Source: Akkermansiaceae bacterium
Lineage (GTDB): Bacteria > Verrucomicrobiota > Verrucomicrobiia > Verrucomicrobiales > Akkermansiaceae
Assembly (NCBI GenBank): GCA_903919975.1
Contig: CAIXKE010000014.1
Span: 1-64,000 of the forward strand
Length of the DNA: 64,000 bases
Reading direction: 5' to 3'
Notes under the pieces: generated by a model
What the model was told of the DNA's origin: nothing
Databases searched by the model: none
The model's input: the letters and a program-made list of their open reading frames with translations, nothing else
Position numbers and translations under genes: made by a program
Part shown: positions 1 to 64,000 of the stretch, one piece after another
How the letters are laid out: each line of letters starts with the position of its first letter
Position numbering within the stretch: position 1 is the stretch's first letter

Positions 1-34
1 CCTTCGGCCGGACGGCCCTATCCCGGAAGAAACT

Positions 35-58
35 GCACCACAGAAGTGTGGTGTCTCC
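35..58 (-). repeat. GGAG-headed hairpin (REP-like), single copy
   Basis: On the minus strand GGAG and one A are followed by a 7-bp perfect stem, CACCACA/TGTGGTG, with loop CTTC. GGAG begins directly after the stop codon of the MacB-type permease, so the element forms the 3' end of that operon's mRNA. The same GGAG-stem-(C)TTC-stem layout recurs near 20.0, 40.4 and 50.8 kb with different stem sequences. A partner in the opposite orientation may lie outside the window edge. Confidence 0.6.
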
Positions 59-1267
59 TCATTCATGCCTGAGCGCTTCGATGGGATCGAGGCTGGCGGC
101 GCGGCGGGCGGGCATGAAGCCGAAGCCGATGCCGATGGCTGCGGAAAACACGAAGGCGATGACGTTGATCCGGAGATCGAAAACGAACGGCGCTCCGACC
201 ACCTTCACCAGCATGACGCAGAGTCCGTAGGCGAGGATGATGCCTGCGATGCCGCCGACGCAGGAGAGCGTGACGGCCTCGACGAGGAACTGCAGCAGCA
301 CCTCGCGGGCACGGGCGCCGATGGCCAGGCGGATGCCGATCTCGCGTGTGCGCTCGGTCACGGAAACCAACATGATGTTCATGATGCCGATGCCGCCTAC
401 CAACAAACTCACGCCGGCCACCGAGCCTAACAGAGATGTCATCACCTTGGTGCTGGAACTGATAACTTCCGCGAGTTGCTGAGAGTCGAAAACATAGAAG
501 TTGTCATTCTCATTCGGACGGATGCCGCGGCGCTCGCGCATCAATGAGCCGACATCGGCGACGATGTTGGCCCCCGGGTAGCCGTCGATGCCGGAGATCA
601 TGATCTGGTTGATATTCTGGCCGTTACCGCGCCCGGTGAGACGGCGCTGGACGGTGGTATAGGGCGTGATGATGTTGTCGTCCAGATCATCGCCAAATCC
701 GCCTTGGCCCTTGGCGGCGGTAACTCCGACGACTTCAAAGGAGATCGACTTCGCGCGGATCTTGCAACCGATGGGATCCACTCCCTCGCCGAAAAGCTCC
801 TCGCGGATAGTTTCCCCGATGACGCAGACGGGGGCTGCATCTTTCACCTCGTCATCGGTGAAGAAGCGGCCGAGCGTGATATTCCAGTTGGCGATGCCGA
901 AATAATTGGCGGTGGTGCCTTGGACGTCGGTGGCACGGTCGTTCTCCTGATAGACGGCAGTCACGTTGGTCCGGACAAAGGGAGCGATGCCGGCGATGCC
1001 CGGGGTCTGGTCGCGGATAGCGTTCACATCAGCAAGCGTGAACTGTGGCGCGCCCCGTGATCCCCAGCCCTGACCGGGTCGGAGTATCAATAGATTGCTG
1101 CCCATCTTGGAAATCTGCTCCTTGACGCTTACCGTCGCGCCGCGGCCGAGAGTGACCATCGTGACGACCGCCGCCACGCCGATGACGATGCCAACCACCG
1201 TTAGAAAAGAGCGCGTCAAGTTCCGGCGGATCTCACGGATGGCGATGAGCAGGGCGTTGAAAATCAT
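59..1267 (-). CDS. MacB-type ABC transporter permease
   Basis: Inner-membrane permease of a MacAB-TolC-type efflux or export system, 402 aa. An N-terminal membrane helix (about residues 18-40) is followed by a periplasmic MacB_PCD domain (about 45-260) and three C-terminal helices typical of the FtsX/MacB fold (about 270-390), including the conserved stretch SVTERTREIGIR. The ATPase is a separate protein, unlike E. coli MacB, where it is fused. The start overlaps the stop of the upstream ATPase gene by 4 nt (ATGA), so the two are translationally coupled. It is the last gene of a four-gene minus-strand operon. The substrate cannot be told from sequence. Confidence 0.9.
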   Translation of the reverse strand: MIFNALLIAIREIRRNLTRSFLTVVGIVIGVAAVVTMVTLGRGATVSVKEQISKMGSNLLILRPGQGWGSRGAPQFTLADVNAIRDQTPGIAGIAPFVRTNVTAVYQENDRATDVQGTTANYFGIANWNITLGRFFTDDEVKDAAPVCVIGETIREELFGEGVDPIGCKIRAKSISFEVVGVTAAKGQGGFGDDLDDNIITPYTTVQRRLTGRGNGQNINQIMISGIDGYPGANIVADVGSLMRERRGIRPNENDNFYVFDSQQLAEVISSSTKVMTSLLGSVAGVSLLVGGIGIMNIMLVSVTERTREIGIRLAIGARAREVLLQFLVEAVTLSCVGGIAGIILAYGLCVMLVKVVGAPFVFDLRINVIAFVFSAAIGIGFGFMPARRAASLDPIEALRHE

Positions 1268-1977
1268 AACTCAATGCGCGGCGGCGTGGGGGTGGAATCC
1301 TTGGAAATCAGGCCATCGATCACCTCGATGACGCGTTTCGCATGGGACGCGACATGCTCCTCGTGGGTCACCATGATGATGGAAATGCCGCGCTCCGAGT
1401 TGAGGCGGTCAAGCAGTTCCATGATTTCACGGGTGGTTTTCGAGTCGAGGTTGCCGGTGGGCTCGTCGGCGAAGAGCGTGTCCGGATTCGTGACGATGGC
1501 GCGGGCGATGGCGACCCGCTGTTGCTGGCCGCCGGAGAGTTCGGCGGGTGTGTTGCGTTCCTTGTTGGGCAGGCCGACACTGGCGAGTGCCTCGCGGGCG
1601 AGATCATGACGCTCCTTGCGCGAATAGCCGCGATAAAGCAGCGGGAGCTCGACGTTTTCCAGTGCCGAGGTGCGGGCGAGCAAGTTGAATCCCTGAAAGA
1701 TGAAACCTAACGCATGGCGGCGGATTAGCGAGCGCTGGTCTTTGTTGAGCGTTTCCACCTCGATGCCCTTGAATCGATAAGAACCGGAGGTGGGGCTGTC
1801 GAGACATCCTAACAGGTTCATCAGGGTGGATTTCCCCGAGCCGCTGGGGCCCATGACGGCCACGAATTCGCCAGCGCGTATTTTCAGATCCACTCCGCAT
1901 AGGGCTTGGAACGCGGCGTCTCCGCTGCCATAGGTCTTGGTGAGACCACGCAGCTCGATGAGAGTTTCCGCAATCAT
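1264..1977 (-). CDS. MacB/LolD-type ABC transporter ATP-binding protein
   Basis: Cytoplasmic ATPase partner of the adjacent permease, 237 aa, normal for the family. Walker A is GPSGSGKST at residues 43-51, the Q-loop glutamine is near 95, the signature LSGGQQQR is at 147-154, and Walker B with the catalytic glutamate is TLFADEP at 167-173. It overlaps the adaptor gene upstream and the permease gene downstream by 4 nt each (ATGA), so expression is tightly coupled. The family drives MacAB-type efflux or lipoprotein release (LolD). The adjacent adaptor and outer-membrane factor favour efflux. Confidence 0.93.
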   Translation of the reverse strand: MIAETLIELRGLTKTYGSGDAAFQALCGVDLKIRAGEFVAVMGPSGSGKSTLMNLLGCLDSPTSGSYRFKGIEVETLNKDQRSLIRRHALGFIFQGFNLLARTSALENVELPLLYRGYSRKERHDLAREALASVGLPNKERNTPAELSGGQQQRVAIARAIVTNPDTLFADEPTGNLDSKTTREIMELLDRLNSERGISIIMVTHEEHVASHAKRVIEVIDGLISKDSTPTPPRIEL

Positions 1978-3323
1978 TCGGAATTGTCTTTAGGCTTGAT
2001 GCTGACGATGACGGGCGTGCTTTCGGAAAGGGAGGTATCGGTGATTTCGGTCCATAGTCCGTCGGTGATGCCGGTTTTCACGATGATCAGTTCGGGTTTT
2101 CCGTCCTTCAGCGTCCAAACATGGGGCTCGGTGGTGCGGGAACCGGGCTTCGGTGGCGGAGGAGTGCGCCAGCGGCCGCGGCCGGGGATGAGGGTCTGGA
2201 CGATCGTGCGCTTGCTCTGGTCCGGCTTGCCGATGGCTGCGGCTACTTCCGGATCGAAGCGCAGCGCCGAGTTGGGAACCACGATGATGTCCTTCTTGTC
2301 CACGATGGCGATGTCCACCGAGGCAGTCATGCCGGGGCGCAGCGAGAGATCGTCGTTGGCAACGTCCAACTCGGTGCTGTAGGTGACGACGCCGGTGGCG
2401 GCAGCGGAGCCATTGTTGTTAGCCCCACCGCCCGTGCCCGTCGCATTGTTGTTCGCCGATCCGAACGCGACCTTTTTGACGGTGGCGGTGTAGGAGCGGG
2501 TGGGCCAGGCATCGACGCTGAAAGTCGCGGTTAGCCCGGCCTCGACGCGGCCGATGTCCGCTTCCGACACCGAGACTAACAATTCCATTTTCTTCAGGTC
2601 CTCGGCGATGGTGAAAAGCGTGGGAGCGGTGAAGGAAGCGGCGACGGTCTGCCCGACCTCGATCGAGCGGGAGAGGACGACTCCGTCCACGGGCGAGCGG
2701 ATGATGGCTTTCTGGAGATCGCTTTCGAATGCCCGGACATCGGCCTCGGCGCCGTTGACGGCGGCCTTGGTGCTTTCAAGGTCGGCCTCGGAACGGGCGA
2801 CGGTGGCGCGGGAGTTTTCCATGGTGGCGCGAGACGGGGTTTTGCCGCCGCTGAGTTCTAGCAATTCCTCCTGGCGGGCGAGTGCGGCCTTGCTTTCGGA
2901 AAGTGTGGCTTCCGCTTGGCTTACCCGCGCCTTGGCGACAAGACGCGCAGCGCGGCTGCGCTCGGTCTGTTGTTCGAGCTTGGAAGTGTCCAGCTTGGCG
3001 AGGATCTGGTCTTTTTTCACCGAATCATTGGTATCCACGTAGAGTTCCTTGACGGTGCCGGAGAGTTCGCTGCCGATGATGATCTGGTTGGTGGGTGCGA
3101 GGTTGCCCGCAGCGGTGACGATCAGTGAAATGCGGCCGATCTTCACGGGCTCGGTGACGAATTCGGGTTCGCCATTCGCATCATTGGCGTGGTTGAAATA
3201 ATACCAGCCGCCACCGCCGAGCAGGGAGATCCCGACGAGAAGCATTAGCCATTTGCGGACCGGCTTGGACGCGCCTTCACGGACGATTGCAGCGAGATCT
3301 TCGTTTGGTTTTGGTTTTCGCAT
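1974..3323 (-). CDS. MacA-like periplasmic adaptor (HlyD family)
   Basis: Membrane-fusion protein linking the MacB-type pump to the outer-membrane channel, 449 aa. I chose the ATG at 3323 (MRKPKPNEDL) over a longer frame running into the upstream gene, because the anchor helix (about residues 24-44) follows it closely. Two lipoyl half-motifs (around SGTVKELYVDTND and RSPVDGVVLSRS) flank a long alpha-helical hairpin rich in Ala, Glu and Arg, then a beta-barrel domain. Odd feature: an Asn/Gly-rich insert at about residues 300-322 (GSANNNATGTGGG and onward) interrupts the barrel region. It starts 31 nt after the outer-membrane factor gene. Confidence 0.88.
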   Translation of the reverse strand: MRKPKPNEDLAAIVREGASKPVRKWLMLLVGISLLGGGGWYYFNHANDANGEPEFVTEPVKIGRISLIVTAAGNLAPTNQIIIGSELSGTVKELYVDTNDSVKKDQILAKLDTSKLEQQTERSRAARLVAKARVSQAEATLSESKAALARQEELLELSGGKTPSRATMENSRATVARSEADLESTKAAVNGAEADVRAFESDLQKAIIRSPVDGVVLSRSIEVGQTVAASFTAPTLFTIAEDLKKMELLVSVSEADIGRVEAGLTATFSVDAWPTRSYTATVKKVAFGSANNNATGTGGGANNNGSAAATGVVTYSTELDVANDDLSLRPGMTASVDIAIVDKKDIIVVPNSALRFDPEVAAAIGKPDQSKRTIVQTLIPGRGRWRTPPPPKPGSRTTEPHVWTLKDGKPELIIVKTGITDGLWTEITDTSLSESTPVIVSIKPKDNSE

Positions 3324-3354
3324 GGGAGAGAAACTGGCTGGAATTTGTGCGGCG

Positions 3355-4785
3355 TCAGGAGGCGGGCGACCAACCGCCGCCGAGGGCCTGATAGAGACGG
3401 ATGTAGGCCGTAGTCCGGTCGGTGCGGGAGGACAGCAGGTTGTCCTCGAGAAAGAGCAAGGTGCGCTGGGAATCGAGCACGGCGAGGAAGTCGATCTCGC
3501 CGGCCTCATAGCGCTGGCGGGCGAGTTGGTCGGATTCGCGGGCGAGACGGGTCGCCTTTTCAATCGTTTCAAGACGCTCGGCCGAGCGACGGCAGGCAAT
3601 GAGCGCGTCCTCCACTTCGGACAGGCCGGTTAGAACGGCGGAGCGGTAGGTCTGCACGGCCTGGTCCTGCGCCTCGCCCAGCGCCTCGATGTTCGAGCGG
3701 ATGCGGCCGGCATCGAAGATCGGGCCGGTGAGCCCGGCGATGAGGTTGGCGCTGGTGGTTTGGGGATCGAAGAGTTTGCCGGCGCTGAGCGCGTTGACGC
3801 CGAGGTTTCCTGATAGATTGAGCGACGGAAAACGTTCGGCATCAGCCGAGCGGGTGCTGGATACGGCGGATACGAGTTGCCAACCGGCGAGGCGGACGTC
3901 CGGGCGCTGGCGGATGGTGTCCGCCGGGATGCCGATGGCGAGGCTGCGGGAGGGAGTGGGAATGGCGGACTTGCCGGATGTTAGGGCGGCGTCGAGCGCG
4001 CCTGGGGCGCGGCCGCAGAGCTGGGCGAGCAGGTTTTTCCCCTGGCCGATGGCTTGTTCCAGCGTGGGGATGCCGGCGCGCGCTTGTTCGAGGCTGGTGA
4101 GCGCTTGGCTGGATTCGAGCAAATCCGTCTCACCGGCCTGCTGTCGCCAAGTCGCGAGCTGGGCGGTTTGCTCGCGGGTTTTGACGATGTCGCGGAGCAC
4201 GGCCATGCGCGTTTCATTCGCGCGGAAGTTGGTGTAGGTGGTGGCGATCTCGGCTGCGAGCGAGGCCTGGACCGAGTGGAAGTTCTCGGCCGCGGCACCG
4301 ATTTGGGCGGACGCCGCCTCGACGCGCGAGCGGTTTTTGCCATACCAGTCGACTTCCCAAGAAGCATTGAGATCGGCGGAATAGCGGGTTTCGGAAACCT
4401 CAGGCAGGCCGCGGGTTTTCAGCCAACTGGAATTGGATCCGGCGGCCCCGCCGACGGACGGGAAAAGCGACGAGGCCACTTCATTCCGGCGGGCGCGGGC
4501 CTCGCGGATGCGCGACGCGGCGGAGGCGATGTCCGGGCTGTTGGCGAGGCCGTCGGCAATGACGCGGTTGAGCACGGGATCGTCGAAGCGTTTCCACCAG
4601 CGGCTGAGGTCGCGCTGAGCGGAGGCCATGGGAAACGCGGCGGCATTCTTCCACGCGGCGGGGGTGTCCGGTGAAACGTTCTGCGGTCCCTTGACGGCGC
4701 AAGCGGCCAGCCCGAGGGGGATCAGGTGGCAAATCAGGTGGCTTCGACTGAGGATCATTCCGGAAACGGGTGCGCGGTGCACCAT
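3355..4785 (-). CDS. NodT/TolC-family outer-membrane efflux lipoprotein
   Basis: Outer-membrane channel of the tripartite system, 476 aa from the first ATG. A lipobox, GLAAC with Cys29, follows a hydrophobic signal, so the mature protein should be lipid-anchored. Starting instead at the ATG at 4758 (MILSRSHLIC) gives a more usual signal length, and the sequence does not decide between them. Two outer-membrane-efflux repeats are visible, with helical segments such as ASAASRIREARARRN and LSEVEDALIACRRSAERL near the ends of the repeats. It is the first gene of the four-gene operon, so its upstream region should hold the promoter. Confidence 0.88.
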   Translation of the reverse strand: MVHRAPVSGMILSRSHLICHLIPLGLAACAVKGPQNVSPDTPAAWKNAAAFPMASAQRDLSRWWKRFDDPVLNRVIADGLANSPDIASAASRIREARARRNEVASSLFPSVGGAAGSNSSWLKTRGLPEVSETRYSADLNASWEVDWYGKNRSRVEAASAQIGAAAENFHSVQASLAAEIATTYTNFRANETRMAVLRDIVKTREQTAQLATWRQQAGETDLLESSQALTSLEQARAGIPTLEQAIGQGKNLLAQLCGRAPGALDAALTSGKSAIPTPSRSLAIGIPADTIRQRPDVRLAGWQLVSAVSSTRSADAERFPSLNLSGNLGVNALSAGKLFDPQTTSANLIAGLTGPIFDAGRIRSNIEALGEAQDQAVQTYRSAVLTGLSEVEDALIACRRSAERLETIEKATRLARESDQLARQRYEAGEIDFLAVLDSQRTLLFLEDNLLSSRTDRTTAYIRLYQALGGGWSPAS

Positions 4786-4854
4786 TCACCCGTATACTGT
4801 CCGACGGAAGCGCGGATTTCACCGGATCAACGGATTCCCACTGGATCACAACCA

Positions 4855-6168
4855 TCAGAAATCCAGATAGATCTCGGTGCGGCGGTTGGCGCGGCGGCCT
4901 TCGGGGTTGTCGACACCGGTTTCGGTAACGTTTGGCCGGCGCGGCTGGCTGGAGCCTTTGGCGACGGTGACGATCTGCGCGGCATTCACTCCGGATGACG
5001 TTAGAAAATCACGGACCACATCGGCTCGGCGTTCTGAAAGACTTCTGTTGTAGCCCTCCGTTCCAAGCGAATCCGTGTGACCGCTCAGGGTGAGTTTTTT
5101 TCCGGGATCGGATTTGAGGATCAGGGAAACAATTTCCAACTGCCTGCGGGTCCGTGGATTGATCACGTCCTCGTCGAATTCGAAGTAGAGCGCCAAGGTG
5201 TCACCACCGGCCGGGTTTTTGACGAGCGGTGAATAATAGACATCACCACCGGCGACGCGACTGGCGTAGTCGGCGAGGAGTTGGTCGAGGTTGATTTCGG
5301 AAACGAGCCATTTCGATGGGGCGGGCGTAAGTTTCATCGTGACGGCGAAATGAGCGCTTTGTTTGCCATCGTTGGTTTCCAGGTTGGCGATATAACCGAC
5401 CGTGTCCTGACGCTGAAACATGGCACGCAAGGGCTTGGTGGCGCGCATCCGATATTCACCCTCTTCAAAGAGAATGCAGAGCCCGGCGATCTTCGTGTCG
5501 GATACAGTGGTGGAGTCCACGAATGCGCGGGCGAATTCAAAGTTCTGTTTGAGAACCGCTTGCAGGAAGGAGTCCACCACGCTGAGCGAATCGGGAATGA
5601 GGGCCTCGGGAGTCGCTGGTTCGGCAACGGTGGGCAGGATGATTTTTTCCACCGACCACTTGCCATTGCTGCGGCGGAGATCGAGCTGGATTTGGTCGCG
5701 GCCGGGTTCCTGGCTAGTCAATTCGAGTATCCAGCGCGTGCGGGCATTCAACTCGAGTTCGCCGATTTCCCGAACGCCATTCGGCTGGCGCAAGCGCAGA
5801 CCGGCGGCGGAGAGCAACTTGAGGCGTTCCGCGGTTTGAGGGTCCAATGCGTCCTTGCCGATGAGGCGGGAGAGTGTGGCGAAATCGCCGGAATCAAAAG
5901 CTTTGGCAATCTGATTGACGAGTTCGGCGGGATCCGTGGTAGCGACGCCGATGCCGACTTCCTTCAGGGCCTCTTCCGGATCTTGGGGCGGGACGGAATT
6001 ATCGATGGGATCGGTTTTTGGGGTCACAGGGGTTTCCTGAGTCGATGGCGCGGGGGTATCAGGCGGTGCGGGTTTTGCTCCCGTGTGGAGGAGTAACATC
6101 ACCAGCGCGGCCACGGCGAGTGCAGCTGCTAGAGCGAGGAAAAAATAGGGGATTTTGGAGCGGGTCAT
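4855..6168 (-). CDS. OmpA-family C-terminal domain protein
   Basis: Cell-envelope protein, 437 aa. An N-terminal membrane segment (about residues 9-27) is followed by a Pro/Thr-rich linker, a central region (about 70-300) that I do not recognise, and a C-terminal OmpA-like peptidoglycan-binding domain. That domain carries LSGHTDSLGTEGYNRSLSER and a following ADVVRDFL helix, the hallmark of OmpA/Pal/MotB domains. The protein probably tethers the inner membrane to peptidoglycan. It lies 69 nt beyond the start of the efflux operon on the same strand. The central region resembles NTF2-like repeats in composition only. Confidence 0.82.
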   Translation of the reverse strand: MTRSKIPYFFLALAAALAVAALVMLLLHTGAKPAPPDTPAPSTQETPVTPKTDPIDNSVPPQDPEEALKEVGIGVATTDPAELVNQIAKAFDSGDFATLSRLIGKDALDPQTAERLKLLSAAGLRLRQPNGVREIGELELNARTRWILELTSQEPGRDQIQLDLRRSNGKWSVEKIILPTVAEPATPEALIPDSLSVVDSFLQAVLKQNFEFARAFVDSTTVSDTKIAGLCILFEEGEYRMRATKPLRAMFQRQDTVGYIANLETNDGKQSAHFAVTMKLTPAPSKWLVSEINLDQLLADYASRVAGGDVYYSPLVKNPAGGDTLALYFEFDEDVINPRTRRQLEIVSLILKSDPGKKLTLSGHTDSLGTEGYNRSLSERRADVVRDFLTSSGVNAAQIVTVAKGSSQPRRPNVTETGVDNPEGRRANRRTEIYLDF

Positions 6169-6224
6169 GTCAGTTAGGAAATGGGGCGGTTATATGGCGA
6201 TGTGAAAGGATGCGAAGCGTGGGG

Positions 6225-7742
6225 TCATTCGTTTTGGGGCGGTAAGGGTAAAATCACGCGCGATGATTTTCCCTCACGGACAACGAGAAGAGCGGTTTCC
6301 TGCACTGCGGCGGACGAAGCCAGATGCAGGTAAAATTCACGGGCTCCGGTGATGTGCGCATCGTTTACGGCGACGATGAGATCGCCTGGCTGGAGTTGTT
6401 TGGCGGCCACACTATTGGCGACAAGAGAGGTGACCACTACGCCACGGTATCCGCGCATGCGTTCCGGCACGGAAAGGTCTCGCACTTCGATGCCGAGCGT
6501 TTGCAGGATTTCCTCGGGATCGCGCGCGCGGCCCTGCCCGGGCGGAGTGACCGGGCGTTCGAGTGCTTGAATGGACGCCCCGCTTTCGGCGATGGTCGCC
6601 TTGAGTTCGATGGCCACGCCGTTGCGCCAGACGCCGAGTGTGACGGCTTGTCCGATGCGAGTTCCCTGAACGAGTGTGAACAATTGCGTGGCCGAGCGGA
6701 TGGGCACACCGTTGAAGGAAACCACGATATCCTGCGGCAGCAAGCCGGCCGCTTGTGCCGGCGAGCCCGGCGAGATGCCAACGACGGCCGAGCCATGATC
6801 GCCATCATATTGCAGGGCCGCGCGGACAGCGGGATCAAGATCGCGCATTTGCACACCCAGAAATCCGCGGATCGGTCGGCCCCGTTCCAGAATCTGGAAC
6901 AAGGCGTCTTTGACATCGTTTGCCGGAATGGAGAAGCCGACACCTTGGAAGCCGGGGTTTTCCTTGTCCGGGGAAAAGATCGCCACGTTGATGCCGATGA
7001 TTTCGCCGCGCAGATTGACGAGCGGGCCGCCGGAATTGCCCGGATTGATGGCAGCATCGGTTTGGAAAAGATCGCGCTGGTTGTCTGAAAGCGAACGTTC
7101 TTTCGCCGAGATGATGCCTTGAGTGACGGTCTCGCCGAGCCCGAACGGATTGCCGACGGCGAAGACTAACTGGCCGACCTGTGCCTTGGATGAATCGCCC
7201 AGTTTGAGCGGCGAAAAAGGCCCGTCCGCATCGATTTTAAGCACCGCGATGTCAAGCAAAGTGTCCTCGCCGATCAAACGCGCCGGATGCGATTTCCCAT
7301 CATGCAGCGTCACTTGGATTTTTTGCTGACCGGCGATGACGTGATGATTGGTCACCACATGGCCCTCCTGGGTGACAATGACGCCCGATCCCTGTCCCTG
7401 CGTCGGATAACGCCGCACTTGGGTGCGGCCCCAAAGATCCAACATGCGCTCCGTCCGGATGCCGGCGGTGTTGATGCTGACCACGGATGGCACAACCGCG
7501 CGTGTCAGGTGGGCGTATTCATCGTTGATCCGCGAAAGCAATTCCACGTCCCCCAGATCCACCGCACCTTTTTCCGGCAGGGTGAATTTTTCCGGCCTGA
7601 AGTGCTCGCCGTTTGTAGAAATCCCGGTGATCCAATCCCGGAAACTCCCGCCGCTACGGCAAGTCCGCATCACCGACACTGCAGTAAATGCGGTGAAAAA
7701 AACGGCGAGCAGCGCAAGCAGACGACGAAATCCGGGATTCAT
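6225..7742 (-). CDS. HtrA/DegP-type serine protease with two PDZ domains
   Basis: Periplasmic trypsin-like protease/chaperone, 505 aa from the ATG at 7742, where a signal segment (FRRLLALLAVFFTAF) starts directly. The longer frame from 7823 adds 27 residues with no envelope features. Catalytic triad: His134 in TNHHVIAG, Asp164 in LLDIAVLKID, Ser237 in NPGNSGGP. Two PDZ domains follow (about 290-385 and 415-500). Family role: degradation of misfolded envelope proteins under stress. No stress-sigma-factor promoter could be assigned with confidence. Confidence 0.9.
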   Translation of the reverse strand: MNPGFRRLLALLAVFFTAFTAVSVMRTCRSGGSFRDWITGISTNGEHFRPEKFTLPEKGAVDLGDVELLSRINDEYAHLTRAVVPSVVSINTAGIRTERMLDLWGRTQVRRYPTQGQGSGVIVTQEGHVVTNHHVIAGQQKIQVTLHDGKSHPARLIGEDTLLDIAVLKIDADGPFSPLKLGDSSKAQVGQLVFAVGNPFGLGETVTQGIISAKERSLSDNQRDLFQTDAAINPGNSGGPLVNLRGEIIGINVAIFSPDKENPGFQGVGFSIPANDVKDALFQILERGRPIRGFLGVQMRDLDPAVRAALQYDGDHGSAVVGISPGSPAQAAGLLPQDIVVSFNGVPIRSATQLFTLVQGTRIGQAVTLGVWRNGVAIELKATIAESGASIQALERPVTPPGQGRARDPEEILQTLGIEVRDLSVPERMRGYRGVVVTSLVANSVAAKQLQPGDLIVAVNDAHITGAREFYLHLASSAAVQETALLVVREGKSSRVILPLPPQNE

Positions 7743-8034
7743 GGGCGAAGGAGTGACGCCCGATAAGATGCCCACGGATCGTGGATTTCCAAGCCCGGAA
7801 ACACTCCAAGACGTCATATTCATGGTTCCATCGCTTTGTTAAGGCCCTCCGAATGCACGATTTCATCATTCCGGAAATTCACAGTAGTTCGCATTTTGCC
7901 CCTCACGGTTTCGCCTATGCGTCTACAAATCCGCTTTCCGCCGGGCTTTACTTCCGCCCCGGGTTTCGCGCATCTTCCCGCCCCGGTCGCTGCCGCATCC
8001 CTCCGCGCGACTCAAATTTTCACCCGCCGACCCC

Positions 8035-10932
8035 ATGACCGCCGCCGAGATCCGCCAAAGCTTCCTCGATTTCTTCGCCGAGAAACAGCACACCATCGTG
8101 CCATCCGCATCGCTGCTCCCGCAGTCGCCTGGCTTGCTGTTCACGAATGCCGGGATGAATCCCTTCGTCCCGTATTTCCTAGGCGTCGAAAAAGCCCCCT
8201 ACGATCCCCCGCGCGCCGCTGATACCCAGAAATGCATCCGCGCCGGCGGCAAACACAACGACCTCGAAGATGTCGGCTACGACACCTACCACCACACGTT
8301 CTTCGAAATGCTCGGGAACTGGTCGTTCGGAAACTACTTCAAAAAGGAAGCCATCGCTTGGGCCTGGGAACTCGTCGTCGAACGCTGGGGCCTCCCCGCC
8401 CACCGGCTCTACGCGTCGGTCTATGCGCCGAAACCCGGCGATCCTGGAAATTTCGACCAGGAAGCCTACGACATCTGGGCCGCCCTCTTCATCTCCAAAG
8501 GTTGCGATCCCGCCGTCCAAATCGTCCACGGCAACGTCAAAGACAACTTCTGGATGATGGGCGAAACCGGCCCCTGCGGCCCCTGCTCCGAACTCCACGT
8601 CGACCTCACGCCCGAAGGTAACCCTCTCACCGGCCGCAACCTCGTCAACAACGACTCCGACCTCTGCATCGAGATCTGGAACCTCGTCTTCATCCAATAC
8701 AACGCCGAAGCCGACGGAACCTTCCGCGAACTCCCCGCCAAACACGTCGATACCGGCATGGGCTTCGAGCGCGCCTGCTCGATCATCCAAAACACCAAAG
8801 GCTTCACCGATTTCTCAATCAAACCCTCCAACTACGCCACCGACGTCTTCCAACCGTTCTTCCGCAAGCTCGAAGCGCTCAGCGGAAAAACCTACGTCAA
8901 CATCTACCCCGAACTCGGCGCCGACCGTTCCCTCTTCGATGAGGAAATGAAAACTGCCATCGCCTTCCGCGTCATCGCCGACCACTTGCGGACTCTATCA
9001 TTTTCCATCGCCGACGGCATCATGCCCGGCAACAACGGCCGAAACTACGTCCTTCGTAGAATCCTCCGCCGCGCTGTCCGCTACGGCCGCCAGCTCGGTT
9101 TTTCGGGTGAAAAGCCGTTCTTCGGCGCGCTCGTGGAAACACTGGTTGCGGAAATGGGCGGCGTGTTCCCGGAGTTGAAAAATCGTCAGGACGTCGTCCG
9201 GCAAACGCTTGAGAATGAAGAGGCGAGCTTCAATCAGACGCTGGATAGGGGATTGAAGCGACTAGAAGTCATGATCCTGGAGCATTCCGAAAATTGGCAT
9301 GATGCGAATGCTGTGAATCATTTGTTCGCGACTGGGTTTGGTGCGAAAGAGCTCCCTGGAGAATATGTCTTCGAACTCTACGACACTTTTGGTTTCCCCA
9401 AGGATCTTACTGATCTTGTACTAGCCGAGCGCGGCTGGACCTCAAATGAAGCTGGTTTCGAGCGGGAGATGGGCCTTCAACAAGAACGCGCCCGCGCCGC
9501 TCAAAAAACATCGGTCGTCCGAGCCCTCGACATCGCCACCGAAGCCGTCACCGAATTCGTCGGCTTCGAATCTGACGCCGTCGAAGTCACCGTGTTAGAA
9601 ATCCACCCGCAGGAAGACGCGCTCTTCGTCATCACCGACAAAACCGTCTTCTACGCCGAAATGGGCGGCCAAGCCGGCGACACCGGTACGCTCACCCTCA
9701 ACGGAACTGACATCCCCGTCACCGGCGTCCAACAAATCGGCAAAGCTCGGGCTCTGGTTATCTCTTCATCTTCGATCCACGATCCACAATCCAAGATCAC
9801 GCCCGGTGCCCTCGTAACGATCAAACTGGATACACAGCGCCGCCGCCCGATCGAAGCCCACCACACCGCCACCCACCTGCTCCACTGGGCGCTTCACGAA
9901 GTCGTCTCCGCCGATGCCGCACAGCAGGGTTCCTCGGTCGATGAAAACCGCCTGCGTTTCGACTTCAACAGCGCCGCCGTCACGCCCGAGCAAATCGCCG
10001 CGATGGAGGAAAAGGTCAACGCCGCGATCAAGGCGAACGATTCCGTTTCCTGGACCGAAGTCAAACACGCCGACATCAAGGGCCGCGCGGACATCATGCA
10101 GTTCTTCGGCGATAAATACGGCGACGTCGTCCGCGTCGTCCAGATCGGCGGTCAGCCTAACCAACTCAACGGCTACTCGCAGGAACTCTGCGGCGGTGCC
10201 CACGTCCGCCACACCGGCGAGATCGGGCTGTTTAAAATCAAAAGCGAAGGTGCCATCGCCTCCGGCGTCCGCCGCATCGAAGCCGCATGCGGCGAAGCTG
10301 CTTGGAACCACCTCCGCGAGAACATCGAGAAATGGGATCACGAACTCAAAGCCGCAAGCACCAAGCTCAAGGCCGCGAACGACAAACTCGCAGCCCTCGG
10401 CGAGGAACCGGTCACGGTCAACGAGTTCCCGCACATCATGAGCGCCATGCTCGTCGAGCGCGCTGATATTTCCCTTCTCAACGCCACCATCGCCCACGGC
10501 GCGCGCACGCTTGAGGAAACCCAAGCCGGAGCGATCGAGGCCGAGAAGCGTATCAAAAAAATCCAGTCCGCCCAAGCCGCCGCCCTCGCCGATGAATCGC
10601 TCGCCGAACTTATCGCCAAAGGTGAACCGATCATCGTCTCCTTCGAGTCCGATGCATCACTGCTCCAAGAACTCCAAAACGGTCTCAAAAAGAAAGCCTT
10701 CGCCGGAGTCGCCCTGCTCATCGTCGATGACGGCGAAAAACTCCACATCGCCACCCACTGCGGTCCCGATGCCCTAGCAAAAGGCCTCAAAGCCGGCGAC
10801 CTCCTCCGCGACCTCGCCGCCCTCGCCGGCGGCAAAGGCGGTGGCAAGCCGGATCAGGCCCGCGGTGCCGCGCCAGAGCGGGGGAAGCTTTCCGCTATTA
10901 AAGATGCCGCCACATCCAAGCTCGTTCCATGA
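8035..10932 (+). CDS. alaS: Alanine--tRNA ligase
   Basis: Charges tRNA-Ala, 965 aa, slightly longer than the usual 870-900. Recognised features: N-terminal catalytic core (FTNAGMNPFVPYFLG, HNDLEDVG, HHTFFEMLGNWSFGNYF), the editing domain with HHTATHLLH and the zinc-site Cys in QELCGGAHVRHTGEIG, and the C-terminal DHHA1 region. The ATG at 8035 gives the standard N-terminus; upstream is CCGACCCC with no Shine-Dalgarno. Two oddities: about 9130-9480 has AT-richer codon use and a roughly 20-residue insertion (around EHSENWHDANAVNH), and 9759-9799 encodes a low-complexity in-frame insert. The 292-nt gap upstream shows nothing I can name. Confidence 0.98.
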   Translation: MTAAEIRQSFLDFFAEKQHTIVPSASLLPQSPGLLFTNAGMNPFVPYFLGVEKAPYDPPRAADTQKCIRAGGKHNDLEDVGYDTYHHTFFEMLGNWSFGNYFKKEAIAWAWELVVERWGLPAHRLYASVYAPKPGDPGNFDQEAYDIWAALFISKGCDPAVQIVHGNVKDNFWMMGETGPCGPCSELHVDLTPEGNPLTGRNLVNNDSDLCIEIWNLVFIQYNAEADGTFRELPAKHVDTGMGFERACSIIQNTKGFTDFSIKPSNYATDVFQPFFRKLEALSGKTYVNIYPELGADRSLFDEEMKTAIAFRVIADHLRTLSFSIADGIMPGNNGRNYVLRRILRRAVRYGRQLGFSGEKPFFGALVETLVAEMGGVFPELKNRQDVVRQTLENEEASFNQTLDRGLKRLEVMILEHSENWHDANAVNHLFATGFGAKELPGEYVFELYDTFGFPKDLTDLVLAERGWTSNEAGFEREMGLQQERARAAQKTSVVRALDIATEAVTEFVGFESDAVEVTVLEIHPQEDALFVITDKTVFYAEMGGQAGDTGTLTLNGTDIPVTGVQQIGKARALVISSSSIHDPQSKITPGALVTIKLDTQRRRPIEAHHTATHLLHWALHEVVSADAAQQGSSVDENRLRFDFNSAAVTPEQIAAMEEKVNAAIKANDSVSWTEVKHADIKGRADIMQFFGDKYGDVVRVVQIGGQPNQLNGYSQELCGGAHVRHTGEIGLFKIKSEGAIASGVRRIEAACGEAAWNHLRENIEKWDHELKAASTKLKAANDKLAALGEEPVTVNEFPHIMSAMLVERADISLLNATIAHGARTLEETQAGAIEAEKRIKKIQSAQAAALADESLAELIAKGEPIIVSFESDASLLQELQNGLKKKAFAGVALLIVDDGEKLHIATHCGPDALAKGLKAGDLLRDLAALAGGKGGGKPDQARGAAPERGKLSAIKDAATSKLVP
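9759..9799 (+). repeat. Low-complexity insert in alaS, like intergenic leader repeats
   Basis: The coding strand has repeats of ATCTTCGATCC, GATCCAC and ATCCA, encoding a serine-rich stretch (ISSSSIHDPQSK) in the linker before the editing domain. The 11-mer ATCTTCGATCC occurs identically in the leader of rplC (about 63387-63397). The tract is out of character with the GC-rich codons around it and keeps the reading frame. Confidence 0.55.
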
Positions 10933-11213
10933 AGCCAGGAATAAAGTCATTCGGATTTTATTCGAGGATCATCCAATACCTCGTGATGCTATCCTTATGC
11001 ATTCCTCTTCATGCCTCCGAAACCGCTTTGGCCGAGTTTGAGAAAGCCGCGTTTGATTGAAATGTGAGACGAGTTCGTGAGTTGTTGGACAAGAATCCCG
11101 GCCTCTTGAATGGAAATGGCAAAGATGGCACACCGCTCTGTGCGGCAACTCCCACAAGCGACCCCAAGCGGCCGGTAGCCCTCCTTCCGCTGATCCATGG
11201 AAAGCCTTTGTAG
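10929..11213 (+). pseudogene. Ankyrin-repeat secreted protein, interrupted by a stop
   Basis: The ATG overlaps the alaS stop by 4 nt. The frame encodes a signal-like N-terminus (hydrophobic YLVMLSLCIPLHA, then SETALAEFEKAAFD), a TGA at 11058-11060, and then continues in the same frame with an ankyrin-repeat unit (NVRRVRELLDKNPGLLN, GKDGTPLCAA) until TAG at 11211. The consensus at the TGA position is Gly, so a GGA-to-TGA change would explain the stop. Only one ankyrin unit remains, so the gene is truncated as well as interrupted. Translational coupling to alaS is possible for the first 43 codons. Confidence 0.7.
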
Positions 11214-11491
11214 CCGCCACTCCCGGCCGCCTGCTTAAGGAGGAATTTCTGGATGCTCACCAACTCAGTCAGAGCGAGCTTTCCCGCCGCACTGGCATCC
11301 CGCGCTCCACAGTCAACGAGATTATCAAGGGCAAGCGCCCGATCAACGCCGAGATCGCTTTCACTCTCGGCACCTTCTTCAGCATGGACCCACAGTTCTG
11401 GATCAATCTTCAGAGTCGTTATGATCTGCGCTTGGTCCAGATCCAACGGGCAAAGATCATCAGGACACGTGTGCAACCGTTGGTTGTTTGA
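11189..11491 (+). pseudogene. HigA-type (XRE) antitoxin remnant without start codon
   Basis: A different frame from the ankyrin remnant encodes a nearly complete HigA/VapI-type antitoxin: TPGRLLKEEFLDAHQLSQSE, a helix-turn-helix (SRRTGIPRSTVNEIIKGKR), and the typical tail MDPQFWINLQSRYDL. No ATG, GTG or TTG stands in frame before the homology, and the frame upstream runs antisense-free back to 11081. The N-terminus seems to have been replaced by the ankyrin remnant. No HigB toxin gene is adjacent. Confidence 0.7.
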
Positions 11492-11849
11492 ACCGATGTT
11501 CGCTCACAAGCCGTTGATTTAAACCATCCGCCGCGATAAGATTTTCACTCACTCACTTTGCATCGCTGTCCGCGCGGGAAGGCCGTGTGAGTTTGTAGAG
11601 ACGGAGTGTGGGTGGAACGGGAGCGGCGGCGGTCTTGAGCGGTCGTGATTGGCACCAAAGGTTTCCCATTGAATCTGGTAACTAACACCCGGGATGTCAC
11701 CGTCATGTTACGATCTGCATCGTAATACGCGGCATATTGGCGGCTAGACGTGGTGAGCAGGCTGAAACCGACGGGGAATTCTGAAGCAACTATAGCGACT
11801 ACATGCCGAACGCAGAAACTCGACCATTACTTCGAACGCGATCGCGGGC
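11492..11849. other. Non-coding stretch after antitoxin remnant
   Basis: I see no convincing gene here. The only structure found is an inverted repeat at 11708-11725, TTACGAT-CTGC-ATCGTAA (7-bp perfect arms), with no T-run, so it is more likely a protein-binding site or a relic than a terminator. Confidence 0.5.
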
Positions 11850-12134
11850 TTGGCCATGGTGCTGGTAGCGGTCTTCCTCGGACTCCTGCTGCTTCCAGGC
11901 CTACCAGAGCCAAAACCCGATTTCGAATACACTACCGTCACGCCGAAAAAGCCGGACGATCCAACGCCGCCAAAAATGCCGGTCAACACGACGAACAAAC
12001 CCGAAAGCTCAATCCAATGGGTTTACGACCACGGCATCGCCCCGCTTTTAACCGGTCATTTCATTCACTTTTCAACGAAGCTGGCCTCGCAAAGTTTGGA
12101 GTATGATCCGCCGAGCTCGAGGAGTTCGGCGTGA
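11850..12134 (+). pseudogene. Small membrane protein fragment, TonB-like N-terminus
   Basis: The frame from a TTG at 11850 encodes one hydrophobic helix (LAMVLVAVFLGLLLLPG) followed by a Pro/Lys-rich stretch (EPKPDF, TPKKPDDPTPPKMP), an arrangement like the N-terminus of TonB-type energy transducers. The frame has no credible start: an ATG at 11803 lies in another frame, suggesting a frameshift. It runs antisense into the 3' end of the MsbA-like gene, so the C-terminus is lost. A fragment rather than a working gene is most likely. Confidence 0.35.
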
Positions 12135-13786
12135 GTGCCTTGTTCGATGAGTTTTCCGTGGTGAAGAACACAAATGCGATCGGCTTTCTGGACGGTGGAG
12201 AGGCGGTGGGCGATGACAAAGCAAGTGCGGTCCGAGCGCAGGTTTTCAAGTGCCTGTTGGACCAGGCGTTCGGTAGTGTTGTCGAGGGCGGAGGTGGCTT
12301 CGTCGAGGAGGAGCAGCGGGGGATTCTTCAACAAGGCGCGGGCGATGGATAGACGTTGTTTCTCGCCGCCGGAGAAGCGGCTGCCGCGCTCGCCAGCGAT
12401 GGTGTCGAGGCCGTCGGGACTGGCGCGGACGAAGCCGGCGGCGTTGGCGGCTTCGAGGGCGTCCCATATTTCATTATCGGTGGCGTTCAGTTTGGCGAGC
12501 TGGAGGTTCTCGCGGAGCGTCGTGTTGAAAAGGAAACTTTCCTGGGTGACGTAGCCCAGTTGGTCGCGCAGCCATTCTTTGGAAACCCCATCGAGCGGGA
12601 TCCCGTCGATTAGGATGCGGCCGGCGGTCGGTTCGTAAAAGCGGGTGAGCAGATTGAGGACCGTGGACTTGCCAGCTCCAGTGGCGCCGACGAGGGCGAT
12701 GGTCTGGCCGGGCAGGGCTTCGAGGGTGAGGCTGTTGATGGTGGGTGCTTCGTCGGAGTATGCGAACGAGACGTTTTCAAACTGGACGTGACCGGTCATC
12801 TGCTCGGGGCGGATGCCCTCGGTGAGGTTGATTTCATCCGGGGTGTCGATGATTTTGAAAACGCGCTCAGCCGAGACGATGCCGCGGGTGAAGGTTTGGG
12901 CGAGAGCGTTGATGCGGGAAATTGGATCGAACAGAAAACCCCAAGCGACGAGGAATGAAACGACCACGCCCGGTTGGATCTGGCCTTGCAAGGCGGACCA
13001 CGCGCCGAATGCGACCATCAGGATGATGCCGGACTCGGCGATGAAGGAAACACCGGGCCAGACGAGCGCTTGGCCGCGCATGACGGACATGGTTTTTTCC
13101 CCGACCTTGCGCGAGGCTTTGTCGAAGGTATCGAGGGCTTTCGGCTCCACGGTGTAGGCCTTGATCTGGCGGATGCCGGATAGATTGTCGTGAAGGATGG
13201 CGTTGAGTGCGGAAGTGGCTTCCGAGGACTCGCGCCACATCGGCTCGGAGCGACGACTCCACCAAGTAGTTAGAATGGCGATGAACGGCAGCGGAATGAG
13301 CGTAACCAACGTGAGCTGCCACGAGTGCCAGAACATGTAACCCATGACGATGATGAACTGGAGCACCGCCGCGATGGCTTGATCGACGCCCTCGATGATG
13401 ACGCGGTTGGTGGTGGGCACGTCGTTGGCGACGCGGGACATAATCTCGCCCGACGAGTTTGAGTCGAACCATTTCACCGGCAGCCGCTGCAGCTTGTCAT
13501 AGAGCTCGACGCGGATGAGATGGGTGAGTTTCATTTCCAGCGAGTTGTTGTAATAAGTGCGCAACGTGAAAATCCCCTGCCGCACCAAGATCGCGCCGAT
13601 GCCGATGGCGGCGGTGGGGATGATGAGATCGGGGCGCTTCTTGGCGATGATGACATCGATGAACTGCATGGTGATGCCAGGCAGCACAAGCACTAGCACG
13701 GTGCAGGCCACGGCCATGATCAACGAGAACCCGCTCTGCCATGGGAAGCGAAAGGTGTGGCGGAGAATCCGCACGAGGGTGGCCAT
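12065..13786 (-). CDS. MsbA-like ABC exporter (fused permease and ATPase)
   Basis: Homodimeric ABC exporter half, 573 aa, typical of MsbA and lipid or multidrug exporters. Six membrane helices occupy about residues 15-310, followed by the nucleotide-binding domain with Walker A GATGAGKST, signature FSGGEKQR and Walker B PPLLLLDEATSALD. MsbA flips lipid A precursors; the LPS genes elsewhere in this window make that role plausible, but sequence alone does not separate MsbA from multidrug exporters. The start ATG at 13786 fits the family. Codon use agrees with the core genes nearby. Confidence 0.9.
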   Translation of the reverse strand: MATLVRILRHTFRFPWQSGFSLIMAVACTVLVLVLPGITMQFIDVIIAKKRPDLIIPTAAIGIGAILVRQGIFTLRTYYNNSLEMKLTHLIRVELYDKLQRLPVKWFDSNSSGEIMSRVANDVPTTNRVIIEGVDQAIAAVLQFIIVMGYMFWHSWQLTLVTLIPLPFIAILTTWWSRRSEPMWRESSEATSALNAILHDNLSGIRQIKAYTVEPKALDTFDKASRKVGEKTMSVMRGQALVWPGVSFIAESGIILMVAFGAWSALQGQIQPGVVVSFLVAWGFLFDPISRINALAQTFTRGIVSAERVFKIIDTPDEINLTEGIRPEQMTGHVQFENVSFAYSDEAPTINSLTLEALPGQTIALVGATGAGKSTVLNLLTRFYEPTAGRILIDGIPLDGVSKEWLRDQLGYVTQESFLFNTTLRENLQLAKLNATDNEIWDALEAANAAGFVRASPDGLDTIAGERGSRFSGGEKQRLSIARALLKNPPLLLLDEATSALDNTTERLVQQALENLRSDRTCFVIAHRLSTVQKADRICVLHHGKLIEQGTHAELLELGGSYSKLCEASFVEK

Positions 13787-13968
13787 AGGTCATCATACAC
13801 ACCGGAGGCGGGCCATGGAAAGAGGGAACTCGCGCGGCGGCAGGGACGCTCATCTGAATTTCCTTTATGACAAAATCGAAACGCGGAGATCCGCTATTGA
13901 GCTTCTGCGTGGGTCTGCTTGAATCCGTCTCCCGGCCTGCCGCCGGTAGTCCAAACCACCACCAAATC

Positions 13969-14679
13969 ATGGGAAGAGCTTTTGAATGCCGCCGCCGGGC
14001 CAAGGAATCGCGATGGGCCACGATGTCCAAAGTGTTTCCGAAGCTCGCCAAGTCGATCACGATGGCCGCGAAAAATGGCGGGCCGGACCCGGAATCGAAC
14101 GCGCCCTTGCGGGTGGCGATCAACAACGCCAAAGCGCAAAACCTCTCGCGGGAAAACATCGAGGCCGCGATTAAGCGCGCGGCCGGCAAGGACGCCGCTG
14201 ATATTTCCGAAGTGACCTACGAGGGCAAGGGGCCGCATGGAGCGCAGTTTTTCATCGAGTGCGCGACGGACAATTCGAACCGCTCGGTCACCAACATCAA
14301 AACGATCTTCAACAAGAACGGTTGCCAAATGCTCAACTCCGGGGCGCTGGATTTCATGTTTTCGCGCAAGTCGGTGATCGAGTTTCCGGTGCCCGAAGGC
14401 AAAGATTTGGAAGAGCTGGAACTCGCGCTCATCGATGCCGGGCTTGAGGAATTATCGGTGGATGATGGCATCGTCTCGGTCATCGGCGATTACACGTCCT
14501 TCGCGCAGCTTTGCCAAGCGGTCGAAGAACTCGGCATCACCGCGACCAAGTCGAGTTTGCAGCGCCTGTCAAATCAACCAATCGAACTCACCGAGGAGCA
14601 GATGGAAGAGGTGGAAACCATCGTCGATAAACTTGAGGACGATGACGATGTGCAGGCGGTTTACACCAATCTGGCGTGA
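13969..14679 (+). CDS. YebC/PmpR-family protein
   Basis: Cytoplasmic YebC/TACO1-family protein, 236 aa. The ATG at 13969 is chosen because the family begins with this motif (MGRAFECRRRAKESRW, then MSKVFPKLAKSITMAAK). The longer frame from 13867 adds 34 residues with no homology. Conserved stretches NIEAAIKRAAG, NRSVTNIKTIFNKNGC and the C-terminal EEQMEEVETIVDKLEDDDDVQ are all present. The family is described both as a transcriptional regulator and as a factor relieving ribosome stalling; nothing here decides between them. Confidence 0.95.
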   Translation: MGRAFECRRRAKESRWATMSKVFPKLAKSITMAAKNGGPDPESNAPLRVAINNAKAQNLSRENIEAAIKRAAGKDAADISEVTYEGKGPHGAQFFIECATDNSNRSVTNIKTIFNKNGCQMLNSGALDFMFSRKSVIEFPVPEGKDLEELELALIDAGLEELSVDDGIVSVIGDYTSFAQLCQAVEELGITATKSSLQRLSNQPIELTEEQMEEVETIVDKLEDDDDVQAVYTNLA

Positions 14680-14709
14680 TGGTGGCGGGCGATTTAATGC
14701 CCTAGCAAC

Positions 14710-14723
14710 GGCCATGCATGGCC
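14710..14723. terminator. Palindrome between converging genes
   Basis: GGCCATGCATGGCC is a perfect 14-nt palindrome between the yebC stop and the stop of the converging gene at 14733. It lacks a T-run, so intrinsic termination is only a guess. Confidence 0.25.
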
Positions 14724-14732
14724 ATGCGGCCA

Positions 14733-15008
14733 TCAATCCGCCCGATGGAATTCGCGGCGTGAATAGGTGCAGCGGTAGGGTTCCGCCGTTTCATTCGGAG
14801 TCCAGCCATTGGCGTTTGCGAAATCGATGGCGTCGGTGACCATATTCCAGCTCACCACGCGCGGTAGTTCTGCGACGAGGATCTGGCCGTTGACGGGCGC
14901 GCTCGCTTCGATCACCAGTTCATTCACGCCGCGGGTGTTGCGCATGATCCAGCGGTATTGAGTGTCGCGGTGATTGATAGCTTTGTAGCCTTTTTGAGGA
15001 GCGGGCAT
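14733..15008 (-). CDS. Hypothetical protein, 91 aa
   Basis: A small soluble protein with no family I recognise. It is mixed in composition, without a signal peptide or membrane segment, and has several aromatic residues (YRWIMRN, VVSWNMV, NGWTPNE). Codon use matches its neighbours and it sits 35 nt downstream of the acylphosphatase gene on the same strand, so it is probably expressed with it. The function is unknown. Confidence 0.6.
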   Translation of the reverse strand: MPAPQKGYKAINHRDTQYRWIMRNTRGVNELVIEASAPVNGQILVAELPRVVSWNMVTDAIDFANANGWTPNETAEPYRCTYSRREFHRAD

Positions 15009-15043
15009 GGGAAGTGTTTGGATAGAAATGCGGTGAAGGGAGA

Positions 15044-15319
15044 TTATTTTTCGATTCGGAAACCCGAGCGGTTTTTCAACAGTGGGATCGTCTCAGTGCG
15101 GTGGCTCTTGATATGGTGGGCGACGGGGGATTCGACGATGATCTCGCGGATGAACGCGTCGAGTTCGGCGGGCTCACCCATGGCTTGCAGTTCGACACTG
15201 CCGTCCGGCAGGTTTTTAACGTCGCCGCAGACGTCGAATCCACGGGCCAAGTCTTTGACGGTGTAGCGGAAGCCGACGCCTTGGACAAGGCCTTCGAAAA
15301 TGACACGTTTGGCGATCAT
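15044..15319 (-). CDS. acyP: Acylphosphatase
   Basis: Small enzyme hydrolysing acyl phosphates such as acetyl or carbamoyl phosphate, 91 aa, the usual length. The signature GLVQGVGFRYTVKDLA contains the phosphate-binding loop and the catalytic Arg. The second motif GDVKNLPDGSVELQAMG contains the catalytic Asn. It is followed on the same strand by the small hypothetical gene at 14733 and preceded by a secreted hypothetical gene ending 29 nt upstream. Confidence 0.93.
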   Translation of the reverse strand: MIAKRVIFEGLVQGVGFRYTVKDLARGFDVCGDVKNLPDGSVELQAMGEPAELDAFIREIIVESPVAHHIKSHRTETIPLLKNRSGFRIEK

Positions 15320-15348
15320 GAGGTCAGGGAAAATCGGGCGGCCGGGAT

Positions 15349-15906
15349 TCAGCGACCGGGGCTCGCGTTTTCCTTGAAGGGATTGGTTTCAAGTGCGGAG
15401 GATTTCACGCCAAAGACTTCTTCGAAGGTTTTGCCGGAAAGTAAGTTGTAAACGATGGGAGCGCTGCGGTTTCCTTGAGCGTCAAAGACGTAGCGGACGA
15501 TCTGGACGGGCGTTTCCTTGCCGGTCTTGGGATCCTTGCGGAAGAGGCGTGCATCAAACATCCGTTCCTCGACGAGTTGGCCGTCGGCCTTGCGGTAGCC
15601 GTAGCTAACCTTGAAAAGTAGCTTGTTGCTGGCATCGAAAATCTTGCAACCGATGGGGTTGGTGTTGGCGTCCATGCGATAGATCGTAAGCATCTGCAGG
15701 CGACCGTTGGCGGTGAATTTTTTTTTGGTGAGCGTCCGGTTGTCGGGGGTGCGGGTAAAAAAGGTGCGTGCCCCGTCCTCATGGCGCATGACGCGGACGT
15801 TTGGGCCGTCCACAGCATTGAAGTCGGCATCCGGCACGGCATAACACACGGTGACCAGTAACCCTGAGATGAGGGCGAGGATTTTCCAGATTGCCAGCGG
15901 GTGCAT
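15349..15906 (-). CDS. Secreted hypothetical protein
   Basis: 185 aa from the ATG at 15906, which places a signal peptide (WKILALISGLLVTVCYA) at the N-terminus; the longer frame from 15942 would bury it. The mature part has antiparallel-strand-like repeats with charged turns (KKKFTANGRLQMLTIYRMD, GYRKADGQLVEERMFDA, KTGKETPVQIVRYVFD), resembling YD- or MORN-like beta repeats in rhythm only. I do not recognise the family. It is divergent from folP, whose ATG lies 60 nt away, so the two promoters share this short gap. Confidence 0.65.
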   Translation of the reverse strand: MHPLAIWKILALISGLLVTVCYAVPDADFNAVDGPNVRVMRHEDGARTFFTRTPDNRTLTKKKFTANGRLQMLTIYRMDANTNPIGCKIFDASNKLLFKVSYGYRKADGQLVEERMFDARLFRKDPKTGKETPVQIVRYVFDAQGNRSAPIVYNLLSGKTFEEVFGVKSSALETNPFKENASPGR

Positions 15907-15966
15907 GGGGCGCAAAGTAGGCGCACACGGCGGATGCTGCAAGCCGCCAATTCCCTCAATTCCCTG

Positions 15967-16806
15967 ATGATTTGGAAAACACGACGCGGCACGCTGGACC
16001 TGACCCGGCGCGGACAGATGATGGGGATTCTCAACGTCACACCGGATTCATTTTCGGATGGCGGCCGTCATTGGGGTGCGGAGCGGGCGCTGGGCCACGC
16101 GCGTTTGATGATCGGAGAAGGCGCGGCGTTGATCGACATCGGTGGGGAATCGACGCGGCCGGGGGCGGCTCCGGTCTCCGCGCTGGATGAAATCCAACGC
16201 ACGGTGCCGGTGGTGAGCGCGTTGCGGGCGGAGTGGGACGGGCTGATTTCTATCGATACCTCGAAGGCGGCGGTGGCGGAAGCCGCGTTGGCCGCCGGGG
16301 CGGACATCGTGAATGACGTGACCGGCCTGCGCGGTGATCCGGCGATGGCGGAAGTTTGTGCGGCGAGTGGCTGCGGCGTGGTGGTGATGCACATGCGGGG
16401 TGAGCCGCAAACGATGCAGGCGGCTCCGCAATACGCGGATGTGGTCGCGGAGGTGCGGGAGTTTTTTGCAAAGCGGATGGAGGCGCTGACCCGGATCGGG
16501 ATCCATCCGGAGGCACTGTGTTTTGATCCGGGGATTGGTTTTGGCAAAGCGCTGCATCACAATCTGGCATTGCTGCGCGCGGTGGGTGATCTTAGCCCGG
16601 CGGGCCGGCCCTTGTTGCTTGGAGTTTCGAGGAAATCCTTCATCGGAACCTTGCTGGGAACGAACGATTTGGCGTTGCGGGATTGGCCGACGGTTGCGAT
16701 CACGTCCAAGGCGCGCGAGCAGGGAGTGATGCTGCACCGCGTGCATGCCGTCCGTCCAAATCTGGAGGCGATGCGTATGACCGAGGCGATCCTTGGAAAA
16801 TCTTAG
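15967..16806 (+). CDS. folP: Dihydropteroate synthase
   Basis: Condenses 6-hydroxymethyl-dihydropterin diphosphate with p-aminobenzoate in folate synthesis; sulfonamide target. 279 aa from the ATG at 15967 (MIWKTRRGTLDL); the longer frame from 15901 adds nothing homologous. Both signatures are present: MGILNVTPDSFSDGG near residue 18 and IDIGGESTRPGA near 55, plus NDVTGLRGD, DPGIGFGKALHHN and LGVSRKSFIG. Its stop overlaps the stop of the converging amidase gene by 4 nt. Codons end mostly in G, with many TTG leucines, unlike the C-ending genes around alaS. Confidence 0.96.
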   Translation: MIWKTRRGTLDLTRRGQMMGILNVTPDSFSDGGRHWGAERALGHARLMIGEGAALIDIGGESTRPGAAPVSALDEIQRTVPVVSALRAEWDGLISIDTSKAAVAEAALAAGADIVNDVTGLRGDPAMAEVCAASGCGVVVMHMRGEPQTMQAAPQYADVVAEVREFFAKRMEALTRIGIHPEALCFDPGIGFGKALHHNLALLRAVGDLSPAGRPLLLGVSRKSFIGTLLGTNDLALRDWPTVAITSKAREQGVMLHRVHAVRPNLEAMRMTEAILGKS

Positions 16807-17852
16807 TTTGGTGCTTTGACGGGGGGCTTGGCTCCTACCGCAAAACGGTATTTGGCGATGGCCTCGACGACGCCGGTGGCGAGCGCCTTCTGATAGTCCT
16901 CGTTTTGGATCAAACGGGCTTCATAGGAATGCGACATGAACCCGCCTTCTAGCAAGATCGCCGGATGGCAGACGCCGGACAACACGCTGAAACGGGCGCG
17001 CTTGATGCCGCGATCGAAAGTGTTGTTCTGGAGGCGGCGAAGAATGGACCCGTGCACGGAGGTGGCGAGAGCGATGTTCGCGGAGTCGTGCTCATTTCCG
17101 CTGCGCTGCTGGTTGTCCGCAGGAATGAAATCGCGGCCATAGTGGGCGACGCCGGGAGGCGAGAGGGTGAAGGTTTCGATGCCGCGCGCGGCCGGGCCAC
17201 CCGAGTTGAAATGAATGCTGATATAGATCGCTTTTTCCTTCACGGCGTTCGCGAGATTGACGCGTTCTTGGAGGGAGAGAAAGCGATCGCTTTCGCGGGT
17301 CATGACGACCTTGAATCCTTGTGCTTGAAGTTGGGATTTCACCCGTCCGGCGACTTTGAGGTTGTAGAAGGCCTCGGTGCCGATGGAATTGGTGGCTCCG
17401 GGATCTTTGCCGCCGTGGCCGGGATCAAGAATCACGGTGCGGAAATCACCGGCGTTTTTGATGAAGTTAGGCCGCAGCACCGGATCGATCAATTTTGCCA
17501 AATCCATGCGTGAGACATAGGCGTCGTCGCCTGAGGTGGTCACCGGATTGCTGAAAACGAATTTGACGCCGTTCATCAGGCACTCGTAGCCGCCAACTTT
17601 GAGGTTCATCTCGATCTTGGTATTTTCGAGAGTGATCGAAGTTCCGGAGCGCGTGAGTTTGGTGAACCCGTAAAAGCGCTTCATGCTTTGCAGCGAAACG
17701 TAGTCGTGGCCATCGATTTTGGCGACCTGCCAACCGGCTTCGGTAGCCGCGGAGGCGAGTGCTGCCATGGCCGCAAAACCGCACAGCAGCTCGGTTCTCA
17801 CACGACAGGCGAGCGAGAGGGGCTGGCAGAAAATTTGGAACTGGGGCGACAC
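16803..17852 (-). CDS. N-acetylmuramoyl-L-alanine amidase (Amidase_3)
   Basis: Periplasmic zinc amidase cleaving the bond between N-acetylmuramic acid and the stem peptide, 349 aa. A signal-like N-terminus (about residues 20-36, ending SAATEAG) is followed by an N-terminal region resembling a copper-amine-oxidase-like/AMIN module (about 40-130) and the AmiC-type catalytic domain. Zinc ligands are His146 in LDPGHGG, Glu160 in IGTEAFYNL and His214 in ISIHFNS; the catalytic glutamate is in LLEGGFMSH. The role is likely cell separation or wall recycling. Confidence 0.9.
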   Translation of the reverse strand: MSPQFQIFCQPLSLACRVRTELLCGFAAMAALASAATEAGWQVAKIDGHDYVSLQSMKRFYGFTKLTRSGTSITLENTKIEMNLKVGGYECLMNGVKFVFSNPVTTSGDDAYVSRMDLAKLIDPVLRPNFIKNAGDFRTVILDPGHGGKDPGATNSIGTEAFYNLKVAGRVKSQLQAQGFKVVMTRESDRFLSLQERVNLANAVKEKAIYISIHFNSGGPAARGIETFTLSPPGVAHYGRDFIPADNQQRSGNEHDSANIALATSVHGSILRRLQNNTFDRGIKRARFSVLSGVCHPAILLEGGFMSHSYEARLIQNEDYQKALATGVVEAIAKYRFAVGAKPPVKAPN

Positions 17853-17893
17853 GGATTACCAAAGATCCTGCCATTCTTCGAACCCATTGACAA

Positions 17894-19543
17894 TCAGATT
17901 TCTCGGTAAGTTCTGAGTTGGTGATGAGCCCCGCCCAGGATGCTGCGGGCATCGAATCCATGATTGGCGAGAATACGGGCGGCGAAGTAGCTGGTTTTGC
18001 CCATTTGGCAGATGGTGAAGACCGGTTGGCTGCGGTCGAGTTCAGCGAGGCGCCCGCGAAGCTCGGCCAACGGGATGTTTTTTGCGCCGGGCACCGGGCG
18101 TTTCGCCGCGACAGCAGCCGGTCGGACATCGACGATTTGCACCCCGGCGCTTTTGAGATCCGGCACGGGGACGAGCAAACCATCGCGCATGTTGCCAGCG
18201 GCAAAGCCGGCGACGTTGATGACATCCTTGGCATTGCCGAAGGGCGGGGCGTAGGCGAGCTCGAGGTGGGCGAGATCGTCGATGGTGAGTCGCCCGCGCA
18301 AGGCGGTGGCGATTACATCGAGGCGCTTGTCCACGCCGTCTTTGCCGCTGGCTTGGGCGCCTAGCACGCGTCCGTCCTCCGGCGACCACAACAGCTTGAG
18401 GGTGATCGTTTCCGCGCCCGGAAAATAACTGGCGTGCGATGAGCCATTGACCGTGACGGTTTGATAGGGAGTACCTTCCATTTTCAACCGGGTCTCCGAA
18501 TAGCCGGCGATGCCTGCAGCTTGATCAAAGACGCGGACGATGGCGGTGCCGATGCTTCCGGGGTAACGCAGGGCTTTTTCGCCGAGGAAAATGTGATCGG
18601 CGGCGGTGCGGCCTTGACGGTTTGCGGGGCCGCCAAGCGGGATGGCGGTGCGTTTGCCGAGGATCGGGTCTTCGGTTTCGCAAGCATCTCCCACGGCATA
18701 AATGGCCGGATCGGAAGTGCGTTGCCACGAGTCCACCTGGATGTGACCACGCGGTCCGAGATCGAGACCGGCGTCCTTGGCTAAGCCACTTTCCGGGCGC
18801 ACGCCGATGGATAGAATAACGAGTCCGGTGCTGAGATTTCTGCCGGACTTGAGTTTAGCGTCGATGCCGGTAGCGGTGGTTTCAAAACCCTCGATCCCAT
18901 CGCCGAGAATTAGCTCAATGCCTTTTTCGCGCAACGTGGTTTCTAGCGGGCGCACCATTTCCGCGTCGAGCTGTGGGAGCACTTGCGGTTGCAGTTCGAT
19001 GACGCTGACCTGCTTGCCGATGGTGTGGAGTTGCTCGGCCATTTCGAGGCCGATAAATCCCGCGCCGATGATCGCGACTTTTTCCACTGCGGCTGCCGCA
19101 GCCTTGATGCGGTCCATGTCTTGAAGATTGCGCAACGTGTGGACGAGCGGGCTATCGATGCCCGGCAACGGCGGCCGCAGCGGGCTGGCTCCGGGGGCGA
19201 GGATGAGTTGGTCGTAACTGAGCAAGGACTCCGCGCCATCGCCGAGCGAACGGATGCGGACTTGCCGGTTCTCGCGATCGATGGACACGGCTTCGGTGAG
19301 CGTGCGGACGTCGAGATTGAGGAGGGCGCGCAGGCTGTCCGGGGTTTGGATCGCGAGATCGGCGCGATCCGGAATATCGCCGCCGATGTGATAGGGCAGG
19401 CCGCAGTTGGCGAATGAAACGTCCGGACCGCGCTCCAGCACGATGATGTGGGCGGATTCGGAATGGCGACGGGCACGGGCGGCAGCGGATGCTCCGCCAG
19501 CTACGCCACCGATGATGAGCAGGGTCGTTGGTTCGGTTTTCAT
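17894..19543 (-). CDS. CoA-disulfide reductase with C-terminal rhodanese domain
   Basis: Flavoprotein fusion, 549 aa. The N-terminal FAD/NAD(P)H oxidoreductase has the dinucleotide motif IIGGVAGGASAAAR and the redox Cys47 in SFANCGLPYHIGG, matching CoA-disulfide/CoA-persulfide reductases. The C-terminal rhodanese domain (about residues 455-549) keeps its active Cys512 in FTICQMGKTSY. In known CoADR-Rhd (Npsr-type) proteins the fusion reduces CoA persulfide or polysulfide to sulfide. The upstream ArsR-family gene ends 35 nt before it on the same strand, so regulator and enzyme probably form one unit. Confidence 0.88.
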   Translation of the reverse strand: MKTEPTTLLIIGGVAGGASAAARARRHSESAHIIVLERGPDVSFANCGLPYHIGGDIPDRADLAIQTPDSLRALLNLDVRTLTEAVSIDRENRQVRIRSLGDGAESLLSYDQLILAPGASPLRPPLPGIDSPLVHTLRNLQDMDRIKAAAAAVEKVAIIGAGFIGLEMAEQLHTIGKQVSVIELQPQVLPQLDAEMVRPLETTLREKGIELILGDGIEGFETTATGIDAKLKSGRNLSTGLVILSIGVRPESGLAKDAGLDLGPRGHIQVDSWQRTSDPAIYAVGDACETEDPILGKRTAIPLGGPANRQGRTAADHIFLGEKALRYPGSIGTAIVRVFDQAAGIAGYSETRLKMEGTPYQTVTVNGSSHASYFPGAETITLKLLWSPEDGRVLGAQASGKDGVDKRLDVIATALRGRLTIDDLAHLELAYAPPFGNAKDVINVAGFAAGNMRDGLLVPVPDLKSAGVQIVDVRPAAVAAKRPVPGAKNIPLAELRGRLAELDRSQPVFTICQMGKTSYFAARILANHGFDARSILGGAHHQLRTYREI

Positions 19544-19577
19544 GGGTATTCTAACTGATTTTTGAAATAATTGGGCA

Positions 19578-19910
19578 TCAGCCGGAGGTTTTTTTCTTCG
19601 GGTGAAGCGATTGGTTCATGGCTTGGCAAAAACCTGCCAATACGGCTTCGTCCAATTGAAACATCACGTTGCTCCGATGCGTGCGGGATTTCAGCAGCCC
19701 GGCCTTGCGGAGCTCGTTGATGTGGCGCGAACAAGCGGGCTGCGACAATGGCAAGGCCGCCACAATGTCCATGCACGGCACCTCGCCCTTGCCCGCCAAA
19801 TGCCGCAAAATACAAATCCGCGCCGGATGCGCCAAAGCGCGCGCAAACCCCGCCATCTCCACCGACGATTTCTCAAAAGCTTCCAGCTTCGCAACAGGCA
19901 TATATTTCAT
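19578..19910 (-). CDS. ArsR-family regulator, candidate sulfur sensor
   Basis: Winged-helix repressor, 110 aa, with the recognition helix in LPLSQPACSRHINELRKAGLL. Cysteines are at 33, 46, 60 and 95. Cys46 (GEVPCMDIV) lies in the position used by metalloid or persulfide sensors of the family, but the CVC pair of arsenic sensors is absent. The downstream gene encodes a CoA-disulfide reductase/rhodanese, so control by persulfide, as in SqrR/BigR, is plausible inference. The start codon lies inside a 22-bp inverted repeat, fitting autorepression. Confidence 0.85.
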   Translation of the reverse strand: MKYMPVAKLEAFEKSSVEMAGFARALAHPARICILRHLAGKGEVPCMDIVAALPLSQPACSRHINELRKAGLLKSRTHRSNVMFQLDEAVLAGFCQAMNQSLHPKKKTSG

Positions 19911-19922
19911 ATCTCAAATATA
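19901..19922. promoter_or_regulatory. Inverted repeat at ArsR-family start (putative operator)
   Basis: TATATTT and AAATATA form perfect 7-bp arms separated by 8 nt, overlapping the ATG of the ArsR-family gene. It is strongly AT-rich against a GC-rich background and of the size bound by ArsR/BigR-type dimers. Confidence 0.6.
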
Positions 19923-20000
19923 AAATGTAATTACAAGGGGAAAATCCGACAGAGAGAAAGCAGCTCTGACAGGAAAATCCGTCTGCTTGCGGGGAAATAA

Positions 20001-20024
20001 GGAGCCACGACACTCTTGTCGTGG
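20001..20024 (+). repeat. GGAG-headed hairpin (REP-like), left member of an inverted pair
   Basis: GGAG at 20001 is followed by CCACGACA-CTCT-TGTCGTGG, an 8-bp perfect stem with a 4-nt loop. A second GGAG hairpin lies 60 nt away in opposite orientation at 20085-20108, giving a REPIN-like doublet in the gap next to the truncated GH2 gene. Confidence 0.65.
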
Positions 20025-20084
20025 TGCCAATGAGCCGTGAGAGAGAAGTGCTTTGCACGCGTTCCATTCTCATCTCATTGGTTT

Positions 20085-20108
20085 GGTGGACATGAGCGTC
20101 CACCCTCC
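20085..20108 (-). repeat. GGAG-headed hairpin (REP-like), right member of an inverted pair
   Basis: On the minus strand GGAG is followed by GGTGGAC-GCTCAT-GTCCACC, a 7-bp perfect stem. It directly follows the stop of the truncated GH2 frame, as the copy at 35-58 follows its gene. The stem sequence differs from its partner at 20001 though both keep full pairing. Confidence 0.6.
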
Positions 20109-20640
20109 TTACTCACTTCGCGGACGGCAACTGCGCCGCGCGTCGATCTGCACGCCGGAATTGTCATAAGGCGACTCATAGTAGACATCGGTCTCGGGAA
20201 ACACTTCCTTCTCCATGAGTTTCGGATGATCGAATCCCGGGCGGTAATAGCGCGGATGCGTGCGGTATTCACCACGTGTTTGCAGCGAGTGCGGAACCTC
20301 GGAGAGATACATTTTGCGATCCGGGTAGCGGATGCGATCGCCCTCGATCTCGAACACCGATTCGACGCCCTCGTTGTAGCCCACGATGTCCAACTGCTCG
20401 GTGAAGCCGCTTTCGTTGGCGCTTTGGATGTGGTTGCATCCCACGGTCACCGGGCGGGAGGGGTCGATTTTGTGGCAGAGATCGCGAAGAATCTTTACGG
20501 TTTCGATTTCACCGTTTTTCACGGATTCGGGCACCTCGTTGCTGATGCTCCACATGATCACGCACGGATGGTTGCGGTCGCGCTTGAGGTGGTCGGTTAG
20601 ATCGTGCTCATGCCATTCGTCGAAATACTGGTTATAGCCG
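20109..20640 (-). pseudogene. Glycoside hydrolase family 2 (beta-galactosidase-like) fragment
   Basis: The minus frame encodes part of a GH2 catalytic domain: FDEWHEHDLTDHLKRDRNHP, then CVIMWSISNEVPE with the acid/base Glu, and DPSRPVTVGCNH, followed by LSEVPHSLQTRGEY. Families of this type are 600-1000 aa; only about 170 residues remain. The N-terminal side ends at a run of nine G/C residues near 20642-20650, beyond which a different gene begins on the other strand. The C-terminal side stops at the repeat pair. It is a truncated remnant. Confidence 0.75.
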
Positions 20641-20650
20641 TGGGGGGGGG

Positions 20651-21619
20651 CGGGCTCGCGGCGATCAAGGCCAGCGCCCGCATCATGCTCGATGATAGCC
20701 GCGCCCACTGGGCAAAAAATACTGGGGAGATGACTACCTCGAAGACCCGAACTGCTTCTACCGGATGCTGATAATTGGCGTTCTAACTGCCCATCGCAAC
20801 TTGACCGATGATACATCGAATCTGCCGCTTCTACGCCAACTGGTGAACGATCTGGCAGCCGACATCGACGGCTCTCCCGTCGGCCTCGTGGATGATTACC
20901 CTGGGCAGTGTTTTCCGGCAGATGTCGGCGTGGCCATCGCGATCATCCGCCATGCCGATACTGCGCGTGGCTCCGATCGTTCCGACTGGGCTAAGAACGC
21001 GCTTGAGAGACTGATTCATAGCTGCGGCGGTTCTCTTCCTGCTTGCATGGCCCTCAGTGAAAGCGGCCAACCCACCGGCCCGAGTCGTGTATGCACCAAT
21101 GGCTTCTTTTTTTCTTTCATTCGAAACATCGAGCCCGAGGTGGCGGCCCGCCTCTACTCGGAATACGTAGCCGGGTTCTGGCAGGAAAATATCGGGTGTG
21201 CCGGGTGGAGGGAGTTTCCCCGTGATCCGGGAGGCAACAAAAGCGAGAGCTATTGTGATCCCGACTCCGGTCCGGTGGTGGCAGGATTCGGGACCAGCGC
21301 CACGGGCCTCGGTCTGGGCGCGGCGCGACTCCATGGTGACCATGCGCGTGCCGGCATGCTTGGGGCGGAACTGATCACAACCTCACTGCCGCTCCCGTCC
21401 GGTCGATTGTTGATCCCTGCCCTCGTCGGCGATCCCGACCATGCGCCGTATTTCCCTGAAATCGCAATGCTGCATCAACTTTCAATCAGTTCATCGTCCA
21501 CTCTTTCCGAGCCATCAGCCTCCGCCCGAAGTGAACTTGGTTCCACGAACGACGCTGACTTCGGTCAACCAGCCGATGACCGAGTAGTTCTCGAAAAAAG
21601 TCCGGGCTACGTCTTCTAG
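20651..21619 (+). pseudogene. Conserved hypothetical protein, N-terminally truncated and frameshifted
   Basis: The plus frame after the G-run encodes GLAAIKASARIMLDDSRAHW, then shifts frame at a run of six A residues (20714-20719) and continues with YWGDDYLEDPNCFYRML. A long region follows (VDDYPGQCFPADV, PTGPSRVCTNGFFFS, AGWREFPRDPGGNK, DPDSGPVVAGFGTSATG, RLLIPALVGDPDHAPY). I recall this as a conserved, probably membrane-linked family of unknown function (linalool dehydratase-like fold suggested by motif rhythm only). One extra A would restore the frame. The last ~35 codons lie antisense to sbtB and are probably not original. Confidence 0.6.
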
Positions 21620-21826
21620 AATCGGGTCCGCGCTTTCCCGGGAAACGATGCATTCGAAGCGCAGATTGGGTCCCTCCCAATCGCTCGCGCGGACCCCGCG
21701 TGAGCCGGCGCCCTCGGTGCGGGTGATCGTGAATCCCGTCGCTCCGTGACGGCGCAGCAGTTGGATCAGCTGGTCCTTGAGCAGCCCTTCGATCACAATC
21801 GTGACAAGTGTTAGCGGAACCTTCAT
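21515..21826 (-). CDS. SbtB-like PII-family protein
   Basis: Trimeric PII-like signalling protein, 103 aa from the ATG at 21826. The beta-alpha-beta fold pattern is visible, with a T-loop region GAGSRGVRASDWEGPN (residues 39-54) matching the SbtB motif GKGSRNVR. In cyanobacteria SbtB binds cAMP, AMP or ADP and controls bicarbonate uptake through SbtA. The C-terminal Cys-rich redox extension found in some SbtB proteins is absent here; it ends in SGGG. The start overlaps the sbtA stop by 4 nt (ATGA), so both proteins are made together. Confidence 0.85.
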   Translation of the reverse strand: MKVPLTLVTIVIEGLLKDQLIQLLRRHGATGFTITRTEGAGSRGVRASDWEGPNLRFECIVSRESADPILEDVARTFFENYSVIGWLTEVSVVRGTKFTSGGG

Positions 21827-22782
21827 GATTTGAGTGTGGTTAGAATTTCGGAAAGTTTCAGGAAAAGCGGGATGCCGACGCACAGATTGAAGGGGAATGT
21901 CACGCCGAGGGAAAGCGTCAGATAAATTCCCGGGCTTGCCTGGGGCAGGGCGATGCGCACCGCCGCCGGTGCCGCGATGTAGGATGCGCTGCCGACCATT
22001 GCTCCGAAAACCGCAGCCCCGCCGGATGCCATGCCTACGCCCACCGCTGCCGCTGTCGCCACCGCGCCGTGGAGTAAGGGCAGGGCACAGCCCAGGACGA
22101 TCATCCGCCAACCGGCTTTGCGGATATCGCTCATGCGGCTTGCGGCGACCATGCCGAGCTCCAGCAGGAAGATGCACAGAACCCCCTTGAAAGGAGTGAT
22201 GAAGAATGGTGCGACGCTATCGACCTTCGCTGCGCCGCAAAGGGCGCCGATCACCAGTCCGCCGATCATCAGAAAGATGCTTTTCCCGGTGATGACCTCG
22301 TGCAAAGCTGCCTTTACTCCGCCCGCCCGGCTTTGGCGGGCCAAGAGCAGGCCGACGATGATGCCGGGCACCTCGAGGACCGCGAGAAGCGCGGTAAGAT
22401 AGCCGTTAGAAGGCATGCCGGCCAATCTCACGGCTTCCAGCGCGGCGATGAATGTGACGGCGGAGACCGATCCGTAATGCGCCGCAGTGGCTGCCGCGTC
22501 GATCCGGCTAAGTCGCCCGAACCCACGCAGTAGAAAAAAGGCGGAGACTGGCGTGAGCACTCCCAGCACGATCGTCAGCGCAGCGGGTGCCGCCAGCTCA
22601 GCCAGCGTGGACTCTGAGAGCGAGACTCCACCTTTCAGTCCGATCGCGAAGAGCAGGTAAACAGACATGCCTTGATAAATCGCGCTGGGGATCTCAAGAT
22701 CACTCTTGATCCACCGCGCGACGAGCCCGAGAACGAAGGCGAGCACTACCGGAGAAATGAGATTTTGGATAAGCAGGTCCAT
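21823..22782 (-). CDS. sbtA: SbtA-type sodium-dependent bicarbonate transporter
   Basis: Inner-membrane transporter of the SBT (DUF897) family, 319 aa, with about ten hydrophobic helices and family motifs (SAIYQGMSVYLLFAIGLKGG, AAHYGSVSAVTFIAAL, LLELGMVAASR, GSASYIAAPAAVRIALP). I chose the ATG at 22782 (MDLLIQNL); a GTG at 22809 would add nine residues. Cyanobacterial SbtA imports bicarbonate with Na+. Here it probably supplies inorganic carbon for carboxylation reactions. It forms an operon with sbtB and is divergent from a winged-helix regulator 87 nt away. Confidence 0.9.
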   Translation of the reverse strand: MDLLIQNLISPVVLAFVLGLVARWIKSDLEIPSAIYQGMSVYLLFAIGLKGGVSLSESTLAELAAPAALTIVLGVLTPVSAFFLLRGFGRLSRIDAAATAAHYGSVSAVTFIAALEAVRLAGMPSNGYLTALLAVLEVPGIIVGLLLARQSRAGGVKAALHEVITGKSIFLMIGGLVIGALCGAAKVDSVAPFFITPFKGVLCIFLLELGMVAASRMSDIRKAGWRMIVLGCALPLLHGAVATAAAVGVGMASGGAAVFGAMVGSASYIAAPAAVRIALPQASPGIYLTLSLGVTFPFNLCVGIPLFLKLSEILTTLKS

Positions 22783-22869
22783 ATTTTGATTGATCTGGCG
22801 AGCGCTCACCCGACATTAGGTTCGTGCGAGAGCCTCAATAGGTGAATTTTGTATCGTGCTTTAAATTAC

Positions 22870-23181
22870 ATGCAATCAAAATCTTCCAGAATTTCAGCCG
22901 TCCCTCCGGAAGCCGCTGGCTGGACCTTTCTGACGAACCACACCCACATCCTGGTGGTGCTCGCCAGGGAGCCGTCCATGCGGATTCGTGATCTCGCCGA
23001 TGAGGTGGGGATCACCCAGCGGGCGGTCCAGCGAATCCTCGCCGAGTTGACTGAGAGCGGGATCATCAGAGTCCTCAAGGAAGGGCGCCGGAACAACTAC
23101 GTGATCAACCGCACGACCCGGCTCCGGCACCCGCTGGAGAACCGCCACACTATCGGCGAGTTGCTGGATATCCTGGGATGA
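22870..23181 (+). CDS. Winged-helix transcriptional regulator divergent from sbtA
   Basis: 103 aa from the ATG at 22870 (MQSKSSRIS); a TTG at 22849 is less likely. A compact MarR/ArsR-like winged helix: [20 protein letters not shown], then [20 protein letters not shown] as the helix-turn-helix, and [18 protein letters not shown] as the wing. No ligand-binding domain or cysteines are visible. Its divergence from sbtA-sbtB with a short AT-rich gap points to control of that operon. Some regulators of this type are linked to transporter genes in the same way. Confidence 0.8.
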
Positions 23182-23195
23182 TGGAGTCGCCGAAA

Positions 23196-23740
23196 TCAGT
23201 TCGCCTTGTAAGCGGCGTCATAAATCGCCTGGAGCCGTTTGACTTCATCCGGGCGCTCGGCGGCGATGTTGGTTTTTTCCAGCGGATCTGATTTTAGATC
23301 GAAGAGCTCGATGGATGCGGGAGCCGTGGAAAACGGTCTGTCCGGTTTGGCTTGGCCGGGGATGATCAGCTTCGACCAACCGCTCAAAACCACTTGGGCA
23401 ATCCGGCTCGCAGCGGGTTTGGCGAGGTCGGCGATGTCATGGGTGTAGGCTTCGACAAAGATCGATTTGCGCGCGGTCATCGCTTGGCGGTCGAGGAGAT
23501 CGAGGCCGGGAAGATCCGCCGGGCCTTTGCGCCGGCCAGCTTCAGGATCGTGGTGGGGAAATCGAGGATGGTGGCGAGGGTCTCGTCATCGCGTTGCGGT
23601 TTCACCGTTTTTGGCCAGCGGACAAACATCGGAGTGCGAATGCCCATTTCGTAGGGTGAGAGTTTGCCGCGTTTGCCTGATAGCCATAAGCTCCGTCCCA
23701 GCCGTTTGCGCGCCCGGCAGCTTTCCAAATATTTGATTTT
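23196..23740 (-). pseudogene. Sulfatase C-terminal fragment with two frameshifts
   Basis: Three minus-strand frames together give the C-terminal third of a type I sulfatase: NGWDGAYGYQA (the DNGW motif), a frameshift near 23665-23690, RGKLSPYEMGIRTPMFVRWP, TILDFPTTILKLAGAK, a second frameshift near 23520, then LPGLDLLDR and ELFDLKSDPLEKTNIAAERP. The N-terminal part with the formylglycine site (CxPSR) is missing. Sulfatases are abundant in Verrucomicrobiota and Planctomycetota; this one is dead. Confidence 0.8.
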
Positions 23741-23986
23741 GCTCTTTTGACTCATGATCCCGGCAAGTGTTCTCATCCGGGTGTCATTCTTTCTGGCGCA
23801 ACGACCTACTTCAGCTTCTTTCTCGCTGAGCCGCCGATGTCATTTAATTTGGCGCAATGCGGGGGATTCGTATTGAAATCAAGAGCCGCCCTTGACCTGA
23901 CGCCAGAAGCCTGAGAGAAGATCTTGCGAAGCGAAACGGCGGGATTGCCAGTTTCAAACCGTCCTTGAAAACATCCATTCATCGCC

Positions 23987-24646
23987 ATGAAATCCATCCA
24001 TCGAATTGCAGCCATCACCGTAGCGGGAAGTGCGCTTCTTGTTTCCTCATGCACCCCCGGCGGACGCTCGCCTTCAGGCTTTCTCACCAACTACAAGCAA
24101 TTGAACGCCGGCTATGGTACGACGGACGCGGTTTCGGCCTATCTTAAGCCTGCTGCCGATCTGAAAAAATACGATAGTGTCATCATTGATCCCGTCACAA
24201 CGGTTGTCGCCACTCCCGGCGTCAGTCATGCGCTCAACGAGCAACTCGCCGCCAACCTCAACGATGCATTGCGTGCCCAACTTGCAGGCAAACTCAAGAT
24301 TACCAGTGCCCCAAGTCCGACCACTCTGAGGCTCCGCACTGCCCTAACTGATGTGGTGGAAGGCCGGGAGCTAGGCAAGCCAGTGACCACGGTGCACACC
24401 AATCCGCAAGCCACCTTGTCCGGGAATCTGGGATCCGCGGCCGTGGCTGGATTTGTTTCCAATATCTCATTTGAAGGAGAAATTCTCGATTCGGTGAGCG
24501 GCGAGCGTCTCAGTGCGTTGATTGATCACCGTCTCGGCGTAAAACGCGAAGCCTCGGCATCGACCTCATGGGCGGCGGTGCGCAGTGCCACGAATCAAGG
24601 TGCCGCCCGGCTTTGGAAGCGTTTCACGATGGCTAGAGCCGAGTAA
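23987..24646 (+). CDS. DUF3313-type lipoprotein
   Basis: 219 aa. The lipobox VSSC with Cys22 after a short signal peptide predicts a lipid-anchored protein. The mature part has the DUF3313 pattern: SGFLTNYKQLNAG, a YDSVIIDPV segment, then LRTALTDVVEG and an alanine-rich C-terminus. The family is of unknown function. The 245-nt region upstream (23741-23986) holds no gene that I can recognise and presumably its promoter. It converges with avtA. Confidence 0.8.
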   Translation: MKSIHRIAAITVAGSALLVSSCTPGGRSPSGFLTNYKQLNAGYGTTDAVSAYLKPAADLKKYDSVIIDPVTTVVATPGVSHALNEQLAANLNDALRAQLAGKLKITSAPSPTTLRLRTALTDVVEGRELGKPVTTVHTNPQATLSGNLGSAAVAGFVSNISFEGEILDSVSGERLSALIDHRLGVKREASASTSWAAVRSATNQGAARLWKRFTMARAE

Positions 24647-24655
24647 GCATGTGTT

Positions 24656-25918
24656 CTACCGGCATGCTCTCACTTCCTCCGCAATGATGCGAAGGCCGTC
24701 CCTCACGACGGCTTCGTCCATCGCATAGGAAACCCGGATGCATTCGTGTCGGTGCGCCCAATCCGGTTGTTCGAGGCCGAAGAAAAAATACTCGCCGGGG
24801 ATGATTAGCACACCGCAGCGCTTGAGGCGCGTGTAGAGCTCCTTGGTGGTGATCGGCAGACCTGGAAACCAGAACCAAAGAAACAACGCGCCCTCGCTGC
24901 GGTGCATGCGCCACGGGAAATCATCGCCGAATTCCTCCATCGCCGTCTGACGGGCGAGCTTGCATTTCTCCTCGTAAAACGGCCGCACGACCTCGCTGCT
25001 GAGTCGTAGGATCTCGCCGGATTCGACTAGCGGCAGCATGATCTGCTGGCCGGTGCTCGGGTTTGATAGGCCAACGATGGCGCTCATCGATCCCAGCGCG
25101 CGGATGACATCCGGCGGGCCGATCACGATGCCCGTGCGAGTCCCCGGTAGGCCGATTTTCGACAGGCTGTATGTTAGAATCACATGCGGTTCCCAAAATG
25201 GCTTGGCATCGGTGAAGATGATGCCGGGAAAGGGCGCGCCGTAGGCATTGTCGAGAATCAAGGGGATGCCATGGGCTTTTGCCAGGGCGGAAAGCCGGGC
25301 CGTCTCGTCGTCGGTGAGCACATTGCCCGTGGGATTGGTCGGTCGCGACGCGCAGATGGCGGCGATATCCGGCGTGACTTCGAGATGGTCGAAATCCACC
25401 CGGTATTTGTATTCATGCGGCCCGGTTTCCTCGATCAAGGGCGGCACGGCTCGGAACACACAACCATCGACGCCCTGATCCGAATAACCGATGTATTCCG
25501 GAACCAAGGGCAGCAGCACTTTTTTGCGTCGACCATCCGGCATTCGACCGGCGAGGAGATTGAATAGAAAGAAAAACGCCGTTTGCCCTCCCGGCGTGAT
25601 GGCGATGTTTTCCCGACGGATTTCCCAGCCGAAGCTGCGTTGAAATAGGGCGGCGATCGCATCCAGAAACTGCGGATTTCCCCGCGGCGGATCATATAAT
25701 GTCATGGCACGGTCGATTCCACCCGCCTGCTCGGTCAGTTCTTCAAGCCGCCTCCGCCAGACCGCATTCATCTCCGGAATCCGCGCCGGTTGTCCGCCTC
25801 CAAGCATTTTAATGTCCGATCCTCCGCCCGCCAAAGCATGGCCAAGATCGTCCATCAACTCCTCGATTCCACTGCCGCAGCCGAGGTTGACACCAAATTC
25901 CGAAAATTCGTATGACAT
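24656..25918 (-). CDS. avtA: Valine--pyruvate transaminase
   Basis: PLP-dependent fold-type I aminotransferase, 420 aa, the usual length of AvtA. Visible are MLGGGQPARIPEMN at the N-terminus, ITPGGQTAFFFLFN, CASRPTNPTGNVLTDDE, the Asp in LILDNAYGAPFPG, and the PLP-lysine motif SLSKIGLPGTRTG. AvtA exchanges valine and pyruvate with 2-oxoisovalerate and alanine. It is divergent from a peroxiredoxin gene with a 56-nt gap. Confidence 0.92.
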   Translation of the reverse strand: MSYEFSEFGVNLGCGSGIEELMDDLGHALAGGGSDIKMLGGGQPARIPEMNAVWRRRLEELTEQAGGIDRAMTLYDPPRGNPQFLDAIAALFQRSFGWEIRRENIAITPGGQTAFFFLFNLLAGRMPDGRRKKVLLPLVPEYIGYSDQGVDGCVFRAVPPLIEETGPHEYKYRVDFDHLEVTPDIAAICASRPTNPTGNVLTDDETARLSALAKAHGIPLILDNAYGAPFPGIIFTDAKPFWEPHVILTYSLSKIGLPGTRTGIVIGPPDVIRALGSMSAIVGLSNPSTGQQIMLPLVESGEILRLSSEVVRPFYEEKCKLARQTAMEEFGDDFPWRMHRSEGALFLWFWFPGLPITTKELYTRLKRCGVLIIPGEYFFFGLEQPDWAHRHECIRVSYAMDEAVVRDGLRIIAEEVRACR

Positions 25919-25974
25919 AAGCGGTCGGCTTGTTCTATCGTCCGGGCCTCACCACAACAACCCCATAAACCACC

Positions 25975-26466
25975 ATGTCCATCAATATTGGCGACCTCGC
26001 CCCTGATTTCACCCTTGTCACCAAAACCGCCGAAGGCCCGCAGCTCGTGAAGTTGAGTGAACTCATCGGAAAATCCAACATCCTGCTGCTGTTCGTGCCA
26101 ATGGCCTTCACCGGCGTTTGCACCACGGAATTCTGCGATATTTCCGCAGGCATCAAGGATTATGAAGCGCTCGATGCCAAGGTGCTCGGGATTTCCGGCG
26201 ACAACCCATTCGCGCAAGCCGCGTGGGCCGAAAAAGAAGGCATCACGATCCCGCTGCTCAGCGACTACGAACACACCGTCGCGAAAGCCTACGGCGTCGC
26301 CTATGATCAATTCCTTCCCGCCGTGAACCTCATCATGGGTGGCGTCGCCAAGCGTTCCGCCTTTGTCATCGATAAAGCGGGTGTCGTTCAATACGCCGAG
26401 GTCAAAGAAAGCCCAAAAGACCTGCCGGATTTTGAAGCAATCAAAGCTGCTCTCAAAGCGCTCTGA
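25975..26466 (+). CDS. Thiol peroxidase/peroxiredoxin (AhpC/TSA family)
   Basis: Cytoplasmic peroxiredoxin, 163 aa. Peroxidatic Cys49 lies in MAFTGVCTTEFC, with the conserved Thr/Pro framework (VPMAFTGVC), and a second Cys54 sits five residues later, the spacing of BCP/PrxQ-type resolving cysteines. The C-terminal half (SAFVIDKAGVVQYAEV) is complete. It reduces hydrogen or organic peroxides with thioredoxin. AAACCACC precedes the ATG with no Shine-Dalgarno. Confidence 0.92.
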   Translation: MSINIGDLAPDFTLVTKTAEGPQLVKLSELIGKSNILLLFVPMAFTGVCTTEFCDISAGIKDYEALDAKVLGISGDNPFAQAAWAEKEGITIPLLSDYEHTVAKAYGVAYDQFLPAVNLIMGGVAKRSAFVIDKAGVVQYAEVKESPKDLPDFEAIKAALKAL

Positions 26467-26582
26467 TCCTCGCATTTTTGATAATCCGATCGCCCGGGGA
26501 CGTGAAGCGTAAGCGCCGATCGCCCCGGGTTAACTTTTCGAACCACATTCTAAAATTAGGCGATGCCCGAGGACGCCTGAAT

Positions 26583-27218
26583 TCAGCGTTTGGCAACGCG
26601 GCCGAGGCTCGGCTGCTGACGCACGATGTTGGCAAGCATCTGACGGCAGTGGTCATACTTGGTGCGCTGACTCAGCAACTCGGCACTGCGGGTGAAGGAA
26701 CCCCACTGGACGATGGTCACCTCGACATTGCGCCTGCCCCACAGATTCATGATATCCTTGGTTGGCTTATAGATATCTAGGGTTCCGGTGCCGGTAAGCG
26801 CAGAGCCGTAATCGTCCACCACGTAGAGATAGGGGAGACCCTTGATGCGGAAGGTGGTGCCTACCGGATAAAATGACCAATCGGCGGCGGCGCTGCGTAC
26901 GCGGTTGGTGTAGCGGAGTGTAGTGCCGGTAGCGTTTTTATTGCCATAAATCAAGTGGTCGTTCTCAGAGCAGGTGTAAGCGGTCGTGCGGACCACTCGA
27001 TTGCGCTCGTTAAAAGAATACACCGGCATCGAATGCTTGTCGCGTGGCTTGCCGATGGCATTCGCAACGGCGGTGGACGATGGACCGGGCAGGGAAAACT
27101 GCTCGTTGGCCGCATATCCTGAACCAATTCTGGACTTGGGGACGATGGCGATACCTGAATCCCCACAGCTTGTGAAAAGAACAGCGGCGATAGCGAGAGA
27201 TGCGAGGCGATAAATCAT
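26583..27218 (-). CDS. 3D-domain lipoprotein
   Basis: 211 aa. Lipobox FTSC with Cys18 predicts a lipid anchor. The C-terminal half has a 3D (double-psi beta-barrel) domain: VVRTTAYTCSENDH, then FRIKGLPYLYVVDDYGSALTG and LDIYKPT with the conserved aspartates. Such domains occur in lytic transglycosylases (MltA, Rpf-like) and in endolytic wall enzymes, so a peptidoglycan-remodelling role is likely. The rest (RSAELLSQRTKY) is not recognised. The 212-nt region upstream holds a candidate promoter. Confidence 0.8.
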   Translation of the reverse strand: MIYRLASLAIAAVLFTSCGDSGIAIVPKSRIGSGYAANEQFSLPGPSSTAVANAIGKPRDKHSMPVYSFNERNRVVRTTAYTCSENDHLIYGNKNATGTTLRYTNRVRSAAADWSFYPVGTTFRIKGLPYLYVVDDYGSALTGTGTLDIYKPTKDIMNLWGRRNVEVTIVQWGSFTRSAELLSQRTKYDHCRQMLANIVRQQPSLGRVAKR

Positions 27219-27368
27219 GCTGAATGGTTTTTGATAGAATGAGTGAAATCGCGAACAGCATCTAGCTTGGCACGCACATTCCGAATAGCGCAGGTGGAAT
27301 AGGCGATTTTACGGGATGCCGCAAATTCAAAATCCTCGACGCAGAAGAATATTTTGGAGCTTTTGTTG

Positions 27369-27397
27369 ATTATAAGCGACTTACGAAAATTAAAGAG
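27369..27397 (-). promoter_or_regulatory. Candidate promoter upstream of 3D lipoprotein
   Basis: A perfect TATAAT on the minus strand (plus 27369-27374) sits in an AT-rich gap about 150 nt before the start. The -35 box at the expected spacing is only CTCTTT, so the call is weak. Confidence 0.3.
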
Positions 27398-27430
27398 ACG
27401 CATTATTTGCGGTTAAAAACCACAATGTAG

Positions 27431-28432
27431 TTACCGGGTTGCTGCCGGAAGCCACACCTTTGCGCCCGCGCTGCGTCCGGAAGCGGTCCGAAAAAACCCC
27501 TGCAATCCGGGCCGCGCCTCCAAATCCGCCACCGCATCCACCGCCCGGCTCCACCGCCAGCGGAATCCCGAGTCACGCAAGCGCATCGGTTCCGCCCAGC
27601 GGCTCTTCAGCACCAACTCGGGTTCGGTCCGCATCAATCGTGCGCCGATTTCCATCATCCAACGGCTGGCCGGCAGCCCGACAGGCATGCCCACGGATTC
27701 GCGGAAAATCCTCATCCATTCGCGATTGCTCGGAAATTCCGGCGCGGTGATGTTGATCGCGCCTGATAGAAAGGGATCATTCACCACCCACTCCACGGCC
27801 CTCAACAAGTCCTCCATGTGGATCCAACTGATCCGTTGGGTGCCTTTCCCCATCGCCCCACCGAGGCCAAGCGCCGTTAGCTTCCGCAATACGTCGAACA
27901 CGGTCTCCGGCTCATTGGCCAACACCATCCCGATGCGCAGCGCCACCTTGCGGGTCTCCGCCGGCACCATTGCCCCGAAAAACGCCTCCTCCCATGCCCG
28001 CGCGACATCGCATGAAAATCCCTCCCCATGCTCTCCTAGCCAATCATTCTGCGGCTTGTCCTCCGCGTGCCGATACCACGTGGCCGTGCTCGCATTCAGC
28101 CACACTTTCGGCGCAACCCGGCATCCGGCTATCGCCCGGCCAATCGCCAGCGTCGCATCTACCCGCGATTCCAGGATTTGCCGTCGATTTTCCGGGGTGT
28201 AGCGGCAGTTCACGCTGCGCCCGGACAAATTAATCACCGCTTCCGCACCCTCCAAGGCCAGCGTCCACGGCCCGGCGGTTTTGCCATCCCATTCCAGAAA
28301 CATGCCATCACCGCTCCAACCCTCGCGGTTGCGGGCCACCGCCACCACCTCTCGGCCCTGACGGGCAAAATGCCGGCACAAATAGCGACCTAGAAAGCCA
28401 TTGGCCCCAAAAATAACAATGATCGGATTCAT
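27431..28432 (-). CDS. TIGR01777-family NAD(P)-binding epimerase (SDR39U1/YfcH type)
   Basis: 333 aa. The N-terminal Rossmann motif IVIFGANGFLGRYL (GxxGxxG from residue 9) and the family motifs VINLSGRSVNCRYTPENR and VWLNASTATWYRHAED identify it. LGGAMGKGTQRISWIHMEDL and NITAPEFPSNREWM are also present. The family is an atypical short-chain dehydrogenase of uncertain substrate, often near stress or division genes. It lies 124 nt downstream of a GbsR-type gene on the same strand, and a copy of that gene's putative operator lies in the gap. Confidence 0.88.
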   Translation of the reverse strand: MNPIIVIFGANGFLGRYLCRHFARQGREVVAVARNREGWSGDGMFLEWDGKTAGPWTLALEGAEAVINLSGRSVNCRYTPENRRQILESRVDATLAIGRAIAGCRVAPKVWLNASTATWYRHAEDKPQNDWLGEHGEGFSCDVARAWEEAFFGAMVPAETRKVALRIGMVLANEPETVFDVLRKLTALGLGGAMGKGTQRISWIHMEDLLRAVEWVVNDPFLSGAINITAPEFPSNREWMRIFRESVGMPVGLPASRWMMEIGARLMRTEPELVLKSRWAEPMRLRDSGFRWRWSRAVDAVADLEARPGLQGFFRTASGRSAGAKVWLPAATR

Positions 28433-28496
28433 AAATAAAATGGATTGGATCGGAATGAGTATTGAATAAGGGATTGAATGTTTTTCCCTCTGGTTA

Positions 28497-28514
28497 TTTC
28501 AGTAAAAATTGAAA
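28497..28514. promoter_or_regulatory. Putative GbsR-type operator, epimerase copy
   Basis: TTTCAGTAAAAATTGAAA lies about 65 nt upstream of the epimerase start. It matches the site at 29082-29099 except in the spacer (both are TTTCAGT-N5-TTGAAA) and is palindromic in its outer arms (TTTCA/TGAAA). Confidence 0.65.
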
Positions 28515-28556
28515 TTTTAGGATAGAAATGAATGGGTGTGATTCGGATTCCTAGCA

Positions 28557-29078
28557 TTACCCGAGCAATCTCGCAGCCATCTGCACGGCGAATCCGTGTT
28601 TCATCGATGCGACCCGATCCGCCATATTGGCGGCGAACTCGACGAATTCCTGAAGCTGGCGCATTTGCTCGTAAAACGCCCGGCCTTCCGGTGTGTCGAT
28701 ATCTTGGCTCTCCTCCGCGCAACGGCGAAGCACCCCCAGCGCTGGATCGATCTCCCGCCGTTTCCGCTCGCGGGCGACGGTGGTGAAAATCTTCCAAACG
28801 TCTTTTTCTGCCTCAAAATACTCGCGACGGTCACCTTTGCGGACCACGCTCCGGACGAGCGCCCACGCCACCAGTTCTTTCAAATTCGTATGCGCATTGC
28901 CGCGGCTGATTTGCAACTCTTCCATCACGTCATCCGTCGAGCGCGGTTCCGGGGAGGTCATCAACAAAGCATGGATCTGCGCCATGGTGCGGTTGATTCC
29001 CCATTGCGTGCCTAAAGCGCCCCATTGACCTACAAACTCATCCCGTGCATGTTTTAGTTTATCCGATGCGGCGTTCAT
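28557..29078 (-). CDS. GbsR/MarR-family transcriptional regulator
   Basis: 173 aa winged-helix protein of the GbsR type: ARDEFVGQWGALGTQWGINR, TMAQIHALLMTSPEPRSTDD, then ELQISRGNAHTNLKELVAWAL as the helix-turn-helix and VVRKGDRREYFEAE as the wing. A long C-terminal helical dimerisation region follows (RAFYEQMRQLQEFVEFAANM). In Bacillus GbsR senses choline; no choline or betaine gene is adjacent here. Two matching palindromes, one 4 nt from its start and one before the epimerase gene, suggest it controls both. Confidence 0.88.
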   Translation of the reverse strand: MNAASDKLKHARDEFVGQWGALGTQWGINRTMAQIHALLMTSPEPRSTDDVMEELQISRGNAHTNLKELVAWALVRSVVRKGDRREYFEAEKDVWKIFTTVARERKRREIDPALGVLRRCAEESQDIDTPEGRAFYEQMRQLQEFVEFAANMADRVASMKHGFAVQMAARLLG

Positions 29079-29081
29079 CGA

Positions 29082-29099
29082 TTTCAGTTTTTATTGAAA
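29082..29099. promoter_or_regulatory. Putative GbsR-type operator, autoregulatory copy
   Basis: TTTCAGTTTTTATTGAAA ends 4 nt before the regulator's ATG (29076-29078 on the minus strand). It matches the site at 28497 outside the central positions. Such a position would block transcription or translation initiation, consistent with autorepression. Confidence 0.65.
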
Positions 29100-29251
29100 A
29101 TCAAAAAACGCAAGAGAAATCCTGAAATAAAAAACGCAGGATCACGCGTTGACCTCGTAAAACCAAACAGCAAGAATCATCGGACCCACAACTGGTGTAA
29201 AACCTTGTTACCGGGATCTGATCATTAAGCCAACATCCGCATTTGCCACTC

Positions 29252-30928
29252 ATGTCTCCCTTCTACGTCATCGGCCACAAGAATCCTGATACGGATGCGA
29301 TTTGCTCGGCCATCGGCTACGCCGCCTTGCTGCGGGCTGTGGGTGAGGAGCCCAATGCGGTGGCGGCGCGTTGTGGCGAGATTTCCCAGCGCACCAAATG
29401 GGTGTTGGAGCGCGCCGGCTTGGATGCACCCGTGCTTGTCACCGACGTCCGCACCAACGCCGGGATGATCAGCCATCGCGATGTCGTCAAGGTCTCCGCC
29501 TCGGACACCTTCCTCACCGCCTACCGCTGCATGCTCGCCGCCGAGATCCGCTGCGTCCCGGTCGAAGATGCGGATGGCAACCTCTGCGGCATCCTCCGCT
29601 ATTTTGATCTGCTCCGACTCTTGCTTCCCGAAGACACCGAGGGACTCAGCGTGCGGACCGTCCACGCCTCACTCGCCCACCTCGCCGCAACGCTCGAAGC
29701 GGAAAGCCTAGGGGCCGATGAACCGCTTCCCGAAGAGGAGGAAGACCTGATCTTGCTGGTCGGGGCCTCGTCCCAAGCCACCGTGGAATCCCGTCTCAAG
29801 CAAGCTGCGGCGGATGGCAATCTCGACCGATTCCTGGTCATTTGCGGCGATCGCCCGATCGTCCAGCGATATGCGATCACTTGCGGTGCACGGGCCTTGC
29901 TCGTCACCGGTGAAAACGCGGTTTCGCAAGAAATCCGGCATCTGGCACGGACCAAGAAAGTAGTGCTCCTGCGTTGCGCCCAAGACACTGCCAGCGCATC
30001 CACCCTCATTCGTTGCTCTCGCACTGTGCGCCACGTAATGGAGACCCAATTCGAAACCATTTGCCCGACCGAGCCGGTTTCCCGTCTGCGCAAACGCCTG
30101 TCTTCTTATGAACAGGATCTTTTCCCGGTGGTGGATCCCGTCTCCGGAAAATTGTCCGGCGTCATCTCCAAATCCGACCTCGTCGATCCACTGCGCATTC
30201 GCCTCGCTCTCGTCGATCACAATGAATACGCCCAAGCCGTCAATGGCGTGGAAGAAGCGGAAGTCACCGAAGTCATCGATCACCACCGTCTCGCCGGTGA
30301 CCTCGTTTCGCGCGAGCCGATCCGCTACCTGAACGAACCAGTCGGCTCGACCTGCACGCTCGTTGGCCGCAAGTTTTTCCACCGCGGCCTGATGCCCTCG
30401 CCCGGCGTGGCGATGTGCCTCTGCGGCGGTATTGTTTCCGATACCCTCTGCCTCACCTCGCCGACGACTACTTTGTTAGATCGCGAGATGCTCACTTGGT
30501 TAGGCGGGGTGGCCGGAGTGGATCCGAAAAAATTCACCGACGAATTTTTCGCGGTCGGCTCGCTGATCGCCAATGGCACGCCGGATGAAATCATCAATGC
30601 GGACCGCAAGGAATTCACCGAACAAGGCCAAAGCGTGAGCATATCCCAAGTCGAGGAACGCGACCTGCATGGCTTCGCGGCGCGTCGCAAAGAACTCGAG
30701 GAGGTTCTTCAAAACCTCCACAACAAGCGCAACTATGATCTCACCCTGCTGGCCGTCACCGACGTGGCGCTGCATCACAGCATGGTCCTCGCCATCGGGC
30801 AGGAAGCCACGCTCTCCAAGCTGCCCTTCGAGCGGGTGGATGGCTCACTCTTCCATGCGCCCGGCGTTGTCAGCCGCAAACGCCAGATTTTCCCTGCCGT
30901 CTGCGAGGCGATCCAACATTCGCAGTGA
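29252..30928 (+). CDS. Manganese-type inorganic pyrophosphatase with CBS and DRTGG domains
   Basis: Family II pyrophosphatase, 558 aa from the ATG at 29252 (MSPFYVIGHKNPDTDA); a TTG at 29243 is also in frame. The DHH core is split by a regulatory insert: N-terminal metal motifs (GHKNPDTDAICSAIG), CBS domain 1 (about 70-125), a DRTGG-like domain (about 180-290), CBS domain 2 (about 290-350), then the second half of the core with VTEVIDHHRLAGDL and the C-terminal DHHA2 domain with ERVDGSLFHAPGVVSRKRQI. CBS-PPases are controlled by adenine nucleotides. The divergent gap upstream with the GbsR gene contains an ATCCTG/CAGGAT repeat at 29119-29142. Confidence 0.93.
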   Translation: MSPFYVIGHKNPDTDAICSAIGYAALLRAVGEEPNAVAARCGEISQRTKWVLERAGLDAPVLVTDVRTNAGMISHRDVVKVSASDTFLTAYRCMLAAEIRCVPVEDADGNLCGILRYFDLLRLLLPEDTEGLSVRTVHASLAHLAATLEAESLGADEPLPEEEEDLILLVGASSQATVESRLKQAAADGNLDRFLVICGDRPIVQRYAITCGARALLVTGENAVSQEIRHLARTKKVVLLRCAQDTASASTLIRCSRTVRHVMETQFETICPTEPVSRLRKRLSSYEQDLFPVVDPVSGKLSGVISKSDLVDPLRIRLALVDHNEYAQAVNGVEEAEVTEVIDHHRLAGDLVSREPIRYLNEPVGSTCTLVGRKFFHRGLMPSPGVAMCLCGGIVSDTLCLTSPTTTLLDREMLTWLGGVAGVDPKKFTDEFFAVGSLIANGTPDEIINADRKEFTEQGQSVSISQVEERDLHGFAARRKELEEVLQNLHNKRNYDLTLLAVTDVALHHSMVLAIGQEATLSKLPFERVDGSLFHAPGVVSRKRQIFPAVCEAIQHSQ

Positions 30929-30943
30929 CGGCGGCCACCAGCC

Positions 30944-31486
30944 TCACTTGAACGCGAATTTCCGGCCACGGCCGGTTTCCCACGCGCTGCGCGCACTGTT
31001 GTAGAGTCCCGTCAATTCCTGCTCGGAAAGCACCCGGTATTCGATTTGTCGGGCGTGCGTGGTTTCAGGGAATTTTTTGACCACCATATTCTGAACATCG
31101 GTCCCCGCAGTCTGGGCGGCACTTTCCAAGATTTCACGCCCACGCCCCACCAAGCGGCCGGCCGCCGCACCCGCCGAGTTGCCTACCTCATCGGTGATCG
31201 GCTTGATGAAATAAAACCGAACTAAGGCCTGGCCAAGCGCATCGATGGTGACTTCATCGACGATCAACGCGCCATCCAGCACGTACTTGTGACGGCTGAT
31301 GGCCGAGATGCGATCCAGCGCCACCATGTAGCTGCCGCCACTCACCGAGGCTTGCCAGAAACGATTGTTCTGCACGGTGTCCTTACTGGCATTTTCACCG
31401 TCAGGAGGAGCTTCGTTCTGGGCGTGAAGGGGTGAGAGACTTCCGAGCAAAACCACCGTCAGGGCGAGAAGGACTTTTGTGAACAT
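30944..31486 (-). CDS. Secreted hypothetical protein
   Basis: 180 aa with a signal peptide (VLLALTVVLLGSLSPLHA, cleavage before QNEAPP). The mature protein has FWQASVSGGSYMVALDRISA, repeated strand-like segments and a helical segment with RLVGRGREILESAAQT. It ends ARSAWETGRGRKFAFK. I do not recognise the family. It converges with the pyrophosphatase gene (15 nt apart) and is divergent from rppH. Confidence 0.65.
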   Translation of the reverse strand: MFTKVLLALTVVLLGSLSPLHAQNEAPPDGENASKDTVQNNRFWQASVSGGSYMVALDRISAISRHKYVLDGALIVDEVTIDALGQALVRFYFIKPITDEVGNSAGAAAGRLVGRGREILESAAQTAGTDVQNMVVKKFPETTHARQIEYRVLSEQELTGLYNSARSAWETGRGRKFAFK

Positions 31487-31588
31487 GGCGTAAAATTGCA
31501 GATTCAGCGGCGCTTGGCCAGCAACTCTCTCAAAGTTTCGGATGAGTTAAACATTGTCATCGAGCGGGCGGGCGGGCAAATTACCTCT

Positions 31589-32053
31589 ATGCTTCGCTAC
31601 CGCCCAAACGTCGCCGCCGTGGTGGTCAATCCGGTGGGCAGCCTGCTGATTTGCGAGCGCGCCACAATCCCCGGTGCCTGGCAGTTTCCCCAAGGTGGAG
31701 TCGATCCAGGCGAAACACTGGAACAGGCGCTATTCCGTGAAGTCCAAGAAGAGGTCGGCCTGGAACCCCGACATTACGATGTGATCGCCCGCCGCGAAGG
31801 ATATCGCTACCTCTATCCGCAGCAGGTGAGAAATAAAAAAATCCGCAAGCACGGCGGCCACGGGCAGGAGCAAACTTATTTCCTCTGCCACCTCAAGCTA
31901 GGCGCGCCGCCGATCAACGTGAATCAAAAACCGCAGGAGTTCCGAGCTTACCGCTGGATCCCGCCTCAAGAGTTCGATCTCGATTGGCTCCCCGACTTCA
32001 AGCGCGACGTTTACCGCGAGGTCATGAGGGATTTTTTTGAAATCGACCTCTGA
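31589..32053 (+). CDS. rppH: RNA pyrophosphohydrolase (Nudix)
   Basis: 154 aa from the ATG at 31589 (MLRYRPNVAA), matching the family start; a TTG frame from 31496 adds 31 non-homologous residues. The Nudix box spans 36-58, GGVDPGETLEQALFREV then QEEVGL. WQFPQGG before it and GQEQTYFLCHL after it fit RppH/IalA, which removes pyrophosphate from mRNA 5' ends (or hydrolyses diadenosine polyphosphates). The 3' end overlaps the converging HAD gene by 43 nt. Confidence 0.9.
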   Translation: MLRYRPNVAAVVVNPVGSLLICERATIPGAWQFPQGGVDPGETLEQALFREVQEEVGLEPRHYDVIARREGYRYLYPQQVRNKKIRKHGGHGQEQTYFLCHLKLGAPPINVNQKPQEFRAYRWIPPQEFDLDWLPDFKRDVYREVMRDFFEIDL

Positions 32054-32823
32054 GCGAGTCCGGCCGGGTCGTCACCGAGACCGGTCAACAGCGCGAGCAC
32101 CCGCCAAGCAAACCCGGCCCGCGATTTCCACGGGCGATCCGGGCGCACGATTTTCCAACCGGCCTCCTGCGCCATGGTGGTGAGCTTCCGCGACGGATTC
32201 ACCACGGTGGCGGATTCGCAAAGCCCAAGCATCGGAAGATCCGCGCAACTATCCGTATAGCCATGACACCCGCGCAGCTTGCCATTTTCAAAATACGCCG
32301 CAGGCAGCACGGCCCTCAAGCGCTTCACCTTGGCCTCGCCCTTATGATTCTCCAAATCCGGGAAAAACGGCCCCGTTTCCACCAAGGTGCCGAGCGTGAG
32401 GTCAAACCCCAGCTCGCGGCCGATTTCGCCGACATAAAATTCCGGACTCGCCGACGCCAGAATGAGGAAATGCCCGGCCGCCCGCTCGCGTTCAAGCTCG
32501 TCCCGCAGCTCCGAATAAACCCCAGGCATCAATCTTCGCGCAAAATCCCTCGAGTATTCGGCCAATGTCTCCGGACTCATCCGCCACAAATAACTCAGGA
32601 AAATCCGCTTCATCGTCGCCGCGCCCAGCAGCCCGGCCAATGGCAAAAACATCAGGAAAACCGGCAGAAAAATCCCGCGCCACCGCTCTCGCCGGAGCAC
32701 AAAATGCCGGAACAACAACTGGCAATCCCAAGCGATCAAAGTGCCATCCAAGTCAAACAAGGCGATCCCCGCGGGCGGGGCTGGTGGAATCAATGCGGGC
32801 ACAATCATAAGGATCTGCCGCAA
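32011..32823 (-). CDS. HAD-superfamily phosphatase (subfamily IB, PSPase-like)
   Basis: 270 aa. Motif I is ALFDLDGTL with the nucleophile Asp24 and the general acid Asp26. A helical cap (about 35-115) includes a hydrophobic stretch (FLPVFLMFLPLAGLLGA) that could associate with the membrane. Motif II is LILASASPEFYV, motif III has Lys in ENHKGEAKVKRL and motif IV is GYTDSCADLPML. Related IB enzymes act on phosphoserine or lysophospholipid-type substrates; the exact one is unclear. Confidence 0.85.
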   Translation of the reverse strand: MRQILMIVPALIPPAPPAGIALFDLDGTLIAWDCQLLFRHFVLRRERWRGIFLPVFLMFLPLAGLLGAATMKRIFLSYLWRMSPETLAEYSRDFARRLMPGVYSELRDELERERAAGHFLILASASPEFYVGEIGRELGFDLTLGTLVETGPFFPDLENHKGEAKVKRLRAVLPAAYFENGKLRGCHGYTDSCADLPMLGLCESATVVNPSRKLTTMAQEAGWKIVRPDRPWKSRAGFAWRVLALLTGLGDDPAGLAQRSISKKSLMTSR

Positions 32824-32921
32824 AGCCTGTCACATCCTCCGCCACCCCTTCAACGTTCGATGTTCAATCTCCTCATCCTTTCCGCTTCCCGCCCCTCATT
32901 TTCCCCGCTACGTTCCAGCCC

Positions 32922-33185
32922 ATGCCAGACAGCCCCGAAGCGGATCCCCGATTCAACGAATTCGTCATCCTCCAAGCCCAGAACGCCGGACTCTTCCTCG
33001 GCCAAATCCCCAACCCGCAATCCGGCCAGAAATCCATCAACCTCCGCGCCGCCAAATCCGTCATCGATTCACTCGAAATGCTGGCTTCCAAAACCCGCGG
33101 AAATCTCACAAGCTCCGAGGCCAAACTCCTTACCACCGCCCTCCAAAACCTCAAACCCCTCTTCCAAGCCGCTTCCGGAGAATGA
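32922..33185 (+). CDS. DUF1844-family small protein
   Basis: 87 aa. The pattern FNEFVILQAQNAGLFLGQIP, then NLRAAKSVIDSLEMLASKTR and GNLTSSEAKLLTTALQNLKP is that of DUF1844, a small helical family common in Verrucomicrobiota, Planctomycetota and Acidobacteriota. The function is unknown. The ATG at 32922 is preceded by TTCCAGCCC with no Shine-Dalgarno. The next gene downstream, kdsA, is separated by 218 nt that hold a repeat pair. Confidence 0.82.
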   Translation: MPDSPEADPRFNEFVILQAQNAGLFLGQIPNPQSGQKSINLRAAKSVIDSLEMLASKTRGNLTSSEAKLLTTALQNLKPLFQAASGE

Positions 33186-33202
33186 TTTTAAAAATCCCAA
33201 AT

Positions 33203-33313
33203 TAAACCACAGATTACGCAGATGAACACAGATTTTAAAAAGATTGTGAAAACAAAATGGCAACAGGGTTGGTAGAATATCAAATCCGTGTAAGCCGTGT
33301 CATCCGTGGTTAA
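33203..33313. repeat. Diverged inverted repeat pair, about 31 nt arms
   Basis: The left arm at 33203-33235 (ACCACAGATTACGCAGATG, then AACACAGATTT) and the right arm at 33282-33313 (AAATCCGTGTAAGCCGTG, then TCATCCGTGGT) are inverted copies of one sequence with A/G differences. This motif is familiar as an intergenic repeat in Verrucomicrobiota and Planctomycetota. The AT-rich spacer of 46 nt holds nothing else. Confidence 0.6.
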
Positions 33314-33358
33314 AATAGCACAAATCACCACACAACTTCGGAATTAGGGATAGTCCCG

Positions 33359-33395
33359 GATTTCAGCGTTTCAGCATTTCAGATTTTCAGCTTTT
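33359..33395 (+). repeat. TTTCAG tandem tract upstream of kdsA
   Basis: Four near-copies of (A)TTTCAG spaced 8-9 nt apart (ATTTCAGCG, TTTCAGC, ATTTCAG, ATTTTCAGC) end 8 nt before the kdsA ATG. The tract is pyrimidine-rich on the coding strand and resembles the tracts before lptB and rplC. Confidence 0.55.
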
Positions 33396-33403
33396 ACCCA
33401 ACC

Positions 33404-34222
33404 ATGTCCTTCGATCCCTTCACCATTGGCAATGTTCCCGTCGGCGGAAACGTCCCGTTTTTCATCCTCGGCCCTTGCGCCCTCGAATCCGAGCCCTTCG
33501 CTTGGGAGATGGCTAGATCCCTCAAGGAAATCGCCGACCGCACGGGCATCCATTTCCTCTTCAAAGCCTCCTTCGATAAAGCCAACCGCACCTCCGTCGA
33601 TTCGTTTCGCGGCCCGGGCATCAAGGAAGGTTGCCGGATCCTCGGCGAAATCTCCCGCGAACTCGGAATGCCCGTCACCACCGACATCCATACTGCCGAA
33701 CAAGCGGACATCGCCGCCGAACACATCGATCTCCTCCAAATCCCGTCCTTCCTCTGCCGCCAGACCGACCTGCTCGAAGCCGCCGCCAAAACCGGCCGCG
33801 CCGTGAACGTCAAAAAAGGCCAATTCCTCGCACCATGGGACACCGTCCACATCGGGAACAAAATGCGCGCCTTCGGTTGCGATCGCTTCCTGATCACCGA
33901 GCGCGGCGCCACCTTCGGCTACAACAACCTCGTCGCCGACATGCGCTCGCTTTACTGGATCCGCAAGGAAGGTCTGCCCATCGTCTTTGACGCCACCCAC
34001 TCAGTCCAACGCCCCGGCGGGCTCGGCGGCACCACCGGCGGCGATGGCGAACTCGCCCCGGTCCTTGCCCGCGCCGCCGTCGCTACCGGCGTCGATGGCA
34101 TCTTCATGGAAGTCCACTCGGATCCCGCCAACGCGCTCTCAGACGGACCTAACCAAATTCCGCTCGAATTCATCGAAGACATCCTCATCAAGCTCATCGC
34201 CATCCATCACGCCGCCCATTGA
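33404..34222 (+). CDS. kdsA: 3-deoxy-8-phosphooctulonate synthase (KDO8P synthase)
   Basis: Condenses phosphoenolpyruvate with arabinose 5-phosphate to make KDO8P for LPS core synthesis, 272 aa. Motifs GPCALESEPFAWEMA, KASFDKANRTSVDSFRGPG and VHIGNKMRAFGCDRFLITER are typical. Cys25 in GPCALE is the metal-binding residue of the metal-dependent class, rather than the Asn of the E. coli type. ATG is preceded by ACCCAACC and a repetitive tract, with no Shine-Dalgarno. It starts a kdsA-lptA-like-lptB cluster. Confidence 0.97.
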   Translation: MSFDPFTIGNVPVGGNVPFFILGPCALESEPFAWEMARSLKEIADRTGIHFLFKASFDKANRTSVDSFRGPGIKEGCRILGEISRELGMPVTTDIHTAEQADIAAEHIDLLQIPSFLCRQTDLLEAAAKTGRAVNVKKGQFLAPWDTVHIGNKMRAFGCDRFLITERGATFGYNNLVADMRSLYWIRKEGLPIVFDATHSVQRPGGLGGTTGGDGELAPVLARAAVATGVDGIFMEVHSDPANALSDGPNQIPLEFIEDILIKLIAIHHAAH

Positions 34223-34241
34223 ATCACCTCGCCGCCGCCCG

Positions 34242-35531
34242 TTGCGCCCCATCCTTCCAGTTCTGCTGCTCCTGACTCCCGCCTTGCACGCGGCCGAGGC
34301 CGTGAACCCGCCGCCACGGAAAAAACTCTCCGCCATTTCGCTGCTCCCTGATGGCAGCGAACTCATCGGCGTGATGTTGCCACGCTACGATGAAAACCAT
34401 CGCTTCGTCGGCGTCCTGAAAGCCGCCAAAATCACCCTCGTCAACGAGGAAATCGTCGCCGGAGAAACCGTGCACATCGGGTTTTCAAATCCAGATGGCA
34501 GCCCTCGCGGCCACATCGATCTCTCCAAAGCCAACTTCAACCAGGTCAAAGGCTTCCTAGAGGCTTTCGAGCCTGTTACCCTGCATTCAGATCGCTTCCA
34601 CGCCGAAGGAACCGGCCTCTATTACGCCTTCAATCAAGGCGAGGGGGTTTTACTCGGTCCCGCCACCACTTGGATTCTCGCCCCCAACGAGCCACCCACC
34701 ACCATGAACTCCAGCCCGTCTGCAATCCGAGCCACTGCCCTCGCCGGAATCGCCCTCGTCTCACAATCGCTCGCCGAGCCGCCTGCCAGCTCGAACGATT
34801 CCCTCAAAGCTGACATCGCCTCGGCATCCGGCGAGCACTCCGCCGCCGCCACCAGAGCCAAACTGGACTTGCGGGCCGACCTCGAGGCCTCCACCACCGC
34901 CACCGCCAAGGCCAAGGCTTTTCTCGAACAAGCCGAACTCGTCTCTGACAACCCGAATGAAGCTTCCCCGCCTCCCTCCGAAGCCACCTCGCTCGACATC
35001 CAACCCGGCCCGAAAGACACCGTCATCTCATGCGATGGCGGCATGTATTTCGATGCCGATAAAGGTGTGTTTGTTTACCTCAAAAACGTCCGAGTCACCG
35101 ATCCGCGCTTCTCCCTCTCCGGTGCCAACGAATTGAAAATCTTCCTCACCCAAAAACCCGCCACCAAACCCGCTGCTAACAAACCCGGCGCGGATAAGCC
35201 CGCAACAGACAAGCCCGCCGCCAAGGAACCCGCCGGCCTCGGACTCGGCGCAAAGTTCGGAGATGTCGATCGTATCATCGCCACCGGCGCGGTGCGCATC
35301 CAACAGAAAAATGTAGCGGATGACAAACCGCCCGTCGAAGCCAGTGGTGCGATTTTCACCTACCAACCGAAAACCGGCCAAATCGTGCTTAGCGGCGGTT
35401 ATCCTTGGGTCAAACAAGGAACCACCTTCATGCGCGCCAAGCAGCCAAACCTCACCCTCCGCATTCAAAAATCCGGTAGCTTCGTCACTGAAGGAGACTG
35501 GGACATGGGCGGATCCCTTGAGTCCAAATAA
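34242..35531 (+). CDS. LptA/OstA-like LPS transport protein, long
   Basis: 429 aa from a TTG at 34242, which gives a signal peptide (ILPVLLLLTPALHA) 19 nt after kdsA; no ATG stands in a suitable place, so this start is uncertain. The C-terminal half contains an OstA/LptA-like pattern: VFVYLKNVRVTDPRF, DRIIATGAVRIQQKN, GAIFTYQPKTGQIVLSGGYP, with a Lys/Pro/Ala repeat (KPAANKPGADKPATDK) between strands. The N-terminal half is not recognised. Lying between kdsA and lptB, it probably carries LPS across the periplasm. Confidence 0.75.
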   Translation: MRPILPVLLLLTPALHAAEAVNPPPRKKLSAISLLPDGSELIGVMLPRYDENHRFVGVLKAAKITLVNEEIVAGETVHIGFSNPDGSPRGHIDLSKANFNQVKGFLEAFEPVTLHSDRFHAEGTGLYYAFNQGEGVLLGPATTWILAPNEPPTTMNSSPSAIRATALAGIALVSQSLAEPPASSNDSLKADIASASGEHSAAATRAKLDLRADLEASTTATAKAKAFLEQAELVSDNPNEASPPPSEATSLDIQPGPKDTVISCDGGMYFDADKGVFVYLKNVRVTDPRFSLSGANELKIFLTQKPATKPAANKPGADKPATDKPAAKEPAGLGLGAKFGDVDRIIATGAVRIQQKNVADDKPPVEASGAIFTYQPKTGQIVLSGGYPWVKQGTTFMRAKQPNLTLRIQKSGSFVTEGDWDMGGSLESK

Positions 35532-35570
35532 TCTCAAATCTCAAATTTTAGATCTCAAATCTCAGATTTC
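35530..35570 (+). repeat. ATCTCAAAT tandem tract upstream of lptB
   Basis: Four to five near-copies of ATCTCAAAT (ATCTCAAATCTCAAAT, GATCTCAAATCTCAG) fill the gap between the LptA-like stop and the lptB ATG, ending 4 nt before the start in TGCC. No Shine-Dalgarno is present. Confidence 0.6.
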
Positions 35571-35574
35571 TGCC

Positions 35575-36339
35575 ATGCACGATCCCGGTTCCACTTGCTG
35601 CCACACCCAAACCGCCGTCCTTTACGCCAAGGATCTCCGTAAAACTTACGGCGGCAGAGCCGTTGTCGATGGCGTCTCCATCACCGTCCAACCCCGTGAA
35701 ATCGTCGGACTGCTTGGCCCTAACGGCGCGGGTAAAACCACCTCGTTCTACATGATCGCGGGCCTCGTCCCCGCCGATGACGGCTCAGTCTTTTTCCAAG
35801 GCCACGAAATTTCCCAATTGCCCATGCACCGCCGCGCCCGCCAAGGCCTCGGCTACCTGCCCCAAGAGGAATCGATTTTCCGCAAACTCTCGGTACTCGA
35901 TAACCTGCTCGCCATTCTCGAAACCCGGCCCAACCTCAATCGCTCCGACCGCCACGACCGCGCCCACGACCTGCTCGCCCGCTTCGGCATCACCAAGCTC
36001 GCTAAGTCGCTCGCCATCACTCTTTCCGGCGGGGAAAAGCGCCGCCTCGCCATTGCCCGCTCGCTCTGTTCAGACCCGAAGCTCCTGATGCTCGACGAGC
36101 CCTTCGCCGGCATCGATCCCATCGCCGTGGAAGACATCCAACGCATCGTCCGCGAACTCCGCGATCGCGACGGCCTCGCCATTCTCATCACCGATCACTC
36201 GGTCCGTGAAACCCTCACCATCACCGACCGCGCCTTCCTGATCCATGACGGTCGCGTCATCCTCGAAGGTGCCTCCGACGAACTCGTCAACGATCCCATC
36301 GCCCGCAAGCACTACCTCGGCGACGATTTTAGAATGTAA
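35575..36339 (+). CDS. lptB: LPS export ABC transporter ATP-binding protein
   Basis: ATPase of the LptB2FG complex that extracts LPS from the inner membrane, 254 aa from the ATG at 35575. Walker A GPNGAGKT is at 48-55, the signature LSGGEKRR at 150-157, Walker B LLMLDEP at 170-176, and the H-loop in ILITDHSVRET. GLGYLPQEESIFRKLSV is typical of LptB. It follows the LptA-like gene; lptFG are not in the window. A hairpin with a T-run follows the stop. Confidence 0.95.
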   Translation: MHDPGSTCCHTQTAVLYAKDLRKTYGGRAVVDGVSITVQPREIVGLLGPNGAGKTTSFYMIAGLVPADDGSVFFQGHEISQLPMHRRARQGLGYLPQEESIFRKLSVLDNLLAILETRPNLNRSDRHDRAHDLLARFGITKLAKSLAITLSGGEKRRLAIARSLCSDPKLLMLDEPFAGIDPIAVEDIQRIVRELRDRDGLAILITDHSVRETLTITDRAFLIHDGRVILEGASDELVNDPIARKHYLGDDFRM

Positions 36340-36351
36340 CCGGCCAGTGGC

Positions 36352-36389
36352 GCGGGCATCCTGCCCGCCGCCATTTTTTAAATTTTTTT
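36352..36389 (+). terminator. Intrinsic terminator after lptB, REP-like stem
   Basis: GCGGGCA-TCC-TGCCCGC (36352-36368) is a 7-bp perfect stem, followed by two T-runs (36374-36379 and 36383-36389). The apical CATCCTG matches that of the GGAG hairpins, although GGAG itself is absent. Confidence 0.7.
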
Positions 36390-36510
36390 GCGACTCATTG
36401 CGGCTAACAGAACGCATTCCGCCCTCGGATACTGCCAAGTGCGTTTAAATCCGAAAAATTTCCGCAAGCCCTGTTGCCATCCGCGCGGAAACTTGCTAAC
36501 GCTCACCTTA

Positions 36511-37128
36511 ATGGGCCGGAGCACCCCGCAACTCGAATTCAGATGGCCCGCATGGTTTCGTGCGTTGAGGCCTCCGGTCCCGCTTAAAATCAAGCCTGTT
36601 AGAGAGGATGGCGGCCTCACGGCATGGTGCGCGGAAGCCGCCGCCGACCTTTCGCTGCCCGAGCTCGCCCGCAAGGTGCGCGTTTCCTGGAACCCTCGGA
36701 TGCAGACCACCGCCGGCCGCGCCTGGTGGCCGGATCGCTCGATTGAACTCAACCCGAAACTCCGCGAGTGCGGGCCCGAGGAACTCTGGCGCACCCTCAA
36801 ACACGAACTCGCCCACCTCGTCGCCTACGAACGCGGCCGCCGCCGCCGCTACATCGAGCCCCACGGCCTGGAATGGCAGACCGCCTGCGCCGATCTTGGC
36901 ATCGCCGGCGAACAACCCTTCCACACGTTGCCATTCAAACGCCGCCGCATGAAGCGCAACCATGCCTACATCTGCCCGAATTGCTTCACCACCATTCACC
37001 GCGTCAAACCCATCCAACGCAGCGTCGCCTGCTACGATTGCTGCCGTAAACACAATCATGGCACTTATCACGACCGTTTCCGGCTGATGAAAACCAGTCC
37101 GGCCGACGGGGATGCATCAACCCGTTAG
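36511..37128 (+). CDS. SprT-like zinc metalloprotease domain protein
   Basis: 205 aa from the ATG at 36511; the longer frame from 36388 adds 41 residues without homology. HELAH at 98-102 with His118 (IEPHGLEWQ) gives the SprT/gluzincin zinc site. A C-terminal zinc ribbon is formed by CPNC (155/158) and CYDC (174/177). The family includes SprT and SPRTN-like proteases; the bacterial function is little known. Its length fits the family. Confidence 0.85.
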   Translation: MGRSTPQLEFRWPAWFRALRPPVPLKIKPVREDGGLTAWCAEAAADLSLPELARKVRVSWNPRMQTTAGRAWWPDRSIELNPKLRECGPEELWRTLKHELAHLVAYERGRRRRYIEPHGLEWQTACADLGIAGEQPFHTLPFKRRRMKRNHAYICPNCFTTIHRVKPIQRSVACYDCCRKHNHGTYHDRFRLMKTSPADGDASTR

Positions 37129-37232
37129 TGACGCGAACTTGCCCTCGCTATGCGCCCCGGCGCGCTACGGTTGGATCTTCAAACGAACCATGGACTTCCG
37201 GGGAGATTGGAGATAATACCTCTGCGCAATTT

Positions 37233-38269
37233 ATGAAAATAGGAATTCCGAAGGAGATCAAGGCGCAGGAAAATCGGGTGAGCATGATTCCCGGCTCGGT
37301 CGCGGAACTCGTTAAGCGAGGTCACTAGGTGTTCGTTCAAAGCGGCGCGGGCGATGGGGCCAGCAACTGCGATGAACAATACAAGGCTCTCGGCGCGGAA
37401 ATCCTGCCGGATGCCGCCAGCGTGTTTGCCGAGGCGCAGTTGATCATCAAGGTGAAGGAGCCTCAACCGTCGGAAGTGGCCATGCTCCGTCCCGACCACA
37501 TCCTTTTCACCTGCCTCCATCTGGCCGCGAATTAGGCCCTAGCCGAAAGCCTCGCCGCCATCGCCTACGAAACCATCGAGGTGAACCACCGTCTGCCATT
37601 GCTGGAACCCATGAGCGAAATCGCCGGCCGGATGTCCGCCATCGTCGGTTCCTCCCATCTCGCGAAACACCGCGGAGGCCGCGGCTGCCTGCTGGGCGGA
37701 GTGCCGGGCGCGTCGTGGTGCTCGGCGGCGGAACCGCCGGTGTGAATGCGGCCCGCATCGCCACCGGCATCGGCGCGGATGTTGCGATTCTCGAAGTGGA
37801 CTTCGAGCGCATGCGTTTCCTCGACATCACCATGAGCGGGACCAGCACGGTTTTTTCAAATGAAGCGAATCTATCCGAACTCCTGCCGCGGGTGGACCTG
37901 GTGATTGGCGCAGTGCTCGTTCCCGGCGCCGAGGCCCCGAAACTCATCACCCGCGAAATGCTCCGGTTGATGCCGAAGGGCAGCGTTTTCGTCGACATCG
38001 CGGTGGACCAAGGCGGCTGCGCGGAAACCACCCGTGCCACCACTCACGATCAGCCGACGTATGAGGAGGAGGGCGTGCTTCACTACTGTGTCGCCAACAT
38101 GCCCGGTGCGTATTCCCGCACGGCTACCCAAGCGCTCAACAACGTCACCCATCCGTGGACCCTGCTCCTCGCCGACATGGGCGTGGCCGGAGCTTGTGCC
38201 GTCCGCAAAGAGCTGCTCGGAGGTATCAATAGCCTCGCCGGAAAAGTGACTTGCCGCCCGGTCGCCTAG
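37233..38269 (+). pseudogene. Alanine dehydrogenase, inactivated
   Basis: The frame starts MKIGIPKEIKAQENRVSMI, then meets TAG at 37326 and TAG at 37533, with homology continuing in the same frame between and after them ([37 protein letters not shown]). Near 37705 a short deletion shifts the frame: the NAD motif continues in another frame as [17 protein letters not shown], and the C-terminal half is intact to 38269 (ANMPGAYSRTATQALNNVTH). Two stops plus a frameshift make this a pseudogene; no other function is visible. Confidence 0.88.
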
Positions 38270-38371
38270 GCGCATGGGATGGAATTCACGAATCCTGCGG
38301 AGCTTTTGGCATGAAACGAGTCCGCCCTAAATTCCGGGCAGTTCGCCAAAAATCCTCATATTTGCAATTTT

Positions 38372-38385
38372 GGGCTTGCAAGCCC
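38372..38385. promoter_or_regulatory. Palindrome in the rpsN leader
   Basis: GGGCTTGCAAGCCC is a perfect 14-nt palindrome, preceded by TTTT and lying 32 nt before the rpsN start. It could be a weak hairpin in the leader or the terminator of the upstream pseudogene. Confidence 0.3.
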
Positions 38386-38417
38386 ACCCCCATCCATTAA
38401 CACCTCCCCCCCGAATT

Positions 38418-38687
38418 ATGGCTAAGAAAAGTTGGATTGCCCGCAACGACCGCAAAAAACAAACCGTCGAGAAATACGCCGAACTCCGTCTCAAGCTCAA
38501 AGCTGAGAAGGATTACGTGGGTCTCTCCATGCTGCCGCGCGACGCCAGCCCAACCCGCTTGGTCAATCGTTGCGAAATCACCGGCCGCCGCCGCGCATTC
38601 CTGCGCCGCTTCCGGCTTTCCCGGATTACCTTCCGCGAATTGGCTTCCGCCGGGATGCTCCCAGGCGTGACCAAGTCGAGCTGGTAA
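38418..38687 (+). CDS. rpsN: 30S ribosomal protein S14
   Basis: 89 aa from the ATG at 38418 ([17 protein letters not shown]). Lacks the CxxC zinc pairs, so it is the zinc-free form. The conserved core [20 protein letters not shown] and the C-terminus [20 protein letters not shown] are complete. It is separate from the S10/spc operon, where S14 often lies, and is followed by an FmdB-like gene and CNNM. No Shine-Dalgarno is visible (CCCCCGAATT before ATG). Confidence 0.97.
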
Positions 38688-38748
38688 ACTGGCACGGTTT
38701 CCGCTATTTGTGGCGTGGGACGGAAATTACCCGGCCCACGCTTCGTTT

Positions 38749-39009
38749 ATGCCCATTTACGCATACGTTTCCCAATCTGCCGACGACCCCGCGCACTCGT
38801 GCCGCATCTGCGCCCGGGGGTTCGATCTGAGACGCCCCGTGGACCGCACTCCATTGCTGGTGTGTCCGTTGTGCAAAAACCCGGTCAAGAAAGTGATCAC
38901 AAGCTTCAATACGCCCACGATCACCAAGCCGCTTTCCGTCAGCGACGCCAAAAAGGCTGGCTTCACCGTCCTCGAACGGCGCGATCAAGGCGTTTACGAA
39001 AAACTCTGA
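38749..39009 (+). CDS. FmdB-family zinc-ribbon protein
   Basis: 86 aa from the ATG at 38749 (MPIYAYVSQ), the typical FmdB start. A longer frame from 38710 would overlap the region after rpsN. Two CxxC pairs form a zinc ribbon (CRIC and CPLC). The remainder is KKVITSFNTPTITKPLSVSD and a short tail. The role of FmdB-like proteins is unclear. The stop lies 3 nt before the CNNM start. Confidence 0.8.
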   Translation: MPIYAYVSQSADDPAHSCRICARGFDLRRPVDRTPLLVCPLCKNPVKKVITSFNTPTITKPLSVSDAKKAGFTVLERRDQGVYEKL

Positions 39010-39012
39010 TCG

Positions 39013-40398
39013 ATGACTGCGGATTTCATGATTCTGGCGACGGCGGGCGAAGTCATTTACCAATGGCCGACGGTTGATGAGGCCTTGTTTTATCTGGGTG
39101 GCATCCTGTTGTTCCTGATCCTCAACGCCTTGTTCGTGGCGGCCGAGTTCGCCTTTGTCAAAGTGCGTCCCAGCCAAATCGAAATGGAGGGCAAGGACAA
39201 ATCAAGCGGGGTCAATGCCGCCCGCAAGATCGTGGAGGATATCAATCCCTACCTGTCCGCCGCACAACTGGGCATCACCATCGCCTCGCTGGCGTTGGGC
39301 GCGCTGGGCGAGCCGTTTATCGAAAAACTTGTGGGTCCCGCCCTGCAGGGGATTTCCTGGTTTCCGACCGGGCTGGTTCCCACCATTTCGTGGATCCTGG
39401 CGATCGGTTCGTTCACCATGTTGCACGTGGTCGTGGGCGAACAACTGCCAAAAACCATCGCCATCCGGAAGTCTCTGGAAACCACGCTGCTCCTAGCGAA
39501 GCCCATGCGCGTGTTCTACAAGCTTTGTAGCATCCCGATCCGCATGCTCAACGGCGCCTCCAACTGGCTTGCCTGCGTGGTTTTCCGCATCGAGCCAACC
39601 AACGGCCACGAAGAGGCGCACTCCGCTGAGGAACTTGCGCTACTCGTCATCCAGAGCGGCCAGTCCCAGGAAGTCACGGAAACCGAACGTGAGATCCTCA
39701 TCAACGCCCTCGGCCTTAACGAACTCTGGGTGCGTGATGTGATGACCCCACGCAACAATGTGGTCGTGCTCGATGCCGACGAACCCTTCGAGAAAACCCT
39801 CGAAATCGCACTGCGCAGCATGCACACCCGCTTCCCGCTGGTGAAAGGCCACCTCGACAACGCGATCGGCCTGATTCACATCAAGGATCTTTTCAAACTT
39901 CTCAACGACCGCGATCCGGACCTAATGCGCATCAAGCGCGAACTCAAAATCGTGCCGGATACGATGCCGCTGGATACCTTGCTCAAGTTCTTCCTGCGTG
40001 AGCACGCGCACCTCGCCATGGCCGTCGATGAATTCGGCACGCCCGTCGGCGTCGTGTTCATGGACAACATCATGGAGGAACTCGTCGGCGATATTCAGGA
40101 TGAGTTCGACAACGAGCGCTCCGCCTTCACCCGCATCAATGACTCCGAATTCGTAGTCGAGGGCACCATGACTCTGAACGACCTCGGCGGTCACGTGCCG
40201 GAACTCATCATTGAAAGCGGCGAGGTCACCACCGTCGGCGGCTACCTCACCCAACAACTCGGACGTTTTCCGCTGGTCGGAGAAACCCATGAAATCCTCG
40301 GCTACGAAGCTCGCGTCACCAGCACCGACGGCCGCCGGGTCGGCCAGATTCATTTCCGGAAAATCGCCCCGGAATCCGCTGAGGAAGATGGTGATTAG
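39013..40398 (+). CDS. CNNM/CorC-type membrane protein with CBS pair
   Basis: 461 aa. An N-terminal DUF21/CNNM transmembrane domain (about 10-190, with ALFVAAEFAFVKVRPSQIE and NPYLSAAQLGITIASLALGA) is followed by two CBS domains (about 230-350) and a CorC_HlyC-type C-terminal domain (about 365-455). Such proteins are implicated in Mg2+/Co2+ transport and cation homeostasis. Three helices are visible. It is the last gene of the rpsN-FmdB cluster and is followed by GGAG hairpins. Confidence 0.92.
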   Translation: MTADFMILATAGEVIYQWPTVDEALFYLGGILLFLILNALFVAAEFAFVKVRPSQIEMEGKDKSSGVNAARKIVEDINPYLSAAQLGITIASLALGALGEPFIEKLVGPALQGISWFPTGLVPTISWILAIGSFTMLHVVVGEQLPKTIAIRKSLETTLLLAKPMRVFYKLCSIPIRMLNGASNWLACVVFRIEPTNGHEEAHSAEELALLVIQSGQSQEVTETEREILINALGLNELWVRDVMTPRNNVVVLDADEPFEKTLEIALRSMHTRFPLVKGHLDNAIGLIHIKDLFKLLNDRDPDLMRIKRELKIVPDTMPLDTLLKFFLREHAHLAMAVDEFGTPVGVVFMDNIMEELVGDIQDEFDNERSAFTRINDSEFVVEGTMTLNDLGGHVPELIIESGEVTTVGGYLTQQLGRFPLVGETHEILGYEARVTSTDGRRVGQIHFRKIAPESAEEDGD

Positions 40399-40402
40399 AT
40401 CC

Positions 40403-40442
40403 GGAGCGCCGACATCCTACGGAGCGCCGACATTCTGTCGGC
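40403..40442 (+). repeat. GGAG hairpin tandem (REP-like), left side of an inverted pair
   Basis: Two tandem starts: GGAGCGCCGACATCCT at 40403-40418 (half-element) and GGAGC followed by GCCGACA-TTC-TGTCGGC at 40421-40442, a 7-bp perfect stem. It lies 4 nt after the CNNM stop, reading in the same direction. A third, degenerate GGGGACATTCTGTC follows at about 40452. Confidence 0.7.
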
Positions 40443-40515
40443 TGTCGGACGGGGGACATTCTGTCACCTGTCTTCCGCGCAGAGACTCGCCGGACAGTAT
40501 GTCCGTCATCCAGCA

Positions 40516-40537
40516 GCGCGCAGAATGCACGCGCTCC
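40516..40537 (-). repeat. GGAG hairpin (REP-like), right side of an inverted pair
   Basis: On the minus strand GGAGC is followed by GCGTGCA-TTC-TGCGCGC (one G-T-type mismatch in a 7-bp stem) and then TGCTGG. It lies 56 nt beyond the recQ stop, reading in the recQ direction. With the copies at 40403-40442 it forms an inverted doublet about 75 nt apart. Between them GGACA-GTA-TGTCC (40492-40504) forms a small extra stem. Confidence 0.65.
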
Positions 40538-40592
40538 GGCAACGCGAATCCTTAAAGGCATTGGGCTTCAGCCTGCGAGTCCATCTTCAGGG

Positions 40593-42494
<1,902 letters not shown>

Positions 42495-42624
42495 GGTGGA
42501 GGAAATCATTAATGAGGATTGGGCGGATCGTGTCAGTTTTAAAAATCATCCGTCATGAGCTGTAGATAAACCATTTGCGTTTCAGGGTTGAGTCTTTTTC
42601 CGGTTTCCGCGAAAACAACCGCGG

Positions 42625-43878
42625 ATGAGAATATTGGTCGTTGGCAAAGGTGGGCGCGAACACGCGTTGGTAAGGGCTTTGGCGGAATCGCCGGAGAAAC
42701 CCGAATTGTTCTGCTTCCCCGGAAGTGACGCGATTTTTGAGATCGCCAAACCCATCGAGGCCGACGGTCTCGATTCGCTCATCGCATGGATGACGACCCA
42801 CGCCATCGATCTCTGCGTCGCCGGGGAGGAAAGCTATCTCGTCAAAGGCGAGGGCCTCGCGAATCTTTGCGCAAAACACGGCATCCCGTGCTGGGGGCCA
42901 CCCAAGGAGTCCGCCCAACTCGAAGCCAGCAAGGAATTCGCCAAACAATTTCTCGTTAGGAATCACATCCCCACCGCCCGCGCCACCGCCACCGATACGC
43001 TGGACGAAGCCGTGGCCGCCATCGCCGGCGAATACCCGACGGTGCTGAAATTCGATGGTCTCGCCGCTGGCAAGGGCGTCGCCGTTTGCCCGGATGAACC
43101 CTCCGCCATGGCTTTCCTCGACGAGGTCTTCACCCAGCGCCGCTTCGGCCCGGGCCGCGTGCTTGTCGAACAATGCCTCACCGGTCCGGAAGTTTCCATT
43201 TTTGCGGCGATTGTCGATGACTCCTACCTGATTTTCACTCCCGCCCGCGATTACAAGCGCGCCCTCGACGGCGATCTCGGCCCGAACACCGGCGGCATGG
43301 GAGCCGTCGCCAGCCGTCGCCTGATTTCGCCGGAAATGCTCGCTCAGATCGAAAAGGAAATCGTCCAGCCCACCGTCGCCGGGCTCCGCTCGGAAGGCCT
43401 GCCCTACCGGGGGTTCCTCTACTTCGGCCTGATGCTCACACCCACCGGCCCGCAAGTGATCGAATACAATTGCCGCTTCGGCGATCCCGAGTGCCAGGCG
43501 GTGATGCCACTCGTCAAAGGCGATCTAGCATCTTTCTGCCTCGCCGGCGCAAAAGGCGATCTCCGCCCCGAATTTATCTCCTTCGACGACGGATGGAGCG
43601 TCTGCGTCATCCTCGCCTCCGCCGGATACCCGGAAACTTCGCGCTCAGGGGATCTCATCACCGGTCTCGGAAACACCGGTGATTTCCGGATCTATCACGC
43701 CGGAACTCTTAAAAACGTCGATGCCGACTGGGAAACCAACGGCGGTCGCGTGCTCGCCGTCGTTTCCGGCGCCGCCACCCGCCAAGAAGCTGCCGCCAAA
43801 GCCCACGCCGCCGCCGACCTCATCCATTTCCCCGGCTTGCAACGCCGCCACGATATCGGCATCCTCAATTTCGACTGA
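42625..43878 (+). CDS. purD: Phosphoribosylamine--glycine ligase
   Basis: GAR synthetase, second step of purine synthesis, 417 aa. N-terminal MRILVVGKGGREHALVRAL, ATP-grasp motifs (VLKFDGLAAGKGVAV, GPEVSIFAAIVDD), GPNTGGMGAV and YNCRFGDPECQAVMPL are typical. The gene heads a run with pyrR and pyrB; the gap to pyrR is 7 nt. The ATG is preceded by AACCGCGG. Confidence 0.97.
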   Translation: MRILVVGKGGREHALVRALAESPEKPELFCFPGSDAIFEIAKPIEADGLDSLIAWMTTHAIDLCVAGEESYLVKGEGLANLCAKHGIPCWGPPKESAQLEASKEFAKQFLVRNHIPTARATATDTLDEAVAAIAGEYPTVLKFDGLAAGKGVAVCPDEPSAMAFLDEVFTQRRFGPGRVLVEQCLTGPEVSIFAAIVDDSYLIFTPARDYKRALDGDLGPNTGGMGAVASRRLISPEMLAQIEKEIVQPTVAGLRSEGLPYRGFLYFGLMLTPTGPQVIEYNCRFGDPECQAVMPLVKGDLASFCLAGAKGDLRPEFISFDDGWSVCVILASAGYPETSRSGDLITGLGNTGDFRIYHAGTLKNVDADWETNGGRVLAVVSGAATRQEAAAKAHAAADLIHFPGLQRRHDIGILNFD

Positions 43879-43885
43879 TCCACTC

Positions 43886-44419
43886 ATGGAACCACACTCC
43901 CTCAGCGCCGCAGATATCCAAGCCGGAATCGAACGCCTCGCCACGGCCATTCGCGAGAAAACCCAAGACAAACCGATCGCCCTCGTCGGCATCCGCAGCC
44001 GTGGCGATGAAGTCGCCGAGCGCCTACTCACCCTGCTCTCCACCGAAGACCGCGAACTCTCCTACGGCGTGCTCGATATCTCGCTCTACCGCGATGACTT
44101 CGAACATCTCCACGAAAACCCCGCCCTGCAGGAAACCGATATCGGTTTCCCCGTCGAGGGCGCCCATATCATCCTCGTGGACGACGTCCTTTTCACCGGT
44201 CGCACCATCCGCGCTGCCCTCGATGCCTTGTCCGACTATGGCCGCCCCGCCAAGGTCGAGCTCGCCGTGCTCATCGACCGCGGCCACCGCGAAATGCCCA
44301 TCCAACCGGATTATGTCGGCATCACGCTCGACACCCACCGCCACGACCATGTATTGGTATCCCTCGAAGGGACCGACGCACTGGACGAGGTGCGGATCGT
44401 CGCCAAAGAAATCCCATGA
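43886..44419 (+). CDS. pyrR: PyrR-type uracil phosphoribosyltransferase/regulator
   Basis: 177 aa from the ATG at 43886. The PRPP-binding loop IILVDDVLFTGRTIRAALD is at about 95-113, and LVGIRSRGDEVAERL and VLDISLYRDDF are PyrR-like. In Firmicutes PyrR attenuates pyr mRNA by binding UMP and RNA, and also has UPRTase activity. Here it sits between purD and pyrB with no room for a leader at either side, so attenuation would have to act elsewhere. The stop overlaps the next gene by 4 nt. Confidence 0.9.
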   Translation: MEPHSLSAADIQAGIERLATAIREKTQDKPIALVGIRSRGDEVAERLLTLLSTEDRELSYGVLDISLYRDDFEHLHENPALQETDIGFPVEGAHIILVDDVLFTGRTIRAALDALSDYGRPAKVELAVLIDRGHREMPIQPDYVGITLDTHRHDHVLVSLEGTDALDEVRIVAKEIP

Positions 44420-45021
44420 GTCTCCTGCCGCAGCGCAAGAAATCCGCCGAGGAGATCTCCCAGCTCCGCGAAACACTCGGCGTCCCCGCGCTGCAGGGAA
44501 ATCAGGAGTCGGCGACTACTGTAGTTATCGATTCCATTACCAGCGAAGTCACCGAACCCGCCTCGTCGTCACCCAGGCCAGCGCCCCCCCAAAAAACCGT
44601 CCGCTCCTTTCGCAAATCCGAGCAAGTCCCCATTCTTCTAACCACTCCGCCAAATCCCGACCCGGATTCCAAGCTGCCCTTCCAGCGCCGCAGCGATGAG
44701 GAAATCGCCGCCATCCGACGCCGCGAAACCCTCGCGATGATGAGTCCTCCACCGCGGAATTGGAAACTGGCCGTCGCCCATCCGGTCATTCTCGTCTTTG
44801 GCTACCTCTGCGCCCTCGCCGGTGCCTTATGCTTCTTTTTCGCCCAATTCCCGATCCTCGCTACCGCCGTCTGCGGTCTGGTCGCCTTGCTGATCGCCGC
44901 CATCATTTTATGGCGTTACCCGATTTGTCGCCACCACGCGGCCTTCATCGCGGTGATTGCCTTGCTCGTCCTCGCCTTCGCCTTACTTCACTACTTTCCC
45001 CACCTCCGGAATGCCACGTAA
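44416..45021 (+). CDS. Membrane protein of unknown function between pyrR and pyrB
   Basis: 201 aa. The N-terminal half is charged and Pro-rich, with the near-repeats KKSAEEISQLRETLGV and RRSDEEIAAIRRRETL, which look like two short helices of the same type. The C-terminal half has three hydrophobic helices (about 118-140, 142-160, 170-192). Overlaps with both pyrR (4 nt) and pyrB (11 nt) mean translational coupling with pyrimidine genes. I do not recognise the family. Confidence 0.75.
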   Translation: MSLLPQRKKSAEEISQLRETLGVPALQGNQESATTVVIDSITSEVTEPASSSPRPAPPQKTVRSFRKSEQVPILLTTPPNPDPDSKLPFQRRSDEEIAAIRRRETLAMMSPPPRNWKLAVAHPVILVFGYLCALAGALCFFFAQFPILATAVCGLVALLIAAIILWRYPICRHHAAFIAVIALLVLAFALLHYFPHLRNAT

Positions 45022-45934
45022 AGACCTGCTCGACATCGAATCCCTCGATCGCACGGACATCGACCACTTGCTCGATCAATCCACGCCTTTTAAGGAACTC
45101 TTCACCCGCTCGGTGAAAAAAGTCCCTGCCCTCAAGGGGAAATCCGTGCTCATGCTCTTCTACGAACCCAGCACTCGCACTCACTCTTCCTTCGAAGTCG
45201 CCGCCAAACGCCTCTCCGCTGATGTCACCAACTTCGATGTCGCCCAGTCCTCAGTCACCAAAGGCGAGTCCGTCCGCGAAACCATCGAGACGCTCCAGGC
45301 GATGCGCACCGATTTCATCATCGTCCGCCACAAAGCCTCTGGCCTTCCCGGCACCATCGCACGTCTCACTCGCGCCTCCGTCATCAATGCCGGCGATGGT
45401 GCCCACGCCCATCCCACCCAAGCGCTGTTAGACGCATTCACCCTCAAGGAAAAATTCCCCGATCCCACCGGAAAAAAAGTCCTCATCATCGGTGACATCC
45501 TCCATTCCCGCGTCGCCCGCTCCACCAGCACGATCCTGAAAAAACTCGGTGTCGATGTCGCCTACCTCGGTCCCGGCTCGCTCGTCCCACGCGTCGGCCC
45601 GGAAAATATCCGCCGCTTCACCGACTACAAAGACGCCATGGCTTGGAACCCGGACGTGATTTACTTACTACGCGTCCAAATGGAACGCCAAGACGTCCAG
45701 TTTTTCCCCAGCCTGCGCGAATACCACAAACTCTACGGCATCAGCGACGCCCGCCTCGAAGAAATCCGCAAACGCGGACTCTATATCATGCACCCCGGCC
45801 CCGTGAACCGCGGCGTCGAACTCTGCGACGCAGTCATGGATTACGAACGCTCGCTCATCAACGACCAAGTCGAAAACGGCATCGCCGTCAGAATGGCCGT
45901 CCTCTACTGGCTCAAGCCGGGTGGACAGCAGTGA
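45011..45934 (+). CDS. pyrB: Aspartate carbamoyltransferase catalytic chain
   Basis: First committed step of pyrimidine synthesis, 307 aa from the ATG at 45011; the longer frame from 44957 lies inside the preceding gene. Carbamoyl-phosphate motif FYEPSTRTHSSFE, then HAHPTQALLDAF, and the aspartate motif HPGPVNRGVEL. No pyrI regulatory chain or pyrC gene follows; the next gene is on the other strand. Regulation through the adjacent PyrR is plausible. Confidence 0.96.
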   Translation: MPRKDLLDIESLDRTDIDHLLDQSTPFKELFTRSVKKVPALKGKSVLMLFYEPSTRTHSSFEVAAKRLSADVTNFDVAQSSVTKGESVRETIETLQAMRTDFIIVRHKASGLPGTIARLTRASVINAGDGAHAHPTQALLDAFTLKEKFPDPTGKKVLIIGDILHSRVARSTSTILKKLGVDVAYLGPGSLVPRVGPENIRRFTDYKDAMAWNPDVIYLLRVQMERQDVQFFPSLREYHKLYGISDARLEEIRKRGLYIMHPGPVNRGVELCDAVMDYERSLINDQVENGIAVRMAVLYWLKPGGQQ

Positions 45935-45937
45935 ATC

Positions 45938-46261
45938 TCAGATCAACCCTTGCTCGCGCAGTTCCTCGTCCACTTCGTCATAGGTCGGCGCGCAGATTCC
46001 CGCATCGCGGATGCGTTGGATTTTCCGGCGGACGCCAAACCGGCTTTTGGGCCCGGTCACCAAGCCGCGCACACCGCCGAATACGATTGGCACCAACATC
46101 GCCACACCCAATGCGCCAAGGCCGAGGCCTACGCCACGCCGCGCGCCGCGGTGCATTAAATCCCCAAGTAAAAGCCCCGCCGCCGCGCCCAAAAGCGCCG
46201 GTGCCGAGAGTGCGGTGTTTTCAATCCATGCGGGAGTCGTTTCGGTATGCTCGTCAGACAT
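45938..46261 (-). CDS. Small membrane protein, unknown
   Basis: 107 aa. Two hydrophobic segments (about 16-35, APALLGAAAGLLLGDLM, and 42-66, GVGLGLGALGVAMLVPIVFG), glycine-rich, are followed by a basic stretch (KSRFGVRRKIQRIRDAG) and an acidic tail. No signal sequence is visible. The stop is 4 nt from the converging pyrB stop. The function is unknown. Confidence 0.6.
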   Translation of the reverse strand: MSDEHTETTPAWIENTALSAPALLGAAAGLLLGDLMHRGARRGVGLGLGALGVAMLVPIVFGGVRGLVTGPKSRFGVRRKIQRIRDAGICAPTYDEVDEELREQGLI

Positions 46262-46297
46262 GAGCGAAAACTAGCGACCGCAAGGCCTCACGACAAC

Positions 46298-46330
46298 CCT
46301 GGAAAATAAAATGTTCCAGGTTTTCGTTTT
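46298..46330 (+). terminator. Hairpin with T-run in manC leader
   Basis: CCTGGAA-N9-TTCCAGG followed by TTTTCGTTTT is an intrinsic-terminator shape on the plus strand, 45 nt before manC. A second potential stem TTTTCCC/GGGAAAA (about 46330-46357) could pair with its T-run. It may end pyrB read-through or attenuate manC. Confidence 0.5.
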
Positions 46331-46375
46331 CCCCGCTTTCCCTGATCGGGAAAATAGAGGAATCTCACAGGCGCG

Positions 46376-47458
46376 ATGCCTACTCCCGCAAATACCTACG
46401 CCCTCATCCTCGCCGGTGGTTCTGGCACGCGCTTCTGGCCGCTCAGCCGCGACTCCCGCCCGAAACAATTGCTCGATCTCTTCGGCACCGGAACCCTGCT
46501 CGAGCACGCCATCCGCCGTCTCGAAGGCCTCGTCCCGGTTGAAAATATTCTCATCCTCACCAATGCCAAACAGGCCGATGCCGTGCGTGAAAACGCCTCG
46601 ATCCTGCCCCCGGAAAACATCTTCGCCGAGCCGGCCAAACGCGACACCGCCCCGGCCGTCGCGCTCGGAATCGGGCTCATCGCCGCCCGCAATCCCGAGG
46701 CCGTGATGCTCGTCCTGCCTGCCGATCAACTCATCCAAGACGCCGACGCCTTCCGTTCCGTCATGCGCGACGCCCTCGTCACCGCCGAGCAATCCGACGG
46801 CCTCGTCACCATCGGCATCCACCCGACTTGGCCCTGCCCGTCCTACGGTTACATCGAGCGCGGCGAACGCGCGGAAATCTCCGGCCTCGTTTCCGAAAAT
46901 CCACCCTACGAGGTGAAATGTTTCCGTGAAAAACCCAATCCCGAACTTGCCGAACAATTCCTTCGCCAAGGTGGCTTCAGCTGGAATGCCGGCATGTTCG
47001 TCTGGTCGTTGCCCACCGTCATCGGCCAACTCACAAAACACGCGCCGGAACTCGCGCAATTCATCGCCGAACTCCGCAGCGCACCCGACATCCTCACCAC
47101 CGTTACGGAAAAATTTCCGACTCTCCCCGCCCGCTCAATCGATTATGCCCTGATGGAAAACGCCGACCGCGTCCTCAACATCGAGGCCACTTTCGATTGG
47201 GATGACGTCGGCTCATGGATCTCCGTCGCCAAATATCTCGAATCCTATGGCACCGAAAACCGTGCCAACGAAGCGATCACTGAAATCGATTCGAAAAACA
47301 ACATCGTCTTCAACGCCCGCCCCGACAGCCGCGTCGCATTGTTAGGCGTGGATGACCTCATCATCGTTCAAACCGAAGATGCCCTACTCATCGCCAACCG
47401 CCATCAAGCCGACGCCATCAAGAATCTCTCTCCGCTCCTGCCGCAAGAATTGCTCTGA
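46376..47458 (+). CDS. manC: Mannose-1-phosphate guanylyltransferase
   Basis: Makes GDP-mannose for polysaccharides, 360 aa, the short form without the isomerase domain. The nucleotidyltransferase motif ILAGGSGTRFWPLSRDSRPK and FAEPAKRDTAPAVALG and VLPADQLIQD, PSYGYIERGE and FSWNAGMFVW are present. The C-terminus includes the left-handed helix-like region (VALLGVDDLIIVQTEDALLI). The ATG at 46376 follows a leader with two possible hairpins. Confidence 0.93.
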   Translation: MPTPANTYALILAGGSGTRFWPLSRDSRPKQLLDLFGTGTLLEHAIRRLEGLVPVENILILTNAKQADAVRENASILPPENIFAEPAKRDTAPAVALGIGLIAARNPEAVMLVLPADQLIQDADAFRSVMRDALVTAEQSDGLVTIGIHPTWPCPSYGYIERGERAEISGLVSENPPYEVKCFREKPNPELAEQFLRQGGFSWNAGMFVWSLPTVIGQLTKHAPELAQFIAELRSAPDILTTVTEKFPTLPARSIDYALMENADRVLNIEATFDWDDVGSWISVAKYLESYGTENRANEAITEIDSKNNIVFNARPDSRVALLGVDDLIIVQTEDALLIANRHQADAIKNLSPLLPQELL

Positions 47459-47575
47459 GAGATCTGTGTCGTAGTCGAATGGATTTCCAGCACCTTTAAC
47501 TGCGTGAAGCCTGCTGTCCACGGTGGAGGACTGGTGGGGGGCATTTTTGTCTAATCAATCGTTCTCTGGGCGGCA

Positions 47576-48188
47576 TCAGTCGAGGCGGCGTTTCGGTGGC
47601 GGCGGGCCAGTGGGGGAGGTAGGTTTTTTCGCTGCCGGTTGTTCGAGGCGGTTAACTTCCAAGTCGTCGAGAGCCTCGGAATGGGAGAGGCTGAAGTTGA
47701 TTTCCCAACCGCATGGAATGTTGAAGCGGTCGGCGATCTCACGGGCTTGGAGATAGGTGGCGTTTTTCGGCGGCGAGAAACCGCACATCGCTATCTTTGA
47801 TAGAAGATTCGTGCAGGGAGAGGACCATAGAGCCCTGGGTGCCGTGGGACTCATCGAGAAAGCGGTTGTAGTTCTGATCCGTGCCGATGGCGGCGAGCGA
47901 GACATTGGTTTTAGCGCCATCCTTGCGGTGGAGGATGATGCCTGTAGAATCGCACTCGACGAATGAGACGCGGTTGACGCTGGCGCTGCCGGGGCCTCCA
48001 GGCTGCACTTGGATGGGGACGGGTTTGTTGTCAGGCTTGACCTTGCGGCGCGCGAGTTCGGCTTTGAGCGCGGCGATATTCTTTTCAAGAGCCGGTTGTT
48101 CTTTGCGCAGTGATTGGATGTTTGCGAGGATACTCAGGAAGGGAAAAAGCGAGACGCCGCCGCCCGCGTTGGATGCCCGTCGTGCCAT
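47576..48188 (-). pseudogene. ExbD/TolR-like protein, frameshifted and lacking its membrane helix
   Basis: The N-terminus MARRASNAGGGVSLFPFLSI is that of verrucomicrobial ExbD-like proteins, but the transmembrane helix that should follow is cut short, and a charged helix (LRKEQPALEKNIAALKAEL) comes directly. The first frame ends at 47739 (HLSPSP). A different frame continues from about 47765 (NATYLQAREIADRFNIPCGW) to 47576. The shift is at a run of five A residues. Both the frameshift and the lost helix point to decay. Confidence 0.7.
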
Positions 48189-48199
48189 AGGTGTGCAAC

Positions 48200-48874
48200 T
48201 CAGGAGCGGGTAAAGAATCTGCGTTTCTGGATGATGATTTTCTCGCTGCCCAGTTTTTTGAGCGTGAGTGTTTCCTCTTCCTGTTTCTGCATGGCGGCCA
48301 TCGGAAAACTCATGATCATCGAGAGCACTATGCCTAACAGCGTAGTGTCAAAGGCGATGCCGAGACCGCCGGTGAGTTTGCCAATCGCGCCTTTGATGGC
48401 CTCGGGATCGGCGGCGTTTACCATGTCGAGGTTGCCGACAGCGATGGAGAAGCCCTGCACGGTGCCGATGAAACCAAGGATCGGAATGGCCCAGAGGAAG
48501 ACCTTAAGCAAGGAGTGGGAACCGGAGGCGCGGTTCGCATCGATGTCCGACTGCGCTAATAGTAGCGACGAGACTTCGGAGTTGTTATTGCGTTTTTCGA
48601 AGAGTTCGAGGCCCTTGCGGATGCGGTTGACCATCAGGCTGTCGCGCAGGCGGTTGGTGAGTTTGTAGATGTGCTCGATCACGGTGCACACCGTTTCGCT
48701 GTTGATTTCCGCGCTGAGGCGGACCGGTAGGATGTCGAGCAGCATGGCTTGGCGCTGAGGTTTAATTGGCAATGCGGGCAGAGAAACTTCCTGATGGTGC
48801 GGTGGATTTGGATGGTGGTCTGGGCGGTTACGTTTTGGGCTGCCGCGACTCGTTGCAAACGAATACTTAAGCAA
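48200..48874 (-). pseudogene. MotA/TolQ/ExbB-like protein, N-terminally decayed
   Basis: The C-terminal two thirds are clear: LRDSLMVNRIRKGLELFEKR, SLLKVFLWAIPILGFIGTVQ and GLGIAFDTTLLGIVLSMIMS, typical of proton-channel ExbB-type subunits. The N-terminal ~60 residues (basic, Pro-rich) replace the first membrane helices. It lies 12 nt upstream of the ExbD-like remnant, so an energy-transducing pair has been lost. Expression of a shortened product from an internal ATG at about 48742 cannot be excluded. Confidence 0.65.
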
Positions 48875-49288
48875 TTTTTCGCTATTTCACCCTGGCTCAA
48901 AAAACTAATCTTCAGCCTCACTTCGAATCCTTCGTGCCGAAGAAAATCACGGATCGTTGAAGAAATGCGCGTCCATGATTATTTTCAGCATGAGGGCGGC
49001 GAAATCGATACCATCGACGGAACCGATGATCCCGGAGAGGGGTTTGTGGGTGAGGGGCTTATCCAAATGAGTCGCATGACGACGAGCTTGCGGAACGCGT
49101 TTTCATCGCCGACTCTGTCGACATCCGCAGTTCCTTGGAGCTCTCGGGAACTGGAGGAAAAGGCCGAAACGCGAAAACCTTATGAATCAACGCATGAATC
49201 CAAGGATTGAAACAGCGCGAGCCCGTGGGCTGGCGGGCTTTCGCTGGGGTCACAACGTCCCGAAAAAACGGGTTTCCCAGGAAAGTAT
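48875..49288. other. Degenerate region before glycosyltransferase
   Basis: About 410 nt with no credible gene. On the minus strand frames contain short protein-like fragments (for example GIIGSVDGIDFAALMLKIIM near 48980-49040, possibly a membrane protein end), so this looks like the rest of the decayed ExbB neighbourhood. No structured RNA or repeat is obvious. Confidence 0.4.
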
Positions 49289-50320
49289 ATGATTGCTGTT
49301 TTTTTCATTCTCTGGGCGTGTGGATTCTTCGTCGCCTACCGGTTTTTCGGACGTGGTGCCGGTGTCCCAACGACGGGGTCATCGCGTGTTTCCATCATCA
49401 TCCCGGCGCGTGACGAGGAACACAACCTGCCTCGTTTGTTGGAGTCGCTGGCGGCACAATCCGTTAGGCCTTATGAAATTCTGGTTGTGGATGACGGTTC
49501 CACAGATGGCACAGGGGGAATCGCGAGGAAGCTGGGAGCAACCGTGATTGAATCCGCGCCGCTGCCCGATGGCTGGCGTGGGAAAACCTGGGCCTGCCAT
49601 CAAGGTGCGCGGGCGGCTAGTGGCGAGCTTTTCCTCTTCATCGATGCCGACACCTGGTTCGAAGCAGAGGGTCTTGCGCGCGTGCTCGCGCGTTACCCGG
49701 GCGGCGCATTTTCAGTGCTTCCCTATCATGCCGTGCACAAACCTTATGAAGATCTCTCGTTGTTCTTCAACTTCAGCATGACAGCGGGCACGGTGCCGGA
49801 TGGGTTGTCCGGGCAGTGTTTTCTGGTGGGGCGCGAGGACTATCAGAAAGTGGGAGGGCATGAATCCGTGCGCGGTCGGGTGTTGGAAAACTTCCGCCTT
49901 GCCGAGGAGTTTTGCGAAGCTGGCATTCCCGTGCGCAGTGTGATCGGCCGGAAAATGGTGTCATTCCGAATGTATCCGCGGGGTTTTGCCTCGCTGGTGG
50001 AAGGCTGGACCAAGGGTTTCGCCTCCGGCGCGGTGCGCACTCCGCCGCGGATTCTGCTGCTCGTCGTGGCCTGGATGACCGGGCTGATGCTTCCGCTGCT
50101 GGGCGAGATGATGACCGGCGATTGGGCTTACTGGTTGGGGGCTTATTTTCTAGGCGTGCTTCAAGTGGGGTTGATCAGTCGGAAGATCGGTTCATTTCAT
50201 TGGACGGGCATTCTCTTCTATCCGGCACCGCTGGTTTTTTTCTTCAGCGTCTTCGGATGGTCGGCCCTGCGATCGGGCAAAAAAGTCAGTTGGAAAGGAC
50301 GGGAAATCCATGCCGATTGA
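49289..50320 (+). CDS. Family 2 glycosyltransferase, CrtQ-like
   Basis: 343 aa. One N-terminal helix (residues 2-18) precedes a GT-A domain with SIIIPARDEEHNLPRLLESL, VVDDGSTDGT and the metal-binding DADTWFEAEG. Three or four helices occupy the C-terminal third. The length and the pattern PDGWRGKTWACHQGA with GQCFLVGREDY match 4,4'-diaponeurosporenoate glycosyltransferase (CrtQ), which attaches glucose to a C30 carotenoid acid. The next gene overlaps by 11 nt and looks like the acyltransferase of the same pathway. Confidence 0.82.
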   Translation: MIAVFFILWACGFFVAYRFFGRGAGVPTTGSSRVSIIIPARDEEHNLPRLLESLAAQSVRPYEILVVDDGSTDGTGGIARKLGATVIESAPLPDGWRGKTWACHQGARAASGELFLFIDADTWFEAEGLARVLARYPGGAFSVLPYHAVHKPYEDLSLFFNFSMTAGTVPDGLSGQCFLVGREDYQKVGGHESVRGRVLENFRLAEEFCEAGIPVRSVIGRKMVSFRMYPRGFASLVEGWTKGFASGAVRTPPRILLLVVAWMTGLMLPLLGEMMTGDWAYWLGAYFLGVLQVGLISRKIGSFHWTGILFYPAPLVFFFSVFGWSALRSGKKVSWKGREIHAD

Positions 50321-50786
50321 ACTGCCGGTTTTTTGGATCATCGTGCTGAATTGTGTCGGTTGGCCGTTGATTCAGTTAGGTCTCGCGTGGGGGATCACAA
50401 GGCTGCCGGTTGATTGGTTTCATCCGATTGGATTTGGCACGGGGAAGTATGAATCGTGGATGCTTGAGCAGGTTTTCCGGATTAAATCCTGGAAAGACAA
50501 GTTGCCGGATGCTGCCGCGTGGTTTGGTGGTGGTTTTGCGAAGCGCAGCTTGGCCAGCAAGGATGCCGACTACTTGAAGCGCTTTATTCAGGAAACCTGG
50601 CGTGGCGAGTTGTGCCATTGGTGCGCGCTCGCATTCGTGCCGTTGTTTTTTCTGTGGAATCCTTGGTGGGCGGATGTCGTGATCGTCGTTTATGCGATGA
50701 TGGCGAATCTTCCCTGCATCCTCACCCAGCGATACAATCGCATCCGTTTGCGTCGCGTGCTTCTAAGCCGACACAGAAAAGGATAA
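50310..50786 (+). CDS. CrtO-like glycosyl-carotenoid acyltransferase
   Basis: 158 aa. The pattern SWKDKLPDAAAWFGGGFAKR, then YLKRFIQETWRGELCHWCAL and MMANLPCILTQRYNRIR matches the glycosyl-4,4'-diaponeurosporenoate acyltransferase (CrtO) family of staphyloxanthin-type pigments. Hydrophobic helices at both ends suggest membrane binding. It overlaps the glycosyltransferase gene by 11 nt in another frame. The desaturase and synthase genes of the pathway are not in the window. Confidence 0.8.
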   Translation: MPIELPVFWIIVLNCVGWPLIQLGLAWGITRLPVDWFHPIGFGTGKYESWMLEQVFRIKSWKDKLPDAAAWFGGGFAKRSLASKDADYLKRFIQETWRGELCHWCALAFVPLFFLWNPWWADVVIVVYAMMANLPCILTQRYNRIRLRRVLLSRHRKG

Positions 50787-50799
50787 CGCCACAACTGCA

Positions 50800-50822
50800 G
50801 CGCGGAATTCATTCCGCGCTCC
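50800..50822 (-). repeat. GGAG hairpin (REP-like) between converging genes
   Basis: On the minus strand GGAG is followed by a nearly continuous palindrome; on the plus strand it reads GCGCGGAAT-TC-ATTCCGCGC (9-bp arms, 2-nt loop). It lies between the CrtO-like stop and the argS stop, reading out of argS, and could act as a bidirectional 3' hairpin. On the minus strand it is followed by TGCAG, as the copy at 40516 is by TGCTG. Confidence 0.65.
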
Positions 50823-50830
50823 CGGGGTGA

Positions 50831-52576
50831 TTACATTCTCTCGGGGCAGCGGATGCCTAACAATCCGAGGCCAGCGCTGAGGATTCTGGCGGTGAGTTCG
50901 CAGAGAGCGAGGCGGCTTGAGCGGAGGGGTTCGTCGGATTTGAGGACCGGGCAGGCCTCGAAAAACGAGTGGAACGCACGGGCAAGCTCTAGCAAATAGT
51001 TGGCTAGCAGATTCGGGCGGAAATCCTCAAGGATGAGTGGCAGCAATTCTCCGAAGCGGGCGTGCAGGCGGGCGAGATGGATTTCCTCGGGTGCCGTGAG
51101 GGAGATCTCGGCCGCGGTCGCATCGAATGGGGCATCGAGCTTGCGGAAAATCGAGCGAATGCGGACGGTGGAATATTGCAGGTAAGGTGCGGTGTCGCCT
51201 TGTAGGGCGAGCATGCGGTCCCAGGCAAAGACGTAGTCGGTGAGGCGGTTTTGTGAGAGCTCGGCAAATTTCACGGCGCCGATGCCGACGATTCTTGCGA
51301 TTTCAGCGGCTTCCTCGCCCTGAAGGTCCGGGTTTTTCTCGGCGATGATTTTCGCGGCGCGTTCGACGGCCTCGGTGAGCACGTCGGTGAGTTGCACGTT
51401 GTCGCCGGAGCGGGTTTTCATCAACTTTCGGTCCTCGCCGAGGATTGAGCCGAAGGCGACGTGGCGAAAATCCCCGGTTTTGCCCCAGCGTGCGGCGGCA
51501 TCGAAGAGTTGGCGGAAATGCAGTTGTTGCGGGACGCCGACAACATACCAGATTTGGTTAGCCTTCCATTCGTCGATGCGGAATTGGATGGTGGCGAGGT
51601 CGGTGGTGGCGTAGAGGTATCCACCGTCGGCCTTGCGGATGATCGCGGGATTATCGGTCCAGCCCTCTTCGCGGTGGACCATGAACGGATCGTCCTCGGG
51701 TTTTTTGGAGCCATCCGAGAAGACGCAGATCGCGCCATTGCTCTCGCGGGCGATGCCTTTTTTCAAGAACTCATCGACGAGGCCGGCGAGGCGATCGTTG
51801 TAATAGCTCTCGCCCAGCCAGTGGTCGAACTGGACGTCGAGGGTGTCGTAGATTTTCTGGAGGCCGCGTTTGGAGACGTCGATGCATTGCTGCCAGATTG
51901 CTAGGTTTTCAGGATCGCCGGCTTGGAGTTTTACCAACTCGTTTTTGCAGATTTCGAGCACGGTGGGATCCGCCTTGGTGGCGGCATTCACATCGCGGTA
52001 GATGCGGAGCAGCTCGGGGATGGGATCGGCTTCGAGAGCTTCCGGATTGAGTAAGGTTTTCCAGCCTTGGAGGATCATTCCGAACTGGGTTCCCCAATCA
52101 CCGATGTGGTTGTCCGCGATGACTTTGAAGCCGAGGAAACGCGCGATGCGGCAGAGAGAATCGCCGATGATCGTCGAGCGGATGTGGCCGACGTGCATGG
52201 GTTTGGCGACGTTGGGGGCGGAAAAATCGATGACGACGGTTTGACCTTCGCCGATGGCGGGGACGCCGAGTTTCGGATCGCGCAGCAGGGCGGAGGCGTG
52301 GGCGGAGTAAGCTTGCGGGAGGATGTGGAAATTGATGAATCCGGGGCCGGCGATGTCGGCGGTGGCGAGACCGTCGAGTTGGAGGTGGCTGATGATTTCT
52401 TGGGCCAGGGCGCGTGGGTTGGTTTTGCGCAGCTTGGCGAGCACCATGGCGGCGTTCGATTGGTAATCGCCGAAGCGGAGGTCGGCGGCGGCGGTTACGG
52501 CGGCGGATGTGGGCTCGCCGAGGGTGGTGGCGAGGGCGGAGGCGAGGCGGGCTTCGAGTTCCTGGAGAATCGTCAT
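50831..52576 (-). CDS. argS: Arginine--tRNA ligase
   Basis: Charges tRNA-Arg, 581 aa, the usual size. The N-terminal Add1 domain (about 1-110) is followed by the HIGH-like motif NVAKPMHVGHIRSTIIGDSL, the catalytic core, TRSGDNVQLTDVL (a KMSKS-like region is MKTRSG), and the C-terminal DALR anticodon-binding domain (TAPYLQYSTVRIRSIF and onward). It lies 24 nt downstream of the ptsN-like gene on the same strand. An antisense frame of 515 codons across this gene and ptsN is an artefact of high GC. Confidence 0.97.
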   Translation of the reverse strand: MTILQELEARLASALATTLGEPTSAAVTAAADLRFGDYQSNAAMVLAKLRKTNPRALAQEIISHLQLDGLATADIAGPGFINFHILPQAYSAHASALLRDPKLGVPAIGEGQTVVIDFSAPNVAKPMHVGHIRSTIIGDSLCRIARFLGFKVIADNHIGDWGTQFGMILQGWKTLLNPEALEADPIPELLRIYRDVNAATKADPTVLEICKNELVKLQAGDPENLAIWQQCIDVSKRGLQKIYDTLDVQFDHWLGESYYNDRLAGLVDEFLKKGIARESNGAICVFSDGSKKPEDDPFMVHREEGWTDNPAIIRKADGGYLYATTDLATIQFRIDEWKANQIWYVVGVPQQLHFRQLFDAAARWGKTGDFRHVAFGSILGEDRKLMKTRSGDNVQLTDVLTEAVERAAKIIAEKNPDLQGEEAAEIARIVGIGAVKFAELSQNRLTDYVFAWDRMLALQGDTAPYLQYSTVRIRSIFRKLDAPFDATAAEISLTAPEEIHLARLHARFGELLPLILEDFRPNLLANYLLELARAFHSFFEACPVLKSDEPLRSSRLALCELTARILSAGLGLLGIRCPERM

Positions 52577-52600
52577 GGTGAGAGAGGCGGTTCGATGGCG

Positions 52601-53083
52601 TCAGGGTTGCGGAGCGGGCGCCCGGGACGGTTTGGAATCGAGAATGGCGAGGATTTCATCGCGGGTTTGCGCGGTGCCGAGTTGGCGGCGGACTTCGCTG
52701 TTGGTGAACATTTTCGCGATGGCGGCGAGCGTCCGCAGGTGGAGGTGATAATCCTTGCGCGGGACGATGAAGAGAATGATGAAATGGACCGGCGAATTAT
52801 CGATGGCCTCGAAATCGATGCCCGCATTGGATCGGCCGAAAACGGCGGCGACTTGCTCGAGATCGTCGGAAAACGCGTGTGGGATGGCGACTCCGGAGCC
52901 GATGCCGGTGCTGACTTGTTCCTCGCGGGCTTTGAATGCCTCGAGCATCGATTGCTGCTGGGCCTCCGGCAGGAGATTGATTTTCACCAGATGCCCGACA
53001 AGTTCCTCGATTGCGGGCCAGTGCTCGACGGCCTTCATATCAAGGATGATCTGGTCTGCACCGAGCAAATTCGCCAACTTCAT
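52601..53083 (-). CDS. PTS EIIA domain protein (PtsN-like)
   Basis: 160 aa EIIA of the fructose/nitrogen class. The phospho-accepting His69 lies in GIGSGVAIPHAFSDDLEQVA. The rest matches PTS_EIIA_2 (DFEAIDNSPVHFIILFIVP and LRTLAAIAKMF). No EIIB/EIIC genes are nearby, so the protein is more likely a regulatory EIIA-Ntr than a sugar transporter part. It is the first gene of a two-gene unit with argS. Confidence 0.9.
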   Translation of the reverse strand: MKLANLLGADQIILDMKAVEHWPAIEELVGHLVKINLLPEAQQQSMLEAFKAREEQVSTGIGSGVAIPHAFSDDLEQVAAVFGRSNAGIDFEAIDNSPVHFIILFIVPRKDYHLHLRTLAAIAKMFTNSEVRRQLGTAQTRDEILAILDSKPSRAPAPQP

Positions 53084-53171
53084 AAATACAAATCGGGTTC
53101 CGCAACTCTATGCGGTGGGGGCGAGTGGGTATCTCCGCCAAGGGATGTTGGCAAGTGGATTTATAAATACA

Positions 53172-53204
53172 AAACCCCCGCGCCGGACATGCCGGGCGGG
53201 GGTG
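53172..53204 (-). terminator. Intrinsic terminator after RRM protein gene
   Basis: On the minus strand an 11-bp GC stem with one bulged base (CCCCCGCC/CGGCGCGGGGG-type, loop CATGT) is followed by TTTTGTATTT. It lies between the RRM-gene stop (53230) and the ptsN-like start (53083). Confidence 0.8.
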
Positions 53205-53229
53205 GTTGTAATGATTTCGATGTGGCCGA

Positions 53230-54213
53230 TCAGGCTTCTTCGGTCTTTTCCTTCGGCTCTTTCTTGGTTTCATCGAAGCCGTATTTGGCGACGAGGTCAG
53301 GAGCGCTTTCGGTCTCGGTGGGCGCTTCCGTGGCGGCGGGGGCCGTTACGGTTTCCACGATGGTCTGGATTTGTGGTTCGGCTTGCACTTCGGCAGCCAC
53401 CGCTGCGGGAGCGGGGGCGTCGAATTGCGGGAGCGGGGCGATGACGACCGGGCGCGCTTCGCGTTCCGGGCGTTCTTCATTCTCCTCACGTTCGTCCTGG
53501 CCCTTGGATTTGGCTCCGGAAACCGTCAGTTTCCGACCCATGAAAGGCTGGTCGTTGAGGACTTCCACGGCGTTGATCGCTTCATCCATGTGGAGCATTT
53601 CCACGAAACCATAGCCTTTCGAGCGATGGGTGCTGCGGTTGTAAACGATCTCGACGTTGCGGACTCCGCCGATGCCCTTGAAGAGCTCCTGCAAGTCTTG
53701 TTCGGACACGTCGTAGGACAGGTTGCCGACATAGACGCGGGTGGATTCTACGGTCGAGCGATCGCCGCCACGAGGGCGTTGTTCACCGCTGCGGCCAGCG
53801 CGCCTTGGAGTGCCTTCACTGGATCTTGGCTCCGACCTTTCGGTGGGAGGTCCATCCTGAGTGCGGGCGTTGCGGGTGTTCGATTTGGGCGGCCTAGCCT
53901 CGCTGCGGGGCTTGGCTTCGTCCTGTCTGTGTTCGCGGCGGGAGGGTGGGGCGGGAGCTTTGTAGAGGCCGACGGCCTTGAGGAGCTTTTGCCACCAACT
54001 GAGCTTCGCCGGGGCGTAAGTCCGCGGCGGGCGCGGGCCTTGCGGGCGAAACTCTTCGGAGCGGTTCGATTGTGAACCACGTTGCTCGTGGGAGCCCCGT
54101 TCGCCGCTGCGGCGGTTGTCTTGTTGGTTGCTGCTATTACGGTTTTTACCGCCGCGTGAGCGGCGGTTCCTATTGTCACCCGACTGGCGGGAATTTTGTG
54201 TTACGTTTGACAT
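53230..54213 (-). CDS. RNA-binding protein with one RRM
   Basis: 327 aa. The N-terminal ~155 residues are disordered-like, rich in Arg, Ser, Asn, Gly and Gln, with an amphipathic piece LSWWQKLLKAVGLYK at 71-85. The RRM lies at 159-236: RNP2 RVYVGNLSY at 159-167 and RNP1 KGYGFVEM at 199-206. The C-terminal ~90 residues are acidic/Ala-Pro-rich. Bacterial RRM proteins of this type (Rbp) act in cold response and mRNA handling. The 440-nt region upstream is strongly folded and may be its leader. Confidence 0.85.
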   Translation of the reverse strand: MSNVTQNSRQSGDNRNRRSRGGKNRNSSNQQDNRRSGERGSHEQRGSQSNRSEEFRPQGPRPPRTYAPAKLSWWQKLLKAVGLYKAPAPPSRREHRQDEAKPRSEARPPKSNTRNARTQDGPPTERSEPRSSEGTPRRAGRSGEQRPRGGDRSTVESTRVYVGNLSYDVSEQDLQELFKGIGGVRNVEIVYNRSTHRSKGYGFVEMLHMDEAINAVEVLNDQPFMGRKLTVSGAKSKGQDEREENEERPEREARPVVIAPLPQFDAPAPAAVAAEVQAEPQIQTIVETVTAPAATEAPTETESAPDLVAKYGFDETKKEPKEKTEEA

Positions 54214-54654
54214 GGTGTCAGTTGGTCATGGTTTTCAGGCGGCCCGGCGCGGTGGGCTTTCTGCGAAGCCCGCTGATGCTGCTAGGACCTCGTGCCGACC
54301 GATATGAATCCGACAAACCGGCTTATTGTTGCCGGGGTGAGGCACCGCAACGGCTTGCGGAAAGGAACATCACCCTGTCGGATCAGACCGGCTTGCGCCG
54401 CCGCCCGTGAGGCAGGAGATCCCGGTCTCCGTAGCCGATAGTCGACTCCGCCGCCTGAAGTCAGGCGTGAATGAACGTGCATTCGAAATGAATTGGGCTT
54501 TGGAGGTTGGGAAAACCTGCTCGGCAGGGAAGCTACGGCGTTTCAGTCACTTGGCAAGGCCGGAACTCAGGAGAGGGGATTTAATCCGTATTTCCCTCAT
54601 CCGAAAGGATAAACATGCGGTTTTGAGCCAGTGCTGCAAAGATGGGGTTCGGAC
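54214..54654 (-). other. Long leader/intergenic region with nested hairpins
   Basis: No gene found in 441 nt between acr3 and the RRM gene. At 54308-54383 an 8-bp outer stem (ATCCGACA/TGTCGGAT) encloses a hairpin CCGGC/GCCGG and a second arm, GGTGA/TCACC, whose tip is CCGCAA-CGGC-TTGCGG, giving a three-way junction. Further stems follow: GAGA/TCTC near 54417 and CGCCTGA/TCAGGCG near 54451. The most likely role is a 5' leader of the RRM gene, or a separate small RNA. I do not recognise a known class. Confidence 0.5.
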
Positions 54655-55737
54655 TTAATGGCTGGCGGCCTCGGCGCGAAACCAGCCTTTCGTGTGTTGG
54701 CAGAAGCGGACGAGCATGAGCATCAGCGGCACTTCTATGAGGACTCCGACGACGGTGGCCAGCGCAGCGCCTGAGCTGAGGCCGAAGAGCATGACGGCGG
54801 TGGCGATGGCGACCTCGAAATGGTTCGATGCGCCGATCATCGCCGAGGGAGCAGCGTCTTCGTAGGAGAAGTTCAGGAGTTTTGCAGCGATGTATGTGAT
54901 GGCGAAAATGAGGAGGGTTTGGATCGTCAGGGGGATGGCGATCCAAAGAATGGTGAGCGGGTTGGCGAGGATGGTCTCGCCCTTGAAGCTGAACAGCAGC
55001 ACGAGGGTGGCGAGGAGGGCAATAATGGAGACGGGCGTGAGGAAGCGCAGGAACGTCTCTGCAAACCATTCGGGGCCCTTGGTTTTCATGATCCATGTGC
55101 GTGAGAAATATCCGGCCACCAGTGGCAGCGCGACGTAGATGCCGACCGAAAGCAGTAGAGCTTCCCAAGGCACCGGCATTTGGTTCACGCCCAGCAGCCA
55201 GCCCCCGAGCAGGCCGTAGAGGAATAACATGGTCAGTGAGTTGACCGCGACCATCACGAGGGTGTGGCCTTGGTTGCCTTTTGCCAGATGACTCCAGACC
55301 AGCACCATCGCGGTGCAAGGCGCGATTCCCAAGAGAATAGTCCCGGCGATGTAAGAGCGGTAGAGTTCCACTTCGGCCCCACCTTTGACGATTTCAGAAC
55401 CGGGTAGAAAATCCTTGAAAAAAACGCCGAGAAACAAAGTCGCGATGCCGAGCATGGTGAAGGGCTTGATGCCCCAGTTGACGATCAGTGTGAGCAGCAC
55501 GGGCTTGGGGTTCCGGCCGGCTTTCACCACCTCGCCGAAATCGATTTTCACCATGATGGGATACATCATGAAAAAAAGGCAGATGGCGATGGGGATGGAA
55601 ACGACGGGCGCGCCGTTCACATCAATCGCCATTTCATCGAGAGCCTTGGCGAGTGCGGGAGCGGTTTTCCCGAGCGCGATTCCGGCAATGATGCTCAAGG
55701 TAACCCACAGCGTGAGCTGGCGTTCGAAAAGATTCAT
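54655..55737 (-). CDS. ACR3-type arsenite efflux transporter
   Basis: Inner-membrane arsenite transporter, 360 aa, ten predicted helices. Cys141 in [14 protein letters not shown] is the conserved cysteine of ACR3 needed for transport. Other family motifs are [19 protein letters not shown] and [15 protein letters not shown]. It is the last gene of the arsenic operon, and its start overlaps the arsJ stop by 4 nt. Confidence 0.93.
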
Positions 55738-56972
55738 GAGTTTGGTGGTAGTTTTTTTTCAAGCTTGCGCCTTGGCAGTGCGAGCGAGATCACACCGGTG
55801 ATGAATAGAAATCCTGCGGAGGCGGTCAGGCAATAGATGAGGCCGGTGGTGCCGCTGGTGTTGAGTCCGGCCTGATAGAGCAGACCTGATAAAATCGTTC
55901 CAATCAGTCGGCCGCAGGCATTGGCCATGTAGTAGATTCCAACGTTCATCGCGACTTTGTCGTGGTCGGTGTAATCGAGGATCAGGAAAGAATGGACGGC
56001 GGAGTTCAGCGCGAAGGCGATGCCGAAACCAATGAGTCCGCCCAGAACGACTGTGGCGGGGTGCCAGTTGAAATGAAGTCCCGCACCGATGAGGATTGGG
56101 ATCAGTGAGAGCGCGAATGCGAGCCATGTCGCCGTTTTTCCGGTGGGGTCTTTTCCGCGCAGAATCGCGGGAGCAAAGGCTTGCACGAAACCGTAGCCAA
56201 TCACCCACAACGCCATGAAGCCACCGGCTTGCCAGAATTCCCAACCGAGAACAGTGGACAGGAACACGGGCAACGCGACGACGAACCAGACATCGCGAGC
56301 ACCGAAGAGAAAGAAGCGCGCGACAGAGAGTAGATTCACGGCGCGGTTTTTTGAGAGAAGTTGACTGAATTTTGATTTGTTTCTCACGTCTCCCAGACCA
56401 CCGCGCATCAGCATGGTCGCGAGCAGCAACGCGGCGCCGACCACCGCCATCAAGGCGGCCACGGCCGATTGGAAGCCAACGAGTGAGAGTAGCAGGCTGC
56501 CGATGAAAAAGCCGACGCCTTTGAGGGCGTTTTTGCTACCGGTGAGGAGCGCGACCCAGCGGTAAAGCCTGCCTTCGGAATCACCAGCCACCAATTTTAC
56601 GGCGCTTTTGCTGCTCATTTTAGTGAGGTCTTTCGCGATGCCTGAGAGTGCTTGTGAGGCCATCACCCATGCGACGGTCAGCCCCGATGCAGGCATGAAA
56701 ACCAACATGCTTAGCGCTAGTAATTGCGTCCCAAGACCCATGAACAGCGTGCTTTTTAGCCCAAAGCGTGAGGCTAAAATACCACCTGCAAAATTGGTGA
56801 CGATTCCGAAAAACTCGTAGAAGAGAAACAGCGAGGCGACTTGAAGCGCGTTGTAGCCGAGTTGATAGAAATAGAAAAGCACCAGCATCCGGATCGCTCC
56901 GTCGGCAAGGGTGTCTGCCCAGTAAGCCATCGTCACGATGGCGTAGTTGCGCTTGCCGGATGTGGTGCTCAT
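55734..56972 (-). CDS. arsJ: Organoarsenical efflux MFS transporter ArsJ
   Basis: 412 aa from the ATG at 56972 ([20 protein letters not shown]); the longer frame from 57047 runs into the upstream gene. About 11-12 membrane helices. The N-terminal [21 protein letters not shown] and [15 protein letters not shown] are typical of ArsJ. It exports 1-arseno-3-phosphoglycerate formed by the adjacent GAPDH, giving arsenate resistance without arsenate reductase. It lies 7 nt after the GAPDH gene. Confidence 0.92.
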
Positions 56973-56979
56973 CGGATTA

Positions 56980-57990
56980 TTATAGGAGCGTGGCGACTTT
57001 GCGGGCGAGCTCGGCGTAGCGGTTCGCGTATCCCCATTCATTGTCATACCAAGCGAGAATTTTCACCTGGGTGCCGTTGGTGACCATGGTTGATAAAGCA
57101 TCGATGATGGAGGAACGCGGGTCGTCTTTGTAGTCGATGGAAACCAGCGGTCTCGTCTCGTAACCGAGGATTCCTTTCAACGGACCGTCGGCTGCGGATT
57201 TTAGCAATCCGTTGACTTCCTCCACGGTGGTTTTTCGGGAAACTTCGAACACGCAATCGGTGAGCGAGGCATTGAGCAACGGAACGCGGACAGCGACACC
57301 ATCGAGTTTTCCTAACAACTCAGGAAAAATCATGGCGATCGCAGTGGCGGATCCGGTGGAGGTCGGAATCAAAGACAAGCTTGAAGCGCGAGCACGGCGG
57401 AGGTCTTTGTGCGGGGTGTCGAGGATTGACTGGGTGTTGGTCATGTCATGGATTGTGGTGATCATGCCATGTTTGATGCCGAGGCCTTCGTGGATGGTTT
57501 TGACGACTGGAGCGAGGCAGTTGGTGGTGCATGAAGCGGCGGTGAGGATGTGATGTTGATCCGGTTGATACAGGTGATCGTTCACGCCCATGACGACGTT
57601 GAGAGCGGTATCGGATTTCACCGGTGCGGCCACGATGACTTTTTTGACGCCTGCTTTGAAATACGCCTCAAGCAGCTCTGGAGTGCGGAATTTTCCGCTG
57701 GCTTCCAAAACAATGTCCACTCCGAGGTCACCCCATGGAATTTTGGAAAAATCTTTTTCACTGCTATGGCTCAGGGTTTTCCCGTCGATGGTGACCTTGT
57801 CGCTTTCGCCGTGAATTTCTTTGTTCCATTTGCCGTGGACCGAATCGAACTCCGTGAGATGCGCGGAGACGATGCCGTCGCCGCCGATTTCATTGAGATG
57901 AACGAATTCAATTTCAGGAAAATCCCAGCCAGCACGGAGCGCGAGTCTGCCCATTCTGCCGTAGCCGTTGATGCCGATACGTATTGCCAT
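56980..57990 (-). CDS. ArsJ-associated glyceraldehyde-3-phosphate dehydrogenase
   Basis: 336 aa. The NAD-binding motif [18 protein letters not shown] begins at residue 5, with the active-site Cys154 in [15 protein letters not shown] and the C-terminal [15 protein letters not shown]. The sequence matches the arsenic-operon form rather than the glycolytic one (for example [17 protein letters not shown]). It makes 1-arseno-3-phosphoglycerate from glyceraldehyde-3-phosphate and arsenate, which ArsJ exports. It lies 3 nt after arsR. Confidence 0.92.
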
Positions 57991-57993
57991 AAT

Positions 57994-58371
57994 TTATTTT
58001 TGTTGAGTGGTGTGGGATGATGCGAGTTTGACCGGACCTGGGCAGCAACTCGATTCACGGCGGGCCAGTCGGGCGGCCGCGCGATCGGTATCTTGCGCGT
58101 GGGTTTCATTCCCCGGGAATGATTTGAGAAGTGCCTTTAAAAGCACCAATCGGCTGCCGCAAATCCGGAAATATGTCCATTTCCCGCAGGTCTCGCTTTC
58201 CAGTAACTCCGCCTTGCGGATGATCTGTACGTGGCTGGAAACCGAGGACTGCGGCATTTCCAAAATGTCCGCCAACTCGCAAACGCACAGCGCGCGCTCC
58301 ATCACCAAGCGGATAATCCGCCAGCGTGTCTCGTCCGCCATGGCGCGGAATAATGCAACAGGATCAGTCAT
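57994..58371 (-). CDS. arsR: Arsenic-responsive ArsR repressor
   Basis: 125 aa from the ATG at 58371 (MTDPVALFRAMADETRW). The metalloid site Cys29-Val-Cys31 (ALCVCELADIL) matches the arsenite-sensing helix of E. coli ArsR, and the DNA-binding helix is LEMPQSSVSSHVQIIRKAELL. C-terminal Cys109-Cys110 could add a ligand. It heads the operon. A 19-bp palindrome 7 nt before its start is the likely operator. Confidence 0.93.
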   Translation of the reverse strand: MTDPVALFRAMADETRWRIIRLVMERALCVCELADILEMPQSSVSSHVQIIRKAELLESETCGKWTYFRICGSRLVLLKALLKSFPGNETHAQDTDRAAARLARRESSCCPGPVKLASSHTTQQK

Positions 58372-58377
58372 GACGGA

Positions 58378-58396
58378 ATTTATCGTAACGTTAAAT
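58378..58396. promoter_or_regulatory. Putative ArsR operator
   Basis: ATTTATCGTAACGTTAAAT is a 19-bp imperfect palindrome (7 of 8 arm positions match) 7 nt upstream of arsR. It lies in the short AT-rich gap between arsR and the DUF72 gene. Confidence 0.65.
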
Positions 58397-58459
58397 CTCG
58401 TTGCGTCAAGTGATGGTTTTGGCGGAAACCATTCCCGTGCTCCAGAGGGCTGATGAGAT

Positions 58460-59245
58460 TTAGAACGGCATGAATTCCGCAGCCCGATTGCTGGATTGCA
58501 GGAGCTTGCCAAGTTTGCGGGCATCGTGCACGGCATGGCCTTCGGAATCGTTGTTGAAATAGACATGCACGTCTTTTCCTTCCGCTCTCCATGCCCGGAT
58601 GCGCCTGGCATCCTCGCGTAGTGATGAGGCTGGATAGCCCACGGAGACGGTTCCTTGACGTCTGACATAGATGAAATCCGCAGTGACGGGAGCCATTACC
58701 GGGCATGATGCCAAGTCGGCGAAAACAAGCGCCGCATGGTGGAAACGGAGTATATGGAAACATTCATCGCAGAGCCACGAGGAGTGCCGCACTTCCACAG
58801 CGGTCCGGAGCCCGGGCACGATCGTCTGTCCGGCCAGAACTTCGAGCAGGCCGCTCAAGCGCCCGGCATTGAATTTCGAGAACGGCGGCAACTGGAAGAG
58901 CACGACTCCGAGTTTTCCCCGCAGCTCCGCCACATGAGTTAGAAACCGTGCCACATGCACTTCAGGATCGGCGAGCTTCTTCATGTGCGTGATAAAACGG
59001 CTCGCCTTCACCGCAAAGGTGAAATCCGCCGGCGTGCTGTCGTGCCAGTTTGCGAACACCTCGGGCGACGGTAGATGATAGAAAGTATTGTTGATTTCCA
59101 CCGCATCGAAGGCCCCGGCGTAAAACTTCAGCCAGTCCGGCGACTTGCAGTCCGCAGGGTAAAAGACCCCGTCCGCCCAGTGTCGGTAGTTCCATCCGCT
59201 GGTGCCGATGAATGCCCTGCCTGGTTTCCGGAGCTCGGTTTTCAT
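58460..59245 (-). CDS. DUF72-family protein
   Basis: 261 aa. The pattern FIGTSGWNYRHWADGVFYP, then FDAVEINNTFYHLPS, FAVKASRFITHMKKL and GVVLFQLPPFSKFN, with VEVRHSSWL and VYFNNDSEGHAV, is that of DUF72 (YecE-like), a TIM-barrel protein of unknown function. Length fits. It lies upstream of the arsenic operon on the same strand, 88 nt from arsR. Confidence 0.9.
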   Translation of the reverse strand: MKTELRKPGRAFIGTSGWNYRHWADGVFYPADCKSPDWLKFYAGAFDAVEINNTFYHLPSPEVFANWHDSTPADFTFAVKASRFITHMKKLADPEVHVARFLTHVAELRGKLGVVLFQLPPFSKFNAGRLSGLLEVLAGQTIVPGLRTAVEVRHSSWLCDECFHILRFHHAALVFADLASCPVMAPVTADFIYVRRQGTVSVGYPASSLREDARRIRAWRAEGKDVHVYFNNDSEGHAVHDARKLGKLLQSSNRAAEFMPF

Positions 59246-59277
59246 GGGGCGCGGGGATGGCTCCGGCGAATATGTGC

Positions 59278-59520
59278 CTATCGACCGGCGGCGTAGAGTC
59301 CGATCAGTTTGGTCTCTACCAAAATTTTGCTGCTCATGGCGGCTGCGAGCGACTTGGCGTCGGCGCCGGGCTTCAACACCAACGGCTCCTTGAGCGCGTA
59401 GAGTTTGAAAACATAGGGAATCGTTCCGTTGTGCTTGAATGCCGTGCTGGTGAGTTCCATGGCTGCTCCTTGGATCGGGGTGGAAATGCAGGCGGCCAGA
59501 ATGATGAAAAGCCGTTTCAC
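59278..59520 (-). pseudogene. YbhB/YbcL-type PEBP protein, internally deleted
   Basis: 80 aa from a GTG at 59520, with a signal peptide (KRLFIILAACISTPIQGAA). The N-terminal PEBP motif MELTSTAFKHNGTIP is joined directly to the C-terminal motif YVFKLYALKEPLVLKPGAD and AAAMSSKILVETKLIGLYAA. Family members have about 150-180 residues with the ligand-binding DPD and GxHR motifs in the middle; those are absent. The reading frame is kept, so an in-frame deletion of roughly 85-90 codons explains it. Confidence 0.75.
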
Positions 59521-59697
59521 CGGATAAAATAACCCGATTCCGCCAAAAGGGAAATGGCGGGACCTGCGCCGACCTGGCGGTCCGGCCGCGGTTGATGGCA
59601 GTCGCAAATTAAGTCGATTCTTCGATTTCTCCGCCAAACGGCTAAGATCTTGAGTTTTTAGCCTTATGGGAGTGGAATTCCGTAGCGGATCGTAACT

Positions 59698-59751
59698 ATT
59701 TCAAAAAAAATTCAAAATAGGGCTTGTCAGGTTGCCTTCGAAGCCTAGATT
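59698..59751 (+). promoter_or_regulatory. Promoter of the rpsL operon
   Basis: TTGTCA at 59724-59729, a 16-nt spacer and TAGATT at 59746-59751 form a sigma70-like promoter. The stretch just upstream (59698-59720) is A/T-rich with A-runs, like an UP element. Transcription would start near 59758, giving a leader of about 150 nt before the rpsL ATG. Nothing else is visible in the 59521-59906 gap. Confidence 0.65.
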
Positions 59752-59906
59752 CGCCGCCCCCGCAACTCGGTCTGCCGACTTTTTCAAGAGGTAGTCCATT
59801 AAAACAGGGAAAATTTATCGGGTCAGCTCCGGAGAAAAGCTTCAACAAGGTTTCCTTGTCGTCGCTCCGGTTTGCCCTAAGCCAAACCAGAACCACGCAG
59901 GAAATC

Positions 59907-60320
59907 ATGCCGACCATCAATCAGCTCGTTCGCAAGGGACGCCACACTCCGGCCGAAAAGTCGAAGTCACCCGCTCTCGTGAACTGCCCACAGCGCCGCG
60001 GAGTGTGTCTTCAAGTAATGACCCGCACGCCCAAGAAGCCGAACTCGGCTCTCCGTAAAGTGGCCAAGGTGCGCCTTACCAACGGATTTGAAATCATCGC
60101 CTACATCGGCGGTGAAGGCCACAACCTCCAGGAACACTCAATCGTCCTCGTTCGCGGTGGCCGTGTGAAAGACCTTCCGGGTGTCCGCTACCACATCGTT
60201 CGTGGCTCGCTCGACACCCTTGGAGTTGATAAGCGCCGTCAATCCCGTTCGAAATACGGTGCCAAACGCCCGAAACCCGGTGCCGTCGCCGCTCCCGCCA
60301 AAAAAGGCGGTAAGAAGTAA
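59907..60320 (+). CDS. rpsL: 30S ribosomal protein S12
   Basis: 137 aa from the ATG at 59907 ([13 protein letters not shown]); a longer frame from 59724 spans the promoter. The core motifs [17 protein letters not shown] and [17 protein letters not shown] are intact, with the wild-type Lys at the streptomycin-related positions. A C-terminal tail rich in Ala, Lys and Gly (about 12 residues beyond the usual end) is unusual. AGGA 6 nt before ATG is the one good Shine-Dalgarno in this operon. Confidence 0.98.
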
Positions 60321-60355
60321 TCCTCATTCAATCCTAATTTCACCCACCCACCGCC

Positions 60356-60829
60356 ATGCCACGCCGCAAGCGCATCTTCACCAAACCGGATCGTCGCGAT
60401 CCCCGCTACGACAGCGCCCTCGTCGGTCACCTCATCAGCAAGGTGATGAACGATGGCAAGCGCTCACTCGCGCAACGCATCGTTTACGCCGCGATCGATC
60501 GCGCCAACGAAGGAATCGACACCGTCGATCCGCTCGAAGTCATCACCCGTGCGGTGGAAAACTCAAAACCACGCGTGGAAGTGAAATCCCGCCGCGTCGG
60601 TGGCGCCACTTATCAAGTACCGCTGGAAGTGCATCCCGACCGTTCCGAGTCGCTCTCGATGCGCTGGCTCGTCAACTACGCCCGCAACCGCAAGGGCACT
60701 CCGATGCACGTCGCTCTCGCCAACGAGATCAAAGACGCCGCCAACAACCAAGGTGCCGCCGTTCGCAAGCGCGACGATGTGCACAAGATGGCCCAAGCCA
60801 ACCGCGCCTTCGCCCACTTCCGCTTCTAA
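60356..60829 (+). CDS. rpsG: 30S ribosomal protein S7
   Basis: 157 aa. MPRRKRIFTKPDRRDPRYDS and the conserved VGHLISKVMNDGKRSLAQRI, RVGGATYQVPLEV and MAQANRAFAHFRF are complete. Binds 16S rRNA near the decoding centre and, in other bacteria, represses its operon. The ATG follows CCACCGCC with no Shine-Dalgarno, 35 nt after rpsL. Confidence 0.98.
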   Translation: MPRRKRIFTKPDRRDPRYDSALVGHLISKVMNDGKRSLAQRIVYAAIDRANEGIDTVDPLEVITRAVENSKPRVEVKSRRVGGATYQVPLEVHPDRSESLSMRWLVNYARNRKGTPMHVALANEIKDAANNQGAAVRKRDDVHKMAQANRAFAHFRF

Positions 60830-60860
60830 TTGAATCCGCGCCGCAAGGCGTACGCCCGTT

Positions 60861-63002
60861 GTGAATCCGAATAGTCCAAACCGCCAATACGTGCTCGAAC
60901 GCACCCGAAATATCGGGATTGCGGCACATATTGATGCGGGCAAGACAACGCTCACCGAGCGCATTCTGTTCTACACGGGCATGATTCATAAAATCGGCGA
61001 GGTGCACGATGGTGCCGCCACGACCGACTGGATGGAACAAGAGCGCGAGCGTGGTATCACCATCACCTCCGCCGCCGTCACCACCGAATGGTGGCAACGC
61101 GCTGAAGAGGGGACTGTGAAACTTTTCCCTGATCAGAAGCAACGCATCAACATTATCGACACTCCCGGCCACGTGGACTTCACCGCAGAGGTGGAACGCT
61201 CACTCCGGGTTCTCGATGGTGCGATCGTCGTTTTCTGCGGTGTCGCTGGTGTGCAGCCACAATCTGAAACCGTTTGGCGCCAAGCCACGAAATACAACGT
61301 GCCGCGCATCGTGTTCGTCAATAAGATGGACCGCACCGGAGCCGACTTCGACAATGTCTTCAACGAGGTTAAGGAAAAGCTCGGTGCCAACGCCGTCCGG
61401 ATCCTGATTCCGATCGGTTGCGAAGATCACCTCATCGGCCAGATCGACGTCGTAAATCAACGCGCAGTTTATTTCTCGGACGACGAAAAGTTCGGCTCCA
61501 CCTACACGATCAAAGAACTCGAAGGCGAGCTCATTGATATCGCCAAGGAAGCCTACGAAGAACTCGTCCACGCCGTCGCCGATGCCGATGAACTGGTCGG
61601 CGAGAAATTCCTGATGGAAGAACCGGTTTCCCTTGAGGAACTCAAACAAGGCCTCCGCCGCGCCACCATCGCCAACCACCTGATCCCCGTTGCCGGTGGA
61701 TCCGCTTTTAAAAACAAAGGCGTCCAATATTTGCTGGATGCCGTCGTCGATTACCTCCCTAGCCCGCTCGACATCCCGTCAGCGATCGGCATGGACCCCG
61801 ACAACGAAGAACATCAGATCGAGGTTGTCACCTCCGACCACGAGAAGTTCGTCGCCCTCGCATTCAAACTTTGGGCTGATAAGTTCGTCGGCAAACTCGT
61901 GTTCTTCCGCGTTTACTCCGGTGTCATCAAAAAGGGCGACACGGTCTATAACCCACGCACCCGCCGCTCCGAGCGAGTCGGCCGTTTGATCCAAATCCAG
62001 GCCAGCGAGCACAAGGACATCGACGCCTGCTACGCCGGCGACATCGCCGCCATGGTCGGCCTGAAAAACGTCACCACCGGTGACACCCTCGCCGCCGACA
62101 AATACGACGTCGTGCTCGAGCCTCCCACTTTCCCGGAACCCGTCATCTCGATGGCGGTTGAGCCGAGAACCAAGGTCGACCAAGAAAAACTTGCGATGGC
62201 CCTCAGCCGCCTGTCCGAAGAGGACCCGACCTTCATGGTGAAAACCGATGAGGAAACCGGCCAAACCATCATTTCCGGCATGGGTGAGCTTCACCTGGAG
62301 ATCATTATCGATCGCATCCGCCGCGAATTCAAAGTGGAGGCCAACACCGGCGCTCCTCAAATCGCCTACCGCGAAACCATCACCAAAGCCGCTGGCGGCG
62401 AAGGCAAACTGGTCAAGCAATCCGGCGGCCGCGGCCAATACGGCCACGTCATCCTCTCGATGAAGCCCAATGAAAAGGGCAAGGGCCTGACCATCGAAAA
62501 CAAAGTCGTCGGTGGCACCATCCCGAAGGAATACATCAGCGCCGTGCTCAAAGGCGTGAACGAAGCCATGACCAACGGTATCATCGCCGGCTACCCGGTC
62601 ATCGATGTCCATGTCGAAATCCTCGATGGCTCCTACCACGATGTGGATTCCAACGAAAACGCCTTCACGATGGCCGCGATCTTCGCCATGAAGGACGGCT
62701 TCAAGAAAGCTAAATCCATTTTGCTAGAGCCGATCATGGCCGTCGAAGTCTCCACTCCGGACGACTATCAAGGCGACGTGATGGGCGATTTGAGCCGCCG
62801 CCGCGGACAAATCCAAAACACTGAATCCAAAGGCAAGCTCTCCATCGTGCATGCCAATGTCCCTCTCAAAGAAATGTTCGGCTACTCAACAGCCGTCCGT
62901 ACCCTCTCATCAGGACGCGCTTCCTATGCGATGACCCCATCGCATTTCGAGCAAGTCCCCACCAGTATCGTCGAAGAGATCGTAAGCGACCGCCTCGGTT
63001 AG
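60861..63002 (+). CDS. fusA: Elongation factor G
   Basis: 713 aa from a GTG at 60861. GTPase motifs: AHIDAGKTT at 22-30, the switch [17 protein letters not shown] and [11 protein letters not shown]. Domains II-V follow with the typical [12 protein letters not shown] and [17 protein letters not shown]. Carries out translocation. It lies 31 nt after rpsG with no clear Shine-Dalgarno (CGCCCGTT before GTG). The tuf gene that often follows is absent; rpsJ comes 59 nt later. Confidence 0.98.
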
Positions 63003-63061
63003 CCGAACCTGATCACTCGCCCTGTAGCCCACCACGTAAACCGTCAAACAACCTCTCCACC

Positions 63062-63370
63062 ATGGAAAATCAGAAAATACGCATCCGCCTGCGCGCCTTC
63101 GATCACCGCGCGATCGACCGCTCCGCCCAAGAAATCGTGGAGACCGCGAAGCGCACCGGCGCCCGCGTCGCCGGCCCGATCCCGCTTCCAACACGCATCG
63201 AGAAGTTCAGCGTCAACCGCTCGGTTCACGTTAACAAGAAGTCCGCCGAACAATTCGAAATCCGCACTCACAAGCGTTTGCTCGACATCGTCGATCCCAC
63301 CGCCCGCACCGTGGACGAGCTCAAAAAGCTCAACCTGCCAGCCGGTGTCGATATCACCATCCGCATCTGA
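63062..63370 (+). CDS. rpsJ: 30S ribosomal protein S10
   Basis: 102 aa with [39 protein letters not shown] and the C-terminal [11 protein letters not shown]. Ribosomal component and, in other bacteria, NusE. It starts the S10 operon directly after fusA. CTCTCCACC precedes the ATG, with no Shine-Dalgarno. Confidence 0.98.
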
Positions 63371-63386
63371 GTTCGGCATAACTGCC

Positions 63387-63426
63387 ATCTTCGATCCTCT
63401 ATCTCCAATCCTTTATCTTTATCTAG
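63387..63426 (+). repeat. ATC(C/T) low-complexity tract upstream of rplC
   Basis: ATCTTCGATCC, TCTATCTCCAATCC and TTTATCTTTATCTAG fill most of the rpsJ-rplC gap, ending 2-3 nt before the rplC ATG. The tract is pyrimidine-rich, lacks a Shine-Dalgarno, and shares the 11-mer ATCTTCGATCC with the insert in alaS. Confidence 0.55.
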
Positions 63427-63428
63427 CC

Positions 63429-64000
63429 ATGTCACTCGGCCTTCTCGGCAAAAAAATCGGTATGACCCGCCTGTTCGACCAACAGGCCGGGACCATGATC
63501 CCCGTAACCGTCATCGACGTTTCCGGTAACACCATCCTTCAGACCAAGACCCCTGAGACCGACGGCTACACTGCCGTGCAAGTCGGCTTCAGCGATCAAA
63601 AGGAACAACGCGTCTCCAAGCCGGATCTCGGCCGCTTCAAGAAAGCCGGATCCACCCCGAAACGCTTCATTCAGGAATTCCGCTTCGAAGCCGGAGCCAC
63701 AGTGCCTGAAGCCCACACCGGAATGGAAACCTTCGTCGCCGGCCAATGGGTCGACGTCATCGGCAACACCAAGGGTAAAGGTTTCCAAGGCGCCATGAAA
63801 CGCTACGGATTCGGTGGCCTCAAGCAGAGCCACGGCTCGATGATGCATCGCCGGACCGGTTCCATCGGTGCGGGCTCCACCCCAGGCCGCGTCTGGAAAA
63901 ACCAACAGATGCCCGGTCACATGGGTACCAACCGCACCACCGTGCAAAACCTCAAAGTCGTCGCCGTTCGTCCGGAAGATGGCGTCATCCTCGTCTCTGG
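63429..64000 (+). CDS. rplC: 50S ribosomal protein L3, partial
   Basis: The start (MSLGLLGKKIGMTRLFD) and about 190 residues are in the window; the C-terminus lies beyond the end. The L3 core WVDVIGNTKGKGFQGAMKR, then GSIGAGSTPGRVWKNQQMPG and HMGTNRTTVQNLKVV is present. Second gene of the S10 operon. Confidence 0.97.
   Translation, partial: MSLGLLGKKIGMTRLFDQQAGTMIPVTVIDVSGNTILQTKTPETDGYTAVQVGFSDQKEQRVSKPDLGRFKKAGSTPKRFIQEFRFEAGATVPEAHTGMETFVAGQWVDVIGNTKGKGFQGAMKRYGFGGLKQSHGSMMHRRTGSIGAGSTPGRVWKNQQMPGHMGTNRTTVQNLKVVAVRPEDGVILVS

Follow-up and report, generated by a model that had tools for sequence, protein, structure and literature searches.

A REPIN family with GGAG-headed, two-hairpin arms and its probable RAYT in an Akkermansiaceae genome

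The intergenic element between the converging CNNM and recQ genes is, at a probability of roughly 0.9, a REPIN, that is a non-autonomous 117-bp inverted pair of REP sequences spread by a RAYT encoded on contig C3 of the same genome. A REPIN with its cognate RAYT is a known kind of system; the GGAG head and the two hairpins in each arm are the variant. The element belongs to a dispersed family with a fixed pairing of its arms, small RAYT genes are flanked by it in three genomes, and the HUH and Tyr positions are conserved in four aligned RAYTs. The window referred to below is the whole stretch of 64,000 nucleotides that was analysed. G000 denotes the genome from which it comes.

The element in the window and its copies in the genome

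The CNNM gene (39013-40398, plus strand) and recQ (40593-42509, minus strand) are separated by a gap of 194 bp, of which the element occupies 40421-40537. It consists of two inverted arms, each with a GGAG head and two stem-loops, hairpin A followed by hairpin B (Table 1). The arms of the window copy are identical in 34 of 52 positions when aligned without gaps (shuffle mean 14.4, maximum 25), and a CT immediately 3' of hairpin A is kept in both. Hairpin B is less regular than hairpin A and has an apex of the type GACAT-CTGTC. The predicted fold of the 117 bp beats 200 of 200 shuffles in both cases, with z -3.8 for DNA and z -5.8 for RNA.

Table 1. GGAG hairpins and neighbouring repeats in the window
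Feature	Position	Strand	Remark
GGAG hairpin, register of the single-hairpin family	35-58	-	Read directly; exact pattern not matched
Inverted pair, second (single-hairpin) GGAG family	20001-20108		20001 arm an exact match
Truncated 18-nt arm 1 head	40403-40420	+	GGAG present, stem without 3' half
Arm 1, GGAG head and hairpin A	40421-40442	+	7-bp stem, TTC loop
Arm 1, hairpin B	40451-40468 (approx.)	+	Apex GACATTCTGTC, lower stem imperfect; limits set by eye
Arm 2, hairpin B	40491-40505 (approx.)	-	6-bp stem, 3-nt loop
Arm 2, GGAG head and hairpin A	40516-40537	-	66 genome copies
Dispersed repeat AATCCTTAAAGGCATTGG, just past arm 2	40547-40564	+	40 genome copies, control 0
GGAG-headed palindrome with GGAATGAATTCC core, third repeat	50798-50822	-	12 core matches in 251,874 nt

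A sequence-only reading of this region had described two GGAG hairpins on the plus strand and one on the minus strand. Those at 40421-40442 (plus) and 40516-40537 (minus) are real, while the one at 40403 is a head fragment without a hairpin; similar fragments directly precede a number of other element copies. The second hairpin of each arm had been overlooked. The apical CATTCTG is kept in both hairpins, as had been noticed, and the two stems, GCCGACA/TGTCGGC and GCGTGCA/TGCGCGC, are different sequences that each pair, the latter with one G-T. The chromosome-wide family of inverted REP pairs that had been proposed from these features is borne out by the genome. The 22-mer of arm 1 has 66 copies in 3.8 Mb at up to three mismatches, 33 of them exact, with none for the reversed-pattern control; inside the window it has one match at the same threshold, against 0.01 expected. 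The controls for arm 2 gave 0 and 1 matches on the two strands. An inverted arm 2 is found downstream of 59 of the 66 arm 1 copies, and the span of the pair is exactly 117 bp in 45 and 114-118 bp in 57 of the 66. The inverted doublet at a set spacing is therefore the commonest arrangement. Seven arm 1 copies have no partner, three of which are cut off by a contig start. The assembly consists of 112 contigs, and several of them start or stop inside the repeat. Tandem neighbours were found for 15 copies, 12 at a distance of 121-123 bp and three at 136-138 bp.

Complete elements extracted from the fetched sequence number 50, and identity to their consensus is 97% for the window copy, 95% for the middle-ranked copy and 62% for the lowest. 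The stem of hairpin A pairs in 46 (arm 1) and 47 (arm 2) of the 50. GGAG stands on both arms in 47, in agreement with the preference for this head that had been expected, a count to be read with the extraction itself having sought GGAG-headed arms with up to three mismatches. According to a crude gene caller of our own, 17 elements lie between convergent, 13 between tandem and four between divergent genes, five are at contig ends and 11 are "inside an ORF". The copies are thus mostly extragenic (39 of 50 outside called ORFs), and the two top-scoring cases among the 11, the two that were examined, are 5' over-extensions. Gaps longer than 60 nt in the element loci are tandem in 45, convergent in 23 and divergent in 17 cases. 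An orientation towards gene 3' ends, another expectation of the sequence-only reading, is only suggested with these crude gene calls. The arrangement of CNNM beside recQ was not found in 29 loci from relatives (tblastn, recQ flanks up to 1.5 kb).

The hairpins near 35, 20001, 20085 and 50800, which had been counted as further copies, belong to other repeats, and the GGAG hairpins of the window do not make up a single family. The single-hairpin family has 27 exact matches, including the 20001 arm (control 0); the partner on the minus strand at 20085-20108 is assigned to it by register only and does not match the exact pattern. The AATCCTTAAAGGCATTGG tag was considered as a possible insertion target; of the 40 tags, 21 lie 8-11 bp past arm 2, and on the side of arm 1 the distance varies. 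Besides the window, this repeat was read at L160, L168, L172, L173 and L187. In several loci the REPIN has AATCCTTAAAGGCATTGG, with a core of GGAATTCATTCC or GGCTTCAGCC, on either side of it and looks nested within this repeat. At L162 (G000:C37) and L177 (G000:C92:36296) the tag follows a common structured sequence of about 150 nt, in which no REPIN arm was found.

The RAYT of the same genome and the origin of the family

A RAYT gene, for which a search had been proposed, is present at G000:C3:59885-60469 with tandem copies of the element on either side, at 59551 and 59673 before it and at 60505 and 60628 after it. The product of 200 amino acids is 66% identical to the RAYT on G026:C136 that served as query. 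It matches the NCBIfam model REP_Tyr_transpos with an E value of 3e-19 and 69.3 bits, under the curated cut-off of 80, and gives only a weak match to Pfam Y1_Tnp (13.4 bits against a cut-off of 23). A profile of this protein and three relatives matches the E. coli TnpArep structure 4er8 with an E value of 1.5e-7, and the HUH and Tyr columns are invariant in the four aligned sequences. With an HUH motif, a downstream Tyr and similarity to TnpAREP, the gene very probably encodes a RAYT, the NCBIfam score being below the cut-off. Pfam PF01797 gave 15 Y1 matches in the genome, and the cognate RAYT was not among them; it was recovered with the protein query. The closest RAYTs, at G026:C136 and G041:C27, have this REP on their flanks with one or two mismatches (one at G026:C136), and small RAYTs are in this way bracketed by the window-type REP in three genomes.

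A second RAYT of the same genome, at G000:C22, is 55% identical and carries the single-hairpin family on its flanks. The genome thus has at least two REPIN-RAYT pairs, the C3 RAYT with the 117-bp element and the C22 RAYT with the single-hairpin family. A further RAYT lies by murG (L032, G000:C73:19459) and is flanked by GTAG-headed hairpins, GTAGTCCAGGACTTCAGTCC, so that the canonical head is found in the same genome. A larger Y1 family is represented by L033-L037, L040-L042 and L045, with full-length frames of 362-392 amino acids; several of these genes lie at the ends of contigs, which fits a multi-copy insertion sequence.

Binding, cleavage and transposition of the element by the RAYT are proposed from the sequences. 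Each arm would fold when the DNA is single-stranded, the RAYT would bind the GGAG guide together with hairpin A, its tyrosine would cleave at a nearby dinucleotide, and the pair of arms would be carried to another site, mostly in intergenic DNA. A candidate for the cleaved dinucleotide is the CT that immediately follows hairpin A on its 3' side. Cleavage at CT has been modelled through A3 and G4 of the head (PMC8266576), and since GGAG retains both, CT cleavage is predicted here as well.

The location between converging genes, the strong RNA fold (z -5.8) and the 17 convergent cases out of 50 would also fit a bidirectional terminator or RNA-stability hairpin of the two genes, the family then being a regulatory RNA structure. 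The only terminator-like site in 40300-40700 is, however, at 40330 inside CNNM, and the tandem arrays, the 117-bp pairing and the transposase flanked by the element are left unexplained. An intrinsic terminator was rejected as a label for the element, which lacks a GC-rich hairpin followed by a T run, and a known RNA family is ruled out by Rfam, which has no match in 39000-42000. This account of the family is very improbable; a secondary role of the element in transcript ends is possible. Slightly less credible still is a MITE-like repeat mobilised by another transposase, such as the Y1 proteins of 362-392 amino acids, with the C3 RAYT flanked by chance. About nine similar large Y1 genes, whole or as gene ends, are present in the genome, and G055 and G054 have copies without a close RAYT, but no such arm is seen in the flanks of the large Y1 genes that were read, several of them cut by contig ends, and chance flanking sits poorly with the small RAYTs bracketed by the repeat in three genomes.

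As a REPIN the element resembles those described in Pseudomonas fluorescens SBW25 (Bertels and Rainey 2011, PMC3116915), where inverted REP doublets are the unit, near-identical REPINs form tandem clusters, clusters lie by the RAYT gene, and at least two REPIN classes each have their own RAYT. It differs from them in the GGAG head, the two hairpins per arm and the verrucomicrobial host. The GTAG and CGTC super-families, which include Opitutus terrae of the Verrucomicrobia, likewise have a head tetranucleotide with a stem of 6-9 bp, dimers, a preference for intergenic positions and some REPs inside genes; their heads are GTAG, variants such as GTGG, or CGTC (PMC3733652), with CnGA described for another class (PMC3733652, PMC6006769). 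Membership of the GTAG super-family was rejected, both arms starting with GGAG rather than GTAG or GTGG in 47 of 50 elements, and the element is on account of this head a variant and not a GTAG REP. The TnpAREP subclasses share the HUH-Tyr core and the hairpins with a guide tetranucleotide flanking the gene, and differ in canonical heads of the type GT[AG]G (PMC6006769, PMC8266576). A word beginning with GGAG is absent from the main texts searched for it, which include those of PMC3733652, PMC6006769 and PMC8266576.

GGAG hairpins and RAYTs across the genus

The named relatives of the RAYT are mostly from metagenome assemblies of Akkermansiaceae and Verrucomicrobiaceae. The family of the window is patchy and was matched at up to two mismatches in 13 of 99 genomes, the own genome included, with 65 matches in G000, 46 in G026, 11 in G055, 10 in G054 and one to three in the others. 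RAYTs were found in 50 of 71 genomes at an E value of 1e-40. At this threshold G055 has none, and the best RAYT of G054 is at 56%.

The flanks were analysed for 32 RAYT loci, 30 from the genus search (including C3) and two more from the own genome. A search of 260 nt on each side of the RAYT found GGAG hairpins in 27 loci and in none of the remaining five; they are upstream in 24 and downstream in 26 of the 32. The totals are 45 hairpins upstream against 0.4 expected from Markov resamples of the same flanks, and 61 downstream against 0.75, a few nested heads being counted twice. The GGAG head is constant while the stems change across the genus. Forty-five distinct single-hairpin arms align without gaps as GGAG, 8 nt, a loop of 4 nt and 8 nt, after removal of two of 47 four-base-loop hairpins (odd sequence, judged chance) and one three-base-loop hairpin. 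Both sides of the stem have changed at seven of the eight pairs, with 92 cells against 31.3 in shuffled data, a value reached in 0 of 500 shuffles; further pair types number 15 and show no excess over the shuffles (15.5). The arms used for covariation were preselected for six inner pairs, and the flank-enrichment count is therefore the cleaner test.

In the protein tree the four RAYTs with two-hairpin arms on their flanks are split from the 27 others with a branch support of 97/99, which suggests that arm architecture tracks RAYT lineage. The pairs of RAYT and REP across the genus, with a fixed GGAG and changing stems, amount to a natural experiment on how HUH enzymes read hairpins.

RAYTs inside housekeeping genes

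Many of the RAYT matches fell within very long open frames, and these embedded genes are a more surprising lead than the REPIN family itself. On balance they may be homing elements, carried as in-frame REP-RAYT-REP units at fixed permissive sites of enzymes (IspG, MetH, LeuS and CarB, also HsdR and AlaS), exchanged between species with co-conversion of short stretches of flanking host sequence, and shielded from loss, since only a precise removal would spare the enzyme.

RAYTs in frame and without stops were found in 41 of the 71 genomes searched. They are in IspG at site A (27 genomes) and site B (2), in MetH at site 1 (3) and site 2 (20), in LeuS (13), CarB (5) and an HsdR-like gene (3), all per-site counts being free of doubled loci; there is one case in AlaS besides these. 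With embedding defined as a frame of at least 110 amino acids before the RAYT and 60 after it and no stop, 82 of 90 matches and 77 of 85 loci qualify. Loci were picked for long frames and some are doubled (such as L046 and L265), so the number 82 should not be read as a rate or as the number of separate insertions. PNHxH is retained in 80 of the 82. NCBIfam models placed host and RAYT in one frame in all eight proteins scanned, with the RAYT below the cut-off in seven, and the cases include two genomes assembled as single contigs, G004 and G105.

In the own genome IspG and MetH each carry an embedded RAYT. One lies in frame inside an IspG of 861 amino acids (L046, G000:C80:73000-77500); both IspG matches fall in this frame, and thus no other IspG was found in the genome. 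The other is in MetH (L047, G000:C92:15500-19000), bracketed by inverted hairpins of the GTGGCGCGGGCG type, and at site 2 this MetH has no insert. A search with the REP pattern of the metH insert gave 0 matches in 251,874 nt of own-genome sequence, which speaks against a large REP population driven by this RAYT.

In-frame REPs inside genes are already known (PMC3733652, PMC6006769). RAYT genes inside housekeeping genes were not found in the literature searched, which covers few of the subscription journals. The ShiLan domain (PMC11855218) is similar in being a stop-free insert in a host gene with an intein-like evolutionary pattern, and differs in that it is a homing HNH endonuclease in a phage methylase gene, where the present inserts are Y1 transposases that come with REPs and sit in housekeeping genes of cells. 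A question raised in 2011 is whether RAYTs and REPs are saved from dying out by "an addiction system" or by a function in the physiology of the cell (PMC3116915). The RAYTs inside essential genes bear on this question, since such a position would itself be an addiction; homing, if true, would answer what keeps the RAYT-REP associations from extinction.

One case of apparent exchange is in metH. L307 (G015:C38:1-7000) and L308 (G017:C4:12500-21000) share an identical block of 733 bp that spans REP, RAYT and REP with roughly 20 and 40 bp of host sequence on the two sides. Outside the block the genes are 82% identical upstream and 88% downstream, and the host parts have dS values of 1.05 and 0.61, against 0 in the RAYT. 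Such a block is as would be expected of a homing element.

The homing reading is limited by the scored pairs, of which only eight of 617 have a RAYT clearly more alike than both flanks, four of 190 at metH site 2 and four of 351 at IspG site A, all of the latter involving G058; there were none among 66 scored pairs in LeuS and none among 10 in CarB. The opposite is commoner. Identity of the RAYT is more than 12 points below that of the upstream host part in 97 of 190 pairs at metH site 2, 303 of 351 at IspG site A, 44 of 66 in LeuS and nine of 10 in CarB, which faster evolution of the RAYT could explain. In the pair G045-G053 the host parts are 98 and 95% identical and the RAYT 53%, and pairs of this type look like replacements of one RAYT by another.
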